From: Oscillospiraceae bacterium
GTDB taxonomy: Bacteria; Bacillota; Clostridia; Oscillospirales; Oscillospiraceae
Direction of reading: 5' to 3'
Length of the DNA stretch: 64,000 bases
Assembly (NCBI GenBank): GCA_017622995.1
Contig: JAGAQA010000029.1
Location: 1 to 64,000, forward strand
Shown: piece by piece, positions 1 through 64,000 of the stretch
Position numbering within the stretch: position 1 is the stretch's first letter
Layout: each line of letters begins with the position of its first letter
The notes under the pieces: model-generated
Databases searched by the model: none
The model's input: the letters and a program-made list of their open reading frames with translations, nothing else
What the model was told of the DNA's origin: nothing
Made by a program: the position numbers and the translations under genes

Positions 1-2
1 AC

Positions 3-800
3 GCGGCGGGAGATGTGTGTATCAAGCCTCTGCGTCAGGTGGTGACTGCCACCAGCGACGGTGCGCTTGCTGCTACGGAATTGGAAAAATATGTGGCGGC
101 AATGCAGAGGAAGACCGGCCTACGTGCCGATGCACCTTCTGTAAAGCAGAGAGAAACAACTGTCACAGTCGATACCCATGAATCTGAGGGCTCCGACGAA
201 CTGTTCACGAAAGAGATGCGGCAGCAGTTGGACACTGTCTTCACCCGAATGAAACAACCGCTTCTGCTGAAACTATATCTGGACAAGCGTCCGGTTTCGG
301 AAGAACTGGAGCAGTTTATCACGGCTCTCGTGGCACTTTCTGATAAGCTAACTATGGAAGTTACAGATAGACAGGCGTCAGAAACTTTTGCACCCAGTGT
401 AGAGGTGTGCCTAATCGATGGTACCCCAACCGGCCTTGCCTTTCACGGCGTTCCCAGCGGACATGAATTTACTTCCTTTGTACTGGGACTGTACAACACC
501 GCAGGCCCTGGACAGGCGTTGGATGAAATTACCCGGCAGCAGATCACAGCCATCACAAACGAAACGAATATGAAGGTCCTGGTCACACTGTCGTGTACCA
601 TGTGCCCCGACTTGGTGGTCGCTGCCCAGCGGATCGCTGCGGAGAATCCCAATGTGACGGCACAAGTATATGATGTTCGCCATTTTGAAAACCTAAAGGA
701 CCAATACAATGTGATGAGTGTGCCGTGCCTTGTTATCAATGAAGAAAAGGTATTGTTCGGAAAGAGAAATATCCAGCAAATTCTGGAACAGCTCAAGTAG
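3..800 (+). CDS. Thioredoxin reductase C-terminus fused to AhpF-like thioredoxin-fold domain (5' partial)
   Basis: The gene runs in from the left edge. Its first visible residues, AAGDVCIKPLRQVVTATSDG, are the conserved end of the FAD/NAD(P)H-binding thioredoxin reductase fold, so the true start lies outside the window. About 210 residues follow that resemble the double thioredoxin-fold domain of AhpF. They contain a redox CxxC in LSCTMCPDL and the cis-Pro motif SVPCLVI. In AhpF this domain precedes the reductase, whereas here it follows it. I infer a flavoenzyme that passes NAD(P)H electrons through its own CxxC to a peroxiredoxin or thioredoxin-like partner. No partner gene is visible downstream. 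The family call is firm; the electron acceptor is unknown. Confidence 0.85.
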   Translation, partial: AAGDVCIKPLRQVVTATSDGALAATELEKYVAAMQRKTGLRADAPSVKQRETTVTVDTHESEGSDELFTKEMRQQLDTVFTRMKQPLLLKLYLDKRPVSEELEQFITALVALSDKLTMEVTDRQASETFAPSVEVCLIDGTPTGLAFHGVPSGHEFTSFVLGLYNTAGPGQALDEITRQQITAITNETNMKVLVTLSCTMCPDLVVAAQRIAAENPNVTAQVYDVRHFENLKDQYNVMSVPCLVINEEKVLFGKRNIQQILEQLK

Positions 801-948
801 AGCATACTCTGTTTTATCAAGAGGTTGGCTTGCTTTTCGGCATTTCCGTTACGGCTTGTAAAGTAAAAACAAGGAAATCTGCAACTCTGAAATCCGAAAA
901 ACCGTTGGTATGACAGCGTTTTTTGAAAAGTCCTATAAGAACACTCGC

Positions 949-990
949 ACCAAAAACGGGTTATCCCATCCGGGATAACCCGTTTTTGGT
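949..990. terminator. 19-bp perfect hairpin, probable terminator
   Basis: Two 19-base arms (949-967 and 972-990) pair perfectly around a 4-base loop. The arms carry an A-run and a T-run, so the hairpin could stop transcription from either side. It lies 149 bases after the reductase stop codon. Confidence 0.6.
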
Positions 991-992
991 TT

Positions 993-1016
993 CCTGAGGA
1001 GGGGACTCGAACCCAC
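993..1016 (-). other. tRNA 3'-end-like fragment, possible attachment-site scar
   Basis: Read on the minus strand this stretch contains GGTTCGAGTCC, the classic T-loop core of a tRNA, followed by CCTCCTCA, which looks like an acceptor end. No D-arm, anticodon arm or matching 5' acceptor strand is found upstream, so it is not a complete tRNA. Such fragments are often left where integrases use the 3' end of a tRNA gene. It could equally be chance. Confidence 0.3.
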
Positions 1017-1030
1017 TTCTGCACTTCTTG

Positions 1031-1059
1031 TTGACTTTTGGTGCAATGTGGGTTATGCT
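1031..1059 (+). promoter_or_regulatory. Promoter of the toxin mRNA
   Basis: A TTGACT -35 box (1031-1036) and a TATGCT -10 box (1054-1059) are separated by 17 bases. The expected start near 1066 gives a leader of about 92 bases before the toxin start codon. Confidence 0.65.
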
Positions 1060-1158
1060 GTCGGTGGTGCTACCAGTAACGGTAGGCGGTTAGCCCCCAT
1101 TCTTCGGGGGTAACTTCTTGGCCCCCGAATCTCAGACTGAGAAAAGGGGGTGTTGCAG

Positions 1159-1242
1159 ATGGTTACATACTCCGACCTCATTCAGATCGGCATTTTAATC
1201 GTTGGCATCATCGGCCTGTTTTTACAGACAAAAAAGAAGTAA
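1159..1242 (+). CDS. Small hydrophobic type I toxin (holin-like toxin family)
   Basis: This 27-codon gene encodes MVTYSDLIQIGILIVGIIGL followed by a short Phe-Leu-Gln-Thr-Lys-Lys-Lys tail. That is one membrane segment with a lysine end, as in the holin-like/TxpA-type toxins of Firmicutes. A strong ribosome site (GGGGG, 1146-1150) lies 8 bases before the ATG. The leader contains CCCCC at 1094-1098 and 1122-1126 and GGGGG at 1106-1110, so the ribosome site can be masked or freed by alternative pairing. An antisense RNA with its own promoter overlaps the 3' end. By analogy with txpA/ratA the peptide would insert in the membrane and be toxic when the antisense RNA is lost. The function is inferred from architecture. 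Confidence 0.8.
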   Translation: MVTYSDLIQIGILIVGIIGLFLQTKKK

Positions 1243-1326
1243 CCGCCCCTCCGACCAAAGAGTGCGGTTACTTCTTGTAACAAATCCACTCGGGGTCTGA
1301 CCGTCTGCCGGTAGCACCCTCGTTAC
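1229..1326 (-). ncRNA. Antisense RNA antitoxin (RatA-like)
   Basis: A minus-strand promoter (1333-1361) should start an RNA near 1326. The RNA would run about 100 bases and end at a 13-bp perfect hairpin (arms 1264-1276 and 1234-1246) followed by six U residues. It would be fully complementary to the last codons and 3' end of the toxin mRNA, the arrangement of txpA/ratA. A 12-base stretch near its 3' end (CAAGAAGTAACC) also nearly complements the toxin leader at about 1109-1120. The exact ends are predicted, not measured. Confidence 0.7.
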
Positions 1327-1332
1327 ATCCCC

Positions 1333-1361
1333 ACTATACCCCAAAACACAGGTTTTGTCAA
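1333..1361 (-). promoter_or_regulatory. Promoter of the antisense RNA
   Basis: On the minus strand a perfect TTGACA (1356-1361) and a TATAGT (1333-1338) are separated by 17 bases. It is closer to consensus than the toxin promoter, as expected for an antitoxin RNA made in excess. Confidence 0.75.
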
Positions 1362-1518
1362 TGCTCCCGCCGCCACGGTGGGATTTTTTATTCTGTGGCG
1401 GATTCATCGGAGAAACGCAACAACACATTCCCGCGCAATACAGCCTGATCATCCCTTTGAATGCGGGTAGATCGGCTGCTGCCGGATTTGGCTGCCAAAC
1501 GGTGGGCACCTCGTTTCT

Positions 1519-4173
1519 TCATTCACTTTCCCGCAGTCGTTCCACAACGCTTTGTTTCGCGGCCTGGCGGTACATCACGGCGGGGATGGCGTATCCCAGC
1601 AGGGTGAAAACGGGAAGCGCCAGCAGGACGGGTATGATGGTAAAGTGTGCGCTGAAGAACCAGAACATGGTTTCCAGGAGACTGCCCGCCAAGGGATTGA
1701 GCGCAGTGGAAAGAATCAATGCGATACCGGCAGCGCCCAGGGCGTAGAACAGGCCTTCACAGACCAGCATGGTTTTTAACTGTTTCCCCGTCATACCCAC
1801 GGCCTGGAGCACCGCGAACTCCCGTCTGCGGGACAAAATGCCCGTCATGATGGCATTGAAGAAATTGAGAATTCCCACAATGCCGATGATGGCGCAGAGA
1901 AGGCCACCCAGCAGCAGGAACATGGTCTGGAAGCCCTCAAACTCCGCCCGGAGGGTTGCCTTGCTCTCGTACATCAGCCCGGACAGATCTCCGGCTGTCA
2001 ATTCGGCAAGATAGCTTTCGGCAGCCACTTCGGCGGCGGCATCCGGGGTATCGAACAGGTAAAACATGGGAATGGGCGGATGAAGGCTGTCCGCTGCCAG
2101 GCTGCTCACCGGCAGGACGAAACGGTAGCTCAGGTTGCCGTAGCGGTAGCTCATGGAGTGGGGCACAATCACATAGGCGCAGATGGTGTAATCGACATCA
2201 TAGCTCTGGGCAATGAAATACGCATAAAATTCCGGTGGAGTGTTTTCATTGCATTTTTCTCCGGTGCGTTTGTCGATGTAGTAGGCATCCTCCACATAGG
2301 TGATGGTCTGGGTGGAACCGATTTCCGGATAATGATCCAGATTCTCCACATTTCCATAGTCATCCGTAGAAACGGCTATGGCAATGGCATGGCTGTCCTC
2401 CCGGAACAGGGGGGCCAGGTCGCCCTCCACAACCGTCAGCTTTTCAAACAGGCTTTCGTCCAGTCCTTCGATCTGGGCGCCGGCGCCAACCAGCTCCTCC
2501 CGGCGGGCCATCATCGATAATTCAGTTTCCACGGTTTCCGGATGGCCGAAACGCGTCCTTCTTTCGCGCCATTCTCCCTCGGGCATCCAGCCAACAGCTC
2601 CGGATATTTTATAACCGCAGCCGGAGAGGGACTGGGAGGTGTTCGCTGCAATTTCCTCCATGGTTTCCCCAGAGAGGTAGCTTTCTGCGGTGTGGGAGTA
2701 TCGGAAATAGTCGGTGCTGCTGACGATAAAATCTGCGCAGGTCTGTTTTGCCAGATACTTCTCCATGTCAAAGCCACCGGTGAAGGTTACCAGCACATTC
2801 AGAAGCACCACGGACAGCGCAAGGGAGATTACCACAAGAATGGTCTTACTCTTGTTCCGTCCCAGATTGGCAAAGGCCATCTGGTGGACTTTGGCGCCCC
2901 GGGTGGCACGGCGCTTTTTTCGGGTTTGCACCATTTCCGTGTACTTTGTTGCTTCCACGGGAGAAACCTTTGCTGCAATCCGCCCAGGACGGGAACAGGA
3001 CAGCAGCACCGTAATCAGGGAGAACAACGCGGAAGTAAGGAAAATCAAGGGGGAGACGCTGATGGTTGTGATCCCGGCTCCAAAGGTGGTTCTTGCCATG
3101 ACCACCGGGGTCAGAACCGCGCCCACACCATAGCCCAGCAGCAGTCCCATGGGGATGCCAACGACGCACAGCAGCAGTGCCTGCTGGCGGATAATCCGGC
3201 GCAGCTGCCGGGGCGTAACACCGATGGTTTTCAGCAGACCATAGTAGCGGATGTCTCCGGTGACGGAAATCTGGAAGATGTTGTAAATAATCAGATACCC
3301 GGTGAAGATTACCAGCGCCAGAAACGCAAGGATGGCCAGTACCGTTGTGGCATTGATGCTTTCGCCCAGCTGGGCAGTGGTATAGCCCCAGTTGACACCG
3401 ATGCGGACTACATTTTCACTTCCGTCCTGCTCCCAGGTATACCCCAGGTCCCTGTCCACCTGTTCCATCTGTCCCCGGATATCCACGGCGGATGTCATCA
3501 TGACATTCAGGTCTGTGCGGAACGGGTTCATCCCGGCGGCGATGCCCTCTGCTTCCACCGCCTTCGCGTACTCCTGGGATACATTGATGTAATGGACGGG
3601 GCTGATATCGTCATATTCCCACCACCCGGTCAGGGTGAAGGTATCTGTTTTTTCGTAAGAGACTTGGTTTTTATCCCCTACGGTAAAGGTGAGCGGGATT
3701 TGGACGCCCAGTTTCGGTTCTATCCCCAGCAGCTTTAACGCACCTGTATCCATGGTGACTTCTTTTCCGCTTTGGGGCATATGCCCGGTGTCGGGCTGTG
3801 CAAAACTCCATTTGGTACAGTTTTCATCCATGAAGCTGATTTCGGCGGGGACTTTTGCGAACACGCCGCTTTCCATGATGCCGATACTCGTGCGCTGACC
3901 CACTGCTTTTACTTTCGGATGGGCAGCAATGGCCTGGGCCTGTTCGACCGTAACTTCCTTGAAGGTGCCATGGCAATAGCCGCCGACCTGACGGAAGGTA
4001 TACATTTCATAGCTGGAATTGATGGACATTGCCACCGTAAACAACGAGGTAAACAGCAGCGTAGTCAGCATGATGGCGGCAATGGCAATCAGGTTCCGTT
4101 TCCGGGCGGCAAGCAGTGTTTTGAAGCTCAGGCGGCGGATGCAGCCGCGGTTTTTCACGTTCATGCTGCTCAC
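1519..4173 (-). CDS. FtsX-like ABC transporter permease
   Basis: This 884-residue membrane protein has the FtsX/MacB permease layout. One membrane segment lies near residues 26-50, followed by a large extracellular domain. Three segments lie at about 275-392 and one near 441-463. A second large extracellular domain precedes three C-terminal segments (about 755-862). Its start overlaps the stop of the ATPase gene by four bases, so the two are translationally coupled. The family does not pump through a classical channel. It transmits ATP-driven movement to its outer domains to expel lipids, peptides or antibiotics. The two-component system upstream suggests a cell-envelope or peptide-stress response. 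The substrate cannot be read from sequence. Confidence 0.9.
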   Translation of the reverse strand: MSSMNVKNRGCIRRLSFKTLLAARKRNLIAIAAIMLTTLLFTSLFTVAMSINSSYEMYTFRQVGGYCHGTFKEVTVEQAQAIAAHPKVKAVGQRTSIGIMESGVFAKVPAEISFMDENCTKWSFAQPDTGHMPQSGKEVTMDTGALKLLGIEPKLGVQIPLTFTVGDKNQVSYEKTDTFTLTGWWEYDDISPVHYINVSQEYAKAVEAEGIAAGMNPFRTDLNVMMTSAVDIRGQMEQVDRDLGYTWEQDGSENVVRIGVNWGYTTAQLGESINATTVLAILAFLALVIFTGYLIIYNIFQISVTGDIRYYGLLKTIGVTPRQLRRIIRQQALLLCVVGIPMGLLLGYGVGAVLTPVVMARTTFGAGITTISVSPLIFLTSALFSLITVLLSCSRPGRIAAKVSPVEATKYTEMVQTRKKRRATRGAKVHQMAFANLGRNKSKTILVVISLALSVVLLNVLVTFTGGFDMEKYLAKQTCADFIVSSTDYFRYSHTAESYLSGETMEEIAANTSQSLSGCGYKISGAVGWMPEGEWRERRTRFGHPETVETELSMMARREELVGAGAQIEGLDESLFEKLTVVEGDLAPLFREDSHAIAIAVSTDDYGNVENLDHYPEIGSTQTITYVEDAYYIDKRTGEKCNENTPPEFYAYFIAQSYDVDYTICAYVIVPHSMSYRYGNLSYRFVLPVSSLAADSLHPPIPMFYLFDTPDAAAEVAAESYLAELTAGDLSGLMYESKATLRAEFEGFQTMFLLLGGLLCAIIGIVGILNFFNAIMTGILSRRREFAVLQAVGMTGKQLKTMLVCEGLFYALGAAGIALILSTALNPLAGSLLETMFWFFSAHFTIIPVLLALPVFTLLGYAIPAVMYRQAAKQSVVERLRESE

Positions 4174-4841
4174 CCCCGGTTTACAATCCGTCCGTCCTCA
4201 ATGCGGATGATCCGGTCGGCCAGCTGGGCGATTTCCTCGTTGTGGGTAATCATGACGATGGTCTGGGAGAACTTCTGGCTGGTGACCTTCAAAAGCCCCA
4301 GAACATCCTGGCTGGTACGGGAGTCCAGATTGCCGGTGGGTTCGTCCGCCAGGATGATTGCCGGAGCCGCCGCCAGCGCCCGGGCGATGGCAACCCGCTG
4401 CTGCTGGCCGCCGGAGAGCTGATTGGGCAGGGCATCCAGCCGCCCGTCCAGCCCCAGCGTCTTTACAATCTGCTGGATGAATGTTTCGTCCACCTTTCGG
4501 CCATCCAGCTGGATGGGCAGCACAATGTTTTCGTACACATTCAGCACCGGGACAAGATTGTAGCTCTGGAACACAAAGCCGATTTTTCTCCTGCGGAAAA
4601 TGGTCAGCGCTTCGTCCTTCAGTTCAAAAATGTTCTTGCCGTCCACAGTGACAGTGCCCTCCGTGGGCCGGTCCAGGCCGCCCAGCATATGCAGCAGTGT
4701 GGATTTTCCGGAACCGGAGGTGCCCACAATGGCAACAAATTCTCCGTTTTCCACGCTTAAGTTCACCCCGTCCAGCGCCCGGACTTCGGTATCGCCGGAG
4801 CCGTAGATCTTGCGCAGGTTTTTTGTTTCCAAGATGCTCAT
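4170..4841 (-). CDS. ABC transporter ATP-binding protein (MacB/LolD type)
   Basis: This 223-residue ATPase has a Walker A motif GTSGSGKST, the signature LSGGQQQRVAIARAL, a Walker B motif IILADEPTGNLD and the switch His in THNEE. This motif set is typical of the LolD/MacB/BceA group that pairs with FtsX-like permeases. The start at 4841 is chosen because GGAGG lies seven bases upstream; an in-frame codon further out has no ribosome site. It is the first gene of the ABC pair and overlaps the permease gene by four bases. A hairpin with a short U-run separates it from the kinase gene, so its expression may be partly uncoupled from the two-component genes. Confidence 0.92.
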   Translation of the reverse strand: MSILETKNLRKIYGSGDTEVRALDGVNLSVENGEFVAIVGTSGSGKSTLLHMLGGLDRPTEGTVTVDGKNIFELKDEALTIFRRRKIGFVFQSYNLVPVLNVYENIVLPIQLDGRKVDETFIQQIVKTLGLDGRLDALPNQLSGGQQQRVAIARALAAAPAIILADEPTGNLDSRTSQDVLGLLKVTSQKFSQTIVMITHNEEIAQLADRIIRIEDGRIVNRG

Positions 4842-4860
4842 AAAATGCCTCCAAAGGGAA

Positions 4861-4894
4861 AAAGTCTGTACTGTCATTTGACACTACAGACTTT
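4861..4894 (-). terminator. Attenuator-like hairpin between kinase and ABC genes
   Basis: Arms AAAGTCTGTA and TACAGACTTT pair, with a further GTCA/TGAC inside. On the minus strand the hairpin is followed by a short U-run. It lies only about 20 bases before the ATPase start, so it may set the ratio of regulator to transporter or mark a separate transcription unit. Confidence 0.55.
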
Positions 4895-4946
4895 ACAGGG
4901 GAAATCTTTCCACGTTCTTTCCGGAATCTAACAGTATTGAAAGATT

Positions 4947-5834
4947 TCATTTTCGGGGCAGATACAGAGAAAAGGTGCTGCCCTCCCCCATCTGAGAGCT
5001 GACCTTCACATAACCGCCCTGCCCCTGGGCGATTTGCCGCACCAGATACAGGCCGATGCCCACGCCTTCTTCATCTTTGTGCTTCGCGCCCCGGTAGAAC
5101 CGCTGGAACACCCTGGACTGTTCCTCCTCCGGGATTCCCGGTCCGGTATCACGGATATGAATGGCAGAGAACATGGGATATACGGAGGTACTTACGGTCA
5201 CACTGCCCCCAGGGGGTGAATACTTCACGGCGTTGTCCAAAAGGTTATAAACCGCTTCCTCCGTCCATTTCGGATCAAAGACCGCCTCCGCGTCCAGGGC
5301 CTCCATTGCTATGGAAATGTCCTTTGCCGCTGCCTTGGGCGCCAGCTGGGCGATTGCGGATTCCAGCACCGGCAGCAGGTTTGCCGGCACCGGGTGGAGC
5401 GCGATCACCCCGGATTCCAGGCGGGAGGTTTTTACCAGCGCTTCAATAAGGCTTTGAAGCTTCCTTGTCTGCCCCTCCAATGCATCCAGACAATCCCGGT
5501 TCCCGGGCTGCTCCGCGAGAAGCTGTGTATAGAGCAGAATGTTGGCAATGGGTGTTTTGGTCTGGTGGGAAATGTCCCCAATGAGGGCTTTCAGCTTTTC
5601 CTTTTCCGCGGCTACATTCCGGGCGGACACCGTGGACGCCGCAAGGTAATGGGCCAGCTTGCTTTCCAGTGCGGACAAAAGGCTCTCGTCAAAGCTGTCC
5701 TCCGTGAAATCCCCCTGCATGGCGATGTCCAGCATCCGGTTCAGGTTGTGAAGAATCCGCCGGGTGCGTCGGCGATACCATAATACAACTCCACCCGCCA
5801 GCAAAATGGAGGCCGCTAGGATTGCGTATGTCAT
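4947..5834 (-). CDS. Sensor histidine kinase, compact intramembrane type
   Basis: The protein has 295 residues and a single membrane segment at residues 4-20. A linker leads to the dimerisation box ISHQTKTPIAN (phospho-acceptor His90) and a GHKL ATPase domain with NLLDNAVKY, DTGPGI and GVGIGLYLV. It has almost no extracellular part, so it probably senses through the membrane or through the partner ABC exporter, as small kinases of BceS-like systems do. It lies one base after the response regulator gene and is transcribed with it. The catalytic boxes are all present. The stimulus is inferred only from the adjacent exporter. Confidence 0.92.
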   Translation of the reverse strand: MTYAILAASILLAGGVVLWYRRRTRRILHNLNRMLDIAMQGDFTEDSFDESLLSALESKLAHYLAASTVSARNVAAEKEKLKALIGDISHQTKTPIANILLYTQLLAEQPGNRDCLDALEGQTRKLQSLIEALVKTSRLESGVIALHPVPANLLPVLESAIAQLAPKAAAKDISIAMEALDAEAVFDPKWTEEAVYNLLDNAVKYSPPGGSVTVSTSVYPMFSAIHIRDTGPGIPEEEQSRVFQRFYRGAKHKDEEGVGIGLYLVRQIAQGQGGYVKVSSQMGEGSTFSLYLPRK

Positions 5835-5835
5835 A

Positions 5836-6507
5836 TCACTTCACCGCCCAGGTGTAGCCGATGCCGTACACCGTTTTCAAATATTGGGGGCTGGACGGCA
5901 TATCCTCCAGCTTGCTGCGCAGCCGTTTGACGGTAACGGACAGGGCGTTTTCGTCCACGAATTCTGCTCCGTCCGTCCAGATCCGGTCTACCAGTGTGGC
6001 ACGGGACAGGGTTCGCCCCCGGTTTTCCACCAGAACCCGCAGCAGCTTCTGTTCCGTCTTGCTCAGCTCAATGGGTTGCCCAGCTTTTCGGAACTCCATC
6101 CGGTCGAAGTCAAATCGGAAGCCGTCTATTTCCATGCAGGCAGATTTTGTGCCCCGCCGCAGCTGGGTATTGACCCGGGCCCGGAGCACCGCCAGAGAAA
6201 AGGGCTTGGTGATGTAGTCGTCCGCCCCGGATTCCAAGCCCGTAACAATGTCCATTTCCATATCATTGGCAGTCAGCAAAATCACAGGCAGGTTACCGGA
6301 CTGCCGAACCTGCTCCAGCAGCTCCAGACCGCTGCCGTCGGGCAGATTCACGTCCAGAATCAGCAGGTCAAACCGGTTCTTCTCCAACGCTTCCCGGGCC
6401 TGTGCCAGGGTGGCGCATAGCGTGATTCCTGTTTCCGGGCTTTGCAGGGCCAGACGGATGCCGTTTCCCAGGGCGGCATCATCCTCCAGCAAAAGGATTT
6501 TCTGCAT
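5836..6507 (-). CDS. OmpR-family response regulator
   Basis: The 223-residue protein has an N-terminal receiver domain with the acidic pocket LLLEDD and phospho-acceptor Asp52 in LILDVNLPDG, then a winged-helix DNA-binding domain ending in TVYGIGYTW. I start it at the ATG at 6507, which has AAGG upstream; a GTG three codons earlier is possible. It is the promoter-proximal gene of the regulator-kinase-ABC cluster. A direct repeat with 11-base spacing at 6574-6596 sits where an autoregulatory OmpR-type site would be expected. Its targets probably include the ABC pair. Confidence 0.93.
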   Translation of the reverse strand: MQKILLLEDDAALGNGIRLALQSPETGITLCATLAQAREALEKNRFDLLILDVNLPDGSGLELLEQVRQSGNLPVILLTANDMEMDIVTGLESGADDYITKPFSLAVLRARVNTQLRRGTKSACMEIDGFRFDFDRMEFRKAGQPIELSKTEQKLLRVLVENRGRTLSRATLVDRIWTDGAEFVDENALSVTVKRLRSKLEDMPSSPQYLKTVYGIGYTWAVK

Positions 6508-6573
6508 GACGAACACCTTCTTTCCTTTCTTTTCCTATCTTAACACAGAAAAAGCCGAAAGTCGATGTTCCTG

Positions 6574-6596
6574 TTTCTTAAGTCTTTCTTAGAGTC
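6574..6596 (-). promoter_or_regulatory. Direct repeat, candidate response-regulator binding site
   Basis: TTTCTTA occurs at 6574-6580 and again at 6585-6591, each followed within a few bases by GTC. The 11-base period matches head-to-tail binding by OmpR-family dimers. It lies 67 bases upstream of the response regulator start. Confidence 0.4.
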
Positions 6597-6615
6597 GGAG
6601 AGACCGACTGTTTTT

Positions 6616-7023
6616 CTATTCCGCCTGCCGGATCCCCACAATCCGGAAGAAGGGCACTTCCCTGCCGTCGGTGAGCACCAGGCCGCCTTCGTAGAGATCC
6701 AGCTTTTTTACATTCCCTTCTATTTCCTGAAAAGCGCCGCCTTCCTTTCGCCCGTCTTCCTGATATATGGTCAGAATCACCCTGGGCTGGCGGGACAGAT
6801 TCTCCGCAATGGCATTCAGCTCCCGATTCAGGGCTTCCTGGCTCTCCTCCGTGAGAAAGACCGGGCCCTGGGTCAGGCGGGCCGTCTCCTGAATCACCGC
6901 ATCGTAGCCCGTCAGGGCAGCAAAGGGTGCAAACTGGGCCGCCCGGTCCTCCACGCTCATTCTGGCCCGCTTTCCGGGCTGGGGCCAGGGCGTATTCAGA
7001 ATATCATCATACCGGTGGGTCAT
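6616..7023 (-). CDS. YolD-like family protein
   Basis: This 135-residue protein matches the YolD-like pattern, with the N-terminal RMSVEDRAAQFAPFAALTGYD and a C-terminal SH3-like stretch ending VPFFRIVGI. YolD proteins are encoded next to UvrX-type Y-family polymerases in Firmicutes, and here the gene follows the polymerase by 12 bases with an AGGAGG site. By co-occurrence it is thought to assist or regulate the error-prone polymerase; its biochemical role is not established. It should be induced with the polymerase from the LexA-boxed promoter. Confidence 0.88.
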   Translation of the reverse strand: MTHRYDDILNTPWPQPGKRARMSVEDRAAQFAPFAALTGYDAVIQETARLTQGPVFLTEESQEALNRELNAIAENLSRQPRVILTIYQEDGRKEGGAFQEIEGNVKKLDLYEGGLVLTDGREVPFFRIVGIRQAE

Positions 7024-7035
7024 CGTGTTTTCCTC

Positions 7036-8526
7036 CTATGCCTTGTGGCCGCCGATCTGGCCGTTGCGCTGCCGGGCGGTGGCGCCCTCTTCCAGGTTCA
7101 TCCCCCGGAAAATGGCGTTTTTTCCAAACCGTTCCTTAATTTTCAGCATGGCTTCCAGCCGCTGCTGCTCCCGCTCCAGCGCTTCCTGCCGGGCTTCTTT
7201 TTCTGACGGCTCGGAAAACAGATCCATCTGCTCCATACTTTCCCGCTCCCGGGCCGCGCTTTCCCGGCTGAAAAGCTCCGCCGACAGCGTCAGACGCCGC
7301 TGGAGCAGGTTCCGGTCCGCGATGCGGTCAAAAAGCTCCATAAACGCCGCTGTAATTAGCCTGGAAGAGGCGCATTTGCATTCCAGGTCGATGGTTCCAT
7401 GGGCGCTCTTGGGCACCTGGCGGCCATACCGGTCCGTATCCACCGCACCGGCATAGTCGGTTTTCTTCAGACTTTCCCGATCATAGCCCAGGGTCAGGGT
7501 CAGTTTCTTGGTAACAAGGCCCTTGGACACCAGATCCATGGCCATCTGGTCCGCCATTTCCCGCACCACCAGCCGGGCCTTTTCGAAGGAATAGGGCTCT
7601 GACAGCACCTGACCGGAGCTGACAGACCGGGAGCTGGGCCGGTAGGCCTTAATCTGGGCAATGGTGCAGGGCTCATAGCCCCAGGCGTGATCGATGAGCA
7701 GCTCCGCATTCACACCGAACAGCTGATAGAGGCTGTCGCAGCCGTAGGGGCCCGGCTGGAGAGAAAGCTGGGCAAGCTCCCCCATGGTATAAATGCCCTT
7801 ATGGGCCAGCTTTTTTGCGATTCCCGGGCCCACCCGCCAGAAATCCGTCAGGGGTTTGTGAGCCCACAGCTCCCGGCGATAGGTCATTTCGTCCAGGTAC
7901 GCCACCCGCACTCCATCCTTGTCCGGGGGAATGTGCTTGGCCACAATGTCCATTGCCACCTTGCAAAGGTACAGGTTGGTCCCCACCCCTGCCGTGGCCG
8001 TGATGCCTGTGGAATTGATGATTTCCAGAATCAGCTTTTTTGCCAGGCCCCTGGCATCCATGTTGTAGAGCTTCAGGTAGGCGGTGGCATCGATAAACAC
8101 CTCATCAATGGAATAGACATGAATGTCCTCCGGCGCCACATACTTGAGATAAATCTGATAGATGTAGCTGCTGTACTCCATATAGTGGGCCATTCTGGGC
8201 GGGGCCACGATGTAATCCAGCTTCTTTTCCGGGTGGCGTTTCAGCTCCACATCGTCACAGGAGCTGCCTGTAAAGGTTTTTCCCGGCGCCCGCTGCTGCC
8301 GCAGGGCGTTGACCTCACCCACCCGCTGAACCACTTCAAAGAGTCTGGCCCGGCCGGAAATGCCGTAAGCCTTCAGGGAAGGCGTCACCGCCAGGCAGAT
8401 GGTTTTTTCCGTCCGGCTGGCGTCCGCCACCACCAGATTGGTGGTCAGCGGGTCCAGTTCCCGCTCCACGCACTCCACGGAAGCGTAAAAGGATTTGAGA
8501 TCAATGGCAATATATTGCCTGTCCAT
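7036..8526 (-). CDS. Y-family DNA polymerase (UvrX/ImpB-like)
   Basis: The protein has 496 residues. DLKSFYASVE near the N-terminus and YSIDEVFID carry the carboxylates that bind catalytic metals in Y-family polymerases. The central part has the helix-hairpin-helix thumb (WRVGPGIAKKLAHKGI), and a little-finger region follows. It would insert nucleotides opposite damaged bases at the cost of mutations. The start at 8526 gives the typical MDRQYIAIDLKSF terminus. The promoter upstream contains a perfect GAAC-N4-GTTC LexA box between the -35 and -10 boxes, so this is an SOS gene. The YolD gene follows in the same operon. Confidence 0.93.
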   Translation of the reverse strand: MDRQYIAIDLKSFYASVECVERELDPLTTNLVVADASRTEKTICLAVTPSLKAYGISGRARLFEVVQRVGEVNALRQQRAPGKTFTGSSCDDVELKRHPEKKLDYIVAPPRMAHYMEYSSYIYQIYLKYVAPEDIHVYSIDEVFIDATAYLKLYNMDARGLAKKLILEIINSTGITATAGVGTNLYLCKVAMDIVAKHIPPDKDGVRVAYLDEMTYRRELWAHKPLTDFWRVGPGIAKKLAHKGIYTMGELAQLSLQPGPYGCDSLYQLFGVNAELLIDHAWGYEPCTIAQIKAYRPSSRSVSSGQVLSEPYSFEKARLVVREMADQMAMDLVSKGLVTKKLTLTLGYDRESLKKTDYAGAVDTDRYGRQVPKSAHGTIDLECKCASSRLITAAFMELFDRIADRNLLQRRLTLSAELFSRESAARERESMEQMDLFSEPSEKEARQEALEREQQRLEAMLKIKERFGKNAIFRGMNLEEGATARQRNGQIGGHKA

Positions 8527-8565
8527 AGCCGGCAGCACCTCCTTTTCGAATGGTTTTCTTTCATT

Positions 8566-8595
8566 ATTATAGAACATTTGTTCCTGTTTTGTCAA
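8566..8595 (-). promoter_or_regulatory. SOS promoter with LexA box inside the spacer
   Basis: On the minus strand TTGACA (8590-8595) and TATAAT (8566-8571) are both perfect and 18 bases apart. GAAC-ATTT-GTTC (plus-strand reading, 8572-8583) fills the spacer next to the -10 box and matches the Firmicute LexA consensus core. LexA bound there would block RNA polymerase until DNA damage. Confidence 0.85.
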
Positions 8596-8597
8596 GG

Positions 8598-8630
8598 AAA
8601 AACCGCCCGGGCTCCGAAGCGCCCGGGCGG
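8598..8630 (-). terminator. Rho-independent terminator of the opp operon
   Basis: A 10-bp GC-rich stem (CCGCCCGGGC/GCCCGGGCGG, 8603-8612 and 8621-8630) is followed on the minus strand by five U residues. It lies 33 bases after the binding-protein stop codon and directly abuts the SOS promoter. Confidence 0.9.
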
Positions 8631-8662
8631 CAATATTTGGTATCTTCCGGATCAGAAGAGGA

Positions 8663-10468
8663 TTATTTCAGCAGATCCTCGTTGATGTTCCAGCAGACGT
8701 AGTAGGTACCGATCTGGCCCACAACCTTGAACTCGGTGGGATACTCGGTCTTCAGAGTGGAAATCTCGTTGGTGGGAACGTCGTCGATCAGCAGCCAGTC
8801 ACCGTTCTTGAAGTTGGTGAGCATGTTGTTGGCATCGTCAGACAGGTAGAACTTGATCTCCTTCATGGTGACGTTCTCGGCATCCCAGTAGTTGTCGTTC
8901 TTGGTCAGGGTGATGACGGAGTTGTGATCCCAGCCGGTCATCTTGTAAGCGCCGTTGGAAATGAAGGTGGAAGCGTCGGTGCACCAGCCCTCGTCGGCAA
9001 CCACATCCTCACGGACAGGGAAGTAGGAGGGGAAGGCCAGCAGCTCATTCCAGAAGGCAATGGAGTTGTTCAGAGTGACAACCAGGGTCTTGTCATCGGT
9101 GGCTTCCACAGCCAGGTCGTTGGGGTAGCCCTTAACAACTTCCAGCATATAGCCGTAGTCAGCGCCCAGCTCCTCGGAGGCAGCACGCTTCCAGGCAAAC
9201 TCGAAGTCCTTGGCGGTGACAGGCTGGCCGTCGGACCATTTCAGGCCGTCCCGCAGGGTGTAGGTGTAGGTCACGGTGCCGTCTTCGTTCTCCACGCCCT
9301 CGGGAAGCTCGGTGGCGCAGTCAGCAACGATGACCAGCTTGCCGCTCTCGTCCTGATCCCACTTGGCCAGGCCGGCGAACAGGTGGCTGTCCAGGGTAGC
9401 GCCGTCAACAGCGGAGTTCAGAGCGGGATCGATGACGTCGGGCTCGGAGGCGATGCAGACGCTGATGGAATCGGTGTTGCCGCCCACGTCAGCCTTATAG
9501 AAGTACTTGTAGCCCAGAGGGTTGCTGAAGAAGCCGTTGACGGAGTCATCCAGCATGAACAGGTCGGTGTAGAAGTACAGGGGCACCAGGCAGCCGGTAT
9601 CCATCAGCATATCCTCGGCCACGTGCATCATGGCGTAACGGTTCTCCACGTCGGTGCACTTCTTGATTTCGCCAATCAGCACATCGTAGGTCTCGGCCCA
9701 GGTGCCGTTCTCCACCTTGATATCCAGGCCGTAGGGGGTCAGGTCCAGGTTGTAGATGGCCAGATCAGCCTTGGCGCCCTTGCCGAACTGCACATCGTTG
9801 TTGCCGGAGGCAGTGGTCCACATATCCAGGAAGGTGCTGGGATCGTTGTAGTCAGCCAGCCAGCCGTTACGGGCAACGGAGAAGTCGCCGGCCTTACGGG
9901 TGTTCAGGAAGGTGTTCCACTCCTGGTTCTCCAGGTTCATGGTGATGCCCACGGAAGCCAGAGTAGCGGCCAGGTACTCACCGATGGCCTTGTGGCCCTC
10001 AGAGGTGTTGTACAGATAGGTCAGAGTGGGGAAGTTGGTGAACTGACCAGTGGTCTCGTCGTAGTCGTAGTACTTGCTCAGGATTTCGATGGCCTGGGAG
10101 AAGTTGTCCTCGTAGGCATCCTCGGAGACATCGTAGTAGCCGACAAAACCGTCGTTGTGGCCGGCGTTCTTGTAGAACTCGGAGCCGTCAGCATCGGTCA
10201 TACCCATGGCAACGAAGGAGGAAGCGGGAACCTGACCGCCCTGAGCGATCTCGTTGACGATGTAGTTCCGATCGTACAGCAGGCTGATGGCCTTACGGAT
10301 TTCCGCCTCAGCCAGCGCCTTTTCTTCAGCGGTCATTTCGGCGGGTGCTTCGGTAGCAGCCTCGGTAGCAGCGGCAGTGGTGGCAGCGGGAGCGTCCGTC
10401 TTGGCGCCGCAGGCAACCATGCCCAGAACCATAACAACAGCCAGAAGCAGTGCAATGAGTTTCTTCAT
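8663..10468 (-). CDS. oppA: OppA/DppA-type peptide-binding lipoprotein with circularly permuted halves
   Basis: This 601-residue protein begins with a lipoprotein signal (residues 1-20, Cys20) and an Ala/Thr/Glu linker. What follows is the normal C-terminal half of a family 5 binding protein: RKAISLLYDRNYI at 58-70, FPTLTYLYN at 146-154, WLADYNDP at 203-210 and NPLGYKYFYK at 316-325. Only then comes the normal N-terminal half: SISVCIASEPDVIDPALN at 334-351, TYTLRDGLKWSDGQPVTAKD at 402-421 and YYVCWNINEDLLK, where it stops. In standard family members NINED leads directly into the RKAISLL helix. The reading frame is intact and the gene closes the oppBCDF operon, so it probably feeds that importer. 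Assembly error from collapsed tandem copies is the main alternative. Confidence 0.85.
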   Translation of the reverse strand: MKKLIALLLAVVMVLGMVACGAKTDAPAATTAAATEAATEAPAEMTAEEKALAEAEIRKAISLLYDRNYIVNEIAQGGQVPASSFVAMGMTDADGSEFYKNAGHNDGFVGYYDVSEDAYEDNFSQAIEILSKYYDYDETTGQFTNFPTLTYLYNTSEGHKAIGEYLAATLASVGITMNLENQEWNTFLNTRKAGDFSVARNGWLADYNDPSTFLDMWTTASGNNDVQFGKGAKADLAIYNLDLTPYGLDIKVENGTWAETYDVLIGEIKKCTDVENRYAMMHVAEDMLMDTGCLVPLYFYTDLFMLDDSVNGFFSNPLGYKYFYKADVGGNTDSISVCIASEPDVIDPALNSAVDGATLDSHLFAGLAKWDQDESGKLVIVADCATELPEGVENEDGTVTYTYTLRDGLKWSDGQPVTAKDFEFAWKRAASEELGADYGYMLEVVKGYPNDLAVEATDDKTLVVTLNNSIAFWNELLAFPSYFPVREDVVADEGWCTDASTFISNGAYKMTGWDHNSVITLTKNDNYWDAENVTMKEIKFYLSDDANNMLTNFKNGDWLLIDDVPTNEISTLKTEYPTEFKVVGQIGTYYVCWNINEDLLK

Positions 10469-10540
10469 TTTTCATTTTCCTTTCTCAATGATGAAATATA
10501 TCTTCAAACCCCGATTGGGATCTGAATACAAGGAAAAATC

Positions 10541-10584
10541 ATTCCGAAGAATTTCGGAATGCAAAAAGCCCATGGGCTTTTTGC
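10541..10584 (-). terminator. Two tandem hairpins between oppF and oppA
   Basis: ATTCCGAA (10541-10548) pairs with TTCGGAAT (10553-10560). It is followed at once by a 24-base perfect palindrome (10561-10584) whose arms end in A- and T-runs. They lie between the oppF stop and the oppA start, and may attenuate readthrough or protect one part of the mRNA so that binding protein and pump are made in different amounts. Confidence 0.55.
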
Positions 10585-10590
10585 GCTATT

Positions 10591-11565
10591 TTACCCGATC
10601 TCGTTCAGCCGATGGCAGGCCACATAATGGCCGGACTGGACTTCCTTGAACTCCGGCATGGAGGCGGCGCACTCCTCGCTTGCATAGGGGCAACGGGTGC
10701 GGAAGGGGCAGCCGGAGGGGGCATTCAGGGGGCTGGGAATGTCGCCGGACAGCACAATGCGCTTGTTCTCTCTGGCGGCCTTGGGGTCGGGGAGCGGAAC
10801 GGCGGACATCAGGCACTTGGTATAGGGGTGCAGGGGATGATCATAGATCTCCTTGGCATCTGCCAGCTCCACCATTTTACCAAGATACATGACGGCGATT
10901 CTGTCGGAAATGTGACGCACAACCAGAAGATCGTGGGCAATGAACAGATAAGTAAGGCCCATCTGATCCTGCAGCTCATCAAACATATTGATGACCTGTG
11001 CCTGGATGGAAACGTCCAGAGCGGAAACAGGCTCGTCACAGACAACAAACTGGGGGTTCATGGCCATGGCCCGGGCAATACCGATGCGCTGGCGCTGACC
11101 GCCGGAGAACTCATGGGCATACCGGTTGGCGTGCTCGGAGTTGAGACCCACCTTGCTCATCAGTTCCAGCACCCGTTCTTCCCGCTCCTTCTTGTTGGCG
11201 TACATTTTGTGCACGTCCAGGGGCTCGGCAATGATGTCGGCCACGGTCATACGGGGATTCAGGGAGGAGTAGGGATCCTGGAACACCATGGCGCTCTTCT
11301 TGCGGTACTCCTGAATGTCCTTCTTGGATTCGATTTTTTTGCCGTCAAAGAAAATCTCACCGGCAGTGGGCTTATACAGGTGCAGCAGGGTGCGGCCCAC
11401 GGTGGTCTTGCCGCAGCCGGATTCGCCTACAAGGCCCAGGGTCTCGCCCCGGCGGATGGAGAAGGAGACATCGTCCACAGCCTTCAGAGGCTTGGTGGTA
11501 AAGGCGCCGGTGGCAATATTGAAATACTCTTTCAGATGCTTGACTTCTACAAGGGTATCAGCCAT
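10591..11565 (-). CDS. oppF: Oligopeptide ABC transporter ATPase OppF
   Basis: This 324-residue ATPase has Walker A GESGCGKTT, the signature FSGGQRQRIGIARAM, Walker B VVCDEPVSALD and a C-terminal Cys-rich oligopeptide extension (CPFRTRCPYASEEC). The four cysteines in such extensions bind an iron-sulfur cluster in characterised Opp/Dpp ATPases. It overlaps oppD by eight bases and forms a heterodimer with it on the inner face of the OppBC channel. It is preceded by oppB, oppC and oppD on the same strand and followed by a hairpin pair and the binding-protein gene. Confidence 0.93.
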   Translation of the reverse strand: MADTLVEVKHLKEYFNIATGAFTTKPLKAVDDVSFSIRRGETLGLVGESGCGKTTVGRTLLHLYKPTAGEIFFDGKKIESKKDIQEYRKKSAMVFQDPYSSLNPRMTVADIIAEPLDVHKMYANKKEREERVLELMSKVGLNSEHANRYAHEFSGGQRQRIGIARAMAMNPQFVVCDEPVSALDVSIQAQVINMFDELQDQMGLTYLFIAHDLLVVRHISDRIAVMYLGKMVELADAKEIYDHPLHPYTKCLMSAVPLPDPKAARENKRIVLSGDIPSPLNAPSGCPFRTRCPYASEECAASMPEFKEVQSGHYVACHRLNEIG

Positions 11566-12553
11566 TGGGTTCGCCCTCCTTTTCCATTTCTTCCTTCACG
11601 TTCATCCAGCAGGCAGCCTGGTGGAAGTCGTTGATCTGCAGGCGTTCTGCCCGCTGGCGCAGACAGATCTTCATGGCGTTGTCGCAGCGGGGCGCGAAGG
11701 GACAGCCCGCGGGCATATTCAGCAGATCAATGGGGGTGCCGGAAATGGGATGCAGCTTCTCGCCGTCATTTCCGATGGTGGGAATGGAGCGCATCAGGCC
11801 CTTGGTATACTCATGCTTGGGATTGTAGAAGATTTCATCGGCGGTGCCCTGCTCGCAGATGGAGCCGGCGTACATAACGATGACCTCGTCGCACATCTGG
11901 GCAACCACGCCCAGGTCATGGGTAATCATGATGATGGCCATGCCCAGCTCCTTCTGGAGAGACTGCATCAGCTCCAGGATCTGGGCCTGGATGGTTACGT
12001 CCAGAGCGGTGGTAGGCTCGTCGGCGATCAGAATGTCCGGCTCGCAGGCCAGGGCCATGGCGATCATGACTCTCTGGCGCATACCGCCGGAGAACTCGAA
12101 GGGATACTGCTTCATCCGCTTCTCGGGTTCGTTGACGTTGACCAGCCGCAGCATTTCCACTGCCCGGTCCCAAGCCTGCTGCTTGTTTCGGTTTGTATGC
12201 AGCAGGATGGCTTCCATCAGCTGATGGCCGATGGTATAGGTGGGGTTCAGGGAGGTCATGGGGTCCTGGAAGATGATGGAAATTTTGTTGCCCCGGACAT
12301 TCTTCATTTCCTTTTCGGAAATACCCACCAGCTCCTGGCCGTCCACCTTGATGGAGCCGGAGACAATCTTGCCGGTCTTTTCCAGAATCTGCATAATGGA
12401 GTAAGCGGTAACGGACTTGCCGGAGCCGGACTCCCCCACAATGCCCAGAACCTTGCCCCGGTCCAGATTAAAGGAGACGCCGTTGACGGCCTTGACTTCA
12501 CCCACGGGGGTGAAGAAAGAGGTATGCAAATCGTTTACTTCAAGCAATGCCAT
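11558..12553 (-). CDS. oppD: Oligopeptide ABC transporter ATPase OppD
   Basis: This 331-residue ATPase has Walker A GESGSGKSV, signature FSGGMRQRVMIAMAL, Walker B ILIADEPTTALD and the C-terminal oligopeptide motif CPFAPRCDNAMKIC. The GxMRQR variant of the signature and the TTALDVTIQAQ continuation are typical of OppD rather than OppF. It follows oppC by 20 bases with a good ribosome site and overlaps oppF. It supplies ATP hydrolysis for peptide import with OppF. Confidence 0.93.
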   Translation of the reverse strand: MALLEVNDLHTSFFTPVGEVKAVNGVSFNLDRGKVLGIVGESGSGKSVTAYSIMQILEKTGKIVSGSIKVDGQELVGISEKEMKNVRGNKISIIFQDPMTSLNPTYTIGHQLMEAILLHTNRNKQQAWDRAVEMLRLVNVNEPEKRMKQYPFEFSGGMRQRVMIAMALACEPDILIADEPTTALDVTIQAQILELMQSLQKELGMAIIMITHDLGVVAQMCDEVIVMYAGSICEQGTADEIFYNPKHEYTKGLMRSIPTIGNDGEKLHPISGTPIDLLNMPAGCPFAPRCDNAMKICLRQRAERLQINDFHQAACWMNVKEEMEKEGEPNG

Positions 12554-12573
12554 TTTTTACGGATCTCCTTTCT

Positions 12574-13638
12574 TCAGCGCTTCAGCTTGGGGTCAAAGGC
12601 ATCCCGCAGGCCGTCGCCAAACAGATTCAGAGAAAGAACGATCAGGGAAATGGCAATGGCAGGAATAACCAAACGGTAGGGATAGGTGCTGACACCGTTG
12701 AGGGCGTCGGAGGCCAGGCTGCCCAGAGAAGGCATGGGGGCGTTGACACCCAGGCCCAGGAAGGACAGATAGCTCTCGGTAAAGATGGCGCTGGGAATCT
12801 GCAGAGCGGTGGAGATGATGACCACGCTGATGCAGTTGGGGAGCAAGTGCTTGCGGATGATCCAGCTGCCCTTGGCGCCGGTAGCCCGGGCTGCCAGAAC
12901 ATACTCCTGCTCCCGGAGGCTGAGGATCTGGCCCCGGATCAGCCGGGACATGGACACCCAGTACAGCAGGGCAAACACCAAGAACAGAGAGATGATGTTG
13001 GAGCCCAGCTTCGCCAGGACGGTGCCGTCAATGGCGGGTCCCAGGACCTGCTTCATGACGGTGGCCAGCAGAATCACCATCAGCATATCGGGCAGCGAAT
13101 AGATGATATCCACAATCCGCATGATGATGAGGTCCACTTTTCCGCCGCAGTAACCGGCTATGGAGCCCACCGTCATACCGATGATCAGCACAATGATACT
13201 GGCAAAGAAGCCAACGGCCAGGGAAATCCGGGTGCCGTAGACCACACGGATAAAGTAGTCCCGTCCGGAGGAATCGGTGCCGAAGACATGGGGGAAGACC
13301 TTCTCCCCATTCTCAATTTTCTTAAGCTCGGTCTTGCCGTATTCAAAGGGCGCCAGATTGTTGTAGGACTTGTCCACGGGCTTGCCGGGACGGATGCCCA
13401 GCATGGCATCGTACTTGTAGGGCCAGAAGAAGGGAATGACAATAGATGCCAGGGTAATCAGAATGATGATAATCAGGCTGGCAAAGGCAATGCGGTTTTT
13501 GACCAGGCGCTTCATACCGTCCTTAAAGAAGGTGGTGGAGGGGCGCATCTGAACCATGTATTCCTTTTCCGCATCGGTTGCGGGGATAAAGTCGTCCACA
13601 TTCACATGGAGACTGAAGGGGTTCTTTTTCATATCCAT
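12574..13638 (-). CDS. oppC: Oligopeptide ABC transporter permease OppC
   Basis: The 354-residue permease has a soluble N-terminal stretch of about 45 residues, then a hydrophobic segment near 50-72, a periplasm-facing loop and the binding-protein-dependent transport core. The core carries the EAA loop EYVLAARATGAKGSWIIRKH, which contacts the ATPases. The FGTDSSGRDYFIRVVYG motif is characteristic of OppC/DppC. It is encoded 18 bases after oppB and before oppD. With OppB it forms the membrane channel. Confidence 0.93.
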   Translation of the reverse strand: MDMKKNPFSLHVNVDDFIPATDAEKEYMVQMRPSTTFFKDGMKRLVKNRIAFASLIIIILITLASIVIPFFWPYKYDAMLGIRPGKPVDKSYNNLAPFEYGKTELKKIENGEKVFPHVFGTDSSGRDYFIRVVYGTRISLAVGFFASIIVLIIGMTVGSIAGYCGGKVDLIIMRIVDIIYSLPDMLMVILLATVMKQVLGPAIDGTVLAKLGSNIISLFLVFALLYWVSMSRLIRGQILSLREQEYVLAARATGAKGSWIIRKHLLPNCISVVIISTALQIPSAIFTESYLSFLGLGVNAPMPSLGSLASDALNGVSTYPYRLVIPAIAISLIVLSLNLFGDGLRDAFDPKLKR

Positions 13639-13656
13639 GATTGAATTACAGTCTCC

Positions 13657-14586
13657 TTATTCCAGATTAATCCGGGGATCCACCACGGTGTAGAGAATGT
13701 CGCTGACCAGATTCATGACCACAATCAGGATGGCCAGCACGATGGTGGTGCCCATGATGAGGGGGTAGTCACGGCCGGTAATGGAGCTGACAAAGGCGCG
13801 GCCAATGCCGGGCACGGCGAAGATCTGTTCCACCACCAGAGAGCCGGTGACAATATAGGCAAGCATGGGTCCAAAGTAGGTAATAACAGGGATCAGGGAG
13901 TTCTTCAGTGCATGGCCGAAGATAATCTTCACAGGGGCAACGCCCTTGGCCTTGGCGGTACGGATATAGTCCTGGCCCAGCACGTCCAGCATGGAGGAAC
14001 GGGTCAGACGGGTAATGTAGGCCATGGGATACAGCGCCAGGGTGATAATGGGCATAACAAGGCCCTTGACCGTTTCGCCGTTGGCAGGCACCAAGCCCAA
14101 TTTCACGGAGAATATCAGCAGCAGCAATGTACCCATAATAAAGGAGGGCATGGACACAAACGCGGTGGTAATGACCATGATGATCTTATCCAGAACGGAA
14201 TTCCGGGTCAGGGCGGCCACACAGCCCAGCACGATTCCGCAGCCCAGGGCGGCAAAAGCGGCAATAAGACCCAGCTTAATGGAGGTCTTCATGCCGTCAG
14301 CGATCACATCGATGACCATACGGCCCCGAAGCTTGATGGACGGACCGAAGTCAAACTTCGTCACAATGTCTTTGAGATAGGTAATATACTGCTCCATCAG
14401 GGGCTTATCCAGGCCATACTTGACCTCCAATGCCTTCTGGGCAGCTTCAGAAACGGCCTTTTCACTGAGGAACGGGCCGCCGGGGACAGCGCGCATCACA
14501 AAGAAGGTCACGGTAATGACAACCCAGACCGTCAGCAGCGCCAGGAGAATACGCTTGAGAATATACAAAAGCGTTTTGGTGTTCAT
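13657..14586 (-). CDS. oppB: Oligopeptide ABC transporter permease OppB
   Basis: The 309-residue permease begins with the family-typical MNTKTLLYILKRILLALLTV and has about six membrane segments. The EAA loop reads QDYIRTAKAKGVAPVKIIFG, and the C-terminus ends in VVDPRINLE as in most OppB/DppB proteins. It is the first gene of oppBCDF-oppA. A near-consensus promoter lies about 63 bases upstream. The presence of both permeases and both ATPases supports a functional peptide importer even though the binding protein is rearranged. Confidence 0.93.
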   Translation of the reverse strand: MNTKTLLYILKRILLALLTVWVVITVTFFVMRAVPGGPFLSEKAVSEAAQKALEVKYGLDKPLMEQYITYLKDIVTKFDFGPSIKLRGRMVIDVIADGMKTSIKLGLIAAFAALGCGIVLGCVAALTRNSVLDKIIMVITTAFVSMPSFIMGTLLLLIFSVKLGLVPANGETVKGLVMPIITLALYPMAYITRLTRSSMLDVLGQDYIRTAKAKGVAPVKIIFGHALKNSLIPVITYFGPMLAYIVTGSLVVEQIFAVPGIGRAFVSSITGRDYPLIMGTTIVLAILIVVMNLVSDILYTVVDPRINLE

Positions 14587-14648
14587 CCAGCTCTTCCTTT
14601 CAATTGCTTGTTAAATTGCACTAATTCCGCACAATATTTATGTGTTGA

Positions 14649-14677
14649 ATTATATCAAATTTCAAATTTCTTTTCAA
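14649..14677 (-). promoter_or_regulatory. Promoter of the opp operon
   Basis: On the minus strand TTGAAA (14672-14677) and a perfect TATAAT (14649-14654) are 17 bases apart. They lie in an AT-rich stretch unlike the surrounding genes and about 63 bases before oppB. Confidence 0.8.
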
Positions 14678-14925
14678 TTGTATTTTACTCCAAACAAACA
14701 GCGGGAATTCCCCCCCTTTTCGTGATTTTCACATATCTTTAAACAAAAAATACAGTTATACAGAATATTTCTGGAAACGTACAGGTTTCCGCCTGCAAAG
14801 GACGCTTCCCTGTTCGTCTCCACCCGGGCAGCCAATCCGGCAACTTGCACAAATCCTGTTTTTTCCCTATTCTTTCTCCTCTTCCCTGTTTCCAGGCCCT
14901 GTTTTTCCCGCCGTGCGCCAAAAAT
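14678..14925. other. Gene-free stretch upstream of the opp promoter
   Basis: Apart from the opp promoter to its left and the terminator to its right, I see no supported gene, repeat or RNA here. A 60-codon minus-strand frame exists but has no convincing ribosome site or family resemblance. Confidence 0.5.
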
Positions 14926-14951
14926 CCCCGCTTCCGGATCCGGAAGCGGGG
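14926..14951 (-). terminator. Terminator of the DUF3798 transporter operon
   Basis: A 26-base perfect palindrome of alternating GC-rich arms is followed on the minus strand by five U-rich bases. It lies nine bases after the stop of the last gene of the operon. Confidence 0.85.
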
Positions 14952-14960
14952 ACTTCTGTA

Positions 14961-15455
14961 TTAACCCTCAACGGCCACATCTTCGCCCAAGTCCATGCCT
15001 TCCATACCGAAGTCATCTTCCGCGGATACTTCTTCGGTTTCTTCCTCCGTCTCCGGAGCAGGAATGAACTCGCTCATATAAACCTCTTCGGGCAGGCCCG
15101 CAAGATAGGCAGGCAGATTGATAATCACGCCGTCCATGTTCTGAGGCAGGGCCAGGGTGTAGGTGGCTTCCGTGGTGTCGCCGCCCTTTTCCTGGGTGAT
15201 CTTCAGGGTCATGGTGAAGTTCTTGCCGATGCAGGTGGACATACCCCGCTCTTTGTCATAGAGCTTGGCCACCCGCTCGCCCTTGACGTAAACCTCCGTC
15301 TTGTAGGCAGGCTTGTACTCGGTGCCGTTCACTTCGATCTTCTTGGCATCCAGGTAAACCGTGTGACCCCGGCCGATGATGGTCATCCACCAGGCAATGG
15401 CTACCAGAACCGCAACCGCAGCAATGCGGATGATCAGCATACGTTTCTTGTTCAT
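14961..15455 (-). CDS. Membrane-anchored accessory protein of the ABC operon, function unknown
   Basis: The 164-residue protein has one N-terminal membrane segment (about residues 7-27). An extracellular beta-rich domain follows, with a conserved-looking core VYLDAKKIEVNGTEYKP and YDKERGMSTCIGKNF. It ends in a very acidic tail rich in Glu and Asp. It starts three bases after the second permease gene and ends the operon, so it probably serves that transporter, for instance as a structural or docking subunit. It resembles small proteins found beside DUF3798 importers (a DUF6672-like assignment is possible), but I cannot confirm that here. Confidence 0.7.
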   Translation of the reverse strand: MNKKRMLIIRIAAVAVLVAIAWWMTIIGRGHTVYLDAKKIEVNGTEYKPAYKTEVYVKGERVAKLYDKERGMSTCIGKNFTMTLKITQEKGGDTTEATYTLALPQNMDGVIINLPAYLAGLPEEVYMSEFIPAPETEEETEEVSAEDDFGMEGMDLGEDVAVEG

Positions 15456-15458
15456 GCC

Positions 15459-16604
15459 TTACGCCTCCTCTTCCGCGGCTTGCTCAGCGGCCAGCTGGGC
15501 ACCGGCGGCGCTCTTGGCCTTCCGCTTCTTGGCCTCGTACAGCACCAGGGCTACCGTGATAACCGCGTAGGAAACGAACACACGGAAGTATTCGCCGATC
15601 ATGGAGTCACCGGTGATGGCAGCACCGGTTTTGGGTGCCACAATAAACATGGTGTGGAACAGAATGACACCCAGGAACACATTGCCAATGCTGGCCTTGT
15701 CCACGCTGGCGCCGCCAACCAGAAGGGCCGCGATACAGAACATACCGATCTGGGAATGTGCCGTGTAGGTGGGGAAATTGCCCACGTTTTGCAGGTAGAT
15801 GATCATGCCGAAGCCCGCGAACACCGTGCTCATCACCATGGCGATGACGCGGGTACGCTCCACATTGATGCCGGCATCTCTGGCCACTTCCATATCCTGG
15901 CCCACAGCCCGCATATCCTGGCCCAGCTTGGTCTTGCGGAACCAGACAATGAACAGGCAGGCAAGGGCAATGAGAATCAGGGTCAGCACCGGAATCTTCA
16001 CGCCGCCCACGGTGAAGGACAGCAGGTTATCCAGGCTCTGCCGCATCTGCAGCAGGCTCACGGTGTTGCGGATGCCGTAGCCTCTGGGCAGCTTGATGGA
16101 AGCGTGCTTGATGGGGATGATGGAGCCCATCATATACAGCACCACCAGCTGATAGATGCCGGTCATAAAGAAAGCGATCATGTAGCTGGTGATCATCTCC
16201 CGGCCCTTGGCCTTGTTCAGGATCTTACCGATGAACACACCCAGGCCTACGGAGAAGGGAATGGAAAGGATCGCCGCCAGGATAAGACCGGGAATGCCCC
16301 AGATCTGCCAGTCCGCCACAAAAATCAGGGCGATCTGTCCGGCCATGGCTCCCAGGGTCATGCCGAAGTTCAGGCCCATACCGGCCATAATAGGGATGAG
16401 AAGGCTCAGAATCAGGAACGCGTTTCTGCCCAGACGGGTCACAATTTCGTTGAGCAGGTATCCGGCAGAAAAGCCGGAGGCGGGGATGCAGTAGGCGCAG
16501 ATCAGAATGAACATAATGGGCACGGAATTGTTGCCCAGGAAGGTCAGAATCTTCTGGCCCACGGTCTTCTGACCCAGACGGGGGGTATTGTTGTTGTTTG
16601 CCAT
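15459..16604 (-). CDS. ABC transporter permease (BPD_transp_2 family)
   Basis: The 381-residue protein has about nine membrane segments and the core pattern GMGLNFGMTLGAMAGQIALIF and AVGQDMEVARDAGINVERTR that marks the RbsC/BmpA-type permease family used for sugars and nucleosides. The GIN-x-R/KTR motif is the coupling loop toward the ATPase. It starts two bases after the other permease of the pair, as in transporters with heterodimeric channels. The C-terminal tail is long and Ala/Glu/Lys-rich. Confidence 0.9.
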   Translation of the reverse strand: MANNNNTPRLGQKTVGQKILTFLGNNSVPIMFILICAYCIPASGFSAGYLLNEIVTRLGRNAFLILSLLIPIMAGMGLNFGMTLGAMAGQIALIFVADWQIWGIPGLILAAILSIPFSVGLGVFIGKILNKAKGREMITSYMIAFFMTGIYQLVVLYMMGSIIPIKHASIKLPRGYGIRNTVSLLQMRQSLDNLLSFTVGGVKIPVLTLILIALACLFIVWFRKTKLGQDMRAVGQDMEVARDAGINVERTRVIAMVMSTVFAGFGMIIYLQNVGNFPTYTAHSQIGMFCIAALLVGGASVDKASIGNVFLGVILFHTMFIVAPKTGAAITGDSMIGEYFRVFVSYAVITVALVLYEAKKRKAKSAAGAQLAAEQAAEEEA

Positions 16605-16606
16605 TT

Positions 16607-17677
16607 TTATTTGCCTCCTTCCGTCTTCCGGGTCAAGGCATAGACGATCATACCGTTGGACACGATGACACGGATAACCTCACTCATATCCATATGGATC
16701 ATGCTGTTCATAACCGTGGGAGTCATGGTCACCAGGCCCTGATACAGGAAAGTACCGATAATCACGTTGGTAATGGATGCCTTGTTGACGGAAGCACCGC
16801 CGATGAGGATGGCCGCCACAGCGGGCAGCGCCATATTAAAGGGCGCCATGTACAGCTGCACAAAGCCAAAGCCCTGCTCGTAAATCAGAATACCAACGGC
16901 ACCCAGCCAGGTGGACAGGATGACGGAGAGCATACGGGTTTTGTCAATGTTGATGCCGGCAGCCTTGGCAAAGGCGGGGTTGGAGCCCACGGCGGTCATA
17001 GCGGTGCCGGTCTTGGTGTGCAGGAAAGCCCACACCAGGAAAGCCAGGAAAGCAAAGAAAAGCAGGCTTCCGGTGGGAATCACCAGATTGATACCGAAGC
17101 GGTTCAGGTCAATGGTCAGGAAGTTTGCCAGAGCCTTGTCGTAGAAGCCCTCCAGGGAGATGGTGGTACGCAGGCCCTTACCGGCAAAGCCCCAAACCAT
17201 GGTGGGGCTCTTGTAGGGCAGCAGCATCCACATCATGCACATAAAGGACACGGCGGAGAAGCCCACATAGGTGGCAACCATCATTTCGCCGCCCTTGATT
17301 CTGTTCAGGAGCCAGCCGTAGGCAGCGCCCAAAAGGATGGCAAAGGGGGTAGCCAGGAGCATGGCCATGAAGAAGCTCATCGGACCGGTGAAGCCCAGCT
17401 CGATGGACAGGGTGGCGCCCAGCAGGCCGGAGATAATGGCCAGGGGCAGACCCATGTTCAGGCCGCAGCCGGAGTGGATCATGGGCACCATGGCCAGAAC
17501 CAGAACCGCATTCCAGCTGAAACGGTTGATGACATTGGTAAACTGGGTCCACAGGTCAACTCCGGCAAAGGGTGCCAGAACGAACATGGACATCAAAAAG
17601 CCCGTGATAATCAGTCGGGGGATGCCATAGCTATCCACGGCACGGCGAAGCATACCCTTTTCATTTTTCTTTTCCAT
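16607..17677 (-). CDS. ABC transporter permease (BPD_transp_2 family)
   Basis: The 356-residue partner permease shows the same fold: GCGLNMGLPLAIISGLLGATL in the second quarter, and AVGSNPAFAKAAGINIDKTR as coupling loop. About nine to ten membrane segments are predicted by eye. It follows the ATPase by 12 bases and precedes the other permease by two. The two proteins align well with one another, so they probably arose by duplication and form a heterodimer. Confidence 0.9.
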   Translation of the reverse strand: MEKKNEKGMLRRAVDSYGIPRLIITGFLMSMFVLAPFAGVDLWTQFTNVINRFSWNAVLVLAMVPMIHSGCGLNMGLPLAIISGLLGATLSIELGFTGPMSFFMAMLLATPFAILLGAAYGWLLNRIKGGEMMVATYVGFSAVSFMCMMWMLLPYKSPTMVWGFAGKGLRTTISLEGFYDKALANFLTIDLNRFGINLVIPTGSLLFFAFLAFLVWAFLHTKTGTAMTAVGSNPAFAKAAGINIDKTRMLSVILSTWLGAVGILIYEQGFGFVQLYMAPFNMALPAVAAILIGGASVNKASITNVIIGTFLYQGLVTMTPTVMNSMIHMDMSEVIRVIVSNGMIVYALTRKTEGGK

Positions 17678-17689
17678 GTTTCGCCCTCC

Positions 17690-19279
17690 TTACTTTACCT
17701 GACTGACCATCAGCGCGCCGAAGGCCTCGCTGGATTCCGTAGCAGGCAGGATACCGGCAATCCGTCCGCCGGAGACAATGGCTATGCGGTCGCAGGTGCT
17801 GCGCAGCTCCTCCAGCTCGGAGGAAATCATCACCACGGTAACACCGCTTTCCCGGTTGAATTTCTTCAGTGCTTCCAGCACCAGAGCTTTGGCGCCTACG
17901 TCAATGCCCCGGGTCGGCTCGGAGACGAAGAGGAACTTGGGCTCCAGGGCAAAGGCCTTGGCCAGGCAAACCTTCTGCTGGTTGCCGCCGGAAAGCTCCT
18001 TTGCCTTCTGCTTGGAGCTGGTGCACTTGATTTTCAGTTCCTCAATATACCGGTCGGTGACCTCACGGATGGCTTTTTCATCACGCCACTTGACAAGACC
18101 GCCCAGGAGATTTTTCAGGAACTTGTTCTGGATCTGCATGGCGGGGAATGCCACGTTCCACTCCAGGGTCTCGTCCAGAAGCAGGCCCACACCCCGCCGG
18201 TCTTCGGACACGAAGGCCAGCTGCTCGTCCAGGCAGTTCCGGGGATTGTTCAGGGGGATGGGCTTGCCGTCAAACTCCACGGTGCCGCCGGCCTCATAAA
18301 GACCCATCACACCATTGGGAATGCCCAGCTTGCCCTGGCCGGCCAGGCCGCCGATGCCCAGGATTTCGCCTTCCTTCACATCCAGGTTCACATTGCGGAC
18401 AATTTCACCGGGCATATCCACCCAAAGCTTGCGGATGGACATGATGGTCTTTGCGCCGGAATGGTCCCGCACATCCTGCTTGACGGACACATCCACCTTA
18501 CGGCCCACCATGGCCTTGGTGATGCGTTCCACATCGGTTTCGGAGGCGGGCATATCCTCAACCACATGGCCGTCCCGCATGATGACCACCTTATCGCAGA
18601 CAGACAGAATCTCGTGAAGACGGTGGGTGATAAAGATCACGGAAATACCCTGCCTGGACATACCCCGAATGGAGTCCAGCAGTGCTTCCGCCTCCTTTTC
18701 CGTCAGAACGGCGGTGGGCTCGTCCAGGATCAGAAGCTTCAGCTGGTCCTTGCTCAGCTCTCTTGCGATTTCGGTAAACTGCTTATGACCGACAGGCATA
18801 TCGCTGATGCGCATATCCGCGTCAATCTGCACGCCCATCTTGTCGATGGCAGCAGCGGCGCACTTATCCATTTCCTTATAGTCCAGGGTGTTCAGCCGCT
18901 GGCCGAACACTTCGGACAGAACATTCTTCTTTTGAGGCTCACGATTGAGCAGAATATTTTCCGTGGCAGTAAAGCCCGGAATCAGGGAGAATTCCTGGTG
19001 CACCATGCCGATACCGGCTTCCAGTGCATCGAAGGGGGTGGAGAAATTGACCTTTTCTCCATTGAGCAGCACATCGCCGCTATAACCACCGGTTTCCCGA
19101 ATCACATCCATACCGAAGAGGATCTTCATCAGAGTAGACTTACCGGCGCCATTTTCACCGACCAGGCCCAGGACCTCGCCGGCTTCCAGAGTAAAATTGA
19201 TGTCTTCCAGAACCTGATTTCCGAAGAAATCCTTCTTGATGTTTCTCATCTCCAACAAAGGAGCAGTATTTTTTTCCAT
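17690..19279 (-). CDS. Tandem ABC ATPase (RbsA/MglA-like)
   Basis: The 529-residue protein holds two ABC domains. The first has Walker A GENGAGKST, signature near PVGHKQFTEIAREL and Walker B LLILDEPTAVLT. The second has a degenerate Walker A (GLAGQGKLG), a good signature ELSGGNQQKVCLAKAF and a Walker B in which the usual Asp is Ser (FLFVSEPTRGIDVG). Degenerate second domains are common in this family, but the Ser substitution is an added oddity. It energises the two permeases encoded downstream. A hairpin with a short U-run separates it from the binding-protein gene. Confidence 0.92.
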   Translation of the reverse strand: MEKNTAPLLEMRNIKKDFFGNQVLEDINFTLEAGEVLGLVGENGAGKSTLMKILFGMDVIRETGGYSGDVLLNGEKVNFSTPFDALEAGIGMVHQEFSLIPGFTATENILLNREPQKKNVLSEVFGQRLNTLDYKEMDKCAAAAIDKMGVQIDADMRISDMPVGHKQFTEIARELSKDQLKLLILDEPTAVLTEKEAEALLDSIRGMSRQGISVIFITHRLHEILSVCDKVVIMRDGHVVEDMPASETDVERITKAMVGRKVDVSVKQDVRDHSGAKTIMSIRKLWVDMPGEIVRNVNLDVKEGEILGIGGLAGQGKLGIPNGVMGLYEAGGTVEFDGKPIPLNNPRNCLDEQLAFVSEDRRGVGLLLDETLEWNVAFPAMQIQNKFLKNLLGGLVKWRDEKAIREVTDRYIEELKIKCTSSKQKAKELSGGNQQKVCLAKAFALEPKFLFVSEPTRGIDVGAKALVLEALKKFNRESGVTVVMISSELEELRSTCDRIAIVSGGRIAGILPATESSEAFGALMVSQVK

Positions 19280-19301
19280 AAGCAGTTCCTTACCTGTAAA
19301 A

Positions 19302-19328
19302 GCAGGGGAGAGAAACCCTCTCCCCTGC
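19302..19328 (-). terminator. Attenuator hairpin after the DUF3798 gene
   Basis: An 11-bp perfect stem (GCAGGGGAGAG with CTCTCCCCTGC) is followed on the minus strand by a short U-run. Its place between binding protein and ATPase would give more binding protein than pump. Confidence 0.7.
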
Positions 19329-19359
19329 CTGTATTATTTTGATCGTATTCGGGAAGTCC

Positions 19360-20637
19360 TTACTTCAGAGTGAAGTACTTCTCGGGAACCTCCACCTGGG
19401 TGGCGCCCATGTAGTGGCCGGGATTGCCCATGATATAGGTATCCTGGTAGATCAGGAACACATTGTCCAGCTTAACACCGGTGTCGGCATTGGTGTAGTT
19501 GGAGCCGTTCCACTCGGCCTTGGGGGAGAATACCTGGTAAGCCTTGGCAATATCATCGATGTCGCACAGCTCGCTCTCGCCCTGGATAACGTTCTTGACG
19601 TGCTCAGCCAGACCGGCAGAGACGGTGTAGCCGTAGGAGTAAGCCCAGGTGCCGAAGCGGTCAGCGCCGCCCTTTTCGTTGATGGCAGCCTCAACCTTGG
19701 CCAGGATCTTCTCAAAGTCGCCGGCCTCTTCGGTCAGATCCAGGCCCAGAGCGCCGGGATAGCCCATCAGAGGAGAGGGCAGGTCAGCCTCGATGAAGTA
19801 TCCGCCGTACTCCAGCAGCTGCTTCAGCAGGGGCTCGGTGTGGGCATCGTTGGTGCAGAAGTAAGCAGCCTTTTCGCCGTACATCTGAACCCACTCGGGA
19901 ACCTTCTCCAGGATGTAAGCCTGGGCGCCGGGGATGCCCACGTCGGTGGTGGGATCGGGAGCGGTCTCCAGAACAAACTTCATGCCGAACTCCTCGCAGG
20001 CGGCCTTCATAATTGCCACACGACGGGACATGGTCTCATAGGACATGTGCCGGGGGAAGGAGATGTGCACAAAGGTGTCACAGCCCAGCTCGTGAGCGGT
20101 ACGGATGATCAGGTAGCCACGGGCAACGAAGTCGTTGTTGGTGGTCAGGTCAGCAGCGGAACCGATCTCGGGCAGGTCCTCATGGGACTCACCGGCAACA
20201 CAGATGATGTCGGGGCGGCGCTCCTTGATCTGACGGAAAGCCTCGGTGGTGCCGGGCACAGCCTGGTTGACAACGATGGCCTTCATCTCGGGATCATCGG
20301 ACATATTGACAATGGTCTGAATGGTGGTCTCCAGCTCTTCGGTGAAGTTGTCGGGGTAGATCGCCAGGGAGACGTTCTCTTCGCCGTACATAGCCTGGAA
20401 GGCCTCAGCACCGCGGCGGTCGTCCTCGGACTGAGAAACGGAACCGGTCACGATACCGATGTGGAAGGGGTTGCCGTCCGCATCCAGCAGGGCGTTGCCG
20501 TTATCAGCGGCAGGAGCCTCAGTGGCAGTGGTGTCAGCGGCGGGAGCTGCGGTGGCGGCGGGGGTGTTGCTGCTGCCGCAGGCTACCAGGGCGAAAGCCA
20601 TAGCCAGGACCAGCAGGACGCTCATCAGCTTTTTCAT
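19360..20637 (-). CDS. DUF3798 substrate-binding lipoprotein
   Basis: The 425-residue protein has a lipoprotein signal (Cys20 in LVACGSS), an Ala/Thr/Glu/Pro linker and a two-lobed periplasmic-binding fold beginning FHIGIVTGSVSQSEDDRRGAE. The SQSEDD-R-GAE pattern and the later HISFPRHMSYETMSRR block are what I recognise as DUF3798. It is the first gene of a five-gene importer operon with a tandem ATPase and two RbsC-like permeases, hence a surface-anchored ligand receptor. The ligand is not known to me. A near-perfect promoter lies about 60 bases upstream. Confidence 0.88.
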   Translation of the reverse strand: MKKLMSVLLVLAMAFALVACGSSNTPAATAAPAADTTATEAPAADNGNALLDADGNPFHIGIVTGSVSQSEDDRRGAEAFQAMYGEENVSLAIYPDNFTEELETTIQTIVNMSDDPEMKAIVVNQAVPGTTEAFRQIKERRPDIICVAGESHEDLPEIGSAADLTTNNDFVARGYLIIRTAHELGCDTFVHISFPRHMSYETMSRRVAIMKAACEEFGMKFVLETAPDPTTDVGIPGAQAYILEKVPEWVQMYGEKAAYFCTNDAHTEPLLKQLLEYGGYFIEADLPSPLMGYPGALGLDLTEEAGDFEKILAKVEAAINEKGGADRFGTWAYSYGYTVSAGLAEHVKNVIQGESELCDIDDIAKAYQVFSPKAEWNGSNYTNADTGVKLDNVFLIYQDTYIMGNPGHYMGATQVEVPEKYFTLK

Positions 20638-20695
20638 TTTTGAACCTCCATCTTTTCCTCAAAAAGATTTCATCCCTTTTTCAAGAGATGTTCAT

Positions 20696-20724
20696 ACTAT
20701 AGTAAAAAACGCACCCATTGTCAA
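20696..20724 (-). promoter_or_regulatory. Promoter of the DUF3798 importer operon
   Basis: On the minus strand a perfect TTGACA (20719-20724) and TATAGT (20696-20701) are separated by 17 bases, 59 bases before the first gene. Confidence 0.8.
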
Positions 20725-20937
20725 CCTTAAATTGCAACAAAATGCGTATAAAATCAAATCTTTCCCTGTATTTGTCAGTTTCCACAAAACCATCCGGATC
20801 GTTTTCTATTTTTTTGTGTAATAATTGTCCGGCTCATTTTTCGCCCAAAATGATCGTTTTGCTGCAAACAGGAATCCGTCACAGGAAAACATCTTATGTC
20901 TGTTTTGTTACACCCATCCCCGTTTTTTTGCATAAAA
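20725..20937. other. AT-rich gene-free stretch
   Basis: Between the importer promoter and the next terminator I see only AT-rich sequence with T-runs and no supported gene, repeat or RNA. Confidence 0.5.
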
Positions 20938-20967
20938 GTCTCCCCGGGCTCCATTGTCCGGGGAGAC
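20938..20967 (-). terminator. Terminator of the beta-CASP nuclease gene
   Basis: A 10-bp stem (GTCTCCCCGG/CCGGGGAGAC) with a 10-base loop is followed on the minus strand by four U residues. Confidence 0.8.
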
Positions 20968-21030
20968 TTTGCCTTATTCGTGGATATTATGCAATCACAT
21001 TCTGTATATTCCCATTCCATTTTGCAGGAT

Positions 21031-22629
21031 TTACTGCCATTTGTCGCAAAGCGCCTGGATCTGGTCCGCGAAGCGGGCCGTATCCTTGTTGCTTCTGCCC
21101 CGGAAGCCCTCCACAATGGCAGCCAGCCGGGCCAATGCCGCCGTCAGCTTGGCATAAACGCTGTTCTTTCTGGCCGCGGCAGGCGACAGCGTCTTGCGAA
21201 CCACCGGAATTCCAACGCTTTCATAGGCATACCGGCCCGCCGCCACATCGAATTTCGAGCCGGAGAAGGGCGCGGAGGCATGGATCCCCAGCCGGCTCTG
21301 AACCAGTCCCGCAAAGACAGTGCAGGCTTCATCCTCCCCATGGTTTACAAAGACGTGCCTGGGCTTTTCGGTAAAGTGGGCCAGCCAATTGAGAAGCTCC
21401 GCCTGGTCCGCATGGCCGCTCTTGCCCGGCATACTCAGGATGCGGGCATTGACCGCCACGGTTTCATTGAAAAGCTTTACTTCCTTCACACCCTCCAGAA
21501 GGCTTCTGCCCAAGGTCCCCGCCGCCTGATAGCCCACAAACAGCACCGTGGAGTTTCCCCGCCACAGATTGTGCTTCAGATGATGCCGTATACGGCCCGC
21601 CTCGCACATTCCACTGGCAGACAGAATCACCTTGGGCGTGGGGTCCGCGTTGATGGCCTTGGATTCCTCGCTGGTCACCGCCAGCCGGAGCCCCGGGAAC
21701 ATCAGGGGATTGATGCCCTGCTTTGCGAGCTCCAGGGTCTTTTCATCCAAACAGCCGTCGGCGCATTGGAGAAAGACGCCGGTGGCTTCAATTGCCAGGG
21801 GGCTGTCCACATACACCGGGAAATCCATCCCGGCAAGCTTCTGCTGCTTGATCTCCCGCAGCAGATACAGCATTTCCTGGGTCCTTCCCACCGCGAAGGC
21901 CGGGATCACCAGATTGCCGCCGCCCCCCAGGGTGGTGCGGATGCATTCCGCCAGAAACCAGGCCGGGTCCGGGCAGCTTTCATGGAGCCGGTCGCCGTAG
22001 GTGGACTCGATGACCGCGTAGTCCGCATCCTCTATATAATCCTTCTGCCGCAGAATGGGAAGGTCCACATTTCCTAAGTCTCCGCTAAAAACCACCTTCC
22101 GGGTGACGCCGTTCTCCGTAAGCCACAGCTCTATGGAGGCCGAGCCCAGAAGGTGCCCCGCATTGACAAACCGGACTTCCGTCCCCTCCGCGATTTGGAA
22201 CCGCTGGTGCATCTGGCAGGGGCGGAACCGCTTCAGGCAGTCCTGGGCATCCGTCAGGTCGTAGATGGGCGGTTCCGCCTCCAGACCGGCCCGGGCCGCT
22301 TTCCGGGCTTTCCACTGGGCCTCCTGCATCTGGATATGGGCACAGTCCATCAGCATAATGGCACTGAGGTTCGTGGTTTCCTCCGTCGCGTAGATGCTGC
22401 CCCGGAATCCATTCTTGGTCAGCAGCGGCAAAAGGCCCGAATGGTCAATATGGGCATGGGTCAGCAGCACATAGTCCAGCTTTGCGGGGCTCACGGGCAG
22501 GCTCTGATTCTCGAAGCAGTCCTTGCCCTGCTCCATTCCGCAGTCCACCAGGCCCACGATACCGCAGCACTCCACCATGGTGCAGGAGCCTGTCACCTCA
22601 TGGGTCGCGCCCAGAAATGTTAGTTTCAT
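21031..22629 (-). CDS. MBL-fold beta-CASP RNA hydrolase
   Basis: The 532-residue protein has the metallo-beta-lactamase zinc motif THAHIDHSG near residue 57. Further metal ligands lie in NAGHLLGSA and GDLGN. The beta-CASP cap contains FAVGRTQEML, and the C-terminal part has LSASGMCEAGRIRHHL and the closing GHADQAEL and VNHGEDEA motifs. This order is that of single-gene CPSF/Ysh1-like beta-CASP ribonucleases found in bacteria, which act as endo- or 5'-exonucleases on RNA. The last about 60 residues form a helical extension. It is a single-gene unit with its own terminator. Confidence 0.92.
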   Translation of the reverse strand: MKLTFLGATHEVTGSCTMVECCGIVGLVDCGMEQGKDCFENQSLPVSPAKLDYVLLTHAHIDHSGLLPLLTKNGFRGSIYATEETTNLSAIMLMDCAHIQMQEAQWKARKAARAGLEAEPPIYDLTDAQDCLKRFRPCQMHQRFQIAEGTEVRFVNAGHLLGSASIELWLTENGVTRKVVFSGDLGNVDLPILRQKDYIEDADYAVIESTYGDRLHESCPDPAWFLAECIRTTLGGGGNLVIPAFAVGRTQEMLYLLREIKQQKLAGMDFPVYVDSPLAIEATGVFLQCADGCLDEKTLELAKQGINPLMFPGLRLAVTSEESKAINADPTPKVILSASGMCEAGRIRHHLKHNLWRGNSTVLFVGYQAAGTLGRSLLEGVKEVKLFNETVAVNARILSMPGKSGHADQAELLNWLAHFTEKPRHVFVNHGEDEACTVFAGLVQSRLGIHASAPFSGSKFDVAAGRYAYESVGIPVVRKTLSPAAARKNSVYAKLTAALARLAAIVEGFRGRSNKDTARFADQIQALCDKWQ

Positions 22630-22713
22630 GGCATTTCCCTCCTTATTCCCATTATAGCACCTTTCCTCTTTGCCGGCCAGGGAAAAATTGGGGCTGGGAA
22701 TTCCGGGGAATCT

Positions 22714-22723
22714 GTGTTATAAT
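22714..22723 (+). promoter_or_regulatory. Extended -10 promoter candidate for the lipoprotein gene
   Basis: A perfect TATAAT (22718-22723) is preceded by TGT, the extended -10 signature. No good -35 box is present. It would give a leader of about 165 bases before the next gene. Confidence 0.4.
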
Positions 22724-22895
22724 GCCTCCGAAGCGGCAGCAGTACCTGAAAATTGTTTACATTCGGCATATATCCCGTTCATTTTCTTCTGATAAAAAAG
22801 CTATGGGAAAGCCATTAAAACAGAACGGTTTGGGAATACTTTCCCTGTATGGCTTTGCCGCTGCAACAGCAACCCATTTTGAAAGGAAACAACAC

Positions 22896-23492
22896 ATGAA
22901 AAAGACCATCAGCCTGATTCTCTGCGCCGCTATGTGCGCAGCCCTCTTTGCCGGCTGCGGCAAGCAGAATGCCGCTCCCAGCGCCACCGAGACCATCGAA
23001 ACCACCGAAGCGCCCGCTCCCCAGTACGCCAGCTCCCTGGAGCTGCTGGATGCGGTCTGGAACGCTTTCCCCGAGGATGCCCGATTTCCCGCCGGCGGCG
23101 GTGACGAGGCCCATGATACCAACGGCCCTGGTGCCTTTGATGTAAAGGCTTACGGTGAAACCTTCCAGTACCTGATTCTGCTGGATGACGGCCTCATGGA
23201 CAAGCTCACCGGCGATGCCGCCACCCTGATGCACATGATGAACACCAACACCTTCTGCTCCGCCGTCATGCAGCTGCAGGAGGACGAGGACCCCGCCGCC
23301 TTTGCCGAAAGCTACAAGACCATCGTTCAGTCCAACCACTGGATGTGCGGCTTCCCCGACACCGTTGTGGTGCTGAATCTGGGCAGCTTCGTCCTCACTG
23401 CCTACGGCAAGAACGATCCCATTCAGAGCTTCAAGGACATCGCTGTTTCTCTGGGCGCCCAGCTGCTGGTGGAGGCGCCTGCCGAAAGCTGA
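22896..23492 (+). CDS. Small secreted lipoprotein, function unknown
   Basis: The start is set at 22896 by GAAAGGA eight bases upstream and by the lipoprotein signal it reveals (MKKTISLILCAAMCAALFAG then Cys21). A frame open further upstream lacks any ribosome site. The mature part of about 175 residues is Asp/Glu-rich, with LELLDAVWNAFPED and several Met near LMHMMNTNTF. I recognise no family. A hairpin follows its stop, and the MBOAT and DHHW genes lie downstream, so it could be an accessory of surface polysaccharide acetylation, though that rests on position only. Confidence 0.75.
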   Translation: MKKTISLILCAAMCAALFAGCGKQNAAPSATETIETTEAPAPQYASSLELLDAVWNAFPEDARFPAGGGDEAHDTNGPGAFDVKAYGETFQYLILLDDGLMDKLTGDAATLMHMMNTNTFCSAVMQLQEDEDPAAFAESYKTIVQSNHWMCGFPDTVVVLNLGSFVLTAYGKNDPIQSFKDIAVSLGAQLLVEAPAES

Positions 23493-23498
23493 CCGCTG

Positions 23499-23523
23499 AG
23501 CCTTCCCCGTTTTGGGGAAGGCT
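23499..23523 (+). terminator. Hairpin terminator after the lipoprotein gene
   Basis: AGCCTTCCCC pairs perfectly with GGGGAAGGCT around a 5-base loop, seven bases after the stop codon. The U-run is weak, so some readthrough into the MBOAT gene is likely. Confidence 0.65.
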
Positions 23524-23561
23524 TTCCCGCGTTTTGAACCACTACAGAAAGGACCAAAGCC

Positions 23562-24950
23562 ATGATCTTTTCCAGTATTCCCTTTCTATACTACTTTCTT
23601 CCCTGTGTCCTGCTTGTCTACTATCTGATGCCAAAGGCGGGCAGAAACGGGGTGCTGCTGCTGTTCAGCCTTCTGTTTTACACCTGGGGCGAGCCACGGT
23701 ATCTTTTTGTCATGCTGGCCGCCACGGTCCTTGGCTATGGCTTCGGCCTTGCCATGGAGCGGTTCCCAAAGGCCAAAAAGGGGCTTTTGGCGGCCTCCAT
23801 CCTTTCCAGCCTGAGTTCTCTCCTCTGCTTTAAATACGCGGATTTCTTCCTGGAAAACCTGGGCGCCCTCACCGGCCGGCCCATTGCTCTTCTGAAGCTG
23901 TCTCTGCCTGTGGGCATCAGCTTCTACACCTTTCAGATTCTCAGCTACACCATTGACGTATACCGCGGGCAGGCAGCCGCCCAGAAAAACCTCATCGACC
24001 TTGCCTGCTACGTCACCTTTTTCCCCCAGCTCATCGCGGGGCCCATTGTCCGGTATACCGACATTGCCCGGCAGCTCCGCTGCCGCGCCCACAACCTTAC
24101 AGGCATCCGGGAGGGCACCCGGCGGTTTCTCATGGGTCTGGGCAAAAAAGTGCTGCTTGCCAACCTTCTGGGGGAAATCTGCGCCGCCTGGCATCAGACG
24201 ACCGACGCCAGCGTGCTCTTCGCCTGGCTCTATGCCGTCAGCTTCACCCTGCACATCTATTTTGATTTCTCCGGCTACAGCGACATGGCCATTGGCCTGG
24301 GGCGGCTCTTTGGCTTCCGGTTCCCGGAGAACTTTCAGTATCCCTATATTTCCCGCAGCATTACGGAATTCTGGCGCCGGTGGCACATCTCCCTGGGCAC
24401 CTGGTTCCGGGACTATGTCTACATTCCCCTGGGCGGCAACCGGAAGGGAAAGCCCCGGCAGTTCCTGAACATTTTCATTGTGTGGATGCTCACCGGCTTC
24501 TGGCATGGGGCTGCCTGGAACTTCCTCTTCTGGGGCCTTTGGTTCGCGGTGCTGCTGATCATCGAAAAAACCTTTCTTCTGCGGCACCTGGAAAAGAGCC
24601 GGATTCTCGGAAGAGTCTATGTGCTGCTTGCCGTCATCTTCAGCTTTGTGCTTTTTGATGCTTCCAGCCTTTCCGAAGCCCTGGTCTGCATCAGGCAGCT
24701 GCTGGGGCTGGGCGGACTTCCCCTTTCCTCCCCGCAGGCGGCATATCTTCTCGGGAGCAATGCCCTGCTGCTGACTGCCGCCATGGTCGGCGCCACTCCG
24801 GCTCCGAAAATCGCCGCCCAGGTCATTGCCCGGCGCTGGCCCAGGGCCGCTTCCCTGCTGGAGTCGGTGATGCTGGTGCTCCTTCTGCTGCTGTGCACCG
24901 CCTTTCTGGTGGACGGGTCCTATAATCCCTTCCTCTATTTCCGTTTCTGA
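23562..24950 (+). CDS. MBOAT-family O-acyltransferase (AlgI/DltB-like)
   Basis: The 462-residue integral membrane protein has about ten hydrophobic segments and the MBOAT hallmarks SFYTFQILSY, RSITEFWRRWHISLGTW, DYVYIPLGGNR and the invariant His in LTGFWHGAAWNF. AlgI-type proteins move acetyl groups from a cytoplasmic donor across the membrane to polysaccharides. The next gene encodes the DHHW/AlgJ-like partner that completes the transfer outside, and the two are nearly contiguous. The polymer acetylated cannot be read here, since no polysaccharide synthesis genes lie nearby. Confidence 0.92.
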   Translation: MIFSSIPFLYYFLPCVLLVYYLMPKAGRNGVLLLFSLLFYTWGEPRYLFVMLAATVLGYGFGLAMERFPKAKKGLLAASILSSLSSLLCFKYADFFLENLGALTGRPIALLKLSLPVGISFYTFQILSYTIDVYRGQAAAQKNLIDLACYVTFFPQLIAGPIVRYTDIARQLRCRAHNLTGIREGTRRFLMGLGKKVLLANLLGEICAAWHQTTDASVLFAWLYAVSFTLHIYFDFSGYSDMAIGLGRLFGFRFPENFQYPYISRSITEFWRRWHISLGTWFRDYVYIPLGGNRKGKPRQFLNIFIVWMLTGFWHGAAWNFLFWGLWFAVLLIIEKTFLLRHLEKSRILGRVYVLLAVIFSFVLFDASSLSEALVCIRQLLGLGGLPLSSPQAAYLLGSNALLLTAAMVGATPAPKIAAQVIARRWPRAASLLESVMLVLLLLLCTAFLVDGSYNPFLYFRF

Positions 24951-24961
24951 TGGAGGCTGCT

Positions 24962-26044
24962 ATGGAACAAACCAAAAACAAGCTGTTTCTTCTGGTGCCC
25001 CTGTGTTTCGCGGCGCTGACCCTGGGCTGCTGGCTCCACAGCCCCAAAGGTGAATCCCTGGCCGAGCGGCGGAAGCTGGCGCAAATGCCCGCGTTTTCCG
25101 TAAAAGCCCTGGAAAGCGGCCGGTTTTCCTCGGATTTTGAACGCTACAGTCAGGATCAGTTTCCACTGCGGGAAACCTTCCGAACCGCGAAAGCCCTGTT
25201 TTCCACCAGGGTCCTGGGCCGGAAGGACAACAACAGCATCTATTGTTCAAATGGGTACTATGCCCAGCTGGAATACCCGGAAAATCCGGCTTCTGCCGAT
25301 TACGCGGCGGAAAAATTCACCCAGGTGTACAACCGGTATCTGACCGAAGGCAACCGGGTCTATCTGTCCGTGATCCCGGACAAGGGGTATTACCTGGAAG
25401 GCAACCCCAAAATGGACTATGATGCCTTCGTAACCCGGCTTCGGCAGGGCACCCCCTTTGCTGCGTATATTGACCTGTTCCCCACCCTGACTCTGGACTG
25501 CTACTACCGCACCGATACCCACTGGCGGCAGGAAATGCTAAAACCCGCTGCCGAAGCACTGTCCCACGGAATGGGCAAGACCTTACGGGAAACCTACAGC
25601 GTACAGCCAGCCACCAGGGATTTCCTGGGTGTATACGCAGGCCAGGCCGCCCTGCCCATGGAGAAAGAGACTCTGTCCTATGTCACCTCCCCGGCAATCC
25701 AGGGCGCCCAGGTTGTGAATAGGGAAAACGGAAAGGGAATCGGCGTTTACGATTTTGAGGCTCTGGCAGGCCGGGACCCCTATGAATTCTATCTGTCCGG
25801 CTCCCTGTCCCTTATTACCATGACCAATCCCAACGCGGAAACGGAAGACCGATTGATCCTGTTCCGGGATTCCTTCGGCAGCAGCATTGCCCCCTATTTC
25901 CTGGAATGCTACAAGGAAGTGACCCTGGTGGACATCCGCTATCTTCCCGTCAGCCGTTTGGGAAAGGTGCTGGATTTTGAAAACGCCGACGTGCTGTTCC
26001 TCTACAGCACCTTGGTCCTGAACAACAGCGAAACAATCAAGTGA
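24962..26044 (+). CDS. DHHW-family (AlgJ/AlgX-like) acetyltransferase partner
   Basis: I start this gene at 24962 because GGAGG lies five bases upstream; an ATG at 24950 overlaps the previous stop but has no site. The 360-residue protein has an N-terminal membrane anchor (KLFLLVPLCFAALTLGCW), an extracellular SGNH-like domain with the Asp-His pair in YYRTDTHWRQEM, and the Ser nucleophile region LFRDSFGSS. These are the features of DHHW proteins paired with MBOAT acyltransferases in O-acetylation. It presumably receives acetyl groups from the MBOAT protein and places them on a surface glycan. Confidence 0.88.
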   Translation: MEQTKNKLFLLVPLCFAALTLGCWLHSPKGESLAERRKLAQMPAFSVKALESGRFSSDFERYSQDQFPLRETFRTAKALFSTRVLGRKDNNSIYCSNGYYAQLEYPENPASADYAAEKFTQVYNRYLTEGNRVYLSVIPDKGYYLEGNPKMDYDAFVTRLRQGTPFAAYIDLFPTLTLDCYYRTDTHWRQEMLKPAAEALSHGMGKTLRETYSVQPATRDFLGVYAGQAALPMEKETLSYVTSPAIQGAQVVNRENGKGIGVYDFEALAGRDPYEFYLSGSLSLITMTNPNAETEDRLILFRDSFGSSIAPYFLECYKEVTLVDIRYLPVSRLGKVLDFENADVLFLYSTLVLNNSETIK

Positions 26045-26146
26045 GCATTCCCCGGGGCCACGGACCGGGCATGTGTTCTGTGTGAATTTGCACGAAAACC
26101 ATCTGTGCGAAACCGGAACTTTTGTAGCCGGAAAAGCAGAAAAAGA

Positions 26147-26175
26147 TTGCAATGGATTATGGATTGTGGTATATT
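26147..26175 (+). promoter_or_regulatory. Promoter of typA
   Basis: TTGCAA (26147-26152) and TATATT (26170-26175) are 17 bases apart, 46 bases before the typA start. Confidence 0.65.
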
Positions 26176-26221
26176 TCTTTGTTGAGAGTTGATAATTTCA
26201 GAAAGAGTAAGGAGCATATTT

Positions 26222-28051
26222 ATGGCATCTCAGGACAAAATCAGAAATATTGCCATCATCGCCCACGTTGACCACGGCAAGACCACCCTGGTTGACGAAA
26301 TGCTGAAGCAGGGCGGCATCTATCGGGAAAATCAGGCTACCGTAGAGCGGGTTATGGACTCCGGTGACCTGGAGCGGGAGCGCGGCATTACCATTCTGGC
26401 CAAGAACACTTCCGTACACTATAAAGATTATAAAATCAACATCGTGGATACCCCGGGCCACGCCGACTTTGGCGGCGAGGTGGAGCGAATCCTCAAAATG
26501 GTCAACGGCGTTATCCTGCTGGTGGACGCTGCCGAGGGCCCCATGCCCCAGACCCGCTTTGTGCTGCAAAAGGCCCTGGAGCTGGGCCACAAGGTCATCG
26601 TGGCGGTGAACAAGGTGGATAAGCCCGATGCCCGTATCCACGAGGTCATGGACGAGGTCCTGGAGCTGCTGCTGGATCTGGATGCCACCGACGAGCAGTT
26701 CAATTCCCCTACCATCTTCTGCTCCGGCCGTCAGGGCACCGCCTCCTACGGTCCCGACGAGATGGGCACCGACCTGACCCCCCTGTTTGAGACCATTGTC
26801 AACTACATCGATCCCCCCACGGGCGATGAAAACGGCCCCCTGCAGCTGCTGGTCTCCTCCATTGACTACAACGAATATGTGGGCCGTATCGCCGTGGGCC
26901 GCATTGAGCGGGGCACCATCAAGGTGAATCAGGAGGTTACCATCTGTGACTTCCACGACCCCGACGTAAAGACCAAGGGCAAGGTGGTTGCCCTGTACAC
27001 CTTTGACGGTCTGGGCAAGGCCCCTGTGCAGGAGGCCAGCGCCGGTGAAATCGTGGCCCTGTCCGGCATGGCAGACATCACCATCGGCCGCACCCTCTGT
27101 GACCCCACCGCGGTGGAGCCTCTGCCCTTTGTGAAGATTTCCGATCCCACCATTGAAATGACCTTCGCCGTCAACGATTCTCCCTTCGCCGGTAAGGAAG
27201 GCAAATACGTCACCTCCCGGAACCTGCGGGACCGTCTGGAAAAGGAGCTGCTGAAGGACGTATCTCTCCACGTTACCGAGCAGGGCACCGATGCCTTCAA
27301 CGTGGCGGGCCGGGGCGAGATGCACCTTTCCATTCTGATGGAGACCATGCGCCGGGAAGGTTATGAGTTCTCCGTTTCTACCCCCCATGTGCTGACCAAG
27401 GAAATCGACGGCAAGCTCTGCGAGCCCATCGAACGGATGGTGGCCGATGTGCCCGAGGAAAGCATGGGCGCCGTCATTGAGAAAATGGGCAAGCGCAAGG
27501 GTGACCTTTTGGGCATGACCCCCGTAGGCAGCCGCTACCGTCTGGAATTCCTGGTTCCTTCCCGTGGCCTCTTCGGCTACCGGAACGAATTCCTGACCGA
27601 CACCCGGGGCGAGGGCATCATGTCCTCCGTGCTGGACTCCTACGCCCCCATGAAGGGTGAGATTGAGCGCCGCCAGGTTGGCTCCCTGATTGCCTTTGAA
27701 TCCGGCGAAGCCTGCTCCTACGGCCTCTTCAACGCCCAGGAGCGGGGCAGCCTGTTCATCGGCCCGGGCACGCCTGTGTACGCCGGTATGGTGGTAGGCA
27801 TTTGCAGCCGGAACGAGGATATGACCGTCAATGTCTGCAAGAAAAAGCAGCTGACCAATATGCGCGCCGCCGGTTCCGACGAGGCCCTGCGGCTGACCAG
27901 CCCCCGGATCTTCTCTCTGGAGCAGTGCCTGGAATTCCTGGCAGACGATGAGCTGCTGGAATGCACCCCCAAGAGCCTGCGGATCCGCAAGCGGGAGCTG
28001 GACCACGCCCTGCGTATGCGCAACCTGATGAAGAAGCGCGCACAGGAATAA
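26222..28051 (+). CDS. typA: Translational GTPase TypA/BipA
   Basis: The 609-residue protein has the translational GTPase motifs AHVDHGKTTL (G1), RGITI (G2), DTPGHADFGGEV (G3) and NKVDKPDA (G4). It also has EF-G-like domain II and V-type regions and a TypA-specific C-terminus with LLECTPKSLRIRKRELD. It binds 70S ribosomes and helps assembly and adaptation to stress. The start at 26222 is supported by AAGGAG seven bases upstream. The gene has its own promoter and a strong terminator, so it is a single-gene unit. Confidence 0.97.
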   Translation: MASQDKIRNIAIIAHVDHGKTTLVDEMLKQGGIYRENQATVERVMDSGDLERERGITILAKNTSVHYKDYKINIVDTPGHADFGGEVERILKMVNGVILLVDAAEGPMPQTRFVLQKALELGHKVIVAVNKVDKPDARIHEVMDEVLELLLDLDATDEQFNSPTIFCSGRQGTASYGPDEMGTDLTPLFETIVNYIDPPTGDENGPLQLLVSSIDYNEYVGRIAVGRIERGTIKVNQEVTICDFHDPDVKTKGKVVALYTFDGLGKAPVQEASAGEIVALSGMADITIGRTLCDPTAVEPLPFVKISDPTIEMTFAVNDSPFAGKEGKYVTSRNLRDRLEKELLKDVSLHVTEQGTDAFNVAGRGEMHLSILMETMRREGYEFSVSTPHVLTKEIDGKLCEPIERMVADVPEESMGAVIEKMGKRKGDLLGMTPVGSRYRLEFLVPSRGLFGYRNEFLTDTRGEGIMSSVLDSYAPMKGEIERRQVGSLIAFESGEACSYGLFNAQERGSLFIGPGTPVYAGMVVGICSRNEDMTVNVCKKKQLTNMRAAGSDEALRLTSPRIFSLEQCLEFLADDELLECTPKSLRIRKRELDHALRMRNLMKKRAQE

Positions 28052-28067
28052 TTTGATATTTCCTTAG

Positions 28068-28102
28068 AAGTATGGTATGATTTTGTCATACCATACTTTT
28101 TT
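28068..28102 (+). terminator. Terminator of typA
   Basis: A 13-bp perfect stem (28068-28080 with 28086-28098) and a 5-base loop are followed by a run of U residues, 16 bases after the stop. Confidence 0.92.
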
Positions 28103-28119
28103 GTCAGGAGGCGGTCCCG

Positions 28120-29145
28120 TTGAAAAAGATTTTTGCCTGTGCTGCCTGTGTCATGCTTCTTTGTATTTTCTTTCCTCTGTCTGCCGCGGCCAATGGAGAG
28201 ACCCAGGCCGCCGGGGAGGAGGTTTTCACCCTGAGCTTCGTCGGCGACCTGACCCTGGGCACCGATCCCAATATTTCCGGCGGCCCCAACAGCTTTCCTT
28301 CCATGATCGGTACGGACTACAGCTATCCCCTTCAAAACGTGGCGGAATACTTTCTGGAGGACGATCTGACCCTGGGCAATTTTGAAGGCGTTCTGCGTTC
28401 CGGGGGCTATATCCCCAAGGAAAACGGCTTTTCCTTCAAGGGGGATCCGGCCTATACCGCCATCCTGACCCAGGGCGGTGTGGATGTGGTGAGCCTTGCC
28501 AACAACCACAGCGGGGATTATGGCCAGCGGGGACTGGCAAATACCTATTCTCTTCTGGAGGAAGCCGGGGTTCCCGGGATCCTTCAGAACGAGTATCGGG
28601 TGATAGAAACAGAAAGCGGGCTGAAGGTCGGCGTCCTCGCCCTGCTGTTTCAGGCAAAGCCGAAAACCGTTGCCGCCGCCGTGGATGCCATGCGCCGGGA
28701 GGGTGCCGAGCTGATCGTTGCCCTGATCCACTGGGGCGTGGAACGGTCCTACCACCCCTCCCGGACCCAGGAGCAGCTGGGAAAGGCGCTGATTGATGCC
28801 GGAGTCCATATTGTCTGCGGCAGCCATCCCCATGTGCTGCAAAAAATTGAGGAATACGGGGACGGCGTCATCTACTACAGTCTGGCCAATTTCTGCTTCG
28901 GCGGCAACCGCTACCCCAGCGATATGGACACCGCCATTATCCGGCAGCAGGTGATCCGCCGGGCCGACGGCACCGTTTCTCTGGGGGAACGCACCATCAT
29001 CCCCGCCTGCGTCAGCAGCCAGACGCCGATGAACAATTTTCAGCCCACCCCCTATCCGGAGGGCTCGGAAAGCTACAACCGGGTTCTGAGCAAGCTGGAG
29101 GGCAGCTTTTCCGGAAACCCGAAACAGCAGACCTACCCCTGGTAA
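28120..29145 (+). CDS. CapA-family secreted metallophosphatase-fold protein
   Basis: The gene starts with TTG, supported by AGGAGG eight bases upstream and by the resulting signal sequence (KKIFACAACVMLLCIFFPLS). The 341-residue protein shows the CapA/PgsA pattern: FVGDLTLG, GNFEG, SLANNHSGDYG, ALIHWGVE and CGSHPHVLQ, which supply the metal ligands of this calcineurin-like fold. Family members take part in poly-gamma-glutamate capsule synthesis in Bacillus, but many isolated homologues have no known role. No pgs/cap synthesis genes are adjacent, so only the fold is certain. It begins within 18 bases of the typA terminator and has little room for its own promoter. Confidence 0.88.
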   Translation: MKKIFACAACVMLLCIFFPLSAAANGETQAAGEEVFTLSFVGDLTLGTDPNISGGPNSFPSMIGTDYSYPLQNVAEYFLEDDLTLGNFEGVLRSGGYIPKENGFSFKGDPAYTAILTQGGVDVVSLANNHSGDYGQRGLANTYSLLEEAGVPGILQNEYRVIETESGLKVGVLALLFQAKPKTVAAAVDAMRREGAELIVALIHWGVERSYHPSRTQEQLGKALIDAGVHIVCGSHPHVLQKIEEYGDGVIYYSLANFCFGGNRYPSDMDTAIIRQQVIRRADGTVSLGERTIIPACVSSQTPMNNFQPTPYPEGSESYNRVLSKLEGSFSGNPKQQTYPW

Positions 29146-29168
29146 AAACGGCCTCCCGGAAGAATAGG

Positions 29169-29207
29169 ATTTGCCGGTGTATCGCGCTGTGCGATACACC
29201 GGCAAAT
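29169..29207. terminator. Bidirectional terminator between convergent genes
   Basis: A 17-bp perfect stem (29169-29185 with 29191-29207) and 5-base loop lies between the capA-like gene and the convergent blaR1-like gene. Its A/T-rich outer ends allow termination on both strands. Confidence 0.85.
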
Positions 29208-29225
29208 TGTGTTTTCGGTTGAGTT

Positions 29226-32153
29226 CTACTTTCTCGATTCATCGTAACCGATGGGGCCTTCGTAGACCAGCAGCTGAGTCACGCCGTTATCGTCCAGGTA
29301 AATATCCCGATAGTCATAGGTGGACTGGTAGTCGTGGTAGCTCCGGACGGTGACACGCCACATATTGGCCTCGTCATCGTGGGCAACGTCCAGGCTCAGA
29401 TAGTTCCCCAGTTTGGGATATTCCTTCAGTGCCCGGCGGGCGGCGTCCACGGGATTTGTGATGGAAACCATGTCGTTGTTCACAAAGCCGCTGTCCCGGT
29501 GGCTAAACGCATCGGTTATGTACTTTTCCTTGGCATCCTTCCAGGAGAAGCCGGAAACATAGAGGTTCTGGGTCCCGGACCGGATTTTGGCATCGATTTC
29601 CCCGGAAGCGTCGGGATAGATTTCGATGCTGAAGCTCCGGGGCTTTTCATCATAGGTGGGCAGGTATTCCATGTACACCAGGTTGCCGTTTCCGTCAAAA
29701 CGGTAGGTCAGCTGGGCAGTAGCCTTATCGAAATCCAGACCAACCACATTCCATGTGGTAACAAAGCGCACCATTTCATCACTGACCACGCCAACCCCCT
29801 CCGGGAAGGAGATCTGGTGGTTGGTCCGCTCGAAGAAAAGAATATTGAAATCGTCGGCGAAGCGGTTGTTCTTCATGCTGGCGGACAGATTTTTCACACC
29901 CAGCCCCAGCACCTTGCTGGTGAGCACCTCCGGGTTTTCCCGGACATCGCCGTAGGCAACCCCATCGCAGTTGATCCAGGTATCGGTACGGGGCGTATAG
30001 CCCTCATCCCGCATATACCAATTGGTGACGCGCAGGAAATTCTCCCCATCCAGCCACTGCTCCACTTCAGAGTCCGCTCCCGAAACGGATTTCCAGTGCA
30101 GGCTTTTCCGGTTTTTCAGGGCTTCCAGAGCGGTAAAGCACCGTTCCACCGCCGCGGCGGCTTCCGGGGAATTGGTATCCACCACGGAGTAGATTTCAAA
30201 TTCGGAGTAGAAGTCGTGGGTTTTGGTATAACGGGGAGCTTCGTCCCGGCAGGTAACGGTTTTCCCCATGCGGTAGGTGCCGGTGGGGAGCTTGCCGTAG
30301 ATGGGAGTCCAGTCGATGTAGCCGTAGGTAGAGGTTCCCTTGGCCACGCCTTGGGCACTGTCGCTCCACTGGGGCTGGTTCACCGGGGGCACCACTTCCC
30401 ATTCGTTGCCCACCTTCCGTTCCAGCCAGTATGCCTCGGTGGTGGAGAGTACCCCCCGGCCGGTTTCGCTCTGGCTGTAGTAAACATCGGAGCCGGAATC
30501 GGACAGCCGGTCATCATCCACCCGGAAGTTGAAGCCCCAGGCGTCTAATTCCGCCTGTTGGGTCAGTTCCTCCTCAGATACCGATCCCTCCGTAATGTCG
30601 GCAATGGCCTCGTCAAAATAGCTTTTCGCAGTTTTATCGGCAATCCAGCCTTCGGTGTCCAGGGTGACCTTTGTGGTATTGGTATTGGGAGCGTTCTGAA
30701 CGTCGATGAAGTACAGCTTTCCCCCGGTATCCAGGAAATAGCTGTGGGTCGCCGTCTCCACTGTGCCGGAGTCCGTGTTCCACGCGGTGGTGAAGCGAAT
30801 GGTCCGCCAATTGTCTTCCGTGGTATCGCTGAGCAGAACGGCATCCTCCAAATCCCAGCGGAAAGGATCGAGATATGCCTCAAACTGACCATCCGCTGTC
30901 TCGGTTTCCACCCAGCTTCCAGCCTGATAGGCATAGTGTTTGCCGCCGTACTCCATCCGCCCACTGATCGGGTCGGGGCTGGAGCTGGGCGTGTACTGCC
31001 ACAGGGTATCGTCACCGGACCAGGACAGGCAGGCCTGCCACTGGGGGTATTCGTTGTTGCCGGTAAGGCCCAGCACACAGACCTTTTGATTCAGCAGGCG
31101 GTCCCATGCGTCATGGCATACTTCGAGGGCTGTCTGCTCCTGGCTGGCTGCCTGGGCAGGACTGTCCGGTTCCTTAGCGGGATTTGTCAGCAGACACACC
31201 GCCACGAACGCAATGGCGATCACGCCCAGCAGGCTCACCCAGAAGCCGGGGCGGCGGTAGTTCAGCACCATCTTAATCCGATCCTTCACGCTGACCTCCC
31301 CGAAGGCCACAGGGCAAGCGGCGAAGTGGGCACGATTGGTGGAACAGCTCAAGAGGGCTGCCGAATAGCTCTTGCGTTCCTCCAAATCCATGAACTGCAC
31401 CACCCGCTGATCGCAGGCCAGCTCCATGTCCTTGCACATAAGAACATAGGCAATCCACACCAGGGGATTAAACCAGTGGAGCGCCAGCGCAAGGAAGCCG
31501 ATCATCTTGAACCAGTGGTCGCCCTTTTCCAGATGGGTGCGCTCGTGGGCAAGGATGTGCTTGCGCACCGTAGGGCTTAAGCCCATGGGGATGTAGATTT
31601 TCGGGCGGATAAAGCCCAGGATAAAGGCTGTTTCAATCCGGTCGCATTCCCAGCCGCCGGGAATCTTCACCGCTTCCCGCACCTTGTATTTGAGCCTCAG
31701 ATAGGCGAAAACGGTGTAGATACCGAAGCAGGCGGCAACAAAAAGCCACACATAGGGAATGGCTTCCTTCCAGTTCAGGGTGGGCTGTGGCCGTTCCACG
31801 GTGGGATTTGTTGTGGGGCTGAAGCCGATGGGGTTTTCCGACACCTGGGGAAGCTGGACTTCCTGGTGCAGTTCCGCTGGCTCCGGGAGGGTTTCCCAGG
31901 GAGCCGATTCCTCAGCGGCCATGGTCTGCGGTGTCTGCCACTGCTGCACCTGAGAGACTTCCGGCATGGGCTGCAAGCTCAGACTGCTCTGAATTTCAAA
32001 GGGCATCAGCAGCCGCAGGCCCGCCAGCAGCCACAGAAAACAGATAAACTTTCGGGGTGTCTTCTTTAGCGCCAGCCGCAGCAGGATCACCGCCGCAATT
32101 ACAACGCTGCCATGAAAGCTGGCGGTCAAGATATTTGAAAACAGGGATTCCAT
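29226..32153 (-). CDS. BlaR1-like M56 membrane peptidase with extended extracellular region
   Basis: I place the start at 32153, where AGGAGG lies seven bases upstream; a longer open frame runs through a repeat and is not coding. The 975-residue protein has N-terminal membrane segments, the M56 zinc motif LAHERTHLEKGDHW and a further segment near FWVSLLGVIAIAFVAVCLL. About 600 extracellular residues follow, with an Ig-like stretch around WEVVPPVNQPQWSD. No penicillin-binding SxxK domain is evident, so it probably senses something other than beta-lactams. By analogy it would cleave the BlaI repressor encoded just upstream. It is among the longer family members. Confidence 0.88.
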   Translation of the reverse strand: MESLFSNILTASFHGSVVIAAVILLRLALKKTPRKFICFLWLLAGLRLLMPFEIQSSLSLQPMPEVSQVQQWQTPQTMAAEESAPWETLPEPAELHQEVQLPQVSENPIGFSPTTNPTVERPQPTLNWKEAIPYVWLFVAACFGIYTVFAYLRLKYKVREAVKIPGGWECDRIETAFILGFIRPKIYIPMGLSPTVRKHILAHERTHLEKGDHWFKMIGFLALALHWFNPLVWIAYVLMCKDMELACDQRVVQFMDLEERKSYSAALLSCSTNRAHFAACPVAFGEVSVKDRIKMVLNYRRPGFWVSLLGVIAIAFVAVCLLTNPAKEPDSPAQAASQEQTALEVCHDAWDRLLNQKVCVLGLTGNNEYPQWQACLSWSGDDTLWQYTPSSSPDPISGRMEYGGKHYAYQAGSWVETETADGQFEAYLDPFRWDLEDAVLLSDTTEDNWRTIRFTTAWNTDSGTVETATHSYFLDTGGKLYFIDVQNAPNTNTTKVTLDTEGWIADKTAKSYFDEAIADITEGSVSEEELTQQAELDAWGFNFRVDDDRLSDSGSDVYYSQSETGRGVLSTTEAYWLERKVGNEWEVVPPVNQPQWSDSAQGVAKGTSTYGYIDWTPIYGKLPTGTYRMGKTVTCRDEAPRYTKTHDFYSEFEIYSVVDTNSPEAAAAVERCFTALEALKNRKSLHWKSVSGADSEVEQWLDGENFLRVTNWYMRDEGYTPRTDTWINCDGVAYGDVRENPEVLTSKVLGLGVKNLSASMKNNRFADDFNILFFERTNHQISFPEGVGVVSDEMVRFVTTWNVVGLDFDKATAQLTYRFDGNGNLVYMEYLPTYDEKPRSFSIEIYPDASGEIDAKIRSGTQNLYVSGFSWKDAKEKYITDAFSHRDSGFVNNDMVSITNPVDAARRALKEYPKLGNYLSLDVAHDDEANMWRVTVRSYHDYQSTYDYRDIYLDDNGVTQLLVYEGPIGYDESRK

Positions 32154-32174
32154 GCGATATCCTCCTCTTATTTC

Positions 32175-32283
32175 TGTCATTGCGAACCAGTGACCGATGT
32201 CACTGGTGTGGCAATCTCCATCGTATACAGATGCACCCAAGGGCAGAGGGGATTGCCACGTCGCTGTGCTCCTCGCAATGACA
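32175..32283. repeat. Palindromic intergenic repeat (REP/MITE-like)
   Basis: The 109-base block begins TGTCATTGCGA (32175-32185) and ends with its exact inverse TCGCAATGACA (32273-32283). The inner parts (GTGGCAATCTCC and GGGGATTGCCAC) also pair. It is noncoding DNA between blaI and blaR1 and looks like a dispersed palindromic repeat. No second copy occurs in this window. Confidence 0.75.
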
Positions 32284-32286
32284 TTT

Positions 32287-32646
32287 TTACTCTTGGTAAC
32301 TGTCAATGAGCTGCTTTAGCTGCTCCACCTCGTCTTTGCTCAGGCGCTTGCTTTTGGAAAAAGCGGCGATAAAGGCAGGCATGGACCCCTCAAAGGTCTC
32401 CTCCACCATTTCGTTGAGCCGGGAGGACTGTACCTGCTCCTTGGTGACCAGGGTGGATACCACCGCGTTTTCGTTCTTCACAATCCCCCGCTCGGACAGT
32501 CTGCGGATAACGGTATAGGTCGTTGCCTTGGACCAGCCCAGCTGCTCCTTGCACAGGCTCACCAGCCTGGTGGAATTTACCGGCTCGTGCTCCCACAGCA
32601 GCAGGCAGAAGCGGTATTCACTTTCAAAAATCCTGGGTGTTTCCAT
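32287..32646 (-). CDS. blaI: BlaI/MecI/CopY-family repressor
   Basis: The 119-residue protein is the right length and has the family pattern: an N-terminal winged helix with LGWSKATTYTVIRRLSERGIV as recognition region, and a C-terminal dimerisation helix ending LKQLIDSYQE. These repressors are inactivated when the partner BlaR1 protease is triggered. The blaR1-like gene follows on the same strand, separated by a palindromic repeat. Two 16-base palindromes upstream of the first gene of the cluster are likely operators. Confidence 0.92.
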   Translation of the reverse strand: METPRIFESEYRFCLLLWEHEPVNSTRLVSLCKEQLGWSKATTYTVIRRLSERGIVKNENAVVSTLVTKEQVQSSRLNEMVEETFEGSMPAFIAAFSKSKRLSKDEVEQLKQLIDSYQE

Positions 32647-32657
32647 GGTGCTCCTCC

Positions 32658-33524
32658 TTATCCGTTCCCAAATTTCTTGATCAAGTCTTCCCCGTTGCAG
32701 GTTATGTTTTCTCCGCCATAAATCCGGAAGATCGGGGCTTCATTCCATTCATCTCCCAGGTTTTCAAAGGTGTTGCCGTCCACACGGACATCCTGGCACT
32801 GGGAGAACTCCACACCGCCTACGCTGCAATCGTGGATATGATTGCTCATTACCTGCATATTGCGGCTGTTGGTGCCGATTACGCCCAGGGTGCCGCAGCC
32901 GAAGAGGTCGCAGTCCTCCACCAAAATGTCCTGAGAGTTAACATAATGCAGAACGCCGCCCATGCAGGATCCGGGCTCCTGGGTGTGGCCCACGGTAATA
33001 TGGGTTACATAAATATTGGCGCAGTTTTCAAAAGTTAATACATCGGCGTATCTGGGCACGCAGGAAAGGGTGTGATCGGTCCGTGCCTCACCGCCGCCCC
33101 GGACAGTGACATTCTCTACATTCTGAATGATCAGCTCCGGGCCATCGAAGGGATCGTCCCAGCGATAGTAGTCGCCGCCAGAGCTTCCATAGTTTGCCGC
33201 GGTGCTGAAATCGATGAGCTGGGCATCCACAATGATCTCTGTGTCCGGCCCGATGGCACTGAGGAATTCGTCCGCAGTAGACACATGGACGGTTTTCTGG
33301 TTTCCTGTGATGACGCTTTCGGCAATGCCCACAGCTTCCTCCGGCACCGTTACGGCATCCACAATTTCCGCTGGAGCATGGGTTTCCGTAGTGACTGTTT
33401 CCGGCTGGGTGGCCTCCTGGGTCGTTTCCGGGGTGCGCTCCGTGGGCGCCGGAGCCGCGGCAGGCTTTCCTCCGCAGCCGGCAAGCAGCAGCGTAATGAG
33501 AAGGACGCTCAATATACGTTTCAT
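32658..33524 (-). CDS. Beta-helix lipoprotein
   Basis: The start at 33524 gives a clean lipoprotein signal (MKRILSVLLITLLLAG, Cys17), with AGGAAG upstream. After a Thr/Glu/Pro linker the roughly 220-residue domain repeats short strands such as ENVTVRGGG, ANIYVTHITVG, QDILVEDCDLFG, RNMQVMSNHIHDC and QDVRVDGNTFENL. These are the coils of a right-handed parallel beta-helix (pectate-lyase/NosD-like). Such proteins bind or cleave carbohydrates, but no catalytic set is recognisable. It is the first gene of an operon with blaI and blaR1, so it is probably the regulated output or part of the sensing system. Confidence 0.82.
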   Translation of the reverse strand: MKRILSVLLITLLLAGCGGKPAAAPAPTERTPETTQEATQPETVTTETHAPAEIVDAVTVPEEAVGIAESVITGNQKTVHVSTADEFLSAIGPDTEIIVDAQLIDFSTAANYGSSGGDYYRWDDPFDGPELIIQNVENVTVRGGGEARTDHTLSCVPRYADVLTFENCANIYVTHITVGHTQEPGSCMGGVLHYVNSQDILVEDCDLFGCGTLGVIGTNSRNMQVMSNHIHDCSVGGVEFSQCQDVRVDGNTFENLGDEWNEAPIFRIYGGENITCNGEDLIKKFGNG

Positions 33525-33552
33525 ATGAATTCTTCCTTTCTGTAGCAATTGG

Positions 33553-33596
33553 GTTTAACACGTTAGACTTTATAGGCCGAGTTTAACACGTTAAAC
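33553..33596 (-). promoter_or_regulatory. Paired palindromic operators, probable BlaI sites
   Basis: GTTTAACACGTTAAAC (33581-33596) is a perfect palindrome, and GTTTAACACGTTAGAC (33553-33568) is a near copy 28 bases away. A TATAAA -10 candidate on the minus strand (33569-33574) lies between them. The pair sits just before the lipoprotein-blaI-blaR1 operon, as expected for an autoregulated BlaI-type repressor with two dimers. Confidence 0.65.
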
Positions 33597-33676
33597 CTCT
33601 CCTGTCAAGAGGGATAAGAATTTCTTAAAAATCTCCGCCGGATTACGGAAGGAAAGGGGGAATACGCTCAATTGGC

Positions 33677-33907
33677 AATTGACAATGTGAATCAAGAGCC
33701 CAAATACGGTAAACGCTTGAATCACAGAAACGTATGTCATCCTGAGCGGAGCGCGAAGCGCGCAGTCGAAGGATCTTCCCGGTGATTTGACCGCACTGCG
33801 AAACGAACGTAGAAGATCCTTCGACTCGCTGCGCTCGCTCAGGATGACAAATCCGTTCGTACTCCGGTTATTCGCAACACTTGGGATCTTGATTCGAATT
33901 GTCAATT
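33677..33907. repeat. MITE-like element, copy 1 (complete)
   Basis: The 231-base noncoding element has 29-base terminal inverted repeats (33677-33705 and 33879-33907) that match at 25 positions. Inside is a long inverted repeat built on GTCATCCTGAGCG and CGCTCAGGATGAC, with AAGATCCTTCGACT arms. A truncated inverted copy occurs at 45067-45252. The terminal repeats without any coding capacity point to a non-autonomous element moved by a transposase encoded elsewhere. Confidence 0.8.
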
Positions 33908-34001
33908 GTTCATTGTCAATTGTCAACTCATCTCATTTTTGCCCAACCAACAACGCCCGAAATTTTGGAAACAGTGAACAGTCACGGCTCTGTGGCTGTT
34001 C

Positions 34002-34030
34002 TTGTTTTTTTCTCGGTTATGTGATAGTAT
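34002..34030 (+). promoter_or_regulatory. Promoter of the decayed GGDEF gene
   Basis: TTGTTT (34002-34007) and TAGTAT (34025-34030) are 17 bases apart, 46 bases before the original start codon at 34076. Confidence 0.5.
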
Positions 34031-34075
34031 AGAAGCAAGAAAATCCGTAAATCGCGGTTTGTAAAGGGATACCCT

Positions 34076-35168
34076 ATGAAGAAAGTAACAGATAGAGAAT
34101 TGGACGTGTTTGATTGCTCTGTTCGCTTTCTTTCGGATATTGGTGATTGGGTGGTATTTTATTCCGGTGGAAAGAGGCGAACCCGTCTGGCTGGAGCCTT
34201 ACGAGAACCCCAATAATGGCATATACATGATTTCTTATGTAAAGCCGCTCTATATCGGCGAAACACTGGTTGGTGTTCTGGGGATTGATCTCGACTATGA
34301 TACCATCTGTGACAAAGTGGGTGGAATCTCCCTGTATGAAAGCGGATATGCCATACTGATGGATGACAGCGGAAAAATCCTGTATTCCGGAGACCACAAT
34401 CCTGCGATTTCCGCGGCGGCAGTGGATAAAATCATTGCGGAAAATGAAGATTATGTGTATTCCTCCTACATACAAAGGCAGCAGTTCTGCATCACAACCT
34501 CCCACAAACTCAATAATGGAGAATATCTTGTGCTGATCGTACCGGAAAGGGAGATCTACAACACAAGAAACCAGATGATCTTCACCACAATCCTGATCGC
34601 GATTGCGGTGAGCACAATGGTTGTGCTCGTGCTCACCGGCATGATCAACCGGATCATGAACGCTGCCCGTATTGATAAGCTCACAGGGGCAAAGAACCGG
34701 AATGCTTACCTGGAAAAGATGGACAGTATGGAGAATGCAATACACGCCAAAAGGCATGTTTCTTTTGCCATCCTGATATTTGACATCAATGGGCTCAAGG
34801 CTGTCAATGATACCTTCGGCCATGCAGAAGGAGATAAGCTGATCATAAACAGCTATCAGGCAATCAAAAGCAGTTTCCCGGGGGCGGATGTGTACCGGTT
34901 CGGTGGAGATGAATTTGCGGTTTTTATGGAAAAGCCCACGGCCCGGATTGCCGAAAAGCTTATCGCAGAGTTTCGGGATGCGATGACCAGAAAAGCCGGC
35001 AAGGATCCTATTGATCCCGATGAAGCCATCGTTTCCTGCGGATATGCGCTGTATAATCCCGAAACAGACGCCAGCTGTGAGGACATATTCAACAGAGCGG
35101 ACAGAGATATGTACGAGGACAAAAATAGATTTTACGAAGTCAATCCGCATCTCAGGCAAAGGGGATAA
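34076..35168 (+). pseudogene. Diguanylate cyclase (dCache-GGDEF), decayed by frameshift and internal deletion
   Basis: The original start is probably the ATG at 34076 (MKKVTDRELDV), which has AGGG seven bases upstream. One extra T at 34109-34111 shifts the frame; in the shifted frame a membrane segment LIALFAFFRILVIG follows. The next residues, WYFIPVERGEPVWLEPY, belong near the end of a dCache sensor domain, so most of that domain is missing. The rest is intact: a second membrane segment and a cyclase domain with RFGGDEFAVF. A TTG at 34110 could still start a 352-residue product without a proper sensor. I call it a pseudogene, though residual cyclase activity is possible. Confidence 0.75.
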
Positions 35169-35281
35169 AGCAATTCCATTTCTTTCTTCCTCTGGGGGGA
35201 GCGGCGGGACTGCATATGTGAAAGCCCCATATGCGCGCGTATCCCCAGCCTGATTCAGGCCGCGCCGCGGCGGCCGGTGCA

Positions 35282-35325
35282 AGGAAAAAGGTGTGACCAT
35301 GAAGTCATGGTCACACCTTTTTCCT
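35282..35325. terminator. 21-bp perfect bidirectional terminator
   Basis: A 21-bp stem (35282-35302 with 35305-35325) with a 2-base turn, A-run on one side and T-run on the other, separates the plus-strand GGDEF pseudogene from the minus-strand importer operon. Confidence 0.88.
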
Positions 35326-35356
35326 GTTTTATGAATCACCCTTGGCGGGCGGCTGG

Positions 35357-36160
35357 TTACTTCGTGCTGATGTCTGCGCCGAAATACTTGTTGGAAAGGG
35401 CGCTGAGGGTTCCTTCCGCGCGCAGCTGCTCAATGGCCTGGCTGACGGCCTCCCGCAGGGCGGCGGAGCTTTCGCCCTTCTGCATGGGAATGGCAACCTT
35501 GTTGGCCTCTTCCGAGGAGGCTACAATCTTGATCGCCGCGTCCGGGTGCTGGCCCAGGTAATCATAGAAGGATACATCCGCATTCAGGGTGGCGTCTGCC
35601 CGGCCCTGGAGCACCATCTGAATGGTCTCATCCAGCGTGTCCACGCCGGAACAGGTGGCGCCATAGCTTTCCGCCATTTCCATATAGGTGCTGCCGATGG
35701 AGTTGGCAGTGGTTTTGCCCGCCAGGTCCTCAAAGGAATGGATAGTGTCGTTGTCGTTCTTCACCACCAGGGCGGTGCGGATGTAGGCATAGGGGGTGCT
35801 GAAATCATAGGTCTGCTTCCGGGCTTCCGTTACATCCACGCCGTTGATGACCATATCATAGCGGCCGGCTTCCACACCGGCGAGCAGTCCGTCCCATTCG
35901 CCCTCAACAAAGGTGGCCTTTACCCCCAGCTTTTGGGCAATGGCCTGGCCCACCTCCACATCGTAGCCCACCAGGGCATCGCTGTCATCGTGGAAGGACC
36001 AGGGAGCCCAGTTGCCCTCCAGGGCGATGACCAGCTCACCTTTTTCCCGGATCTGGGCCAGACGGTCGGAAGAGGCCTGCTTTTTCCCGCAGGCACACAG
36101 TGCCGTAAGGGCCAGGCATACAGCCAGCAGCCCTGCAATTTTCTTTTTCATCATGTTCAT
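35357..36160 (-). CDS. Polar amino acid ABC transporter binding lipoprotein
   Basis: The 267-residue protein has a lipoprotein signal (MKKKIAGLLAVCLALTALCA then Cys) and a family 3 solute-binding domain: REKGELVIALEGNWAPWSFH, GYDVEVGQAIAQKLGV, GRYDMVINGVDVTEARK and FSTPYAYIRTALVV. The Asp/Arg pattern around WAPWSF and VDVTEARK is that of binders of cystine and other polar amino acids. Its start overlaps the ATPase stop by four bases. It closes a six-gene operon that also carries an ATP-grasp ligase and two esterases, so the true ligand may be a modified or conjugated amino acid. Confidence 0.92.
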   Translation of the reverse strand: MNMMKKKIAGLLAVCLALTALCACGKKQASSDRLAQIREKGELVIALEGNWAPWSFHDDSDALVGYDVEVGQAIAQKLGVKATFVEGEWDGLLAGVEAGRYDMVINGVDVTEARKQTYDFSTPYAYIRTALVVKNDNDTIHSFEDLAGKTTANSIGSTYMEMAESYGATCSGVDTLDETIQMVLQGRADATLNADVSFYDYLGQHPDAAIKIVASSEEANKVAIPMQKGESSAALREAVSQAIEQLRAEGTLSALSNKYFGADISTK

Positions 36161-36912
36161 TCCTTTCTCTCCTCGCCGAGGATGGTTTTCAGGAAGGCAC
36201 GGGCGCGCTCCTGTTTGGGATTTTGGAAGAAAGCGGTTGGATCACTCTCTTCCACCACAACACCGCCCTCCATGAATACCACCTTGGAGGATACATTTTT
36301 CGCAAAATTCATTTCGTGGGTTACCACCAGCATGGTCATGCCCTCCTGGGCAAGGGCCCGCATAACCGCCAGCACCTCGCCGGTAAGCTCCGGATCCAGG
36401 GCGGAGGTGGGTTCATCGAAAAGGATGATTTCCGGGTCCGTGGCCAGAGCCCGGGCAATGGCCACCCGCTGCTGCTGACCGCCGGAGAGCTGATTGGGAT
36501 AGGAATCCGCCCGATCGGCCATGCCCACCTTTTGGAGCATCCGCATACCAAGGGCGTTTGCCTGGTCTTTCGGCATTTTTCGGCCGATGATCAGCCCTTC
36601 CGTCACGTTCTGCAGAGCGGTTTTGTTGCGGAACAGATTGTAGTTCTGAAATACAAAGGCGGTTTTCTTCCGCAGGGCGCCGATGTCCTTTCTGGTTGCG
36701 CCGTGGAGAGGGAACACCTCTCCGTCAAAAATCAGTTCCCCTTCATCCGCGGTTTCCAGAAAGTTGATGCAGCGCAGGAAGGTGGTTTTTCCGGAACCGC
36801 TGGGCCCCAGAATTGCCACCACGTCGCCTTTTTCCACCTCCAGGGACACACTCTTCAGAACTTCCAGCCCGTCAAAACACTTGCGAAGATTCCTGATTTG
36901 CAGCATTGCCAT
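36157..36912 (-). CDS. Polar amino acid ABC transporter ATPase
   Basis: The 251-residue ATPase has Walker A GPSGSGKTT, signature LSGGQQQRVAIARAL, Walker B IILFDEPTSALDPEL and switch THEMNFAK, the set typical of GlnQ/TcyC/TcyN proteins. It lies one base after the permease stop. Its closest resemblance, by eye, is to cystine-type systems (EGLIIGRKMPKDQA). It energises the HisM-like permease encoded upstream. Confidence 0.93.
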   Translation of the reverse strand: MAMLQIRNLRKCFDGLEVLKSVSLEVEKGDVVAILGPSGSGKTTFLRCINFLETADEGELIFDGEVFPLHGATRKDIGALRKKTAFVFQNYNLFRNKTALQNVTEGLIIGRKMPKDQANALGMRMLQKVGMADRADSYPNQLSGGQQQRVAIARALATDPEIILFDEPTSALDPELTGEVLAVMRALAQEGMTMLVVTHEMNFAKNVSSKVVFMEGGVVVEESDPTAFFQNPKQERARAFLKTILGEERKE

Positions 36913-36913
36913 G

Positions 36914-37582
36914 TTAATTCGCTCCGTAAGAATTCAGTTTTTTCTCGCCCAGGGCCTGCAGCTTGGTGAGCACGGTGCAGAACAGCAGGTAAATGAGGGC
37001 AACCTCGATATACAGGGCCAGGTGCTCATAGTACCGGGAGGCAATGCGCTGGGTAACCATAAACATTTCCATCACCGTAATGTTGGCGGCCAGGGAGGTG
37101 TCCTTCACCATGGAAATCAGGTTGTTGGAGAGGGAAGGAAAGGCGGTACGCATTGCCTGGGGGAGAATGATGCGCCGGATGGTCTGCATATAGGACATAC
37201 CCACGCAGTACCCCGCTTCCAGCTGTCCTTTTGGTACGGATTCCAGGGCGGCCCGGATGGTTTCGGCACAGTAGGCCCCCTCGTTGATGGAAAATACCAG
37301 CACAGCCGAGGGAAAGGGATCCAGCATGACCCCCAGGTTGGGCAGACCGTAGAAGATCACATACAGCTGCACCAGCAGGGGCGTACCCCGGACCACCCAG
37401 ATATAAAACCGGGCGATGCTCTTCAGTACCTTTACGTTTGCGAACTGCACCATGGCTGTAACCACCGCGATGACCAGCGCCAGTGAAAAGGAAATAACCG
37501 TCAGGGGGATGGTCATGGTCAGTCCCGGCAGCAGGATTTTCGGGAAGGAATCCAGCAGGATTCCCAGCAGTCGTTGATTCAA
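36914..37582 (-). CDS. Polar amino acid ABC transporter permease
   Basis: The 222-residue protein has about five membrane segments and the HisM/GlnP features: PGLTMTIPLTVISF at the first segment, RGTPLLVQLYVIFYGLP, and the EAA loop GQLEAGYCVGMSYMQTIRRI. One permease gene is present, so the channel is probably a homodimer. It follows the ATP-grasp gene by 18 bases, which ties transport to the ligase and esterases in one transcript. Confidence 0.93.
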   Translation of the reverse strand: MNQRLLGILLDSFPKILLPGLTMTIPLTVISFSLALVIAVVTAMVQFANVKVLKSIARFYIWVVRGTPLLVQLYVIFYGLPNLGVMLDPFPSAVLVFSINEGAYCAETIRAALESVPKGQLEAGYCVGMSYMQTIRRIILPQAMRTAFPSLSNNLISMVKDTSLAANITVMEMFMVTQRIASRYYEHLALYIEVALIYLLFCTVLTKLQALGEKKLNSYGAN

Positions 37583-37600
37583 AGCAAGCTCCTTTTGGTC

Positions 37601-38791
37601 TTACAGCTGTTCGGCCATATCCCGGTAGAACGCATCCAGTTCTTCCTGGGTATCAAAGTTTGCCACATACATCTGGTTGGCCATGGCGCCGGACAGGGCA
37701 TCGGGGATCCGCCCGTTCATGACGATATGGCCTGCGTACTTCATCATGATTTCATAGTCGTCCAGCTTGTAGCGGTTGCCGTCCCGGCGGCCGTAGAAGG
37801 CGCAGAAATGGTGCGCACCCGTAGGCTTGGTGTTGCTGTCGAAGCAGACCATGTCCGCCCAGATCTTATACACGTCGGTTTCCTGGCTGTAGTTGTACAT
37901 ATCCGGGGTATAGCCGCCGGCAGGACGCATATTCACTTCCAGACCCAGCACATCGCCCTTCTTGCCCAGGCCCTCCTGATCCTCCGTCAGCACGAAGAAT
38001 TCCAGATGGATGAACCGGCTCTTGACGCCGAAGGCCTTCACGGTCCGCAGACCGGCAGAGCGAATGTTGTCCGGCAGATCCTTGACCAGATAATAGACGG
38101 AGTCGCTGTTGTTGTTGACAATATCCATAATAGACCGGGGGGAGATGTTGCCGGACTCAAACAGAGGCTGTCCTTTGGAATCCACAATGGCGTCGTAGGT
38201 CTGCACATAGCCCCGGACAAACTCTTCCATGATGTACACGGTATCATCCTTGTGCTCCATAAAGAAGGCCAACTCCTCGTCGGACTGGAGCTTGTAGGTG
38301 TTGTTGGCGCCTACGCCGTTGTCGGGCTTGACCACAACGGGATAGCCCACGGTGTTTGCAAAATCCAGAGCGTCATCCATCCCCTCGATCAGGTGATACC
38401 GGGCGGTGGGGAGACCTGCCTTGGCGTAGTATTCCTTCATGGCAGACTTATACTTGATTTTGCGCATATCGCAGTCCTTGGGACCGGTGGTGATGTTGAA
38501 TTCGGTGCGCAGCCTGGCATCCCGCATGAGCCAGTATTCGTTGTTGGATTCCAGCCAGTCGATCTTGCCGTATTTGAAGGAGAAGAAGGCCACTGCCTTA
38601 AAGACCTCGTCGTAGTTTTCCAGGCTGGATACCTTGTAGTATTCATGAAGGCTGTCCCGCAGCTCCTGCAGCAGGTTTTCGTAGGGGCAGTCGCCGATGC
38701 CCAGAACCCGCATGCCGTTTTTCTTCAGCTCCGCGCAGAATTTCCAGTAGGTCATGGGAAAATTGGGGGAAATAAAAATAAAGTTTTTCAT
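37601..38791 (-). CDS. ATP-grasp carboxylate-amine ligase, substrate unknown
   Basis: The 396-residue protein begins with a Rossmann-like preATP-grasp domain (MKNFIFISPNFPMTYWKFCA). The ATP-grasp fold follows, with the nucleotide-binding Lys in YPVVVKPDNGVGANN, the hinge TVYIMEEFVRG and the metal-binding Glu/Asn in GLEVNMRPAGGYTPDM. The family activates a carboxylate as acyl phosphate and joins it to an amine, as in dipeptide or amino acid conjugate synthesis. It lies between two esterase genes and an amino acid importer in one operon. A role in making or remodelling an amino acid conjugate is inference from that setting. Confidence 0.85.
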   Translation of the reverse strand: MKNFIFISPNFPMTYWKFCAELKKNGMRVLGIGDCPYENLLQELRDSLHEYYKVSSLENYDEVFKAVAFFSFKYGKIDWLESNNEYWLMRDARLRTEFNITTGPKDCDMRKIKYKSAMKEYYAKAGLPTARYHLIEGMDDALDFANTVGYPVVVKPDNGVGANNTYKLQSDEELAFFMEHKDDTVYIMEEFVRGYVQTYDAIVDSKGQPLFESGNISPRSIMDIVNNNSDSVYYLVKDLPDNIRSAGLRTVKAFGVKSRFIHLEFFVLTEDQEGLGKKGDVLGLEVNMRPAGGYTPDMYNYSQETDVYKIWADMVCFDSNTKPTGAHHFCAFYGRRDGNRYKLDDYEIMMKYAGHIVMNGRIPDALSGAMANQMYVANFDTQEELDAFYRDMAEQL

Positions 38792-38824
38792 AAGGAATGT
38801 CTCTCTTTCTGTATATTCAGGCTG

Positions 38825-39577
38825 TTATCCCAACAACCAAGGCAGGTAAGTTACCACCATTTTGTGCCACCAGGGCCAGTCGTGGTTTACGTCATGCCCC
38901 CAGTATTCAAACCGGGTGTGGATGCCCTTGCGGCAGCAGACCTCATCCAGCTTCCGGGTGCTTTCCAGCAAAATATCCTCCCAGGCGCCCTGGCCCACTA
39001 CCACCAGAGACTTCTGGCTGTTGTACATATTCATATAGGGATGATCCCAAGGCATATTGTTCAGGTAGAAAACGGGGCAGTTGTTGTAAACCAGATCGTC
39101 GCAGTAGCTGCCGAAGAATTCCTTGTTGTCGTAGAGACCGGAGATGGCGAAGCAGCCGCAGAACAGGTCGGGACGGCGGTAGTAGAAGTTGGCGGCGTGC
39201 ATGGCGCCCATGGAGCAGCCAAAGGTGAGGATGCCCTGATCGTACCCGTTGCGCTCCCCGCTCAGATGCCTGATGTAGGGAACCAGTTCGTCCACAATGT
39301 AGTGGAAGTAGCGCTCGTGGTTTTCGATGCGCCAGCGGTTGTCGGCGCCCATGGCGGCCCAGGCCTCGTTGTCGATGGAGTCGGCACAGTAAACGGTACA
39401 CTGGCCGGACTCAATCCAGGGGGACCAGGTGGCGGGCATATTGTTCCCCTCAAAGTCGAAGAAACGGCCGCCCTGGCAGGGGAAAAACAGAACGGGCTTT
39501 CCGTAGGAGCCGTAGACCTTGAATTCCATGTCCCTTCTCAGATTGCTGCTGTAGTGCTTAAAATAACGTACTTCCAT
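38825..39577 (-). CDS. Esterase-family alpha/beta hydrolase (second of pair)
   Basis: The start at 39577 is supported by GAGAGG seven bases upstream and by the family-like MEVRYFKHYSSNLRRDMEFK. The 250-residue protein is an alpha/beta hydrolase of the esterase D/enterochelin esterase type: FKVYGSYGKPVLFFPC, the nucleophile elbow FGCSMGAMHA, and a C-terminal GHDVNHDWPWWHKM that supplies the catalytic His. No signal peptide is seen, so it acts in the cytoplasm. It lies 33 bases before the ATP-grasp gene and 38 after the other esterase. Confidence 0.82.
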   Translation of the reverse strand: MEVRYFKHYSSNLRRDMEFKVYGSYGKPVLFFPCQGGRFFDFEGNNMPATWSPWIESGQCTVYCADSIDNEAWAAMGADNRWRIENHERYFHYIVDELVPYIRHLSGERNGYDQGILTFGCSMGAMHAANFYYRRPDLFCGCFAISGLYDNKEFFGSYCDDLVYNNCPVFYLNNMPWDHPYMNMYNSQKSLVVVGQGAWEDILLESTRKLDEVCCRKGIHTRFEYWGHDVNHDWPWWHKMVVTYLPWLLG

Positions 39578-39615
39578 ACGGTTACCTCTCTTTGTAAGAT
39601 TGAGAAAATAAAAGC

Positions 39616-40371
39616 TTAAACGCCCAGACACTCCATGAAAATCGGCACCTGTCTGGCCCAGGAGGCCTCACAGTGGGTGCCCTCCGGCACGATCCGGAAG
39701 GCCAGATTCACCCGCTTGGTCATCAGCAGGTGGCTGGTGGAGAACAGCGCCTCAGCGTTGGCGACGTGGTTGAACATCTCCTTGGCACCGTAGTCCAGAT
39801 AGATGCAGGTGTCCCGGCGGATGTGGGCCCGGGCGATGAGCTCCAGCATTTTTCCGGGAGCCACCCACAGGCTGGGACTCAGACAGGCCGCCCGCTGGAA
39901 AACGTGATTAAAGGTGGTGGCGGCATACAGGGCCATGAGCCCGCCCATGCTGGAACCGGCGATGAGGGTGTTGCACCGGTCCGGCAGGGTGCGGTAGGTG
40001 CTGTCAATATAAGGCTTCAGGTCGTTGATGAGCCAGTGCATATAATGCTTGCCCCGGCCCTTGATTTTTCCAAGCTCGGAATTTTCAAAGGTGACAGGAG
40101 AATATTCCTCCAGCCGGCCGTTGCCCACATAGTTGCACTCGATGCCTACCAGGATCAGCTGCTTGCCGCTCTCATCCATATAGTCCTTCATGCCCCAGGA
40201 GGTGCCGTAGGTGGCGTCCTCGTCGAAAAATATATTGTGTCCGTCGAACAGATACATAACGGGGTAGCGCTTTTCGGGCTCCTGGGTGTAGCTTTCCGGC
40301 AGGTAAACATAGGCTCTGCGAACCTGGTCTCCGGAGAGCTGTGGAATGGTAATGTCCCATTTGATGACCAT
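39616..40371 (-). CDS. Esterase-family alpha/beta hydrolase (first of pair)
   Basis: The 251-residue protein has the esterase pattern RRAYVYLPESYTQEPEKRYP then VMYLFDGHNIFFDED, the nucleophile elbow IAGSSMGGLMAL and a C-terminal VPEGTHCEASWARQVP carrying the catalytic His. This resembles cytoplasmic esterases that open siderophore esters or acyl conjugates. It is the first gene of the operon behind a strong promoter. The two esterases share the fold but differ in sequence, so they may act on different bonds of the same compound. Confidence 0.85.
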   Translation of the reverse strand: MVIKWDITIPQLSGDQVRRAYVYLPESYTQEPEKRYPVMYLFDGHNIFFDEDATYGTSWGMKDYMDESGKQLILVGIECNYVGNGRLEEYSPVTFENSELGKIKGRGKHYMHWLINDLKPYIDSTYRTLPDRCNTLIAGSSMGGLMALYAATTFNHVFQRAACLSPSLWVAPGKMLELIARAHIRRDTCIYLDYGAKEMFNHVANAEALFSTSHLLMTKRVNLAFRIVPEGTHCEASWARQVPIFMECLGV

Positions 40372-40431
40372 GAAAATACTTCCTTCGTTCCTTGTAAAAT
40401 ATGGCAGTTTTTACCGCTTACTTAATATATC

Positions 40432-40472
40432 AGTATACGGGAAACCCCCGGCTTTGTCAAGAAAGCCGGGGG
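40432..40472 (-). promoter_or_regulatory. Strong promoter with its -35 box in a hairpin loop
   Basis: On the minus strand TTGACA (40455-40460) and TATACT (40432-40437) are 17 bases apart and drive the esterase/ATP-grasp/importer operon. An 11-bp perfect GC-rich stem (40445-40455 with 40462-40472) encloses the -35 box. The hairpin is followed by a few U residues and probably ends the upstream PHP gene transcript. Confidence 0.8.
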
Positions 40473-40542
40473 AAATCTGTAGCCTCAGCAAAAGCAAACG
40501 AACACCAGGGGTGTACAAATTGTGCAGGACATACAATTGCCG

Positions 40543-41331
40543 CTATTTGATTTTGTGAAAGATGGGCTGGCGGTCCTGGAAGGTACACACATAGCCGAAA
40601 ATATCGCCCAGCAGCTTTTCCGCGGTATCACAGTACTGTCCCACCCGTTCACATCTGTGGGCATCGGAGCCCACGGTGACGATTTCACCGCCCAGCTCCT
40701 GGAACCGGCGGAAAAAGTCGATGGTTGGCAGGAAGCCCACACTGCGGTCTACGCCGCTGGTGTTCATTTCCAGTCCCTTGTCCTTGGCGGCCAGGGTTTT
40801 GAGAATTTCATCCAGCACCTCCCGGTGGGCGGCGTATTCCAGAGGAGACCGGGTGGGATTAAAGGGGGACTTCATCAGAAAGGTCAGGTGGGCCAGAACA
40901 TCAAAATCCTCATGGGTCTGTACCCGTTTCAGGGTTTCCTCCAGAAATTCCCGCTGGGCATCCCCGGGGATTTTTCCCTGCCAGTATTCCTTGAAGTAGA
41001 CATCCAGGCCATGAACAAAGTGAACGCTGCCCAGTACAAAGTCATAGTGCCGCTGGCTGAGCTTTTGCAGGAGCAGGGATTGATTGTTCTCCAAAAGACC
41101 GAACTCCATGCCCCGGCGGATTTTCAGCCCGGGAACCTCCAGATGGTCGTATTCCTGATTGTAGCGGTTCACATCAAACATCATGGTCTGGCTTACGGCC
41201 AGAGGATCAAAATCCACGTGGTCCGTAAAGCAGATTTCCGTCAGCCCCTGCTTTGCGGCGGCATTGGCCAGCTCCAGGCCGCTGTCGTGACCGTCAAAGG
41301 ATACGACGGAGTGAATATGATAGTCAAACAT
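40543..41331 (-). CDS. PHP-domain phosphatase (HisJ-like)
   Basis: The 262-residue protein has PHP metal-binding motifs in order: YHIHS, CFTDHVDFD, GMEFGLLEN, GSVHFVHGLD, LAHLTFL and a final GSDAHRCERVG. This is the histidinol-phosphatase (HisK/HisJ) pattern, in which three metals hydrolyse a phosphate ester. No other histidine genes lie nearby and it overlaps mutY by eight bases, so the natural substrate could be another phosphate compound. Confidence 0.88.
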   Translation of the reverse strand: MFDYHIHSVVSFDGHDSGLELANAAAKQGLTEICFTDHVDFDPLAVSQTMMFDVNRYNQEYDHLEVPGLKIRRGMEFGLLENNQSLLLQKLSQRHYDFVLGSVHFVHGLDVYFKEYWQGKIPGDAQREFLEETLKRVQTHEDFDVLAHLTFLMKSPFNPTRSPLEYAAHREVLDEILKTLAAKDKGLEMNTSGVDRSVGFLPTIDFFRRFQELGGEIVTVGSDAHRCERVGQYCDTAEKLLGDIFGYVCTFQDRQPIFHKIK

Positions 41332-42367
41332 GGCGTTCCTCCTCCCAGAACTGGCGGAAGGCGGTGGGCAGAGCAGCGGATTGCTCCAGCTCCTCCGGTG
41401 TCAGCCAGACGAACCGGGAATCCTTCCGGCTGACCTCCAGGAACACGCCTTCCATTTCCCAGATGATGTGGGTGAAAATATGCTTCCGATGAATGATTTT
41501 TTTCAGCTCAGTGGGTTCTACGCCCCATTCTTCCGCCTGCCGGAGGGCATCTCCCTGTTCCAGCCTGCCGGGGACATTGGGAAATTCCCACAGTCCTGCC
41601 AGCAGTCCCGTATCCCCCCGCTTGCCCAGGGCATAGGCGCCCTGACAGCGGAAGATGAAAACGGTTTTTTCCTCCCGGCGTTTCTCTTTTTTCGCTTTCT
41701 TCACAGGAAGCGTCTGGGCAGTACCCCTCCGGAAACCCAGACAGAACCCGCTGCAGGGACACAGGCCGCATTCCGGGGGCCGGTTGGGGCCGCACAGCGT
41801 GGCGCCCAGCTCCATCAGCGCCTGGGTAAAGGTGCCTGCTTCCCCGGGATAAACCGCGGCAAGCATATTGGTTACCTTTTCCTTGGTCCCGGGAGCGTCA
41901 ATGGGCGTGGGATCATCGGTCAGCCGGGAAACAAGCCGCAGCACATTGCCGTCCACCGCCGGCGTGGGGCTGTCAAAGGCAATGGAGCAGATGGCTCCGG
42001 CCGTGTAGGGACCAATGCCGGGAAGAGACAGGCAGACGCTGTGCTCCCGGGGGAAAACCCCGCCGTATTCCGACACAATCACCTGGGCGGCTTTTTTCAG
42101 ATTCCGGACCCGGCTGTAATAGCCCAATCCCTCCCAGAGCTTGTGAAGGGCATCGTCGTCACACCGGGCAAGGTCCGCAATGGTGGGAAGGGCGGACAGA
42201 AAACGGGCATAGTAGCCCTTTACGGCCTCAACCCGGGTCTGCTGCAGCATGATCTCCGATACCCAGATCCGGTAGGGGTCCTTTGTGTGCCGCCAGGGCA
42301 GATCCCGGGCGCAGCTGCGGTACCACTGGGGCAGCGTATCCGGAAGCTGGGAAAGGATGGCGTCCAT
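41324..42367 (-). CDS. mutY: A/G-specific adenine glycosylase MutY
   Basis: The 347-residue protein has the MutY fold: SEIMLQQTRVE with the catalytic Glu, helix-hairpin-helix LPGIGPYTAGAI, the catalytic Asp in VDGNVLRLVSRL, an iron-sulfur cluster motif and a C-terminal NUDIX-like domain that reads 8-oxoguanine. It removes adenine mispaired with 8-oxoG. The cluster cysteines (CGPNRPPECGLCPCSGFC) have seven rather than six residues between the first two. AGGAGG lies seven bases before the start. It is transcribed with the PHP phosphatase. Confidence 0.95.
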   Translation of the reverse strand: MDAILSQLPDTLPQWYRSCARDLPWRHTKDPYRIWVSEIMLQQTRVEAVKGYYARFLSALPTIADLARCDDDALHKLWEGLGYYSRVRNLKKAAQVIVSEYGGVFPREHSVCLSLPGIGPYTAGAICSIAFDSPTPAVDGNVLRLVSRLTDDPTPIDAPGTKEKVTNMLAAVYPGEAGTFTQALMELGATLCGPNRPPECGLCPCSGFCLGFRRGTAQTLPVKKAKKEKRREEKTVFIFRCQGAYALGKRGDTGLLAGLWEFPNVPGRLEQGDALRQAEEWGVEPTELKKIIHRKHIFTHIIWEMEGVFLEVSRKDSRFVWLTPEELEQSAALPTAFRQFWEEERHV

Positions 42368-42414
42368 GGGTGCTCCTCCTGAAAAAAGACAGACGTTTTT
42401 GTCGTTTCACCGCT

Positions 42415-42444
42415 ATTGTACAACAGAGGTTTTCCTGCTGTCAA
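42415..42444 (-). promoter_or_regulatory. Promoter of mutY-PHP
   Basis: On the minus strand a perfect TTGACA (42439-42444) and TACAAT (42415-42420) are 18 bases apart, 48 bases before mutY. Confidence 0.75.
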
Positions 42445-42703
42445 GAGGAGGAACGGCTGTACAGTTAGAAAACAAAATGGTAAAAACACAAAAAAAAACG
42501 GATAACGACAGCTTGCGGGGAGCGAGAGACACAAAACGGGCAAGACCTGGGATATGCAAAAATTTACAGCACAAAAACATGGAAATCTTTGGATAAATCA
42601 AAAATGGCAGAGATCATAAGGAAAAGTCAATGTACAAATTAGCAAAAAATGATAATTAAATTTAGATAAATCTCCAAAAATGATTTTTGCGTGCCGATAA
42701 ATA
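42445..42703. other. AT-rich gene-free stretch
   Basis: This divergent intergenic region between the mutY and PTS promoters is A-rich on the plus strand and lacks supported genes or repeats. It is long enough to hold operators for the PTS genes, but I see no clear palindrome. Confidence 0.5.
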
Positions 42704-42732
42704 TTGACAACTTATGAACGTTGTGCTACTTT
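42704..42732 (+). promoter_or_regulatory. Promoter of the PTS genes
   Basis: A perfect TTGACA (42704-42709) and TACTTT (42727-42732) are 17 bases apart. The leader before the EIIA gene is about 145 bases and GC-rich, with room for an antiterminator-type structure, although no clear RAT sequence is visible. Confidence 0.65.
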
Positions 42733-42885
42733 ATTCCTGAAAAGAAGATTCCACGCCCGGTTGCAGATGCAGGAACGGAAGGCAAGGACGCCAGCGCCGA
42801 TCTGAAGCAGTATAGTCAGATAGGTGCTTTTTTCGTGGAAAGATTTCCTGCTCTGCCGTGCCGAATTGGAGAAAGGAACATAACT

Positions 42886-43371
42886 ATGGGTTTTTTCAGT
42901 AAACTTTTTGGTCAAAAGGGCGATGCGCTGTTCGCTCCGATGGCAGGTACTGCCGTGCCTGTGACAGAGGTGCCGGACCCCACTTTTTCTACCGGTATGC
43001 TGGGCGACGGCATTGCCATTGAGCCCACTGACGGCAAGGTGCTCGCTCCCTGCGACGCCACCGTAGACACCATGTTTGACACCGGCCATGCCGTGAGCCT
43101 GGTGGCGGACTGCGGTGCCGAGGTGCTGATCCATGTAGGTCTGGAGACAGTCGGTCTTCAGGGCAAGGGCTTTACCATTCATGCTCAGAACGGTCAGAAG
43201 GTAAAAAAGGGCGACCTGCTGATTGAGGCGGATCTGGAGGCCATCAAGGCCGCGGGCCTCAATACCATCACCTCCGTGCTTGTCTGCAATTCCGGGGACT
43301 TCAAGAAGTTCGAAAAGAGCACCGGCTCCGCCGTAACGAATGACGATGTGGTCATTCGTCTGGCAAAGTAA
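42886..43371 (+). CDS. PTS EIIA component, glucose family
   Basis: The 161-residue protein starts at 42886 with GAAAGGA upstream. It has the EIIA-Glc pattern: LFAPMAGTAVPVTEVPDPTF, DGIAIEPTDGKVLAPCDATV, His68 in TGHAVSLVA and the phospho-acceptor His83 in EVLIHVGLETV. It takes phosphate from HPr and passes it to the EIIB domain of the permease encoded next. The pairing with an EIICB lacking its own EIIA domain makes a complete sugar-specific set. HPr and enzyme I are not in this window. Confidence 0.93.
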   Translation: MGFFSKLFGQKGDALFAPMAGTAVPVTEVPDPTFSTGMLGDGIAIEPTDGKVLAPCDATVDTMFDTGHAVSLVADCGAEVLIHVGLETVGLQGKGFTIHAQNGQKVKKGDLLIEADLEAIKAAGLNTITSVLVCNSGDFKKFEKSTGSAVTNDDVVIRLAK

Positions 43372-43480
43372 TCATTTCCATTATTCAGGCCATGCGGATC
43401 GTTGTGGGCCGACGATCTTAATGATAGGCTGTGGCCGATATGCCGGTCACAAAAAGAAGAATCGAAGGAGGATTTTTTCT

Positions 43481-44974
43481 ATGATGAAATCTCTGCAGAA
43501 GCTCGGCAAGGCTCTGATGCTGCCTGTCGCTGTGCTTCCTATCTGCGGTATCCTGATGGGTCTGGGCTACGCTCTGGCTCCCGCCGTTATGGGTGCTGCC
43601 GGCGCCACCGAGGGCTTTGCCTATGTTTTGGGCTTCTTCCTCATTAAGGCTGGCGCTGCCGTTATCGACAACATGGCTCTGCTGTTCGCCATCGGCGTTG
43701 CCGTTGGTCTGGCAGAAGAGAACGACGGCACTGCTGGTCTGGCCGGCCTGGTTTCCTGGCTGATGATCACCACCCTGCTGTCTTCCGGCTCCGTGGCGAC
43801 CATCGCTCCCAAGATGGTTGAGGATCCCGTCAAGGCTGTTGCCTTCGCAAAGATCGCCAACCCCTTCACCGGCATCCTGGCCGGTATCATCGGCGCTCTG
43901 TGCTACAACAAGTTCAAGGGCACCAAGCTGCCTGATGTACTGGCCTTCTTCTCCGGCAAGCGCTCCGTCGCGATTGTCACCGGCGTTGTTTCCATCGTTG
44001 TTTCCGCGATCCTGCTGTTTGTATGGCCCGTGGTCTTCGGCGCTCTGGTTGCCGTGGGCAACGCCATCAAGGGCATGGGCGTTGTGGGTGTTGGCCTGTA
44101 CGCCTTCCTGAACCGTCTGCTGATCCCCACCGGCCTGCATCACGCTCTGAACAACGTGTTCTGGTTCGATACCATCGGCCTGGGCGACCTGACTGCTTAC
44201 TGGGGCGCTCTGGTTGAGGGCGACACCATGGCCAACGGCACCCTGATTGACTGGTCCGTGGGCTCCTACATGGCTGGCTTCTTCCCCTGCATGATGTTCG
44301 GTATTCCCGGTGCTGCCACCGCTATGATCGTTACCGCCAAGTCCAACAAGAGAAAGGCTACCATCGGCCTGGTTGGCGCGGCTGCTGTCTGTGCGTTCCT
44401 GTGCGGCGTTACCGAGCCCTTCGAGTTCGCTTTCATGTTCCTGGCATTCCCCCTGTACGTTGTCTACGCTGTTCTGTACGGTGTCTTCGCTGCCGTGACC
44501 GTGGGTCTGGGCTTCCGCGCCGGCTTCTGCTTCTCCGCCGGTGCTACTGACCTGCTGTTCTCCGCCAGCCTGCCCGCAGCTGCCAAGACCTGGCTGATCA
44601 TCCCCACCGGTATCGCTGCCTTCGCCGTGTTCTTCGCCGTGTTCTACTTTGCCATCAAGAAGTGGGATCTGAAGACCCCCGGCCGTGAGGACGATCAGGA
44701 CGGCGAGATGAAGATCGAGCTGGCCAATGACGACTACACCGCAATGGCTTCCATCATTCTGGAAGGCCTGGGCGGCAAGGAGAACGTCACCTCCATCGAT
44801 CACTGCATCACCCGTCTGCGTCTGGAAGTGAAGGACCGCCTGCTGGTCAACGAGGCTAAGATCAAGTCCTCCGGTGCCGCCGGTGTCATCCGCCCGGGCA
44901 AGACCGCTGTGCAGGTCATCATCGGACCCAAGGTTCAGTTTGTATACGAAGAGTTCAAGAAGCTCGCAAAGTAA
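43481..44974 (+). CDS. nagE: PTS EIICB permease, N-acetylglucosamine/glucose type
   Basis: The 497-residue protein starts at 43481 behind AAGGAGG. Residues up to about 400 form the EIIC channel (LGKALMLPVAVLPICGILMG at the start; LLIPTGLHHALNNVFWFD; FGIPGAATAM; GVTEPFEFAFMF). The rest is EIIB with phospho-acceptor Cys442 in DHCITRLRLEV. The LIPTGLHHALN-VFWFD stretch is closer to N-acetylglucosamine permeases (NagE) than to PtsG, so GlcNAc is the favoured substrate. Its base composition is rich in GCT and CTG codons, as in highly expressed genes. Confidence 0.88.
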   Translation: MMKSLQKLGKALMLPVAVLPICGILMGLGYALAPAVMGAAGATEGFAYVLGFFLIKAGAAVIDNMALLFAIGVAVGLAEENDGTAGLAGLVSWLMITTLLSSGSVATIAPKMVEDPVKAVAFAKIANPFTGILAGIIGALCYNKFKGTKLPDVLAFFSGKRSVAIVTGVVSIVVSAILLFVWPVVFGALVAVGNAIKGMGVVGVGLYAFLNRLLIPTGLHHALNNVFWFDTIGLGDLTAYWGALVEGDTMANGTLIDWSVGSYMAGFFPCMMFGIPGAATAMIVTAKSNKRKATIGLVGAAAVCAFLCGVTEPFEFAFMFLAFPLYVVYAVLYGVFAAVTVGLGFRAGFCFSAGATDLLFSASLPAAAKTWLIIPTGIAAFAVFFAVFYFAIKKWDLKTPGREDDQDGEMKIELANDDYTAMASIILEGLGGKENVTSIDHCITRLRLEVKDRLLVNEAKIKSSGAAGVIRPGKTAVQVIIGPKVQFVYEEFKKLAK

Positions 44975-45010
44975 GTTAAGCTGAATGCTGTGGCCCACAC
45001 AGATACATCC

Positions 45011-45041
45011 ATCCCTCCGGCGAAAGCCGGAGGGATTTTTT
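45011..45041 (+). terminator. Terminator of the PTS operon
   Basis: An 11-bp stem (ATCCCTCCGGC/GCCGGAGGGAT) with a GAAA tetraloop is followed by a U-run, 36 bases after the stop. Confidence 0.93.
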
Positions 45042-45066
45042 GCTTTTCAGGTGCTAGAAAATAACC

Positions 45067-45252
45067 AACGGATTTGTCATCCTGAGCGAGCGCAGCGAGT
45101 CGAAGGATCTTCTAGCTTCGCCCCGCAGTACAGTCAAATCACCGGAAAGATCCTTCGACTGCGCGCTTCGCGCTCCGCTCAGGATGACATACGTTTCTGT
45201 GATTCCAGCGTTTACCGTATTTGGGCTCTTGATTCCCATTGTCAATTGTCAA
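45067..45252. repeat. MITE-like element, copy 2 (truncated, inverted)
   Basis: Read on the minus strand, this matches the element at 33677-33860 closely, including GTCATCCTGAGCG arms and the end TTGACAATTGACAATGGGAA. The terminal repeat is present only at the 45252 side; the other end stops near AACGGATTTGTCATCC. It is therefore a copy that has lost one terminal repeat, lying in opposite orientation to copy 1. Confidence 0.8.
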
Positions 45253-45259
45253 CTATCAA

Positions 45260-45289
45260 GGCCAGGTACGGAATTTTCCGTACCTGGCC
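45260..45289. terminator. 14-bp perfect hairpin
   Basis: GGCCAGGTACGGAA (45260-45273) pairs with TTCCGTACCTGGCC (45276-45289). A T-run follows on the plus strand. It may be a second terminator or part of the structured region to its right. Confidence 0.5.
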
Positions 45290-45303
45290 CTTTGGTTTAT
45301 GTT

Positions 45304-45454
45304 AATGCGTACTGAATAACGCAAAAAGCCTTGAAAGCCAAGGCTTTCCGGCAATCTTTGCGTTATTCGGGTGCAAGGATTTTGCGGCTTTGGCTACAAA
45401 ACCCTTGCACCTGCTTTTCCTGCATGGTTCGCCATGCAGGAAAAGCTACGCATT
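45304..45454. other. Compact multi-hairpin element (candidate structured RNA or MITE)
   Basis: An outer 8-bp stem (AATGCGTA 45304-45311 with TACGCATT 45447-45454) encloses three hairpins. The first joins 45315-45325 with 45357-45367 and continues with 45325-45333/45339-45347. The second joins 45371-45384 with 45397-45410, with one mismatch. The third joins 45414-45427 perfectly with 45432-45445 around a TTCG loop. Nearly all of the 151 bases are paired. It lies 12 bases after the stop of the minus-strand permease gene. Confidence 0.6.
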
Positions 45455-45465
45455 GATTGCAGACA

Positions 45466-46260
45466 TTATGTTAGATTCAGCTTTCTGCTGGTCAGATAAT
45501 AGATGGCGAAATAGCTGCCCGCCATCACCACCAGGGATGTAAGATCCATCACCGTCAATGAGCCTGCAAAGGTTTTCATGGCCGCGCTTCCCAGGAAGCA
45601 GCCAAAGCTGATGGACCTGAGTACCACCACGCCATAGTAAACAATCACAGCCATCAGGATGGGGTGCTTTTTCGCGACCATGGCGCCGATGGTCACCGCC
45701 AGCATCAGCAGCATCAGCTGGCTCAGGCACATGAGCAGCAGCATCAGCAGTACCCCCAGGATCTCCCCCAGGTGGGGAACCAGCTCCTGGAGCGCCTGGC
45801 CAAGGGAGGACCAGAACATGGCCCAGTCGGCCTTGCCCAGCTCCTGCCAGGGAAGCGCCAGAGACACAACCGCCAGCGCCAGAAACACCGCCCCGAAGGC
45901 CGCCAGGGTTGTGAGGAAAATATCCCAGGCGCTTACCAGGATGCCCGACAGCAGCAGCTGGTGATGATTCACCGGCAGAGTATAGGTAAGGTACCCCTCC
46001 TCCGTAAACCGGCTGCGGTAAAACCGCCACAGAGCATAGAAAATACTGGCTCCGCAGGACAAGGCCACGGCAATCACGCAGGCCACCAGAAGAATCGTCA
46101 GCAGAACGAACAGGGCATTGGTCTGCGCGTAATCCGACATATAGAACAAGCCGAGACTTGCCGAGCCGATCAGCAGACCGGAAATCAGGATCACGGCACA
46201 CAGCAGGCCAATGGTCTTCCGGCTGGCCCGCCACTCATTTTTCAGCAATTTGGCAAACAT
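45466..46260 (-). CDS. ABC-2-type permease of the YtrA-regulated exporter
   Basis: The 264-residue protein is almost wholly hydrophobic with about six membrane segments. It begins with KLLKNEWRASRKTIGLLCAV, the usual soluble start of ABC-2 permeases, and has a central Gln/Glu-containing loop. Its start overlaps the ATPase stop by 19 bases, with GGGAGG inside the ATPase gene. With the ATPase and the GntR-type regulator it forms a YtrA-like cluster. Such clusters respond to cell-wall-active peptides in Bacillus; the stimulus here is not known. Confidence 0.85.
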   Translation of the reverse strand: MFAKLLKNEWRASRKTIGLLCAVILISGLLIGSASLGLFYMSDYAQTNALFVLLTILLVACVIAVALSCGASIFYALWRFYRSRFTEEGYLTYTLPVNHHQLLLSGILVSAWDIFLTTLAAFGAVFLALAVVSLALPWQELGKADWAMFWSSLGQALQELVPHLGEILGVLLMLLLMCLSQLMLLMLAVTIGAMVAKKHPILMAVIVYYGVVVLRSISFGCFLGSAAMKTFAGSLTVMDLTSLVVMAGSYFAIYYLTSRKLNLT

Positions 46261-46955
46261 TTGAAAACCTCCCGAAACAGTTCATCCAGAGAAGAGCCGG
46301 TCTCCTCTCTCACCTCATCCGCCACACCCTGACGGATCACCTTGCCCTGGTACAGGAACAGATATTCATCCAGCACCCGCTCCACATCGGAAATGAGGTG
46401 GGTGGAAATCAGCACCGTAGCAGTGGGGTCGTAGTTTGAAAGAATGGTATTGAGAATGTAATCCCGGGCAGCGGGGTCAACGCCGCCGATGGGCTCATCC
46501 AGAAGATACAGCTTTGCTCTGCGGGACATCACCAGCACCAGCTGCACCTTCTCCTGATTGCCCTTGGACAGGGTTTTCAGTCTGGCATCCGGATCGATTC
46601 CCAGGGCCCCGAGCATCTGTTCCGCCCGCTGACGGTCAAAGTCCCGATAGAAATCCTGGAAGGTATCCAGAATTTCCCGGGTCCGCTGCTGCCGGTTCAG
46701 ATAGGTTTTATCCGGCAGATAGGATACCAGCGCCTTACTGGCAGGTCCGATGGGCTCACCGCAGACCCGAATCTCTCCGGAGCTGGGGGTCAGCAGGCCC
46801 GCTGCCAGCTTGATAAAGGTGGTTTTTCCGCTTCCGTTGGGTCCCAGCAGGCCCACAATTTTCCCCTGGGGCAGCTCCAGATCCAAGCCATCCAGTGCGG
46901 TTGTTTTCTGATAGCGTTTTGTCAGGCCCACGGCCTTTAATACACAGTTTTCCAT
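46242..46955 (-). CDS. ABC exporter ATPase (YtrB-like)
   Basis: The start at 46955 shares its A with the TAA of the regulator gene (TAATG), and AGGAGG lies seven bases upstream. The 237-residue ATPase has Walker A GPNGSGKTT, signature LSKGNQEKVQLVLVM, Walker B LYLLDEPIGGVDPAARD and switch STHLISDVE. The SKGN signature and IGGVDP are typical of YtrB/CcmA-like exporters. It works with the ABC-2 permease encoded downstream. Confidence 0.92.
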   Translation of the reverse strand: MENCVLKAVGLTKRYQKTTALDGLDLELPQGKIVGLLGPNGSGKTTFIKLAAGLLTPSSGEIRVCGEPIGPASKALVSYLPDKTYLNRQQRTREILDTFQDFYRDFDRQRAEQMLGALGIDPDARLKTLSKGNQEKVQLVLVMSRRAKLYLLDEPIGGVDPAARDYILNTILSNYDPTATVLISTHLISDVERVLDEYLFLYQGKVIRQGVADEVREETGSSLDELFREVFKCLPNC

Positions 46956-47326
46956 TATGCTTCCTCCTGTTCTTCCAAAAGCATTAACCGCTGAGCCGCC
47001 TGGGCCGGACTCAGTCCAAAGACCCGGAATTTTTCCGCGCACTCCCTGGCCAGCTCGGTTATGGTCTGTTCCTTCATCTCTTCCAATATGGCTTCCTCCT
47101 CCGTTACCCTGCGGCCGCTGGTGCCGCCGCTGACCAGAAGTCCCTCCCGTTCCAGCTCCGTGAGCGCCCGTTGAACGGTATTGGGATTCACCTGGGCCTG
47201 GGCCGCCAGATCCCGCACCGATGGGATTTTCTGCCCCGGCGACAGCTCTCCCGTGAGGATCCCGCCCCGGATCAGCGCCATGATCTGCTGGTATACCGGC
47301 CGATCTCCCACAAATTTCCAGTTCAT
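46955..47326 (-). CDS. GntR-family regulator, YtrA subfamily
   Basis: The 123-residue protein has an N-terminal winged helix (PVYQQIMALIRGGILTGELS, then IPSVRDLAAQAQVNPNTVQR) and a short C-terminal helical dimerisation tail, the small size that defines YtrA-type GntR repressors. It leads the operon with the ABC pair. An inverted repeat ATTGTATTA-N6-TAATACAAT overlaps its promoter and is the likely operator, giving autorepression. Confidence 0.93.
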   Translation of the reverse strand: MNWKFVGDRPVYQQIMALIRGGILTGELSPGQKIPSVRDLAAQAQVNPNTVQRALTELEREGLLVSGGTSGRRVTEEEAILEEMKEQTITELARECAEKFRVFGLSPAQAAQRLMLLEEQEEA

Positions 47327-47343
47327 TGCTTCCTCCTTGTATT

Positions 47344-47391
47344 ATTGTATTAGTGTATTAATACAATAGCACTGCTCTTTCTCTTTGTCAA
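47344..47391 (-). promoter_or_regulatory. Promoter and operator of the YtrA-like operon
   Basis: On the minus strand TTGACA (47386-47391) and TATTGT (47363-47368) are 17 bases apart. The palindrome ATTGTATTA-N6-TAATACAAT (47344-47352 with 47359-47367) covers the -10 box and start site, so a bound repressor would block initiation. Confidence 0.8.
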
Positions 47392-47408
47392 TACCCAAAA
47401 TAAAGAAA

Positions 47409-47440
47409 TTTCCCAAAGCCGGGGGTTCGGCTTTGGGAAA
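47409..47440 (-). terminator. Terminator of the sugar-sensing operon
   Basis: A 12-bp stem (TTTCCCAAAGCC/GGCTTTGGGAAA) with an 8-base loop is followed by a T-rich tail on the minus strand, seven bases after the lipoprotein stop. Confidence 0.8.
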
Positions 47441-47447
47441 CACATCT

Positions 47448-48422
47448 TTAGTATTCTCTGCCTGCGATCAGTTCTTCTGTGATGTTCGCCTGAACAAACA
47501 TCCGCTCGTCGATATACTTATGCTTGGGCGGAACCTCCCCCTCTTCCATGGTCCGGACAATCTCCTCCGCCAGGGGGCCCAGCAGCGGGTTGCATTCTAC
47601 CACCAGGGAGATTTCTCCGGCTCCGCAAAGCCGCAGCGCATTGGCGGTGGCGTCAAAGCAGATCACATCCACATCGGTGCCTACCCGGTATCCATGCTCC
47701 CGGAGGGCCTCTATGGCGCCGAAGGCTTCGTTGTCGTTTTCACAGTACACCACATCAAAGTCCTGACTGTTCGGCAAGGTATCCAGGTAGTCCCCCAGGG
47801 CCTCATAGGCTTTGGCCTGGGTAAAGTCCCCATCCAGGCAGGTGAGAATCTGCCAGTTCGGATGGCGGCGCACCGCCTCCTCCAGGGCCCGGGTACGGCC
47901 GATCTGGGCTGTGGAGCCCATGGTTCCCTGAATGTGGATGATCTCGATGGAGTCCGTCCGTTTGGCATAGCGGCTTTCCATCCACTTCACCGCGCTGACA
48001 CCTTCCCCATAGAAATCCGACCCCACATGGGCCGCGTACAGGCTGTCATCCTCCACATCCGCCATACGGTCAACCAGAATTACGGGAATCCCCGCCTTCT
48101 TCGCCTCCTGCAGCACGGAATCCCAGCCGGTTTCACACAGGGGCATCAGCACAATGTAATCCACTTGCTGCTGAATGAATTTTCTCACCGCTGTGATCTG
48201 GTTCTCCTGCTTTTGGCGGGCATCGGAAAACAGGAGCCGATAGCCCTTATCCTCCGAAAAGGCCGCTTTCATGGACTCGGAATTGGCCACCCGCCAATCC
48301 GACTCTGCCCCCACCTGGGATATGCCCACCACCGTCATGGGGGGCTCTGTGGTTTCCTGGGGTTTTTCCGTGCAGCCGCACAGCAGCAGCATACTCAGCA
48401 GCACCGCAATCAGACGTTTCAT
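47448..48422 (-). CDS. YtfQ-like sugar-binding lipoprotein of the two-component operon
   Basis: The 324-residue protein has a lipoprotein signal (MKRLIAVLLSMLLLCGC) and a periplasmic sugar-binding domain. VVGISQVGAESDWRVANSES, RQKQENQITAVRKFIQQQVD and IHIQGTMGSTAQIGRTRALE are the pattern of galactofuranose-binding YtfQ. It overlaps the kinase gene by four bases. Its paralogue at 55914 (IHIQGVMGSAAQIGRSGALD) belongs to the importer. I infer that this copy does not feed a pump but presents sugar to the YesM-type kinase, as in three-component sensing systems. Confidence 0.88.
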   Translation of the reverse strand: MKRLIAVLLSMLLLCGCTEKPQETTEPPMTVVGISQVGAESDWRVANSESMKAAFSEDKGYRLLFSDARQKQENQITAVRKFIQQQVDYIVLMPLCETGWDSVLQEAKKAGIPVILVDRMADVEDDSLYAAHVGSDFYGEGVSAVKWMESRYAKRTDSIEIIHIQGTMGSTAQIGRTRALEEAVRRHPNWQILTCLDGDFTQAKAYEALGDYLDTLPNSQDFDVVYCENDNEAFGAIEALREHGYRVGTDVDVICFDATANALRLCGAGEISLVVECNPLLGPLAEEIVRTMEEGEVPPKHKYIDERMFVQANITEELIAGREY

Positions 48423-49834
48423 GGGCGAGCCTCCTTTTCCGTGTAGGGTATCCGGGCGGTAACCGCAGTGCCCTCTCCCTCCCGGCTGGTAATCTCCAGG
48501 CCGTATTGGGGACCGAACTGGAGCCGCAGCCGCTGGTTTACCGCGGACAGGCCAAAACCCACCCTCTGGTCCGACTCCATGGCGCCCCGCAGCTGTGCAA
48601 GGCGTTGGGCAGTCATGCCCACACCGTTGTCCGCCACCTGCAATACCACATGGTCCCCTTCCCGCCAGGCGGCAATCCGGATCATGCCCTTTGCCCGTTT
48701 CAGCTTTATGCCGTGATACAGCGCGTTTTCAACCAGGGGCTGCAGGGTCAGCTTGGGAAGCATTGCCTTTGCAAGGCTCTGGTCAATCTCCATGCTGTAT
48801 TCCAGAATATCCTTATAGCGGGCCTGCTGGATCTGCAGATAGCTGCGCACATGGCCCTCTTCCTCCGAAAGGGGGATAACGTCCTCTCCCTTACTCAGGG
48901 AATGCCGGAAAAAGCTGGAGAGATTGGATACCATCTCCACCGCTTCCTGGGTCTTTTCGCCCTCGATGAGCCAGACAATGGTATCCATGGTGTTATACAG
49001 AAAATGGGGATTGATCTGGGCCTGCAAAAGAGCCAGCTCTGTTCTGCGCAGGCTCTCCTGCTTTTCCCGGCTCTCCCGGATCTGGCTGTCCAGCCGGGCA
49101 ATCATCTGCTCCATGCCAATGCTGAGGGTTTCAATTTCCCGGATTTCTGTCTGAATGGGAGGCTTTACCGCCAGGTTGCCCTCGGATACCGCCTCCGCCC
49201 GGTTGCACATATACACCAGGGGCGCCGCAATGGACCGGCTGAGCCGGATGCTGTAGCGCAGGGCAAAGACCACCGCCACCACCGTTACCACCGTAATGAG
49301 CACCACTTCCGTGGCGATCTGGGCGCTCACCCGCTGCTGGAGGGAGTTCAATTCCACCGCCTCGCAGTAGAGGTAATTGTACATATACTCCTCTACCAGC
49401 GCGGTAAGCACATAGATATTGTTTTCCAGCTGGCTCAACCGGTCGTCGTAGTTTTCCGTGTCCTGAATCTGATAGATCTTCTCCTCCAGATTTTCGCACA
49501 GATTCAGCACGCTGGAAATTGCCTGATGGCTGTCCTTCTGCACCGTGGTATCCAGCAATTGCTTTGCCAGCTCCTGGGCGGCGCGAACCTCCGGAATGGG
49601 CAGGCCCTCGGAATACTGACTTTCGATCACATAGTAATACATCTTCTGATCGATGTTGTTCTTAAACTCCTGGTTGAATTCCGAAGCCGTGGTCACGTTG
49701 TGCAGGAGTCTGGTGTAGTGGCTGTTGGAGCTGATGAGCATGGCAAGGGATGCCAGCAGAATGATCACCATCAGAAAGCTGACGGCCACAACCAGCTTGC
49801 GCAGCCGGCCCTGGAGAGATTCTGTCTTTTTCAT
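48419..49834 (-). CDS. YesM/LytS-type sensor histidine kinase
   Basis: The 471-residue kinase has a membrane segment at about residues 12-32 and an extracellular helical region of roughly 140 residues. A second membrane segment lies near 175-192, followed by a HAMP-like region. The family motif is AQINPHFLYNTMDTIVW with phospho-acceptor His, followed by LTLQPLVENALYHGIK and the ATP lid DNGVGM. YesM kinases pair with AraC-type regulators in sugar control. It overlaps both neighbours by four bases in the order regulator, kinase, lipoprotein. Confidence 0.93.
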   Translation of the reverse strand: MKKTESLQGRLRKLVVAVSFLMVIILLASLAMLISSNSHYTRLLHNVTTASEFNQEFKNNIDQKMYYYVIESQYSEGLPIPEVRAAQELAKQLLDTTVQKDSHQAISSVLNLCENLEEKIYQIQDTENYDDRLSQLENNIYVLTALVEEYMYNYLYCEAVELNSLQQRVSAQIATEVVLITVVTVVAVVFALRYSIRLSRSIAAPLVYMCNRAEAVSEGNLAVKPPIQTEIREIETLSIGMEQMIARLDSQIRESREKQESLRRTELALLQAQINPHFLYNTMDTIVWLIEGEKTQEAVEMVSNLSSFFRHSLSKGEDVIPLSEEEGHVRSYLQIQQARYKDILEYSMEIDQSLAKAMLPKLTLQPLVENALYHGIKLKRAKGMIRIAAWREGDHVVLQVADNGVGMTAQRLAQLRGAMESDQRVGFGLSAVNQRLRLQFGPQYGLEITSREGEGTAVTARIPYTEKEARP

Positions 49835-51450
49835 CGTTTGTTCTTCCCCGCCCGGTAATCCCGGGGTGTGCAGCCCTGGGTCTTCTTAAACAGGAAGCTG
49901 AAATAGTGGGGGTCCTTGTAGCCCACCGCCAGCGCGATTTCGCCGGACCGCAGCTCCGAGGTCCGCAGCAGGTTTCTTGCCTTTTCCATCCGTTTGGCGG
50001 TCAGGTATTCCACGAAGGTGGTGTGCATTTCCTGGCTGAATACAGCGGACAGGTAGTTGGCACTGATGTTTACCTCCTGGGCCACCCGGTTCAGGGAAAT
50101 ATCATCGCTCTGGAAGTTGGCATCGATGTAATCCACCGCTTCCTTCAGCAGGCTGCGGTACTGGTTTCCCGCTGCCCGGTCCCGGATCTCAATGGTCCGC
50201 AGAAGCACATCGGAAAGATACCGTTTGAGATCGTCCACGGTTACATTCTGCCCCACCATGTCCAGGCAGCTGAGACTGCCCAGAAAGTCCTGGGGCGCCG
50301 CCCCCAGCTTCTGCACAAACTCCGTGGCGCAAAACCTTACACTCAGCATGAGATACTGGCAGAAGGGGCCGGAGCTCAGGGCATCCCTCAGGCTTCCGAT
50401 ATAGCCATCCACAAAGCCGGATACCTCCTGGGCCGCGGCGTTTTCCAGTACGCCGGTAATCACCGCCGGGTTCAGCTTGCTCACATCCAGCTGGGAAAGG
50501 TCATGCTTTTCCCCGGTTCCGGTCAGGAAGCCCACGGTCTCCTCGGTGAAAATATGCTGGGAGGGGGCCACATACCGGTAGGACCACAGACGGGATACCT
50601 GCCGGAAGCATTCCGGCAGGGCACTGAGCCGCTTTTGGGGCTTCCCGGCAGCTACATACCAGCTCAGGTCCGCGCCGTAGGTTTCATAGAGCTTCCGAAC
50701 GGTATCCATGCACCGCTGGGTGTAGCCCTCAATACGATCCTCGTCTCCCTTAATAAGCACCGCATAGGTGGTGAGATTCCACCGGAACAAAACATACTCC
50801 GGGTATTTGAGAAAGTGGGTCACAAGATTGTCCCGGATCAGGGCGCTGGTTTCGGAATAGCCAACCATGGCAGACTGCTCCGGCATGGCGGAAATCAGGC
50901 AGATGGTATAGGCCTGGGCCCGCAGGTCCAGATCCAGCTTTTCCGCCCGCTGGTAGATCTCCGGAATGGTCAGAAGGCCGTTGACCATTTGCTCAAAGAA
51001 TCGGCAGCGGGCATAGTCTTCGTAGTCCTGAGACTCCAGATGAAACTGGGCAATGTAATTCTGCTGGGCCCGCTCTCCTTCGATTTTCTGGCGCACCTCG
51101 TCCAGCACGGTAACCAGACTGCTTTTGGTAATGGGCTTCAGCAGATACCGCTCCACACCAATGGAAATGGCCTGCTGGGCGTATTCAAAATCATCGTAGC
51201 CGGAGAGAATGATGATCTTCATCTGGGGAAACTCCTGCAAAACCAGACGGCTCAGGGACAGGCCGTCCACAAAGGGCATCCGGATGTCGGTAATCAGCAC
51301 ATCCGGCTTGGTCTGGCGGATCATAGGCAAGGCCATTTCCCCGTCTGCCGCTTCTCCCACAAACTGATAACCGCATCTGGCCCAGGGGACCGTTGCATGG
51401 AGCGTCTCCCGAATGATGCGCTCGTCCTCCACCAAAAAAACACGAAGCAT
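49831..51450 (-). CDS. YesN-type response regulator with AraC DNA-binding domain
   Basis: The 539-residue protein has a receiver domain (FLVEDERIIRETLHATV, phospho-acceptor Asp55 in LITDIRMPFVDG) and a long middle region of about 300 residues. The C-terminal AraC/XylS domain has two helix-turn-helix parts (ISLNRVAQEVNISANYLSAV and SGEIALAVGYKDPHYFSFLF). GGAGGG precedes the start. It probably activates the importer encoded at 52-57 kb, whose binding protein is a paralogue of the lipoprotein in this operon. Confidence 0.93.
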   Translation of the reverse strand: MLRVFLVEDERIIRETLHATVPWARCGYQFVGEAADGEMALPMIRQTKPDVLITDIRMPFVDGLSLSRLVLQEFPQMKIIILSGYDDFEYAQQAISIGVERYLLKPITKSSLVTVLDEVRQKIEGERAQQNYIAQFHLESQDYEDYARCRFFEQMVNGLLTIPEIYQRAEKLDLDLRAQAYTICLISAMPEQSAMVGYSETSALIRDNLVTHFLKYPEYVLFRWNLTTYAVLIKGDEDRIEGYTQRCMDTVRKLYETYGADLSWYVAAGKPQKRLSALPECFRQVSRLWSYRYVAPSQHIFTEETVGFLTGTGEKHDLSQLDVSKLNPAVITGVLENAAAQEVSGFVDGYIGSLRDALSSGPFCQYLMLSVRFCATEFVQKLGAAPQDFLGSLSCLDMVGQNVTVDDLKRYLSDVLLRTIEIRDRAAGNQYRSLLKEAVDYIDANFQSDDISLNRVAQEVNISANYLSAVFSQEMHTTFVEYLTAKRMEKARNLLRTSELRSGEIALAVGYKDPHYFSFLFKKTQGCTPRDYRAGKNKR

Positions 51451-51618
51451 AATTTCCCTCCGATATTCCTTTTTCTGGCTTTATTATATCAGATCCCCCA
51501 GTGGCAATGTGCACAAGCTTAAAGAACGGTTTTTGTAAATTATGCGCAGCTATTCATCCCCTCAACAGAGCTGTTTTCTGTTTTATAACAGATGTCACCT
51601 GATCATACAGCACAAATA

Positions 51619-51647
51619 TTGACAGCTGGGCGCATATATTGTATAAT
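51619..51647 (+). promoter_or_regulatory. Perfect-consensus promoter of the small HTH gene
   Basis: TTGACA (51619-51624) and TATAAT (51642-51647) are both perfect with a 17-base spacer. It points away from the response regulator operon. Confidence 0.8.
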
Positions 51648-51696
51648 TTCAGGGAAAGATTTCTGTTATACTACATCACCAGAGGAGTGAAGACGG

Positions 51697-51885
51697 ATGG
51701 CCGAAGGGCTGTTGTCTCGTTATATGGGAACAAAGGAAGCCTCTCTTCTTTGGGGGTATCCGCAGAACACCATCAGCCGTTGGTGTCAGCAGGGAAAGAT
51801 CCCCGGCGCCCAGCAGACTGCACCCTGCAGTCCCTGGCTGATTCCAAAGGACGCCGTTTGTCCCATTGCAAAACCCCATAAATGA
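51697..51885 (+). CDS. Small helix-turn-helix protein (excisionase-like)
   Basis: The 62-residue protein reads MGTKEASLLWGYPQNTISRW followed by CQQGKIPGA, the layout of MerR/excisionase-type helix-turn-helix domains, in which an adaptor helix is followed by a W-C-x-x-G-K/R-I turn. AGAGGAG lies nine bases before the ATG, a perfect promoter lies 50 bases upstream, and a GC-rich hairpin follows. These signals argue that it is a real gene despite its size. Its target is unknown; no integrase is nearby. Confidence 0.7.
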   Translation: MAEGLLSRYMGTKEASLLWGYPQNTISRWCQQGKIPGAQQTAPCSPWLIPKDAVCPIAKPHK

Positions 51886-51890
51886 ACGCC

Positions 51891-51911
51891 GCCCCCGCTG
51901 CCAGCGGGGGC
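51891..51911 (+). terminator. Hairpin after the small HTH gene
   Basis: GCCCCCGC and GCGGGGGC pair around TGCCA, six bases after the stop, with a T-rich tail. A TTGACAATTGACAATTGA motif like that at the MITE ends follows at about 51945-51962. Confidence 0.65.
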
Positions 51912-51995
51912 TGTTCGTTTGGGTGGAGAAGGAGACTTTTGTGAATTGACAATTGACAATTGATCTGACTCCTTTTCCTCAATAAACGCCCATAA

Positions 51996-52034
51996 AAAAT
52001 CGCCATTACGGGGATTGCCCGCAATGGCGATTTT
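51996..52034 (-). terminator. Terminator of the sugar importer operon
   Basis: AAAATCGCCATT pairs with AATGGCGATTTT around a 15-base loop, just after the stop of the last permease gene. Confidence 0.8.
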
Positions 52035-52043
52035 CTGGGTAAT

Positions 52044-53090
52044 TTACTTCTTTTCGTTCTTGCGCATGAGCACCACGCTCTGGATTACCAGGAACAGGCA
52101 GATCATGGCTGCCACGGTGATGTTGGTCCACCAGGCTTCATCCAGGCCCAGGGACGCAACAATGTTCTTGATGGTGTTCAGGGACAATACGCCAAAGAAC
52201 GTGCCCACCACATTTCCCACACCGCCGGTGAGCATGGTGCCGCCGATGATGGAGGAGGCGATGGCATTCATTTCCGCACCCGCCGCATGGCTGGGAGAGC
52301 CGGAACCGACGTGCATGAAGTACACAAAGCCGCCGATGCCCGCCAGGGTGCTGCACAGCAGATGGGCCAGGAACTTGGTCTTCTTCACGTTGATGCCCAG
52401 CATATTGGCGCTGGCCGCGTTGCCGCCCACCGCGTAGAAGCTGCGGCCCAGCTTGCCCCACTTCAGCAGGACAAACAGCAGGATCACAACCAGGATGGCA
52501 ATCACCACCCCCGGTTCCACATAGGCCGGAACGTATATTCCCCGCTTATTGATACTGCCCATGCCGGGGACATAAACCCGGATGGCTTTCAGCGCCTGGA
52601 ACCCCTCGTGGGCCACGTTAAACTGGGTGGAGTTGACAATGGTTGTCATGCCTTTGGCGAAGAACATACCGGCCAGGGACACAATGAAGGGCTGAATATC
52701 CAGGTAAGCAACCAGGAAGCCCTGAACCAGGCCAAAGGCAACGCCGATGCCCAGCGCAATGAGCAGAGCGGTAAAGACGCTGCCGCCCTTGTAGTCCAGA
52801 TGGACGGCGCAGCTCATACACACCAGTGCCGTCAGCGTACCAACGGAAATATCAATGCCGCCGGTAATCATCACAATGCTCATACCGCAGGACAGAATGA
52901 TGAGGGCCGCGTTTTCATTGAGGATGTTGAAGAATGCCTGGGGCTTCCGGAAGCCGGCGCCCAGCACCACAACAGCCAGAACGTACATCAGAAGGAATAC
53001 CACAATGGTGATGGTCAGCAGCAGGTTGGTATCGGACATACCGCCGCGTTTCGCCAAACGGCCATCTTTTACTGCAATTTTCGGTGCCAT
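52044..53090 (-). CDS. Sugar ABC transporter permease (YjfF-like)
   Basis: The 348-residue permease of the RbsC family has about nine membrane segments, the motif SCGMSIVMITGGIDISVGTL and the coupling loop AVGGNAASANMLGINVKKTK. It follows its partner permease by one base and is the last gene of the operon. In ytfQRT-yjfF systems two such permeases form a heterodimer for galactofuranose uptake. The binding protein of this operon resembles YtfQ, which suggests a furanose or related sugar. Confidence 0.9.
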   Translation of the reverse strand: MAPKIAVKDGRLAKRGGMSDTNLLLTITIVVFLLMYVLAVVVLGAGFRKPQAFFNILNENAALIILSCGMSIVMITGGIDISVGTLTALVCMSCAVHLDYKGGSVFTALLIALGIGVAFGLVQGFLVAYLDIQPFIVSLAGMFFAKGMTTIVNSTQFNVAHEGFQALKAIRVYVPGMGSINKRGIYVPAYVEPGVVIAILVVILLFVLLKWGKLGRSFYAVGGNAASANMLGINVKKTKFLAHLLCSTLAGIGGFVYFMHVGSGSPSHAAGAEMNAIASSIIGGTMLTGGVGNVVGTFFGVLSLNTIKNIVASLGLDEAWWTNITVAAMICLFLVIQSVVLMRKNEKK

Positions 53091-53091
53091 A

Positions 53092-54198
53092 TCACTTTGC
53101 CTCCTTTGCAGTCTTCTTGGATGCGGCAGACTTCATCGCCTTGCCCATCTTCTCACGAACCACAGGAGCCGACATAACCACCAGCAGGATGACCACCACA
53201 GCCTTGTAGGCGGGCAGCGCATCGGAGGCCACATTGAACTTATACAGTGTGGTGGTAAGGAACTGAATTACGTAGGCACCCAGAATGGAGCCCCACATAT
53301 TGAACTTGCCACCGCTCAGCGCATTGCCGCCCAGCGCCACCGCCAGAATGGCGTCCATTTCGATGTCCTTGGCAATGACGGAATAGTTGATGGAGGAAAT
53401 CCGGCTGACCTTGATAAGACCTGCCACAGCCACGCACAGACCCAGGATCACATAGGTAATGAACTTCACAAAAGCGGGGTCAATGCCGTTCAGGCGGGAG
53501 GAATGGCTGTTGATGCCGACGGACTGGGTCAGCAGACCCAGAGTGGTGAATTTCAGCACCAGCATGATGACAATCACGCAGGCGATGGCAATAAACACCG
53601 GAGTGGGCACCGGGATTCCGGGAATAAAATTGCCGAAATAGCCGAAGCTGGCGTCCGAAATAATGGGCAGCTGGTTGTTGTTGATCCAGGCGGCGATGGA
53701 ACGGCCTGCCGTGAACAGGATCAGGGTGGCGACCATGGGCTGAATCTTAAAGTAGGCAACCAGGGTGCCGTTGAAGGCGCCGAAAAGCATACTCACAGCG
53801 CAGGCAGCCAGGAAAGCAACAATAATGGGGGCCTGCATGGTTTCGGGACGGGCGCCCTGATTGCCGCAGAGAATGCGCAGAATCACGGAACCGGCAATGG
53901 CGATGTTGGCGCCAACGGAAATATCCTGTCCGCCGGAGGCGGCGGTAACCAGGGTCATGCCGATGGCCAGGATCACCAGCTCGGAGGCGTTGTTGAGAAT
54001 GGTAATCAGATAGCCGGACAGCACGGGATCGCCATTGCTGTTCTGGCCCAGGGTAATCTTAAAGAAGCCGGGGTCCGCAATCAGGTTAAACAGTACCAGC
54101 AGCAGCAGTGCCGCCACAGGAATGAAAATCTGATTGGAGGCCAGCTCTTTGAATTTCGCGCCGAAGGTCTTCTTCTCCGGAGAAGCCAATTTGGTCAT
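53092..54198 (-). CDS. Sugar ABC transporter permease (YtfT-like)
   Basis: I use the ATG at 54198, one base after the ATPase stop; a TTG seven codons earlier overlaps the ATPase gene. The 368-residue protein carries ELVILAIGMTLVTAASGGQD and ISVGANIAIAGSVI, the coupling loop SVGINSHSSRLNGID, and a polar Lys-rich tail. About nine membrane segments are predicted by eye. It pairs with the permease encoded next. Confidence 0.9.
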   Translation of the reverse strand: MTKLASPEKKTFGAKFKELASNQIFIPVAALLLLVLFNLIADPGFFKITLGQNSNGDPVLSGYLITILNNASELVILAIGMTLVTAASGGQDISVGANIAIAGSVILRILCGNQGARPETMQAPIIVAFLAACAVSMLFGAFNGTLVAYFKIQPMVATLILFTAGRSIAAWINNNQLPIISDASFGYFGNFIPGIPVPTPVFIAIACVIVIMLVLKFTTLGLLTQSVGINSHSSRLNGIDPAFVKFITYVILGLCVAVAGLIKVSRISSINYSVIAKDIEMDAILAVALGGNALSGGKFNMWGSILGAYVIQFLTTTLYKFNVASDALPAYKAVVVILLVVMSAPVVREKMGKAMKSAASKKTAKEAK

Positions 54199-54199
54199 A

Positions 54200-55711
54200 T
54201 CAGTTTTCACCTCCTGCAATGGTTGCCATGATCTTGGTCTGGCTCAGATCGTCACCGGAAAGCTCGCCTACCAGCTTGCGGTCACGCATGACCATCAGGC
54301 GGGAGCAGGTGCGGAGCATCTCATCGATCTCGGAGGAGATGAAGGTAACGCTCTTGCCTTCCCCGGCCAGCTTCAGCACCAGCTTCTGAATTTCGATCTT
54401 GGTGCCCACATCAATGCCCCGGGTGGGCTCGTCCAGAATCAGGTACTTGGGATTGGTCAGCAGCCAGCGGGCCAGAATCACCTTCTGCTGGTTGCCGCCG
54501 GAAAGCTGCTTGATGGGGGTATCGGAAGAGGCCGTCTTGATCTCCAGCAGCTTGATGTATTCATCGGCAAAGGCTTCCGCCTGTGCTCTGGAGAAGGGCT
54601 TAAAGAAGCCCTTCATCACCTGCAGGGCCAGAATGATGTTTTCCCGGACGGACAGATCCCCTACAATGCCGTCCTGCTTCCGGTCTTCGGGCAGATAGCC
54701 GATGCCATGCTTCATGGCATCCAGCGGCTTGTGAATCTTGACCTTTTCGCCGTCCATGAACACTTCGCCGCCGGTCTTCTTATCGGCGCCGAAAATGGCA
54801 CGGACGCATTCGCTTCGGCCGGAACCCAGCAGGCCGGTGAAGCCGTTGACCTCGCCCTTGTGGATGTTGAAGTCAAAGGGCTTGATGCCCTCCGCGCTGC
54901 TGAGGCCCTTTGCCTCCAGCACAGGCGTACCCAGATCCACCGCGGCTGCATCACTGTCATTTTTGATGGAGGCCATGTCATCCAGCTCTTTGCCCAGCAT
55001 CTTAGAAACCAGCTGGACCCGGGGCAGATCCTCAATGATGTACTCGCCCACCAGCTGTCCGTCCCGCAGAACCGTAATGCGGTCGCAGACCTCGTAAACC
55101 TGATCCAGGAAGTGGGTAACAAAGATGATGCCCACGCCCTTGGCCTTCAGGTCCCGCATCAGCTTGAAGAGCTTTTCCACTTCCTGCTCGTCCAGAGAGG
55201 AGGTGGGCTCGTCCAGGATCAGAACCTTGCAGTCCATATCCACAGCCCGGGCAATGGCCACCATCTGCTGCACGGCGATGGAGCAGCTGCCTAGCTGCTG
55301 GGTAGGTACTGCCGGAATATCCAGGGCTTCCAGAAGTTTTCCGGCGCCCTCGTTCATCTTCTTCCAGTTGGTCAGGGCGCCCTTGGTTCTGCCTATATAC
55401 ATATTCTCCGCCACCGTCAGGTTGGGGCAGAGGGTAATTTCCTGATAAACCGTACTGATGCCCGCGTTCTGGGCATCCTGAGGTGAGCGGATGGAAACCG
55501 CTCCTTCGTGGCCCTCGATAAAGATCTCACCGCCGTCCTTTTCATAGACGCCGGTAAGCACTTTGATGAGGGTGGATTTGCCTGCGCCGTTTTCGCCCAT
55601 CAGCGCGTGGATTTCGCCCTGTCTCAGCGTAAAATCCACATTCTGCAGAGCCTTGACGCCGGGGAAGTATTTGCAAATGCCGCGCATTTCCAATACTGCG
55701 CTGTCCTGCAT
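54200..55711 (-). CDS. Tandem ABC ATPase for sugar import (YtfR/RbsA-like)
   Basis: The start at 55711 (MQDSAVLEMRGICKYFPGVK) has GGAGG eight bases upstream; a start at 55738 with AAAGGA is possible. The 503-residue protein has two ABC domains. The first has GENGAGKST, the signature-like SIAVQQMVAIARAV and LILDEPTSSLDEQE. The second has the usual degenerate GLLGSGRSE, then QLSGGNQQKVILARWL and LILDEPTRGIDVGT. A strong hairpin (55857-55889) separates it from the binding-protein gene. Confidence 0.92.
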   Translation of the reverse strand: MQDSAVLEMRGICKYFPGVKALQNVDFTLRQGEIHALMGENGAGKSTLIKVLTGVYEKDGGEIFIEGHEGAVSIRSPQDAQNAGISTVYQEITLCPNLTVAENMYIGRTKGALTNWKKMNEGAGKLLEALDIPAVPTQQLGSCSIAVQQMVAIARAVDMDCKVLILDEPTSSLDEQEVEKLFKLMRDLKAKGVGIIFVTHFLDQVYEVCDRITVLRDGQLVGEYIIEDLPRVQLVSKMLGKELDDMASIKNDSDAAAVDLGTPVLEAKGLSSAEGIKPFDFNIHKGEVNGFTGLLGSGRSECVRAIFGADKKTGGEVFMDGEKVKIHKPLDAMKHGIGYLPEDRKQDGIVGDLSVRENIILALQVMKGFFKPFSRAQAEAFADEYIKLLEIKTASSDTPIKQLSGGNQQKVILARWLLTNPKYLILDEPTRGIDVGTKIEIQKLVLKLAGEGKSVTFISSEIDEMLRTCSRLMVMRDRKLVGELSGDDLSQTKIMATIAGGEN

Positions 55712-55810
55712 ATTGTTTGCCTCCATTCTCTGTGCCATGAAAGTCCTTTCGCGGGGGTGGCTGTAGGCCCTCCAATCATCCGGTCCTTGCCGCCCAAATA
55801 CGCACCTGAC

Positions 55811-55889
55811 GGGCGGCCATTGGCCGCCCCCACGCTTTTCGGTCCGGTGCGTGAAAGGCACGCGGTGCGGCCTAGCCGAACCGCGTGCC
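55811..55889 (-). terminator. Two GC-rich hairpins between binding protein and ATPase genes
   Basis: GGGCGGCCA/TGGCCGCCC (55811-55829) and GGCACGCGGT/ACCGCGTGCC (55857-55866 with 55880-55889) are perfect stems. Their position after the binding-protein stop suggests an attenuator or mRNA-stabilising element that raises binding protein over pump. Confidence 0.65.
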
Positions 55890-55913
55890 GAAGCAATCGC
55901 TTAAATTATCGGA

Positions 55914-56951
55914 TCAGATGCCGTAGCTGTCAACGTCAGCCTGGGTGATGGTGGAAGCGTCAAAGCCCTTCTCTTCCATGATGATGGTCTTCTCAGCGGG
56001 GGTGCCGCCGGCTTCCAGAGTAGCGATGATGTCGCTGATGTAGCTGGACTGGAAGGGGTTGCACTGGCCGTCGTAGTTCCATGCGCCCTTCAGCAGCTCT
56101 TCCAGGGCCCACTTGTTGCAGTCGAAGCCCATGACGATGACATCGCCGTCAACACCGTGGGTGATACCGGCAGCATCCAGAGCAGCAACGGCGCCCTTGG
56201 CCATGTCGTCGTTCTCAGCGTAGATTACGTTGAATTCCTTGCCGGAGTCGATGACAGCCTGAACGATCTGCTGCGCGTTCTCAGCGTTCCACTCAGCGGT
56301 CTGCTGGGTAACGATGTTCCAGTTGTCCTTCTCGGCAACCATCTTGTCCAGAGCGCCGGAACGGCCGATCTGAGCGGCGGAGCCCATAACACCCTGAATG
56401 TGGATCACGTTGTAAACGTCCTTGTTCTGGGAGGCCAGCCAGTTAACAGCGGTCTCGCCTTCCTTGGCCATGTCGGAAACGATGGAAGCGGCGTACAGGC
56501 TGGGATCAGCATCGATGGTACGGTCGAACAGGATGACCTGGATGCCGGCGTCCTGAGCGTCCTTCAGAACGGTGTCCCAACCGGAGGTGCCAGCGGCGGA
56601 CAGCAGCAGGTAGTCAACCTCGTCCTGGATGAACTTCTGAGCGGCAGCGATCTGCTCCTCGTTCTTCAGGGAGTAAGCGAAGGAAGCGTCGTAGCCGTTT
56701 TCCTTGGTGAAGGTCTTCTTCAGGTCGGCGTCGTTTGCGGTACGGTAGCCGGACTCGTTGGGGTCGTTGTTGATGATGCCGACCTTGATCAGGGCGGGCT
56801 CAGCAGCGGGGGCTTCAGCAGCGGGGGCCTCGGTAGCAGCGGGGGCCTCAGTAGCGGGAGCCTGCGTAGCGGCAGGCGCACTGTTGCCGCCGCAGGCGGC
56901 CAGTGCCAGAACCATGGTCAGAACCAGCAGCATGCTAAGAATCTTTTTCAT
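55914..56951 (-). CDS. YtfQ-like sugar-binding lipoprotein of the importer
   Basis: The 345-residue protein has a lipoprotein signal (Cys20 in LALAACGGN), a repetitive Ala-Pro-Thr-Glu linker and a periplasmic sugar-binding domain (KVGIINNDPNESGYRTANDA, EEQIAAAQKFIQDEVDYLLL, VIHIQGVMGSAAQIGRSGAL). It resembles YtfQ and the sensing lipoprotein at 47448. It is the first gene of the operon with a tandem ATPase and two permeases. A promoter lies 80 bases upstream. The sugar is probably a furanose or similar monosaccharide; this is inference. Confidence 0.92.
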   Translation of the reverse strand: MKKILSMLLVLTMVLALAACGGNSAPAATQAPATEAPAATEAPAAEAPAAEPALIKVGIINNDPNESGYRTANDADLKKTFTKENGYDASFAYSLKNEEQIAAAQKFIQDEVDYLLLSAAGTSGWDTVLKDAQDAGIQVILFDRTIDADPSLYAASIVSDMAKEGETAVNWLASQNKDVYNVIHIQGVMGSAAQIGRSGALDKMVAEKDNWNIVTQQTAEWNAENAQQIVQAVIDSGKEFNVIYAENDDMAKGAVAALDAAGITHGVDGDVIVMGFDCNKWALEELLKGAWNYDGQCNPFQSSYISDIIATLEAGGTPAEKTIIMEEKGFDASTITQADVDSYGI

Positions 56952-57031
56952 GTTTTGTTTTCCTCAACTTTCTTAAAATGGATTTGGAGCCGCCGCCATG
57001 TTGCCATCGGCCAGCGGGATCCTTTGCTTGC

Positions 57032-57060
57032 ATTAAAGCACGTTTTTTTCGGTTCGTCAA
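57032..57060 (-). promoter_or_regulatory. Promoter of the sugar importer operon
   Basis: On the minus strand TTGACG (57055-57060) and TTTAAT (57032-57037) are 17 bases apart. The -10 box lies inside a small inverted repeat, TGCTT-N6-AAGCA (57026-57041 approximately), a possible operator. Confidence 0.65.
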
Positions 57061-57411
57061 TAGACTTTGGTGCAGATTGCATAAGTTTGTGCCTTTATAT
57101 AATACAACTTTTTTACCATTCGCTCAATTTGAATACAAATTATCTTAATACCCTCTTAATAATTTCATTTGGTTTGTTTTCTTACGGTCTCTGTCTCTCT
57201 TTGGTTTGAAATTTTACTGTCTCTTTTCCGATGTTTTACAGAATGTGCTTTGGACAATCTGCACACAAACCGTCAAAAGTGTGTTCTTCTTTCCGGAAAA
57301 GTTCAAAAATTTATGTTCCGCTGCCGGATTATTCCCGGTGAAAAGAAGAAACCGTGGATTTCTTCCGGCTCCGCAGCAGGAATCTCAGTAGGAAAACAAA
57401 CAAGTTTTCCC
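57061..57411. other. AT-rich divergent intergenic stretch
   Basis: Between the importer promoter and the AraR-like gene promoter I see no supported gene, repeat or RNA. The region is T-rich on the plus strand and may hold binding sites for the AraC-type or AraR-like regulators. Confidence 0.5.
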
Positions 57412-57440
57412 TGCACATTTCCCTGGATATCTGCTATAAT
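57412..57440 (+). promoter_or_regulatory. Promoter of the AraR-like gene
   Basis: A perfect TATAAT (57435-57440) with a TGC extended -10 is preceded 17 bases upstream by TGCACA (57412-57417), a weak -35. Confidence 0.6.
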
Positions 57441-57492
57441 GTAGACAAATGAACGGAAGTTGTTCCAGCTTTCCAAAAGGGGGTGCGTCAAT

Positions 57493-58563
57493 TTGGCCGC
57501 AAAATACGAACAACTGGCCTCCATCCTCCGCAGTGAGGTCCAGCAGATCCTCCGCCAGGGGGGCTCCAAGCTTGCCACGGAGGCTGAATTGTCCGAGCGC
57601 TACCATATGAGCCGGCAGACTGTCCGCCACGCGCTGAAGCTGTTGGAGGAGGAAAACCTCATTGAGCGCCGACAGGGCAGCGGCTCCTACATCCGGCAGG
57701 CAGGCCGGGCCGATGATGTACACCAGATCGCCGTCATCACCACTTTTTTGGATGACTATATTTTCCCTTCCATTCTTCACGATGTACAGTCCTCCTTTGC
57801 CGAGGCCGGCTACAGCACCCTGGTATTCGCCACGGAGAACAAGGTCAGCCGGGAGCGGGAAATCCTTCTGAAGCTTCTGGACAAGGCCGTCAGTGCCATA
57901 CTGGTAGAGGGCTCCAAAACCGCTCTGCCCACCCCGAACAGCGACCTCTATGAACTGCTGAAGGCGAAACGCATTCCGGTTCTCTTTCTTCACGGAATCT
58001 ACAGCAATCTCCAGGGCTTTCCCTGCCTGCTGGACGACAACTTCGCCGGCGGCTATCAGCTGGGCCAGTACCTGCTGAACGCCGGTCACAGCCGGGTAGC
58101 GGGCATTTTCAAAAGTGACGATATTCAGGGTCCTCAGCGCTACCACGGTCTCATCTGCGCCCTGCGGGACGGCCAGGCCGCCATCCCGGACGACAGCTTT
58201 TTCTGGTACGACAGCCAGGACCGGGCCGCTTTGCTCAGCTCCCCCCGCTGTGAACTGCTGGACAGCTTTATCCGTCACCGTCTGGGCCAGGCCACCGCTG
58301 TGGTCTGCTACAACGACGAAATTGCCCACCTGCTCATCAAGCGCCTTTTGGAACTGGGCCGCGCCGTTCCCGAGGAGGTAGCGGTTGTAAGCTTTGACAA
58401 CAGCTTTTACAGCCAGGTGGGGCCGGTTCCCATCACCTCCCTGGGCCACCGCAGCGGCCGCACCGGCCGCACCGCGGCAAAGCTGCTGCTGGATATTCTC
58501 GCCGGGAAGCAGACGGCTCCGCCTCCTCTGGAATGGGAGCTTTCCCGCCGTCAAAGCGGCTGA
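57493..58563 (+). CDS. AraR-like transcriptional repressor (GntR head, LacI-type sugar domain)
   Basis: I start it at the TTG at 57493, behind AGGGGGTG. The 356-residue protein has an N-terminal GntR winged helix (GGSKLATEAELSERYHMSRQ then TVRHALKLLEEENLIERRQG). A LacI/periplasmic-type effector domain follows (HQIAVITTFLDDYIFPSILH, GGYQLGQYLLNAGHSRVAGI, EVAVVSFDNSFYSQVGPVPI). This combination defines AraR of Bacillus, an arabinose-responsive repressor. Lying divergent to the sugar importer, it probably controls that operon together with the YesMN-type system. Arabinose itself is not proven. Confidence 0.9.
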   Translation: MAAKYEQLASILRSEVQQILRQGGSKLATEAELSERYHMSRQTVRHALKLLEEENLIERRQGSGSYIRQAGRADDVHQIAVITTFLDDYIFPSILHDVQSSFAEAGYSTLVFATENKVSREREILLKLLDKAVSAILVEGSKTALPTPNSDLYELLKAKRIPVLFLHGIYSNLQGFPCLLDDNFAGGYQLGQYLLNAGHSRVAGIFKSDDIQGPQRYHGLICALRDGQAAIPDDSFFWYDSQDRAALLSSPRCELLDSFIRHRLGQATAVVCYNDEIAHLLIKRLLELGRAVPEEVAVVSFDNSFYSQVGPVPITSLGHRSGRTGRTAAKLLLDILAGKQTAPPPLEWELSRRQSG

Positions 58564-58613
58564 ACCCCTGTCCGTCAGGGCCTCCCCTTGCCGGACAGCA
58601 CCTCCATTGAAAA

Positions 58614-58648
58614 CGCCGCCTGCTGCAAATCTGTTGCAGCAGGCGGCG
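58614..58648 (+). terminator. Terminator of the AraR-like gene
   Basis: A 15-bp perfect stem (58614-58628 with 58634-58648) with a 5-base loop is followed by a T-rich tail. Confidence 0.85.
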
Positions 58649-58679
58649 TAATTTGTTGCGTCCGGGATCAAGCGATGCC

Positions 58680-58711
58680 GTTTCAATTGAAAGACTACTT
58701 TCAATTGAAAC
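58680..58711. terminator. AT-rich 14-bp perfect hairpin between convergent genes
   Basis: GTTTCAATTGAAAG pairs with CTTTCAATTGAAAC around ACTA, six bases beyond the DUF4340 stop codon. Each arm is itself nearly palindromic. It probably ends the minus-strand Gld-like operon, though it lacks a clear U-run. Confidence 0.5.
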
Positions 58712-58717
58712 ATCGTA

Positions 58718-60067
58718 TTACAGCACCAGTTTTGTAATGGCCTCGTAGAGGGCCGATACATCCGCCCGGTTTACAAGAACGGTGGACGTTCCGTTCAAAG
58801 TAACCAGGCAGTCCTCAGCCGTATTCCGGTAGAAACAGAGCTCCACCTCCGGGAACCGGCTGTTATCCTGGGAAACCGTAATTTTCAGCTCCTGGGCATG
58901 GCTGGGCTCCATTCCGGCAGCGGAAGCCCTGGGCACCATGGAAGTGATGCTTTCCAGCACCGGGCCCAGCTCCGCTTCTTCCCCATTCAGGAGCCAATAG
59001 GTCTCCTGCTCCCCCTCCTGGGTTTCTTCCGCGGCCTCCTGCTGCTGCTTACCCCGGACAGCCGGGGTGAACACATAGCGCTCCCCTGCCAGCTCCGCTG
59101 TGACGGCCGCAGCCTTGCTCCAATCCATCAGCAGCACCTCATTGGGGTACAGGCCCTCCGGGTCCGCCTCCAGGAGGGCATTCACATCTTCCGCATCCAT
59201 CCAGTAGATGACCCTGGAATCGTTCATCCGGGCGTAATACTGGCCGGAAACCGCCGTGCCCACCTCCAAGGTATAGGTTCCCCGCTCCGGCTGGGAATAA
59301 CGAATTGTCAGCCGCAGGGTGGGATCCTCCAGGCCAAACAGGCTCAGATCCTCCGCCTTGTATTCCGCGCATCCTTCCCAGGTCATATCCGTACCATGCC
59401 GGATGAGCGTCTCCGTGTTCTCCGTATCCAGAGGGGTCGTTCCCACAAACCAGATATAGTCCTCACTGTAGCAAAGATTCTCCCCCTGCCGGTTTTGAAT
59501 GATCAGAGGTTCCTTTCCCTTCCGTTCCAGCGTGATGGTTTCCAGGGTCTCCATAGTGGGCGCTGTTTCCTGTTTTACCAGATCCAGCAGGGAATACCGG
59601 AACGGGGTCAGAATGTCATCCGCGGTAATATAGACCTTGCCGTCGCCTGTGGAAAAGTAACGCCCTCCATCCATGGCCGCGTCGCTTCCAATCCGCAGCT
59701 CCATACTGCCTGCCTCCACCCGGCACAAGGGAGAGGCCAGGCCATAGCTTTGCGCAGACACGCCCTGGTCTATGGTTTTGGTGGCGCTGAGGGCTGCCAG
59801 CGTATCCAGCATGGCGGTGATTTTCTTTTCATCCAGAGGGAACGCGGGGTCCGCCTCATAGATCCAGCTGCCCTCCTGTTTCACAAAGGTCAGCTTTTCT
59901 TCCCCCTCCACCGTCAGGCGGTCCAGGTTTTGCGTATCCAGCCCCAGGGAAGCCCCGGCGGTCTCCTCCGTGTTCTGTTTCTCCGGAATTCTGGAGGCCA
60001 GGGGCACCAGTGCCGCCAGCACTGCCAGCAGCGCCAGCATCCAAAGAAGTGTTCTGCGTTTCTTCAT
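58718..60067 (-). CDS. DUF4340 domain protein of the Gld-like ABC operon
   Basis: The 449-residue protein has one N-terminal membrane segment (LLWMLALLAVLAALVPLAS) and a large extracellular part. The repeated pattern DRLTVEGEEKLTFVKQEGSW and YGLASPLCRVEA is what I recognise as DUF4340. Its start overlaps the stop of the GldG-like gene by four bases, and it closes the operon. Proteins of this type accompany GldFG-like ABC complexes in many phyla. Their role is unknown outside gliding bacteria, where the complex helps export or assemble surface machinery. Confidence 0.85.
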   Translation of the reverse strand: MKKRRTLLWMLALLAVLAALVPLASRIPEKQNTEETAGASLGLDTQNLDRLTVEGEEKLTFVKQEGSWIYEADPAFPLDEKKITAMLDTLAALSATKTIDQGVSAQSYGLASPLCRVEAGSMELRIGSDAAMDGGRYFSTGDGKVYITADDILTPFRYSLLDLVKQETAPTMETLETITLERKGKEPLIIQNRQGENLCYSEDYIWFVGTTPLDTENTETLIRHGTDMTWEGCAEYKAEDLSLFGLEDPTLRLTIRYSQPERGTYTLEVGTAVSGQYYARMNDSRVIYWMDAEDVNALLEADPEGLYPNEVLLMDWSKAAAVTAELAGERYVFTPAVRGKQQQEAAEETQEGEQETYWLLNGEEAELGPVLESITSMVPRASAAGMEPSHAQELKITVSQDNSRFPEVELCFYRNTAEDCLVTLNGTSTVLVNRADVSALYEAITKLVL

Positions 60068-61503
60068 CTGCGTTTCCTCCGAATAACCAAGACAATTCCC
60101 ACAGCCAGCACCGTCCCGGGAATCAGCGCCAGAACCACAGCGCTCAGGATACCGGCAGTGGTATCCGGCATGGTAAGATAGCTGACACTGAGACTCTTGG
60201 GATGGATGGTCACGCTCTGCTCCTGGTCACAAAGCCAGTTCAGGGCATTCAGGAACAGATCCTGATTGCCGCCGGAGACCCGGGCATTGGCCTGCTCATC
60301 CGTAATGCCCGCGGAGCCGATCCACACCAGACGGCTTTCCAGTCCGTCATCCAGGGTCTTTGTGGAGGCCGCCGCCAGGGAGAAGGGGCCGTCAATGTCC
60401 CCCTCCTCCTTTTCGTAGGTTTCCAGCTTGTAGCCTGCCAGCTTGGAATAGGCCTTGGAGGAGGTGCTCAGCAGCGCCGTTGCGCTGACGTTGTCCGGCA
60501 GATCCGTTTTCACCGTCAGGCCCTGGGCCACCGGCAGCAGGCAGTAGTAGTTCTCCTCCAAAAGCGGATTGGTAATGGCGTGGGATTCCAGATCCGGCAT
60601 CAGATAGTAGGGTGTGGCCAGGGCATAGTAATTGCCGTTGCCCTCCAATACAATGCCCTCGTTGGCGGTAATGCCGTAGCCTTCCAGCAGCGCTTCCAGT
60701 TTTTCCGGCCGCTGCTTTCTGGGCGGCTGGGAAATATACAGCAGGTTCCCCCCGTTATTGAGGTAGCTTTCCAGCACCTCCAGCTCTTCCTGGGTAAAGT
60801 CGCTGTCCGGGGTGTTGATGAACACCATCCCGGCATCTTCCGGAATGGCCTGCACCGTCAGCAGGGACAGCTGCCTGGTTTCCAGATTGGCTCTCGTCAC
60901 CGCGTCCGAATACCCGGTTCCCAGCTTTCCTTCCCCGTGGCCGGTGGTCAGGTAAATCACCGGCAGCGTTTCGCTGGTCACATAGGCAATGGCCCCGGTG
61001 AGCACCTGTTCCCCGGCAAACTCCGTCTGGTATTGACCGGTGGTGTAGTAGCTTTCCATATTGTAGACATAGATGTCGTAGTAGCTCAGATACCGGTATC
61101 GCTCTCCGGCTACCACCACCAGGGAATTGTTGACCCCCTGGGTAACGCCGTATTGGCCGAGAAAATCCGGATATACATCCGGGTCCCGCTTGATCACCGT
61201 CAGGCGATCACTCAGGGCGCTGTACCGGTTCAGCAGCTGCTCCAGGGTCACGTCCTCCTGCCCGGCCTGCACCACCCAGTAAACCGTTGTGTCCTCCCCC
61301 AGATTCTCCACCAGTTCTTCACTCTGCCGGGAAAGGGTAAAGAGCCCTGCTTCCGTAACATCCTTCCGGGTCAGGCTTTCCGGCAGGGCCGCGGCCAGCA
61401 GATTCACGGCAATGACAATGGCCAGGGTCAGGGCGCAAACCAGAATGCTGTAGCCGCCCGCCCGGAAGGAGCGGCTGCGGAAATCGGAAAAGAGATTTTT
61501 CAT
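60064..61503 (-). CDS. GldG-like ABC auxiliary membrane protein
   Basis: The 479-residue protein has an N-terminal membrane segment after a short Arg-rich start (FRSRSFRAGGYSILVCALTL). A long extracellular domain follows, with LTRKDVTEAGLFTLSRQSEE, PVIYLTTGHGEGKLGTGYSD and FINTPDSDFTQEELEVLESY, and there is a C-terminal membrane segment. This is the ABC_transp_aux (GldG) layout. It overlaps the permease gene upstream and the DUF4340 gene downstream by four bases each. Confidence 0.88.
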   Translation of the reverse strand: MKNLFSDFRSRSFRAGGYSILVCALTLAIVIAVNLLAAALPESLTRKDVTEAGLFTLSRQSEELVENLGEDTTVYWVVQAGQEDVTLEQLLNRYSALSDRLTVIKRDPDVYPDFLGQYGVTQGVNNSLVVVAGERYRYLSYYDIYVYNMESYYTTGQYQTEFAGEQVLTGAIAYVTSETLPVIYLTTGHGEGKLGTGYSDAVTRANLETRQLSLLTVQAIPEDAGMVFINTPDSDFTQEELEVLESYLNNGGNLLYISQPPRKQRPEKLEALLEGYGITANEGIVLEGNGNYYALATPYYLMPDLESHAITNPLLEENYYCLLPVAQGLTVKTDLPDNVSATALLSTSSKAYSKLAGYKLETYEKEEGDIDGPFSLAAASTKTLDDGLESRLVWIGSAGITDEQANARVSGGNQDLFLNALNWLCDQEQSVTIHPKSLSVSYLTMPDTTAGILSAVVLALIPGTVLAVGIVLVIRRKRR

Positions 61504-62366
61504 TCACTCCACCTCCGCTTCTCCATCGCTTCCACAGTCAATACCAGGAAAAGGGCAATGACCGTCAGATCATACACCACCGCGGTCCAGTCGAACACGC
61601 CGGTAACAAAGGTATAGAATCTGGAAAACAGGGACAGTTCCCGAATCACCGACGCGAAAAGGCCCTCAAATACGCTGGCCCTCCAGGCGTAGACCAACAG
61701 ATTCCCCGCCAGAGCCAGCATGGTCAGCACTGCGGAAAACACCGCGTTTTTCGTCATGGAATAGATGCCGAAGCCCACCAGAATCACAATGGCGCCAAAG
61801 GCCGCCAGGGATGCCGCGGCCGTACCCGGCACCAATTCCGCCAGGCTTTCCAGAAAGTAGTTGAGGAGCATCACCACAAAGCACAGTCCCGCTGCCACGC
61901 TCTGGCTCTCCGTTACGGAGGAGATAAACAGGCCAATGGCCAGCAGCGCCGCCCCCAGGAAGAAGAAGCCCGTTAAGGCCGCGTAGGCTGCCTCCATGGG
62001 CACCTGGCCAAAGAGCTTCAGCGCCAGGGGGTACAGCCCCAGAATGGCAACCGGAAGCAAAAACTGGGTTACCAGCGCCAGGTATTTCCCCACCACCACC
62101 TGGGTCATGGTCAGGGGCAGGGCATAGAGCAGCTGCTCGGTTTTCTGGTGCCGCTCCTCGGCCAGAGTGCGCATGGTCACCACCGGAATGATAATGATAA
62201 ACAGGAAGCTGATGCTTTGCAGAACCAGTTCAAAGTTTGCCAGGCGCATACTGATGTTGTAGGCCATGGTGTAGATGCCGCCAAACAGCAGCAGAAAGGC
62301 GCTGAACACATAGGCCGTAAGGCCGGTAAAGGCAGAGCTCAGCTCATGCCGGTAAACAGATCCCAT
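61500..62366 (-). CDS. GldF-like ABC-2 permease
   Basis: The 288-residue protein has six membrane segments and the GldF pattern: YRHELSSAFTGLTAYVFSAF at the start, TMRTLAEERHQKTEQLLYAL in the coupling loop, and GLFISSVTESQSVAAGLCFV. It lies two bases after the ATPase gene and overlaps the GldG-like gene. With the ATPase it forms a membrane exporter-like complex. Confidence 0.9.
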   Translation of the reverse strand: MGSVYRHELSSAFTGLTAYVFSAFLLLFGGIYTMAYNISMRLANFELVLQSISFLFIIIIPVVTMRTLAEERHQKTEQLLYALPLTMTQVVVGKYLALVTQFLLPVAILGLYPLALKLFGQVPMEAAYAALTGFFFLGAALLAIGLFISSVTESQSVAAGLCFVVMLLNYFLESLAELVPGTAAASLAAFGAIVILVGFGIYSMTKNAVFSAVLTMLALAGNLLVYAWRASVFEGLFASVIRELSLFSRFYTFVTGVFDWTAVVYDLTVIALFLVLTVEAMEKRRWSE

Positions 62367-62368
62367 AG

Positions 62369-63307
62369 TTACGCCTCCTTTCCGCCGGTGAGCTCCAGGA
62401 AGATATCTTCCAGGCTGGCCTTGGCCGGTGTCAGGCGCAGCAGCGGCAGCTTTTCGTCACAAAAGCGGAAGAAAACCGCTTTGGAAAGATTTTCCAGGTT
62501 CTCTTTCCCCGTTTCCAGCCGCGCCCAGGCGTGTTTGTCGGCCGTCTCTCCCACGGTCAGTCCGGTAACCCCCGGCAGGTTCCCCAGGATTTTTTCCAGG
62601 CGTTCCGGCTGTGTGTCCGCTTCCAGCTCCAGGGCGGTTCCGCCGGTAAGCAGTCTTTCCAGATTGTCCGGTGTATCGCAGGCCACCAGCTTTCCCCTGG
62701 AAAGAATCAGGATGCTGTCGCACACCGCCTGCACCTCGCTGAGAATGTGGCTGGACAGGATGACGGTTTTGTTTTCTCCCAGCTTCTGGATCAGTTCCCG
62801 GATCTCCGTAATCTGCCGGGGGTCCAGGCCCACAGTGGGCTCGTCCAGAATGATGATGTCTGGATCCCCCAGAATGGCCTGGGCGATACCCACACGCTGC
62901 CGGTAACCCTTGGACAGGTTGCGGATCAGCCGGTCTTTCACATCCGTGATCTGGGTCAGGGCCATCACCCGCTCCAGTTCGCCCGGAACATCTCCGACGC
63001 CCTTTGCCCGGGCCACAAAGCGCAGATATTCCTCCGGTGTCCGGTCCATGTACAGGGGCGGAAGCTCCGGCAGATACCCCAGGTGCTTCTTGGCGGCCAT
63101 GGGATCCTCAAAAATATCCACACCGTCAATACGGACCTGGCCGGAGGTAGCGGCAAGGCACCCGGTCAAGATGTTCATGGTTGTGGATTTTCCCGCGCCA
63201 TTGGGCCCCAAAAGGCCATAGATCTGTCCTTCCGGGATGGTAAAGGACAGATCATCCAGCGCCAAATGACTTCCGTATCGTTTGGTCAGATGAGATACTT
63301 CGATCAA
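62369..63307 (-). CDS. GldA-like ABC ATPase
   Basis: I start this gene at the TTG at 63307, which has AGGAGG seven bases upstream. The open frame continues much further, but only as a shadow of the divergent gene. The 312-residue ATPase has Walker A GPNGAGKST, signature LSKGYRQRVGIAQAI, Walker B IIILDEPTVGLDPRQ and switch SSHILSEVQ, with a C-terminal extension ending LEDIFLELTGG. This is the GldA/CcmA pattern. It is the first gene of the four-gene operon that continues with the permease, GldG-like and DUF4340 genes. Confidence 0.9.
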   Translation of the reverse strand: MIEVSHLTKRYGSHLALDDLSFTIPEGQIYGLLGPNGAGKSTTMNILTGCLAATSGQVRIDGVDIFEDPMAAKKHLGYLPELPPLYMDRTPEEYLRFVARAKGVGDVPGELERVMALTQITDVKDRLIRNLSKGYRQRVGIAQAILGDPDIIILDEPTVGLDPRQITEIRELIQKLGENKTVILSSHILSEVQAVCDSILILSRGKLVACDTPDNLERLLTGGTALELEADTQPERLEKILGNLPGVTGLTVGETADKHAWARLETGKENLENLSKAVFFRFCDEKLPLLRLTPAKASLEDIFLELTGGKEA

Positions 63308-63472
63308 GGCAATGCCTCCTTCGTAAATAGTCACAACAATTCTAGGCAGATTTGCTGAAAGAAACCTGAAAAAACATCCTTTGATCTGTAAATTTTTTGT
63401 GAAGGAACCGGCAGGAAACGGCAAAAACAGAAGGCTGCTCTGTGCTAGGATAAGGCCATAGGAGGTGTTTTT

Positions 63473-64000
63473 ATGCGCAAAGGGATTCTGTTTTTGGTTC
63501 TTGCTCTGTTCCTCGTCACCCCCGTCTCGGCGGAAATTGCCTTTGGACCGGGGGCAGAGGGTGTTCTCTATTCCGGGGATGGGGTGGCGGAGCTGCACGC
63601 CCTCTTCGGCAGCGCGCTGGCAATCAGTCCCGGGGAAACGCTGCGGGAATCCGCGCTGATCTGTCTGGAGGGAGGGGGACGGCTGTATCTGGAATGTCAG
63701 GAGCTTCCGCCCAGTCTGACGGAGCTCCACCTGACCGTCTGCGGTGAAGCACCTATTTTCGACGGCAGGCTGGGGGACTGCAGCTGGGTCTACCTGGGGA
63801 ATTTCCCCGCGGGCACCCGGGAGCCGGTGGTGTTCACCCTGTCCGTCCCCAAAAACCTGAGCCGTCAGGGTCAGCTGGACTGGCAAAAGCTCCGCTGGAA
63901 ACTCCTGGCGGAAGCGCCCCAGCTTCCCGCCACCGGAGACCGTTTTCACCCCATGGCTGCCCTTGGTGTGGCTTTCTTCAGCGCCGCGGGGCTTGCGGCG
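63473..64000 (+). CDS. Secreted LPxTG-anchored surface protein (3' partial)
   Basis: The start is fixed by AGGAGG seven bases upstream of an ATG that opens a signal peptide (MRKGILFLVLALFLVTPVSA). The mature part reads without similarity I recognise for about 130 residues. It contains three Cys residues, and beta-strand patterns such as GRLYLECQELPPSLTELHL. At residues 151-155 comes LPATG, followed by a hydrophobic stretch (MAALGVAFFSAAGLAA) that runs out of the window. That is the layout of a sortase sorting signal, so the protein is small and wall-linked. The last residues are not visible. Confidence 0.8.
   Translation, partial: MRKGILFLVLALFLVTPVSAEIAFGPGAEGVLYSGDGVAELHALFGSALAISPGETLRESALICLEGGGRLYLECQELPPSLTELHLTVCGEAPIFDGRLGDCSWVYLGNFPAGTREPVVFTLSVPKNLSRQGQLDWQKLRWKLLAEAPQLPATGDRFHPMAALGVAFFSAAGLAA

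Follow-up and report, generated by a model that had tools for sequence, protein, structure and literature searches.

Circular permutation of an ABC-transporter binding protein has a published precedent in Treponema pallidum. As described in the accessible portion of its report, TpMglB-2 (Tp0684) is a cluster B glucose-binding protein that is permuted and lipid-anchored and has Gram-positive gut relatives ('cluster Bc'), and its authors propose that anchoring may have driven the permutation (PMC4990184). The same partial text gives it the cluster B sugar-binding fold, a cut different from those found here, both ends in the N lobe, and one topology (PMC4990184). Within open-access text we found no permuted OppA-type (cluster C) protein, in keeping with the initial annotation of our locus, which knew of none; a permuted binding protein of cluster B is published (PMC4990184), and TpMglB-2 of Treponema is the nearest published case.

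Here we describe a gene in the window, by which we mean the whole 64,000-nucleotide stretch of an Oscillospiraceae bacterium contig that was analysed. Its product is, like TpMglB-2 as that partial text presents it, a natural circularly permuted, lipid-anchored ABC binding protein; unlike TpMglB-2, its family belongs to cluster C, has ends that map to lobe 2, shows three cut points and probably had several origins. All sequence and A-half fold matches shown for the window protein are to OppA/DppA-type family 5 proteins, and TpMglB-2 was compared by description. Ordinary relatives, namely Bacillus subtilis OppA/DppE (PDB 8are, 8ay0) and Salmonella OppA of cluster C, share with it the SBP_bac_5 profile (PF00496), the fold of the A half and the peptide-amine Asp, and oppBCDF partners and a lipid anchor are also present in the Gram-positive OppA/DppE case. 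Compared with OppA/DppE, the window protein has its chain opened between lobe 1 and domain III and its native ends joined. The classic natural permutants are saposin/swaposin and the DNA methyltransferases, in the latter of which permutation is recurrent. They are unrelated to the window family and involve no membrane anchor, and the likeness lies in permutation by duplication, which for the window family would be the route; for DNA methyltransferases the available text reports intermediates of this process (PMC3320104).

The permuted gene and its operon

The permuted OppA-type lipoprotein gene occupies 8663..10468 on the minus strand (ORF call, Pfam and phmmer) and comprises 601 codons plus a stop, its frame open throughout. 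It begins with a lipoprotein signal peptide (residues 1–20; 10409..10468, minus strand, read from the sequence) whose lipobox ends at Cys20, a residue invariant in all 27 aligned proteins of the same cut type (T1, defined below); the ORF list and the lipobox thus bear out the 601-codon frame with its own signal peptide described in the initial annotation. An Ala/Thr/Glu-rich linker (residues 21–44; 10337..10408, minus strand, also read from the sequence) leads into the B half (residues 45–326; 9491..10336, minus strand, by alignment), which contains domain III and the native C-terminal strands of domain I. The A half, the native N-terminal part equivalent to OppA residues 1–274, follows at residues 327–600 (8669..9490, minus strand).

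Family 5 membership is given by PF00496, which matches the protein at E 8.4e-66 in two stretches of swapped order, profile positions 9–211 (its first part) falling on residues 391–598. A phmmer search against solved DppE placed query residues 398–597 on chain residues 79–285, 55–224 on 291–444 and 257–322 on 448–514. Together these confirm the swapped half order behind the lipoprotein signal that had first been read from the letters, and the residue positions given at that time agree with conserved positions R58, P317, L318, G319, F323, V337, S341 to D344, Y589 and Y590. The canonical domain order I-II-I-III-I is absent: the B half precedes the A half, and we therefore file the protein as a permuted variant and not as an ordinary cluster C member. 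As in a circular permutant, no part is missing or repeated, the old ends are joined and new ones have been opened elsewhere in the chain. A short linker, which in many relatives resembles GYKYF-xx-TTV-x-G-xx-SISVC, bridges the old ends; the new ones lie directly beyond the lobe-connecting strand. The reading of the gene as a genuine, conserved circular permutant is supported.

Upstream on the same strand lie genes for an OppF-type ATPase (10591..11565), an OppD-type ATPase (11558..12553), an OppC-type permease (12574..13638) and an OppB-type permease (13657..14586), all on the minus strand; the best models are of Opp type, with scores below the curated cut-offs, and the previously noted location with an oppBCDF operon holds. 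The same oppB-C-D-F arrangement, upstream and on the same strand, was found at 24 of 28 T1 and 5 of 6 T2 loci flanked on one side by 4.5 kb or more of sequence. Judged from sequence and a structural model, the window gene very probably encodes a functional peptide-binding protein, anchored in the membrane and serving an OppBCDF importer, with a circularly permuted chain.

Between oppF and the permuted oppA, a repeat search detected a 12-bp perfect palindrome (10561..10584) that is a possible attenuator, and just past the oppA stop a G+C-rich 10-bp stem followed by a T run (8603..8630, minus strand; repeat search and sequence) is a probable terminator. Downstream of the permuted oppA, the minus strand encodes a Y-family DNA polymerase (7036–8595), whose matches to DNA polymerase IV models score below the cut-offs, and after it a small protein that by eye is YolD-like (6616–7023). 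A second transporter operon, of sugar/nucleoside type and also recognized by eye, lies at 15459–20637 on the minus strand and comprises a binding lipoprotein, a double-cassette ATPase and two permeases.

Chain orders among relatives

A genome search for the same half order, put forward initially as a check, recovered it in assemblies of many species at about 58–83% identity. We distinguish three types of permuted order: T1 is cut as in the window; T2 is cut about 90 residues later, giving the order late B, A, early B; and T3 is cut late in domain III, so that A is preceded by no more of B than its last 70 or so residues. To set piece order, we aligned each protein with normal-order forms of the window protein and distant members. 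After identical and short rows (summed score < 90 or coverage < 0.78) had been dropped, 203 different family 5 proteins were gathered, 133 normal and 70 permuted (41 T1, 14 T2, 15 T3), shares that are not rates because similarity to a permuted query was the basis of selection. Examples of T1 are L038, L043, L067 and five records labelled Coriobacteriaceae (L056, L058–L061); of T2, L062–L066, L068, L120–L126 and L203; and of T3, L132, L137, L138, L157, L164, L192–L200 and L204.

From a scan that took one genome per species, we retained the best 80 of 307 relative-encoding loci, and among these 80, 36 were permuted (30 T1, 6 T2), all in uncultured or metagenome records. We also searched samples by taxonomic rank, which overlap, count the window's own genome and were each searched at their own threshold; here permuted means a match running well across the B-A junction, and the loci that were ordered agree with this. 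The order sample gave a match in 32 of 394 genomes, 14 of them permuted (3 T1, 7 T2, 4 T3), the family sample in 58 of 250, with 15 permuted (3 T1, 12 T3), and the class sample in 52 of 391, with 5 permuted; G580, in the class sample, has normal order, its match reaching only 29 residues beyond the junction. Within the genus (37 genomes including the window's own), six genomes have T1, two have the normal order and one has an A-half fragment, and the remaining genomes gave no close match among the matches listed. Normal-order homologues reach about 82% identity in a half, same-genus cases being L014 and L015. A phylum-wide profile search of 398 genomes at E 1e-90, a threshold too strict for remote permutants, added one, G1086.

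Permuted order also occurs in remote relatives. L202, in the single-contig genome G748, has T1 order with oppB-C-D-F upstream and is 34–38% identical to the T3 reference and 40% identical to the window protein; permutants of its type are kept in four species of its family at 71–73% identity, and normal-order L210 is 62–68% identical. L203 (G758) has T2-type order. L238 (3340–10499, minus strand; G1046) carries three complete T1-type genes in tandem plus a partial further copy at the edge of the stretch, and no ORF in its 10.5 kb matched the window's Opp permease and ATPase partners.

A quick tree of the 203 rows, in which long branches meet and deep placements are rough, contains 13 changes of order, some of which may be returns to normal order. 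T3 forms one clade (support 100), the L202 group forms one (99) inside the normals, and L203 and L238 stand apart. By parsimony on these sequences there would be at least five permuted lineages with normal-order ones between them, namely the window's close group, T3, L202, L203 and L238, a count of which we are unsure; permutation has probably occurred several separate times in the family. The permuted window family is real, conserved and probably recurrent. A textbook fold has seemingly been re-cut repeatedly in nature, at few sites and in intact operons, and the case carries a warning for annotation, where order-blind domain matches hide permutants.

Fold, cut sites and the membrane anchor

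AlphaFold, run without templates, modelled the window protein at pLDDT 84.1 and pTM 0.81, with residues 1–42 below pLDDT 50. Of the two structural checks proposed at the outset, prediction yielded a confident fold, and superposition on solved OppA succeeded for the A half only, because the aligners were sequential. A T2 model (pLDDT 54.4, from 6 sequences) was too poor to use. The Trp-x-x-Asp of domain III (W203, D206) is invariant in 27 of 27 T1 proteins, and D206 aligns with OppA 419; judged by conservation alone, the conserved peptide-amine Asp is present in the window protein. We take the OppA Asp aligned with D206 to bind the peptide amine. In AliD the equivalent Asp does so, according to the accessible text of PMC11192437. 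Nine pairs (seven T1, one T2, one T3) gave dN/dS of about 0.11 to 0.33, which indicates purifying selection. Folded shape and peptide site would stay unchanged by the permutation.

Domain III of OppA spans residues 270–486 in the part of PMC6305025 available. On OppA numbering the T1 cut falls at 276–284, the T2 cut somewhere in 319–360 and the T3 cut at 441–445, all three inside domain III; the placement of the window's cut near the domain I/III boundary, made initially from characterised structures, fits the alignment, the boundary lying at 269/270 in that source (PMC6305025). Pneumococcal AliC (PDB 8qlh) forms a domain-swapped dimer whose swap occurs at the inter-lobe loop alpha7-beta14, residues 290–294, as the accessible text has it (PMC11192437), and this loop would lie near the equivalent of the T1 cut; in contrast to the window protein, the AliC chain has normal order in that account and the exchange is between two molecules.

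Since the cuts are within domain III, the two new ends should sit on lobe 2 and take the lipid anchor with them, whereas the native anchor sits on lobe 1. An anchor leaving domain III (lobe 2) and not domain I (lobe 1) would alter how the protein hangs from the membrane and how it docks on OppB/OppC. In the Ami transporter, as far as the available text describes it, AmiC is wedged between the lobes, with one part touching only lobe 1, and AmiD touches lobe 2 (PMC11192437), contacts from which we infer that the side of the tether could matter. Any benefit would then come from the shift of the anchor. We tentatively suggest, as a possibility with the odds somewhat against it, that clostridial importers repeatedly permute their binding protein at three domain III loops and that this is selected since moving the tether from lobe 1 to lobe 2 changes docking or release at OppB/OppC. 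If true, chain topology in ABC importers would be a setting open to evolution, and the permuted sugar-binding TpMglB-2 would provide another case of adaptation to anchoring.

We give an even chance to an account in which the permutations are real and recurrent but neutral, tolerated at surface loops without any anchor-linked benefit. Natural permutants usually retain function, according to the accessible text of PMC3281007, and domain III takes up 217 of the 517 OppA residues, such that five lineages would be cut there by chance about 1 time in 75, before any tolerance of loops for cuts is considered. What speaks against neutrality is recurrence within one family, the position of every cut in the same lobe and the retention of permuted forms across species.

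Origins of the permuted order

Whether the scatter of permuted genes reflects repeated permutation was addressed with trees and approximately unbiased (AU) tests on the close group. The 75-row tree used was drawn from 115 rows and its bootstrap had not settled; L016, L070, L088 and L139 were left out of the alignment as too short. A single clade of all T1 was rejected (p-AU 0.0014), as was one of all T1 and T2 (p 0.00012), and the T1 and T2 clade without L067 was marginally rejected (p 0.042); clades of the 15 genus T1 (p 0.062) and of T2 (p 0.51) were not. A single origin of T1 is hence rejected for the close group, though not within the genus.

These results weigh on an alternative that we consider unlikely, in which a few ancient permutations were scattered by horizontal transfer, exchange of halves and returns to normal order, without repeated permutation. 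It would account for the likeness of the T1 and T2 junctions, where many proteins of both types join the old ends by a linker like TTV-x-G-x-x-D-S-I (that of L067 is shorter and different), for T1 order in the Coriobacteriaceae-labelled records, for the branching of permuted groups near the base of the close group, at forks that are weak, and for the disagreement of the A-half and B-half trees, and several one-clade tests gave no rejection. Against it stand the two rejected clades and the remote position of L202, L203, L238 and T3, with normal-order lineages between. In addition, the normals near the genus T1 keep an unbroken lobe linker (ILPADS-LTG-EAE) like that of distant normals, whereas in most T1 a few of its residues are missing at the cut, which argues mildly against a simple return from T1.

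The trees of the separate halves are weakly supported, with 12 and 17 of 71 inner branches starred, and the starred branches force only 1 or 2 label changes. In the B-half tree the row nearest to the window protein is the normal L086. In the whole tree the T1 protein L040 (6001–7818) branches as sister to the normals of the genus (100/98). The rows closest to its A half are T1, and its B half is about equally near T1 L009 and the genus normals, a pattern that hints at exchange between permuted and normal forms. Given the placements of L040 and the window protein, exchange between genes is possible. L067, a T1 protein, groups with normal L111/L117 in the 203-row tree, and the trees of both halves put L111 nearest to it, which suggests a separate permutation. 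At the L067/L111 junctions we found no DNA-level scar by eye. L067 and L111 are close enough for direct comparison, and such pairs make the anchoring suggestion for permuted binding proteins, raised for TpMglB-2, testable.

It is highly improbable that the window gene is a non-functional relic of a decayed tandem array. One T3 relative, L139 (minus strand; G132), does contain an in-frame TAA and is either broken or affected by a sequencing error, but the window gene has 601 open codons, low dN/dS, a lipobox, an operon and a confident fold. Scarcely credible is an assembly artefact, a collapsed tandem pair or chimeric contig: the window and most relatives do come from fragmented assemblies, yet the order shared across species' assemblies, whose contig names suggest different projects and assemblers, makes this very unlikely together with purifying selection and the confident fold, and a collapsed pair or a swap between flanking repeats is all but excluded by these relatives, by the single copy in the window's own genome (its 21 other matches being mostly to the signal peptide and otherwise remote), by the equivalent permutant in single-contig G748, and by longest exact direct repeats of 11 bases around the locus, where the repeat search listed none able to explain a short-read swap.

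As to the route, a tandem duplication in frame, followed by fusion and loss of the outer parts, would give rise to each permutation. Only two permuted genes were flagged for possible remnants of a duplication next to them: L056, where the piece is a remote paralogue, and L137, past whose stop the translation contains no family 5 sequence. Among the listed frames we noticed no fused double-length intermediate. The longest frame noticed with a family match, 1177 codons in G825, was considered as one and proved to be two separate normal genes with several stops between. At this locus, L201 (2589–6119, minus strand), the two genes are normal family 5 members arranged in tandem; they share a frame and are separated by 64 codons. 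A fusion would have to start from a tandem of this sort.
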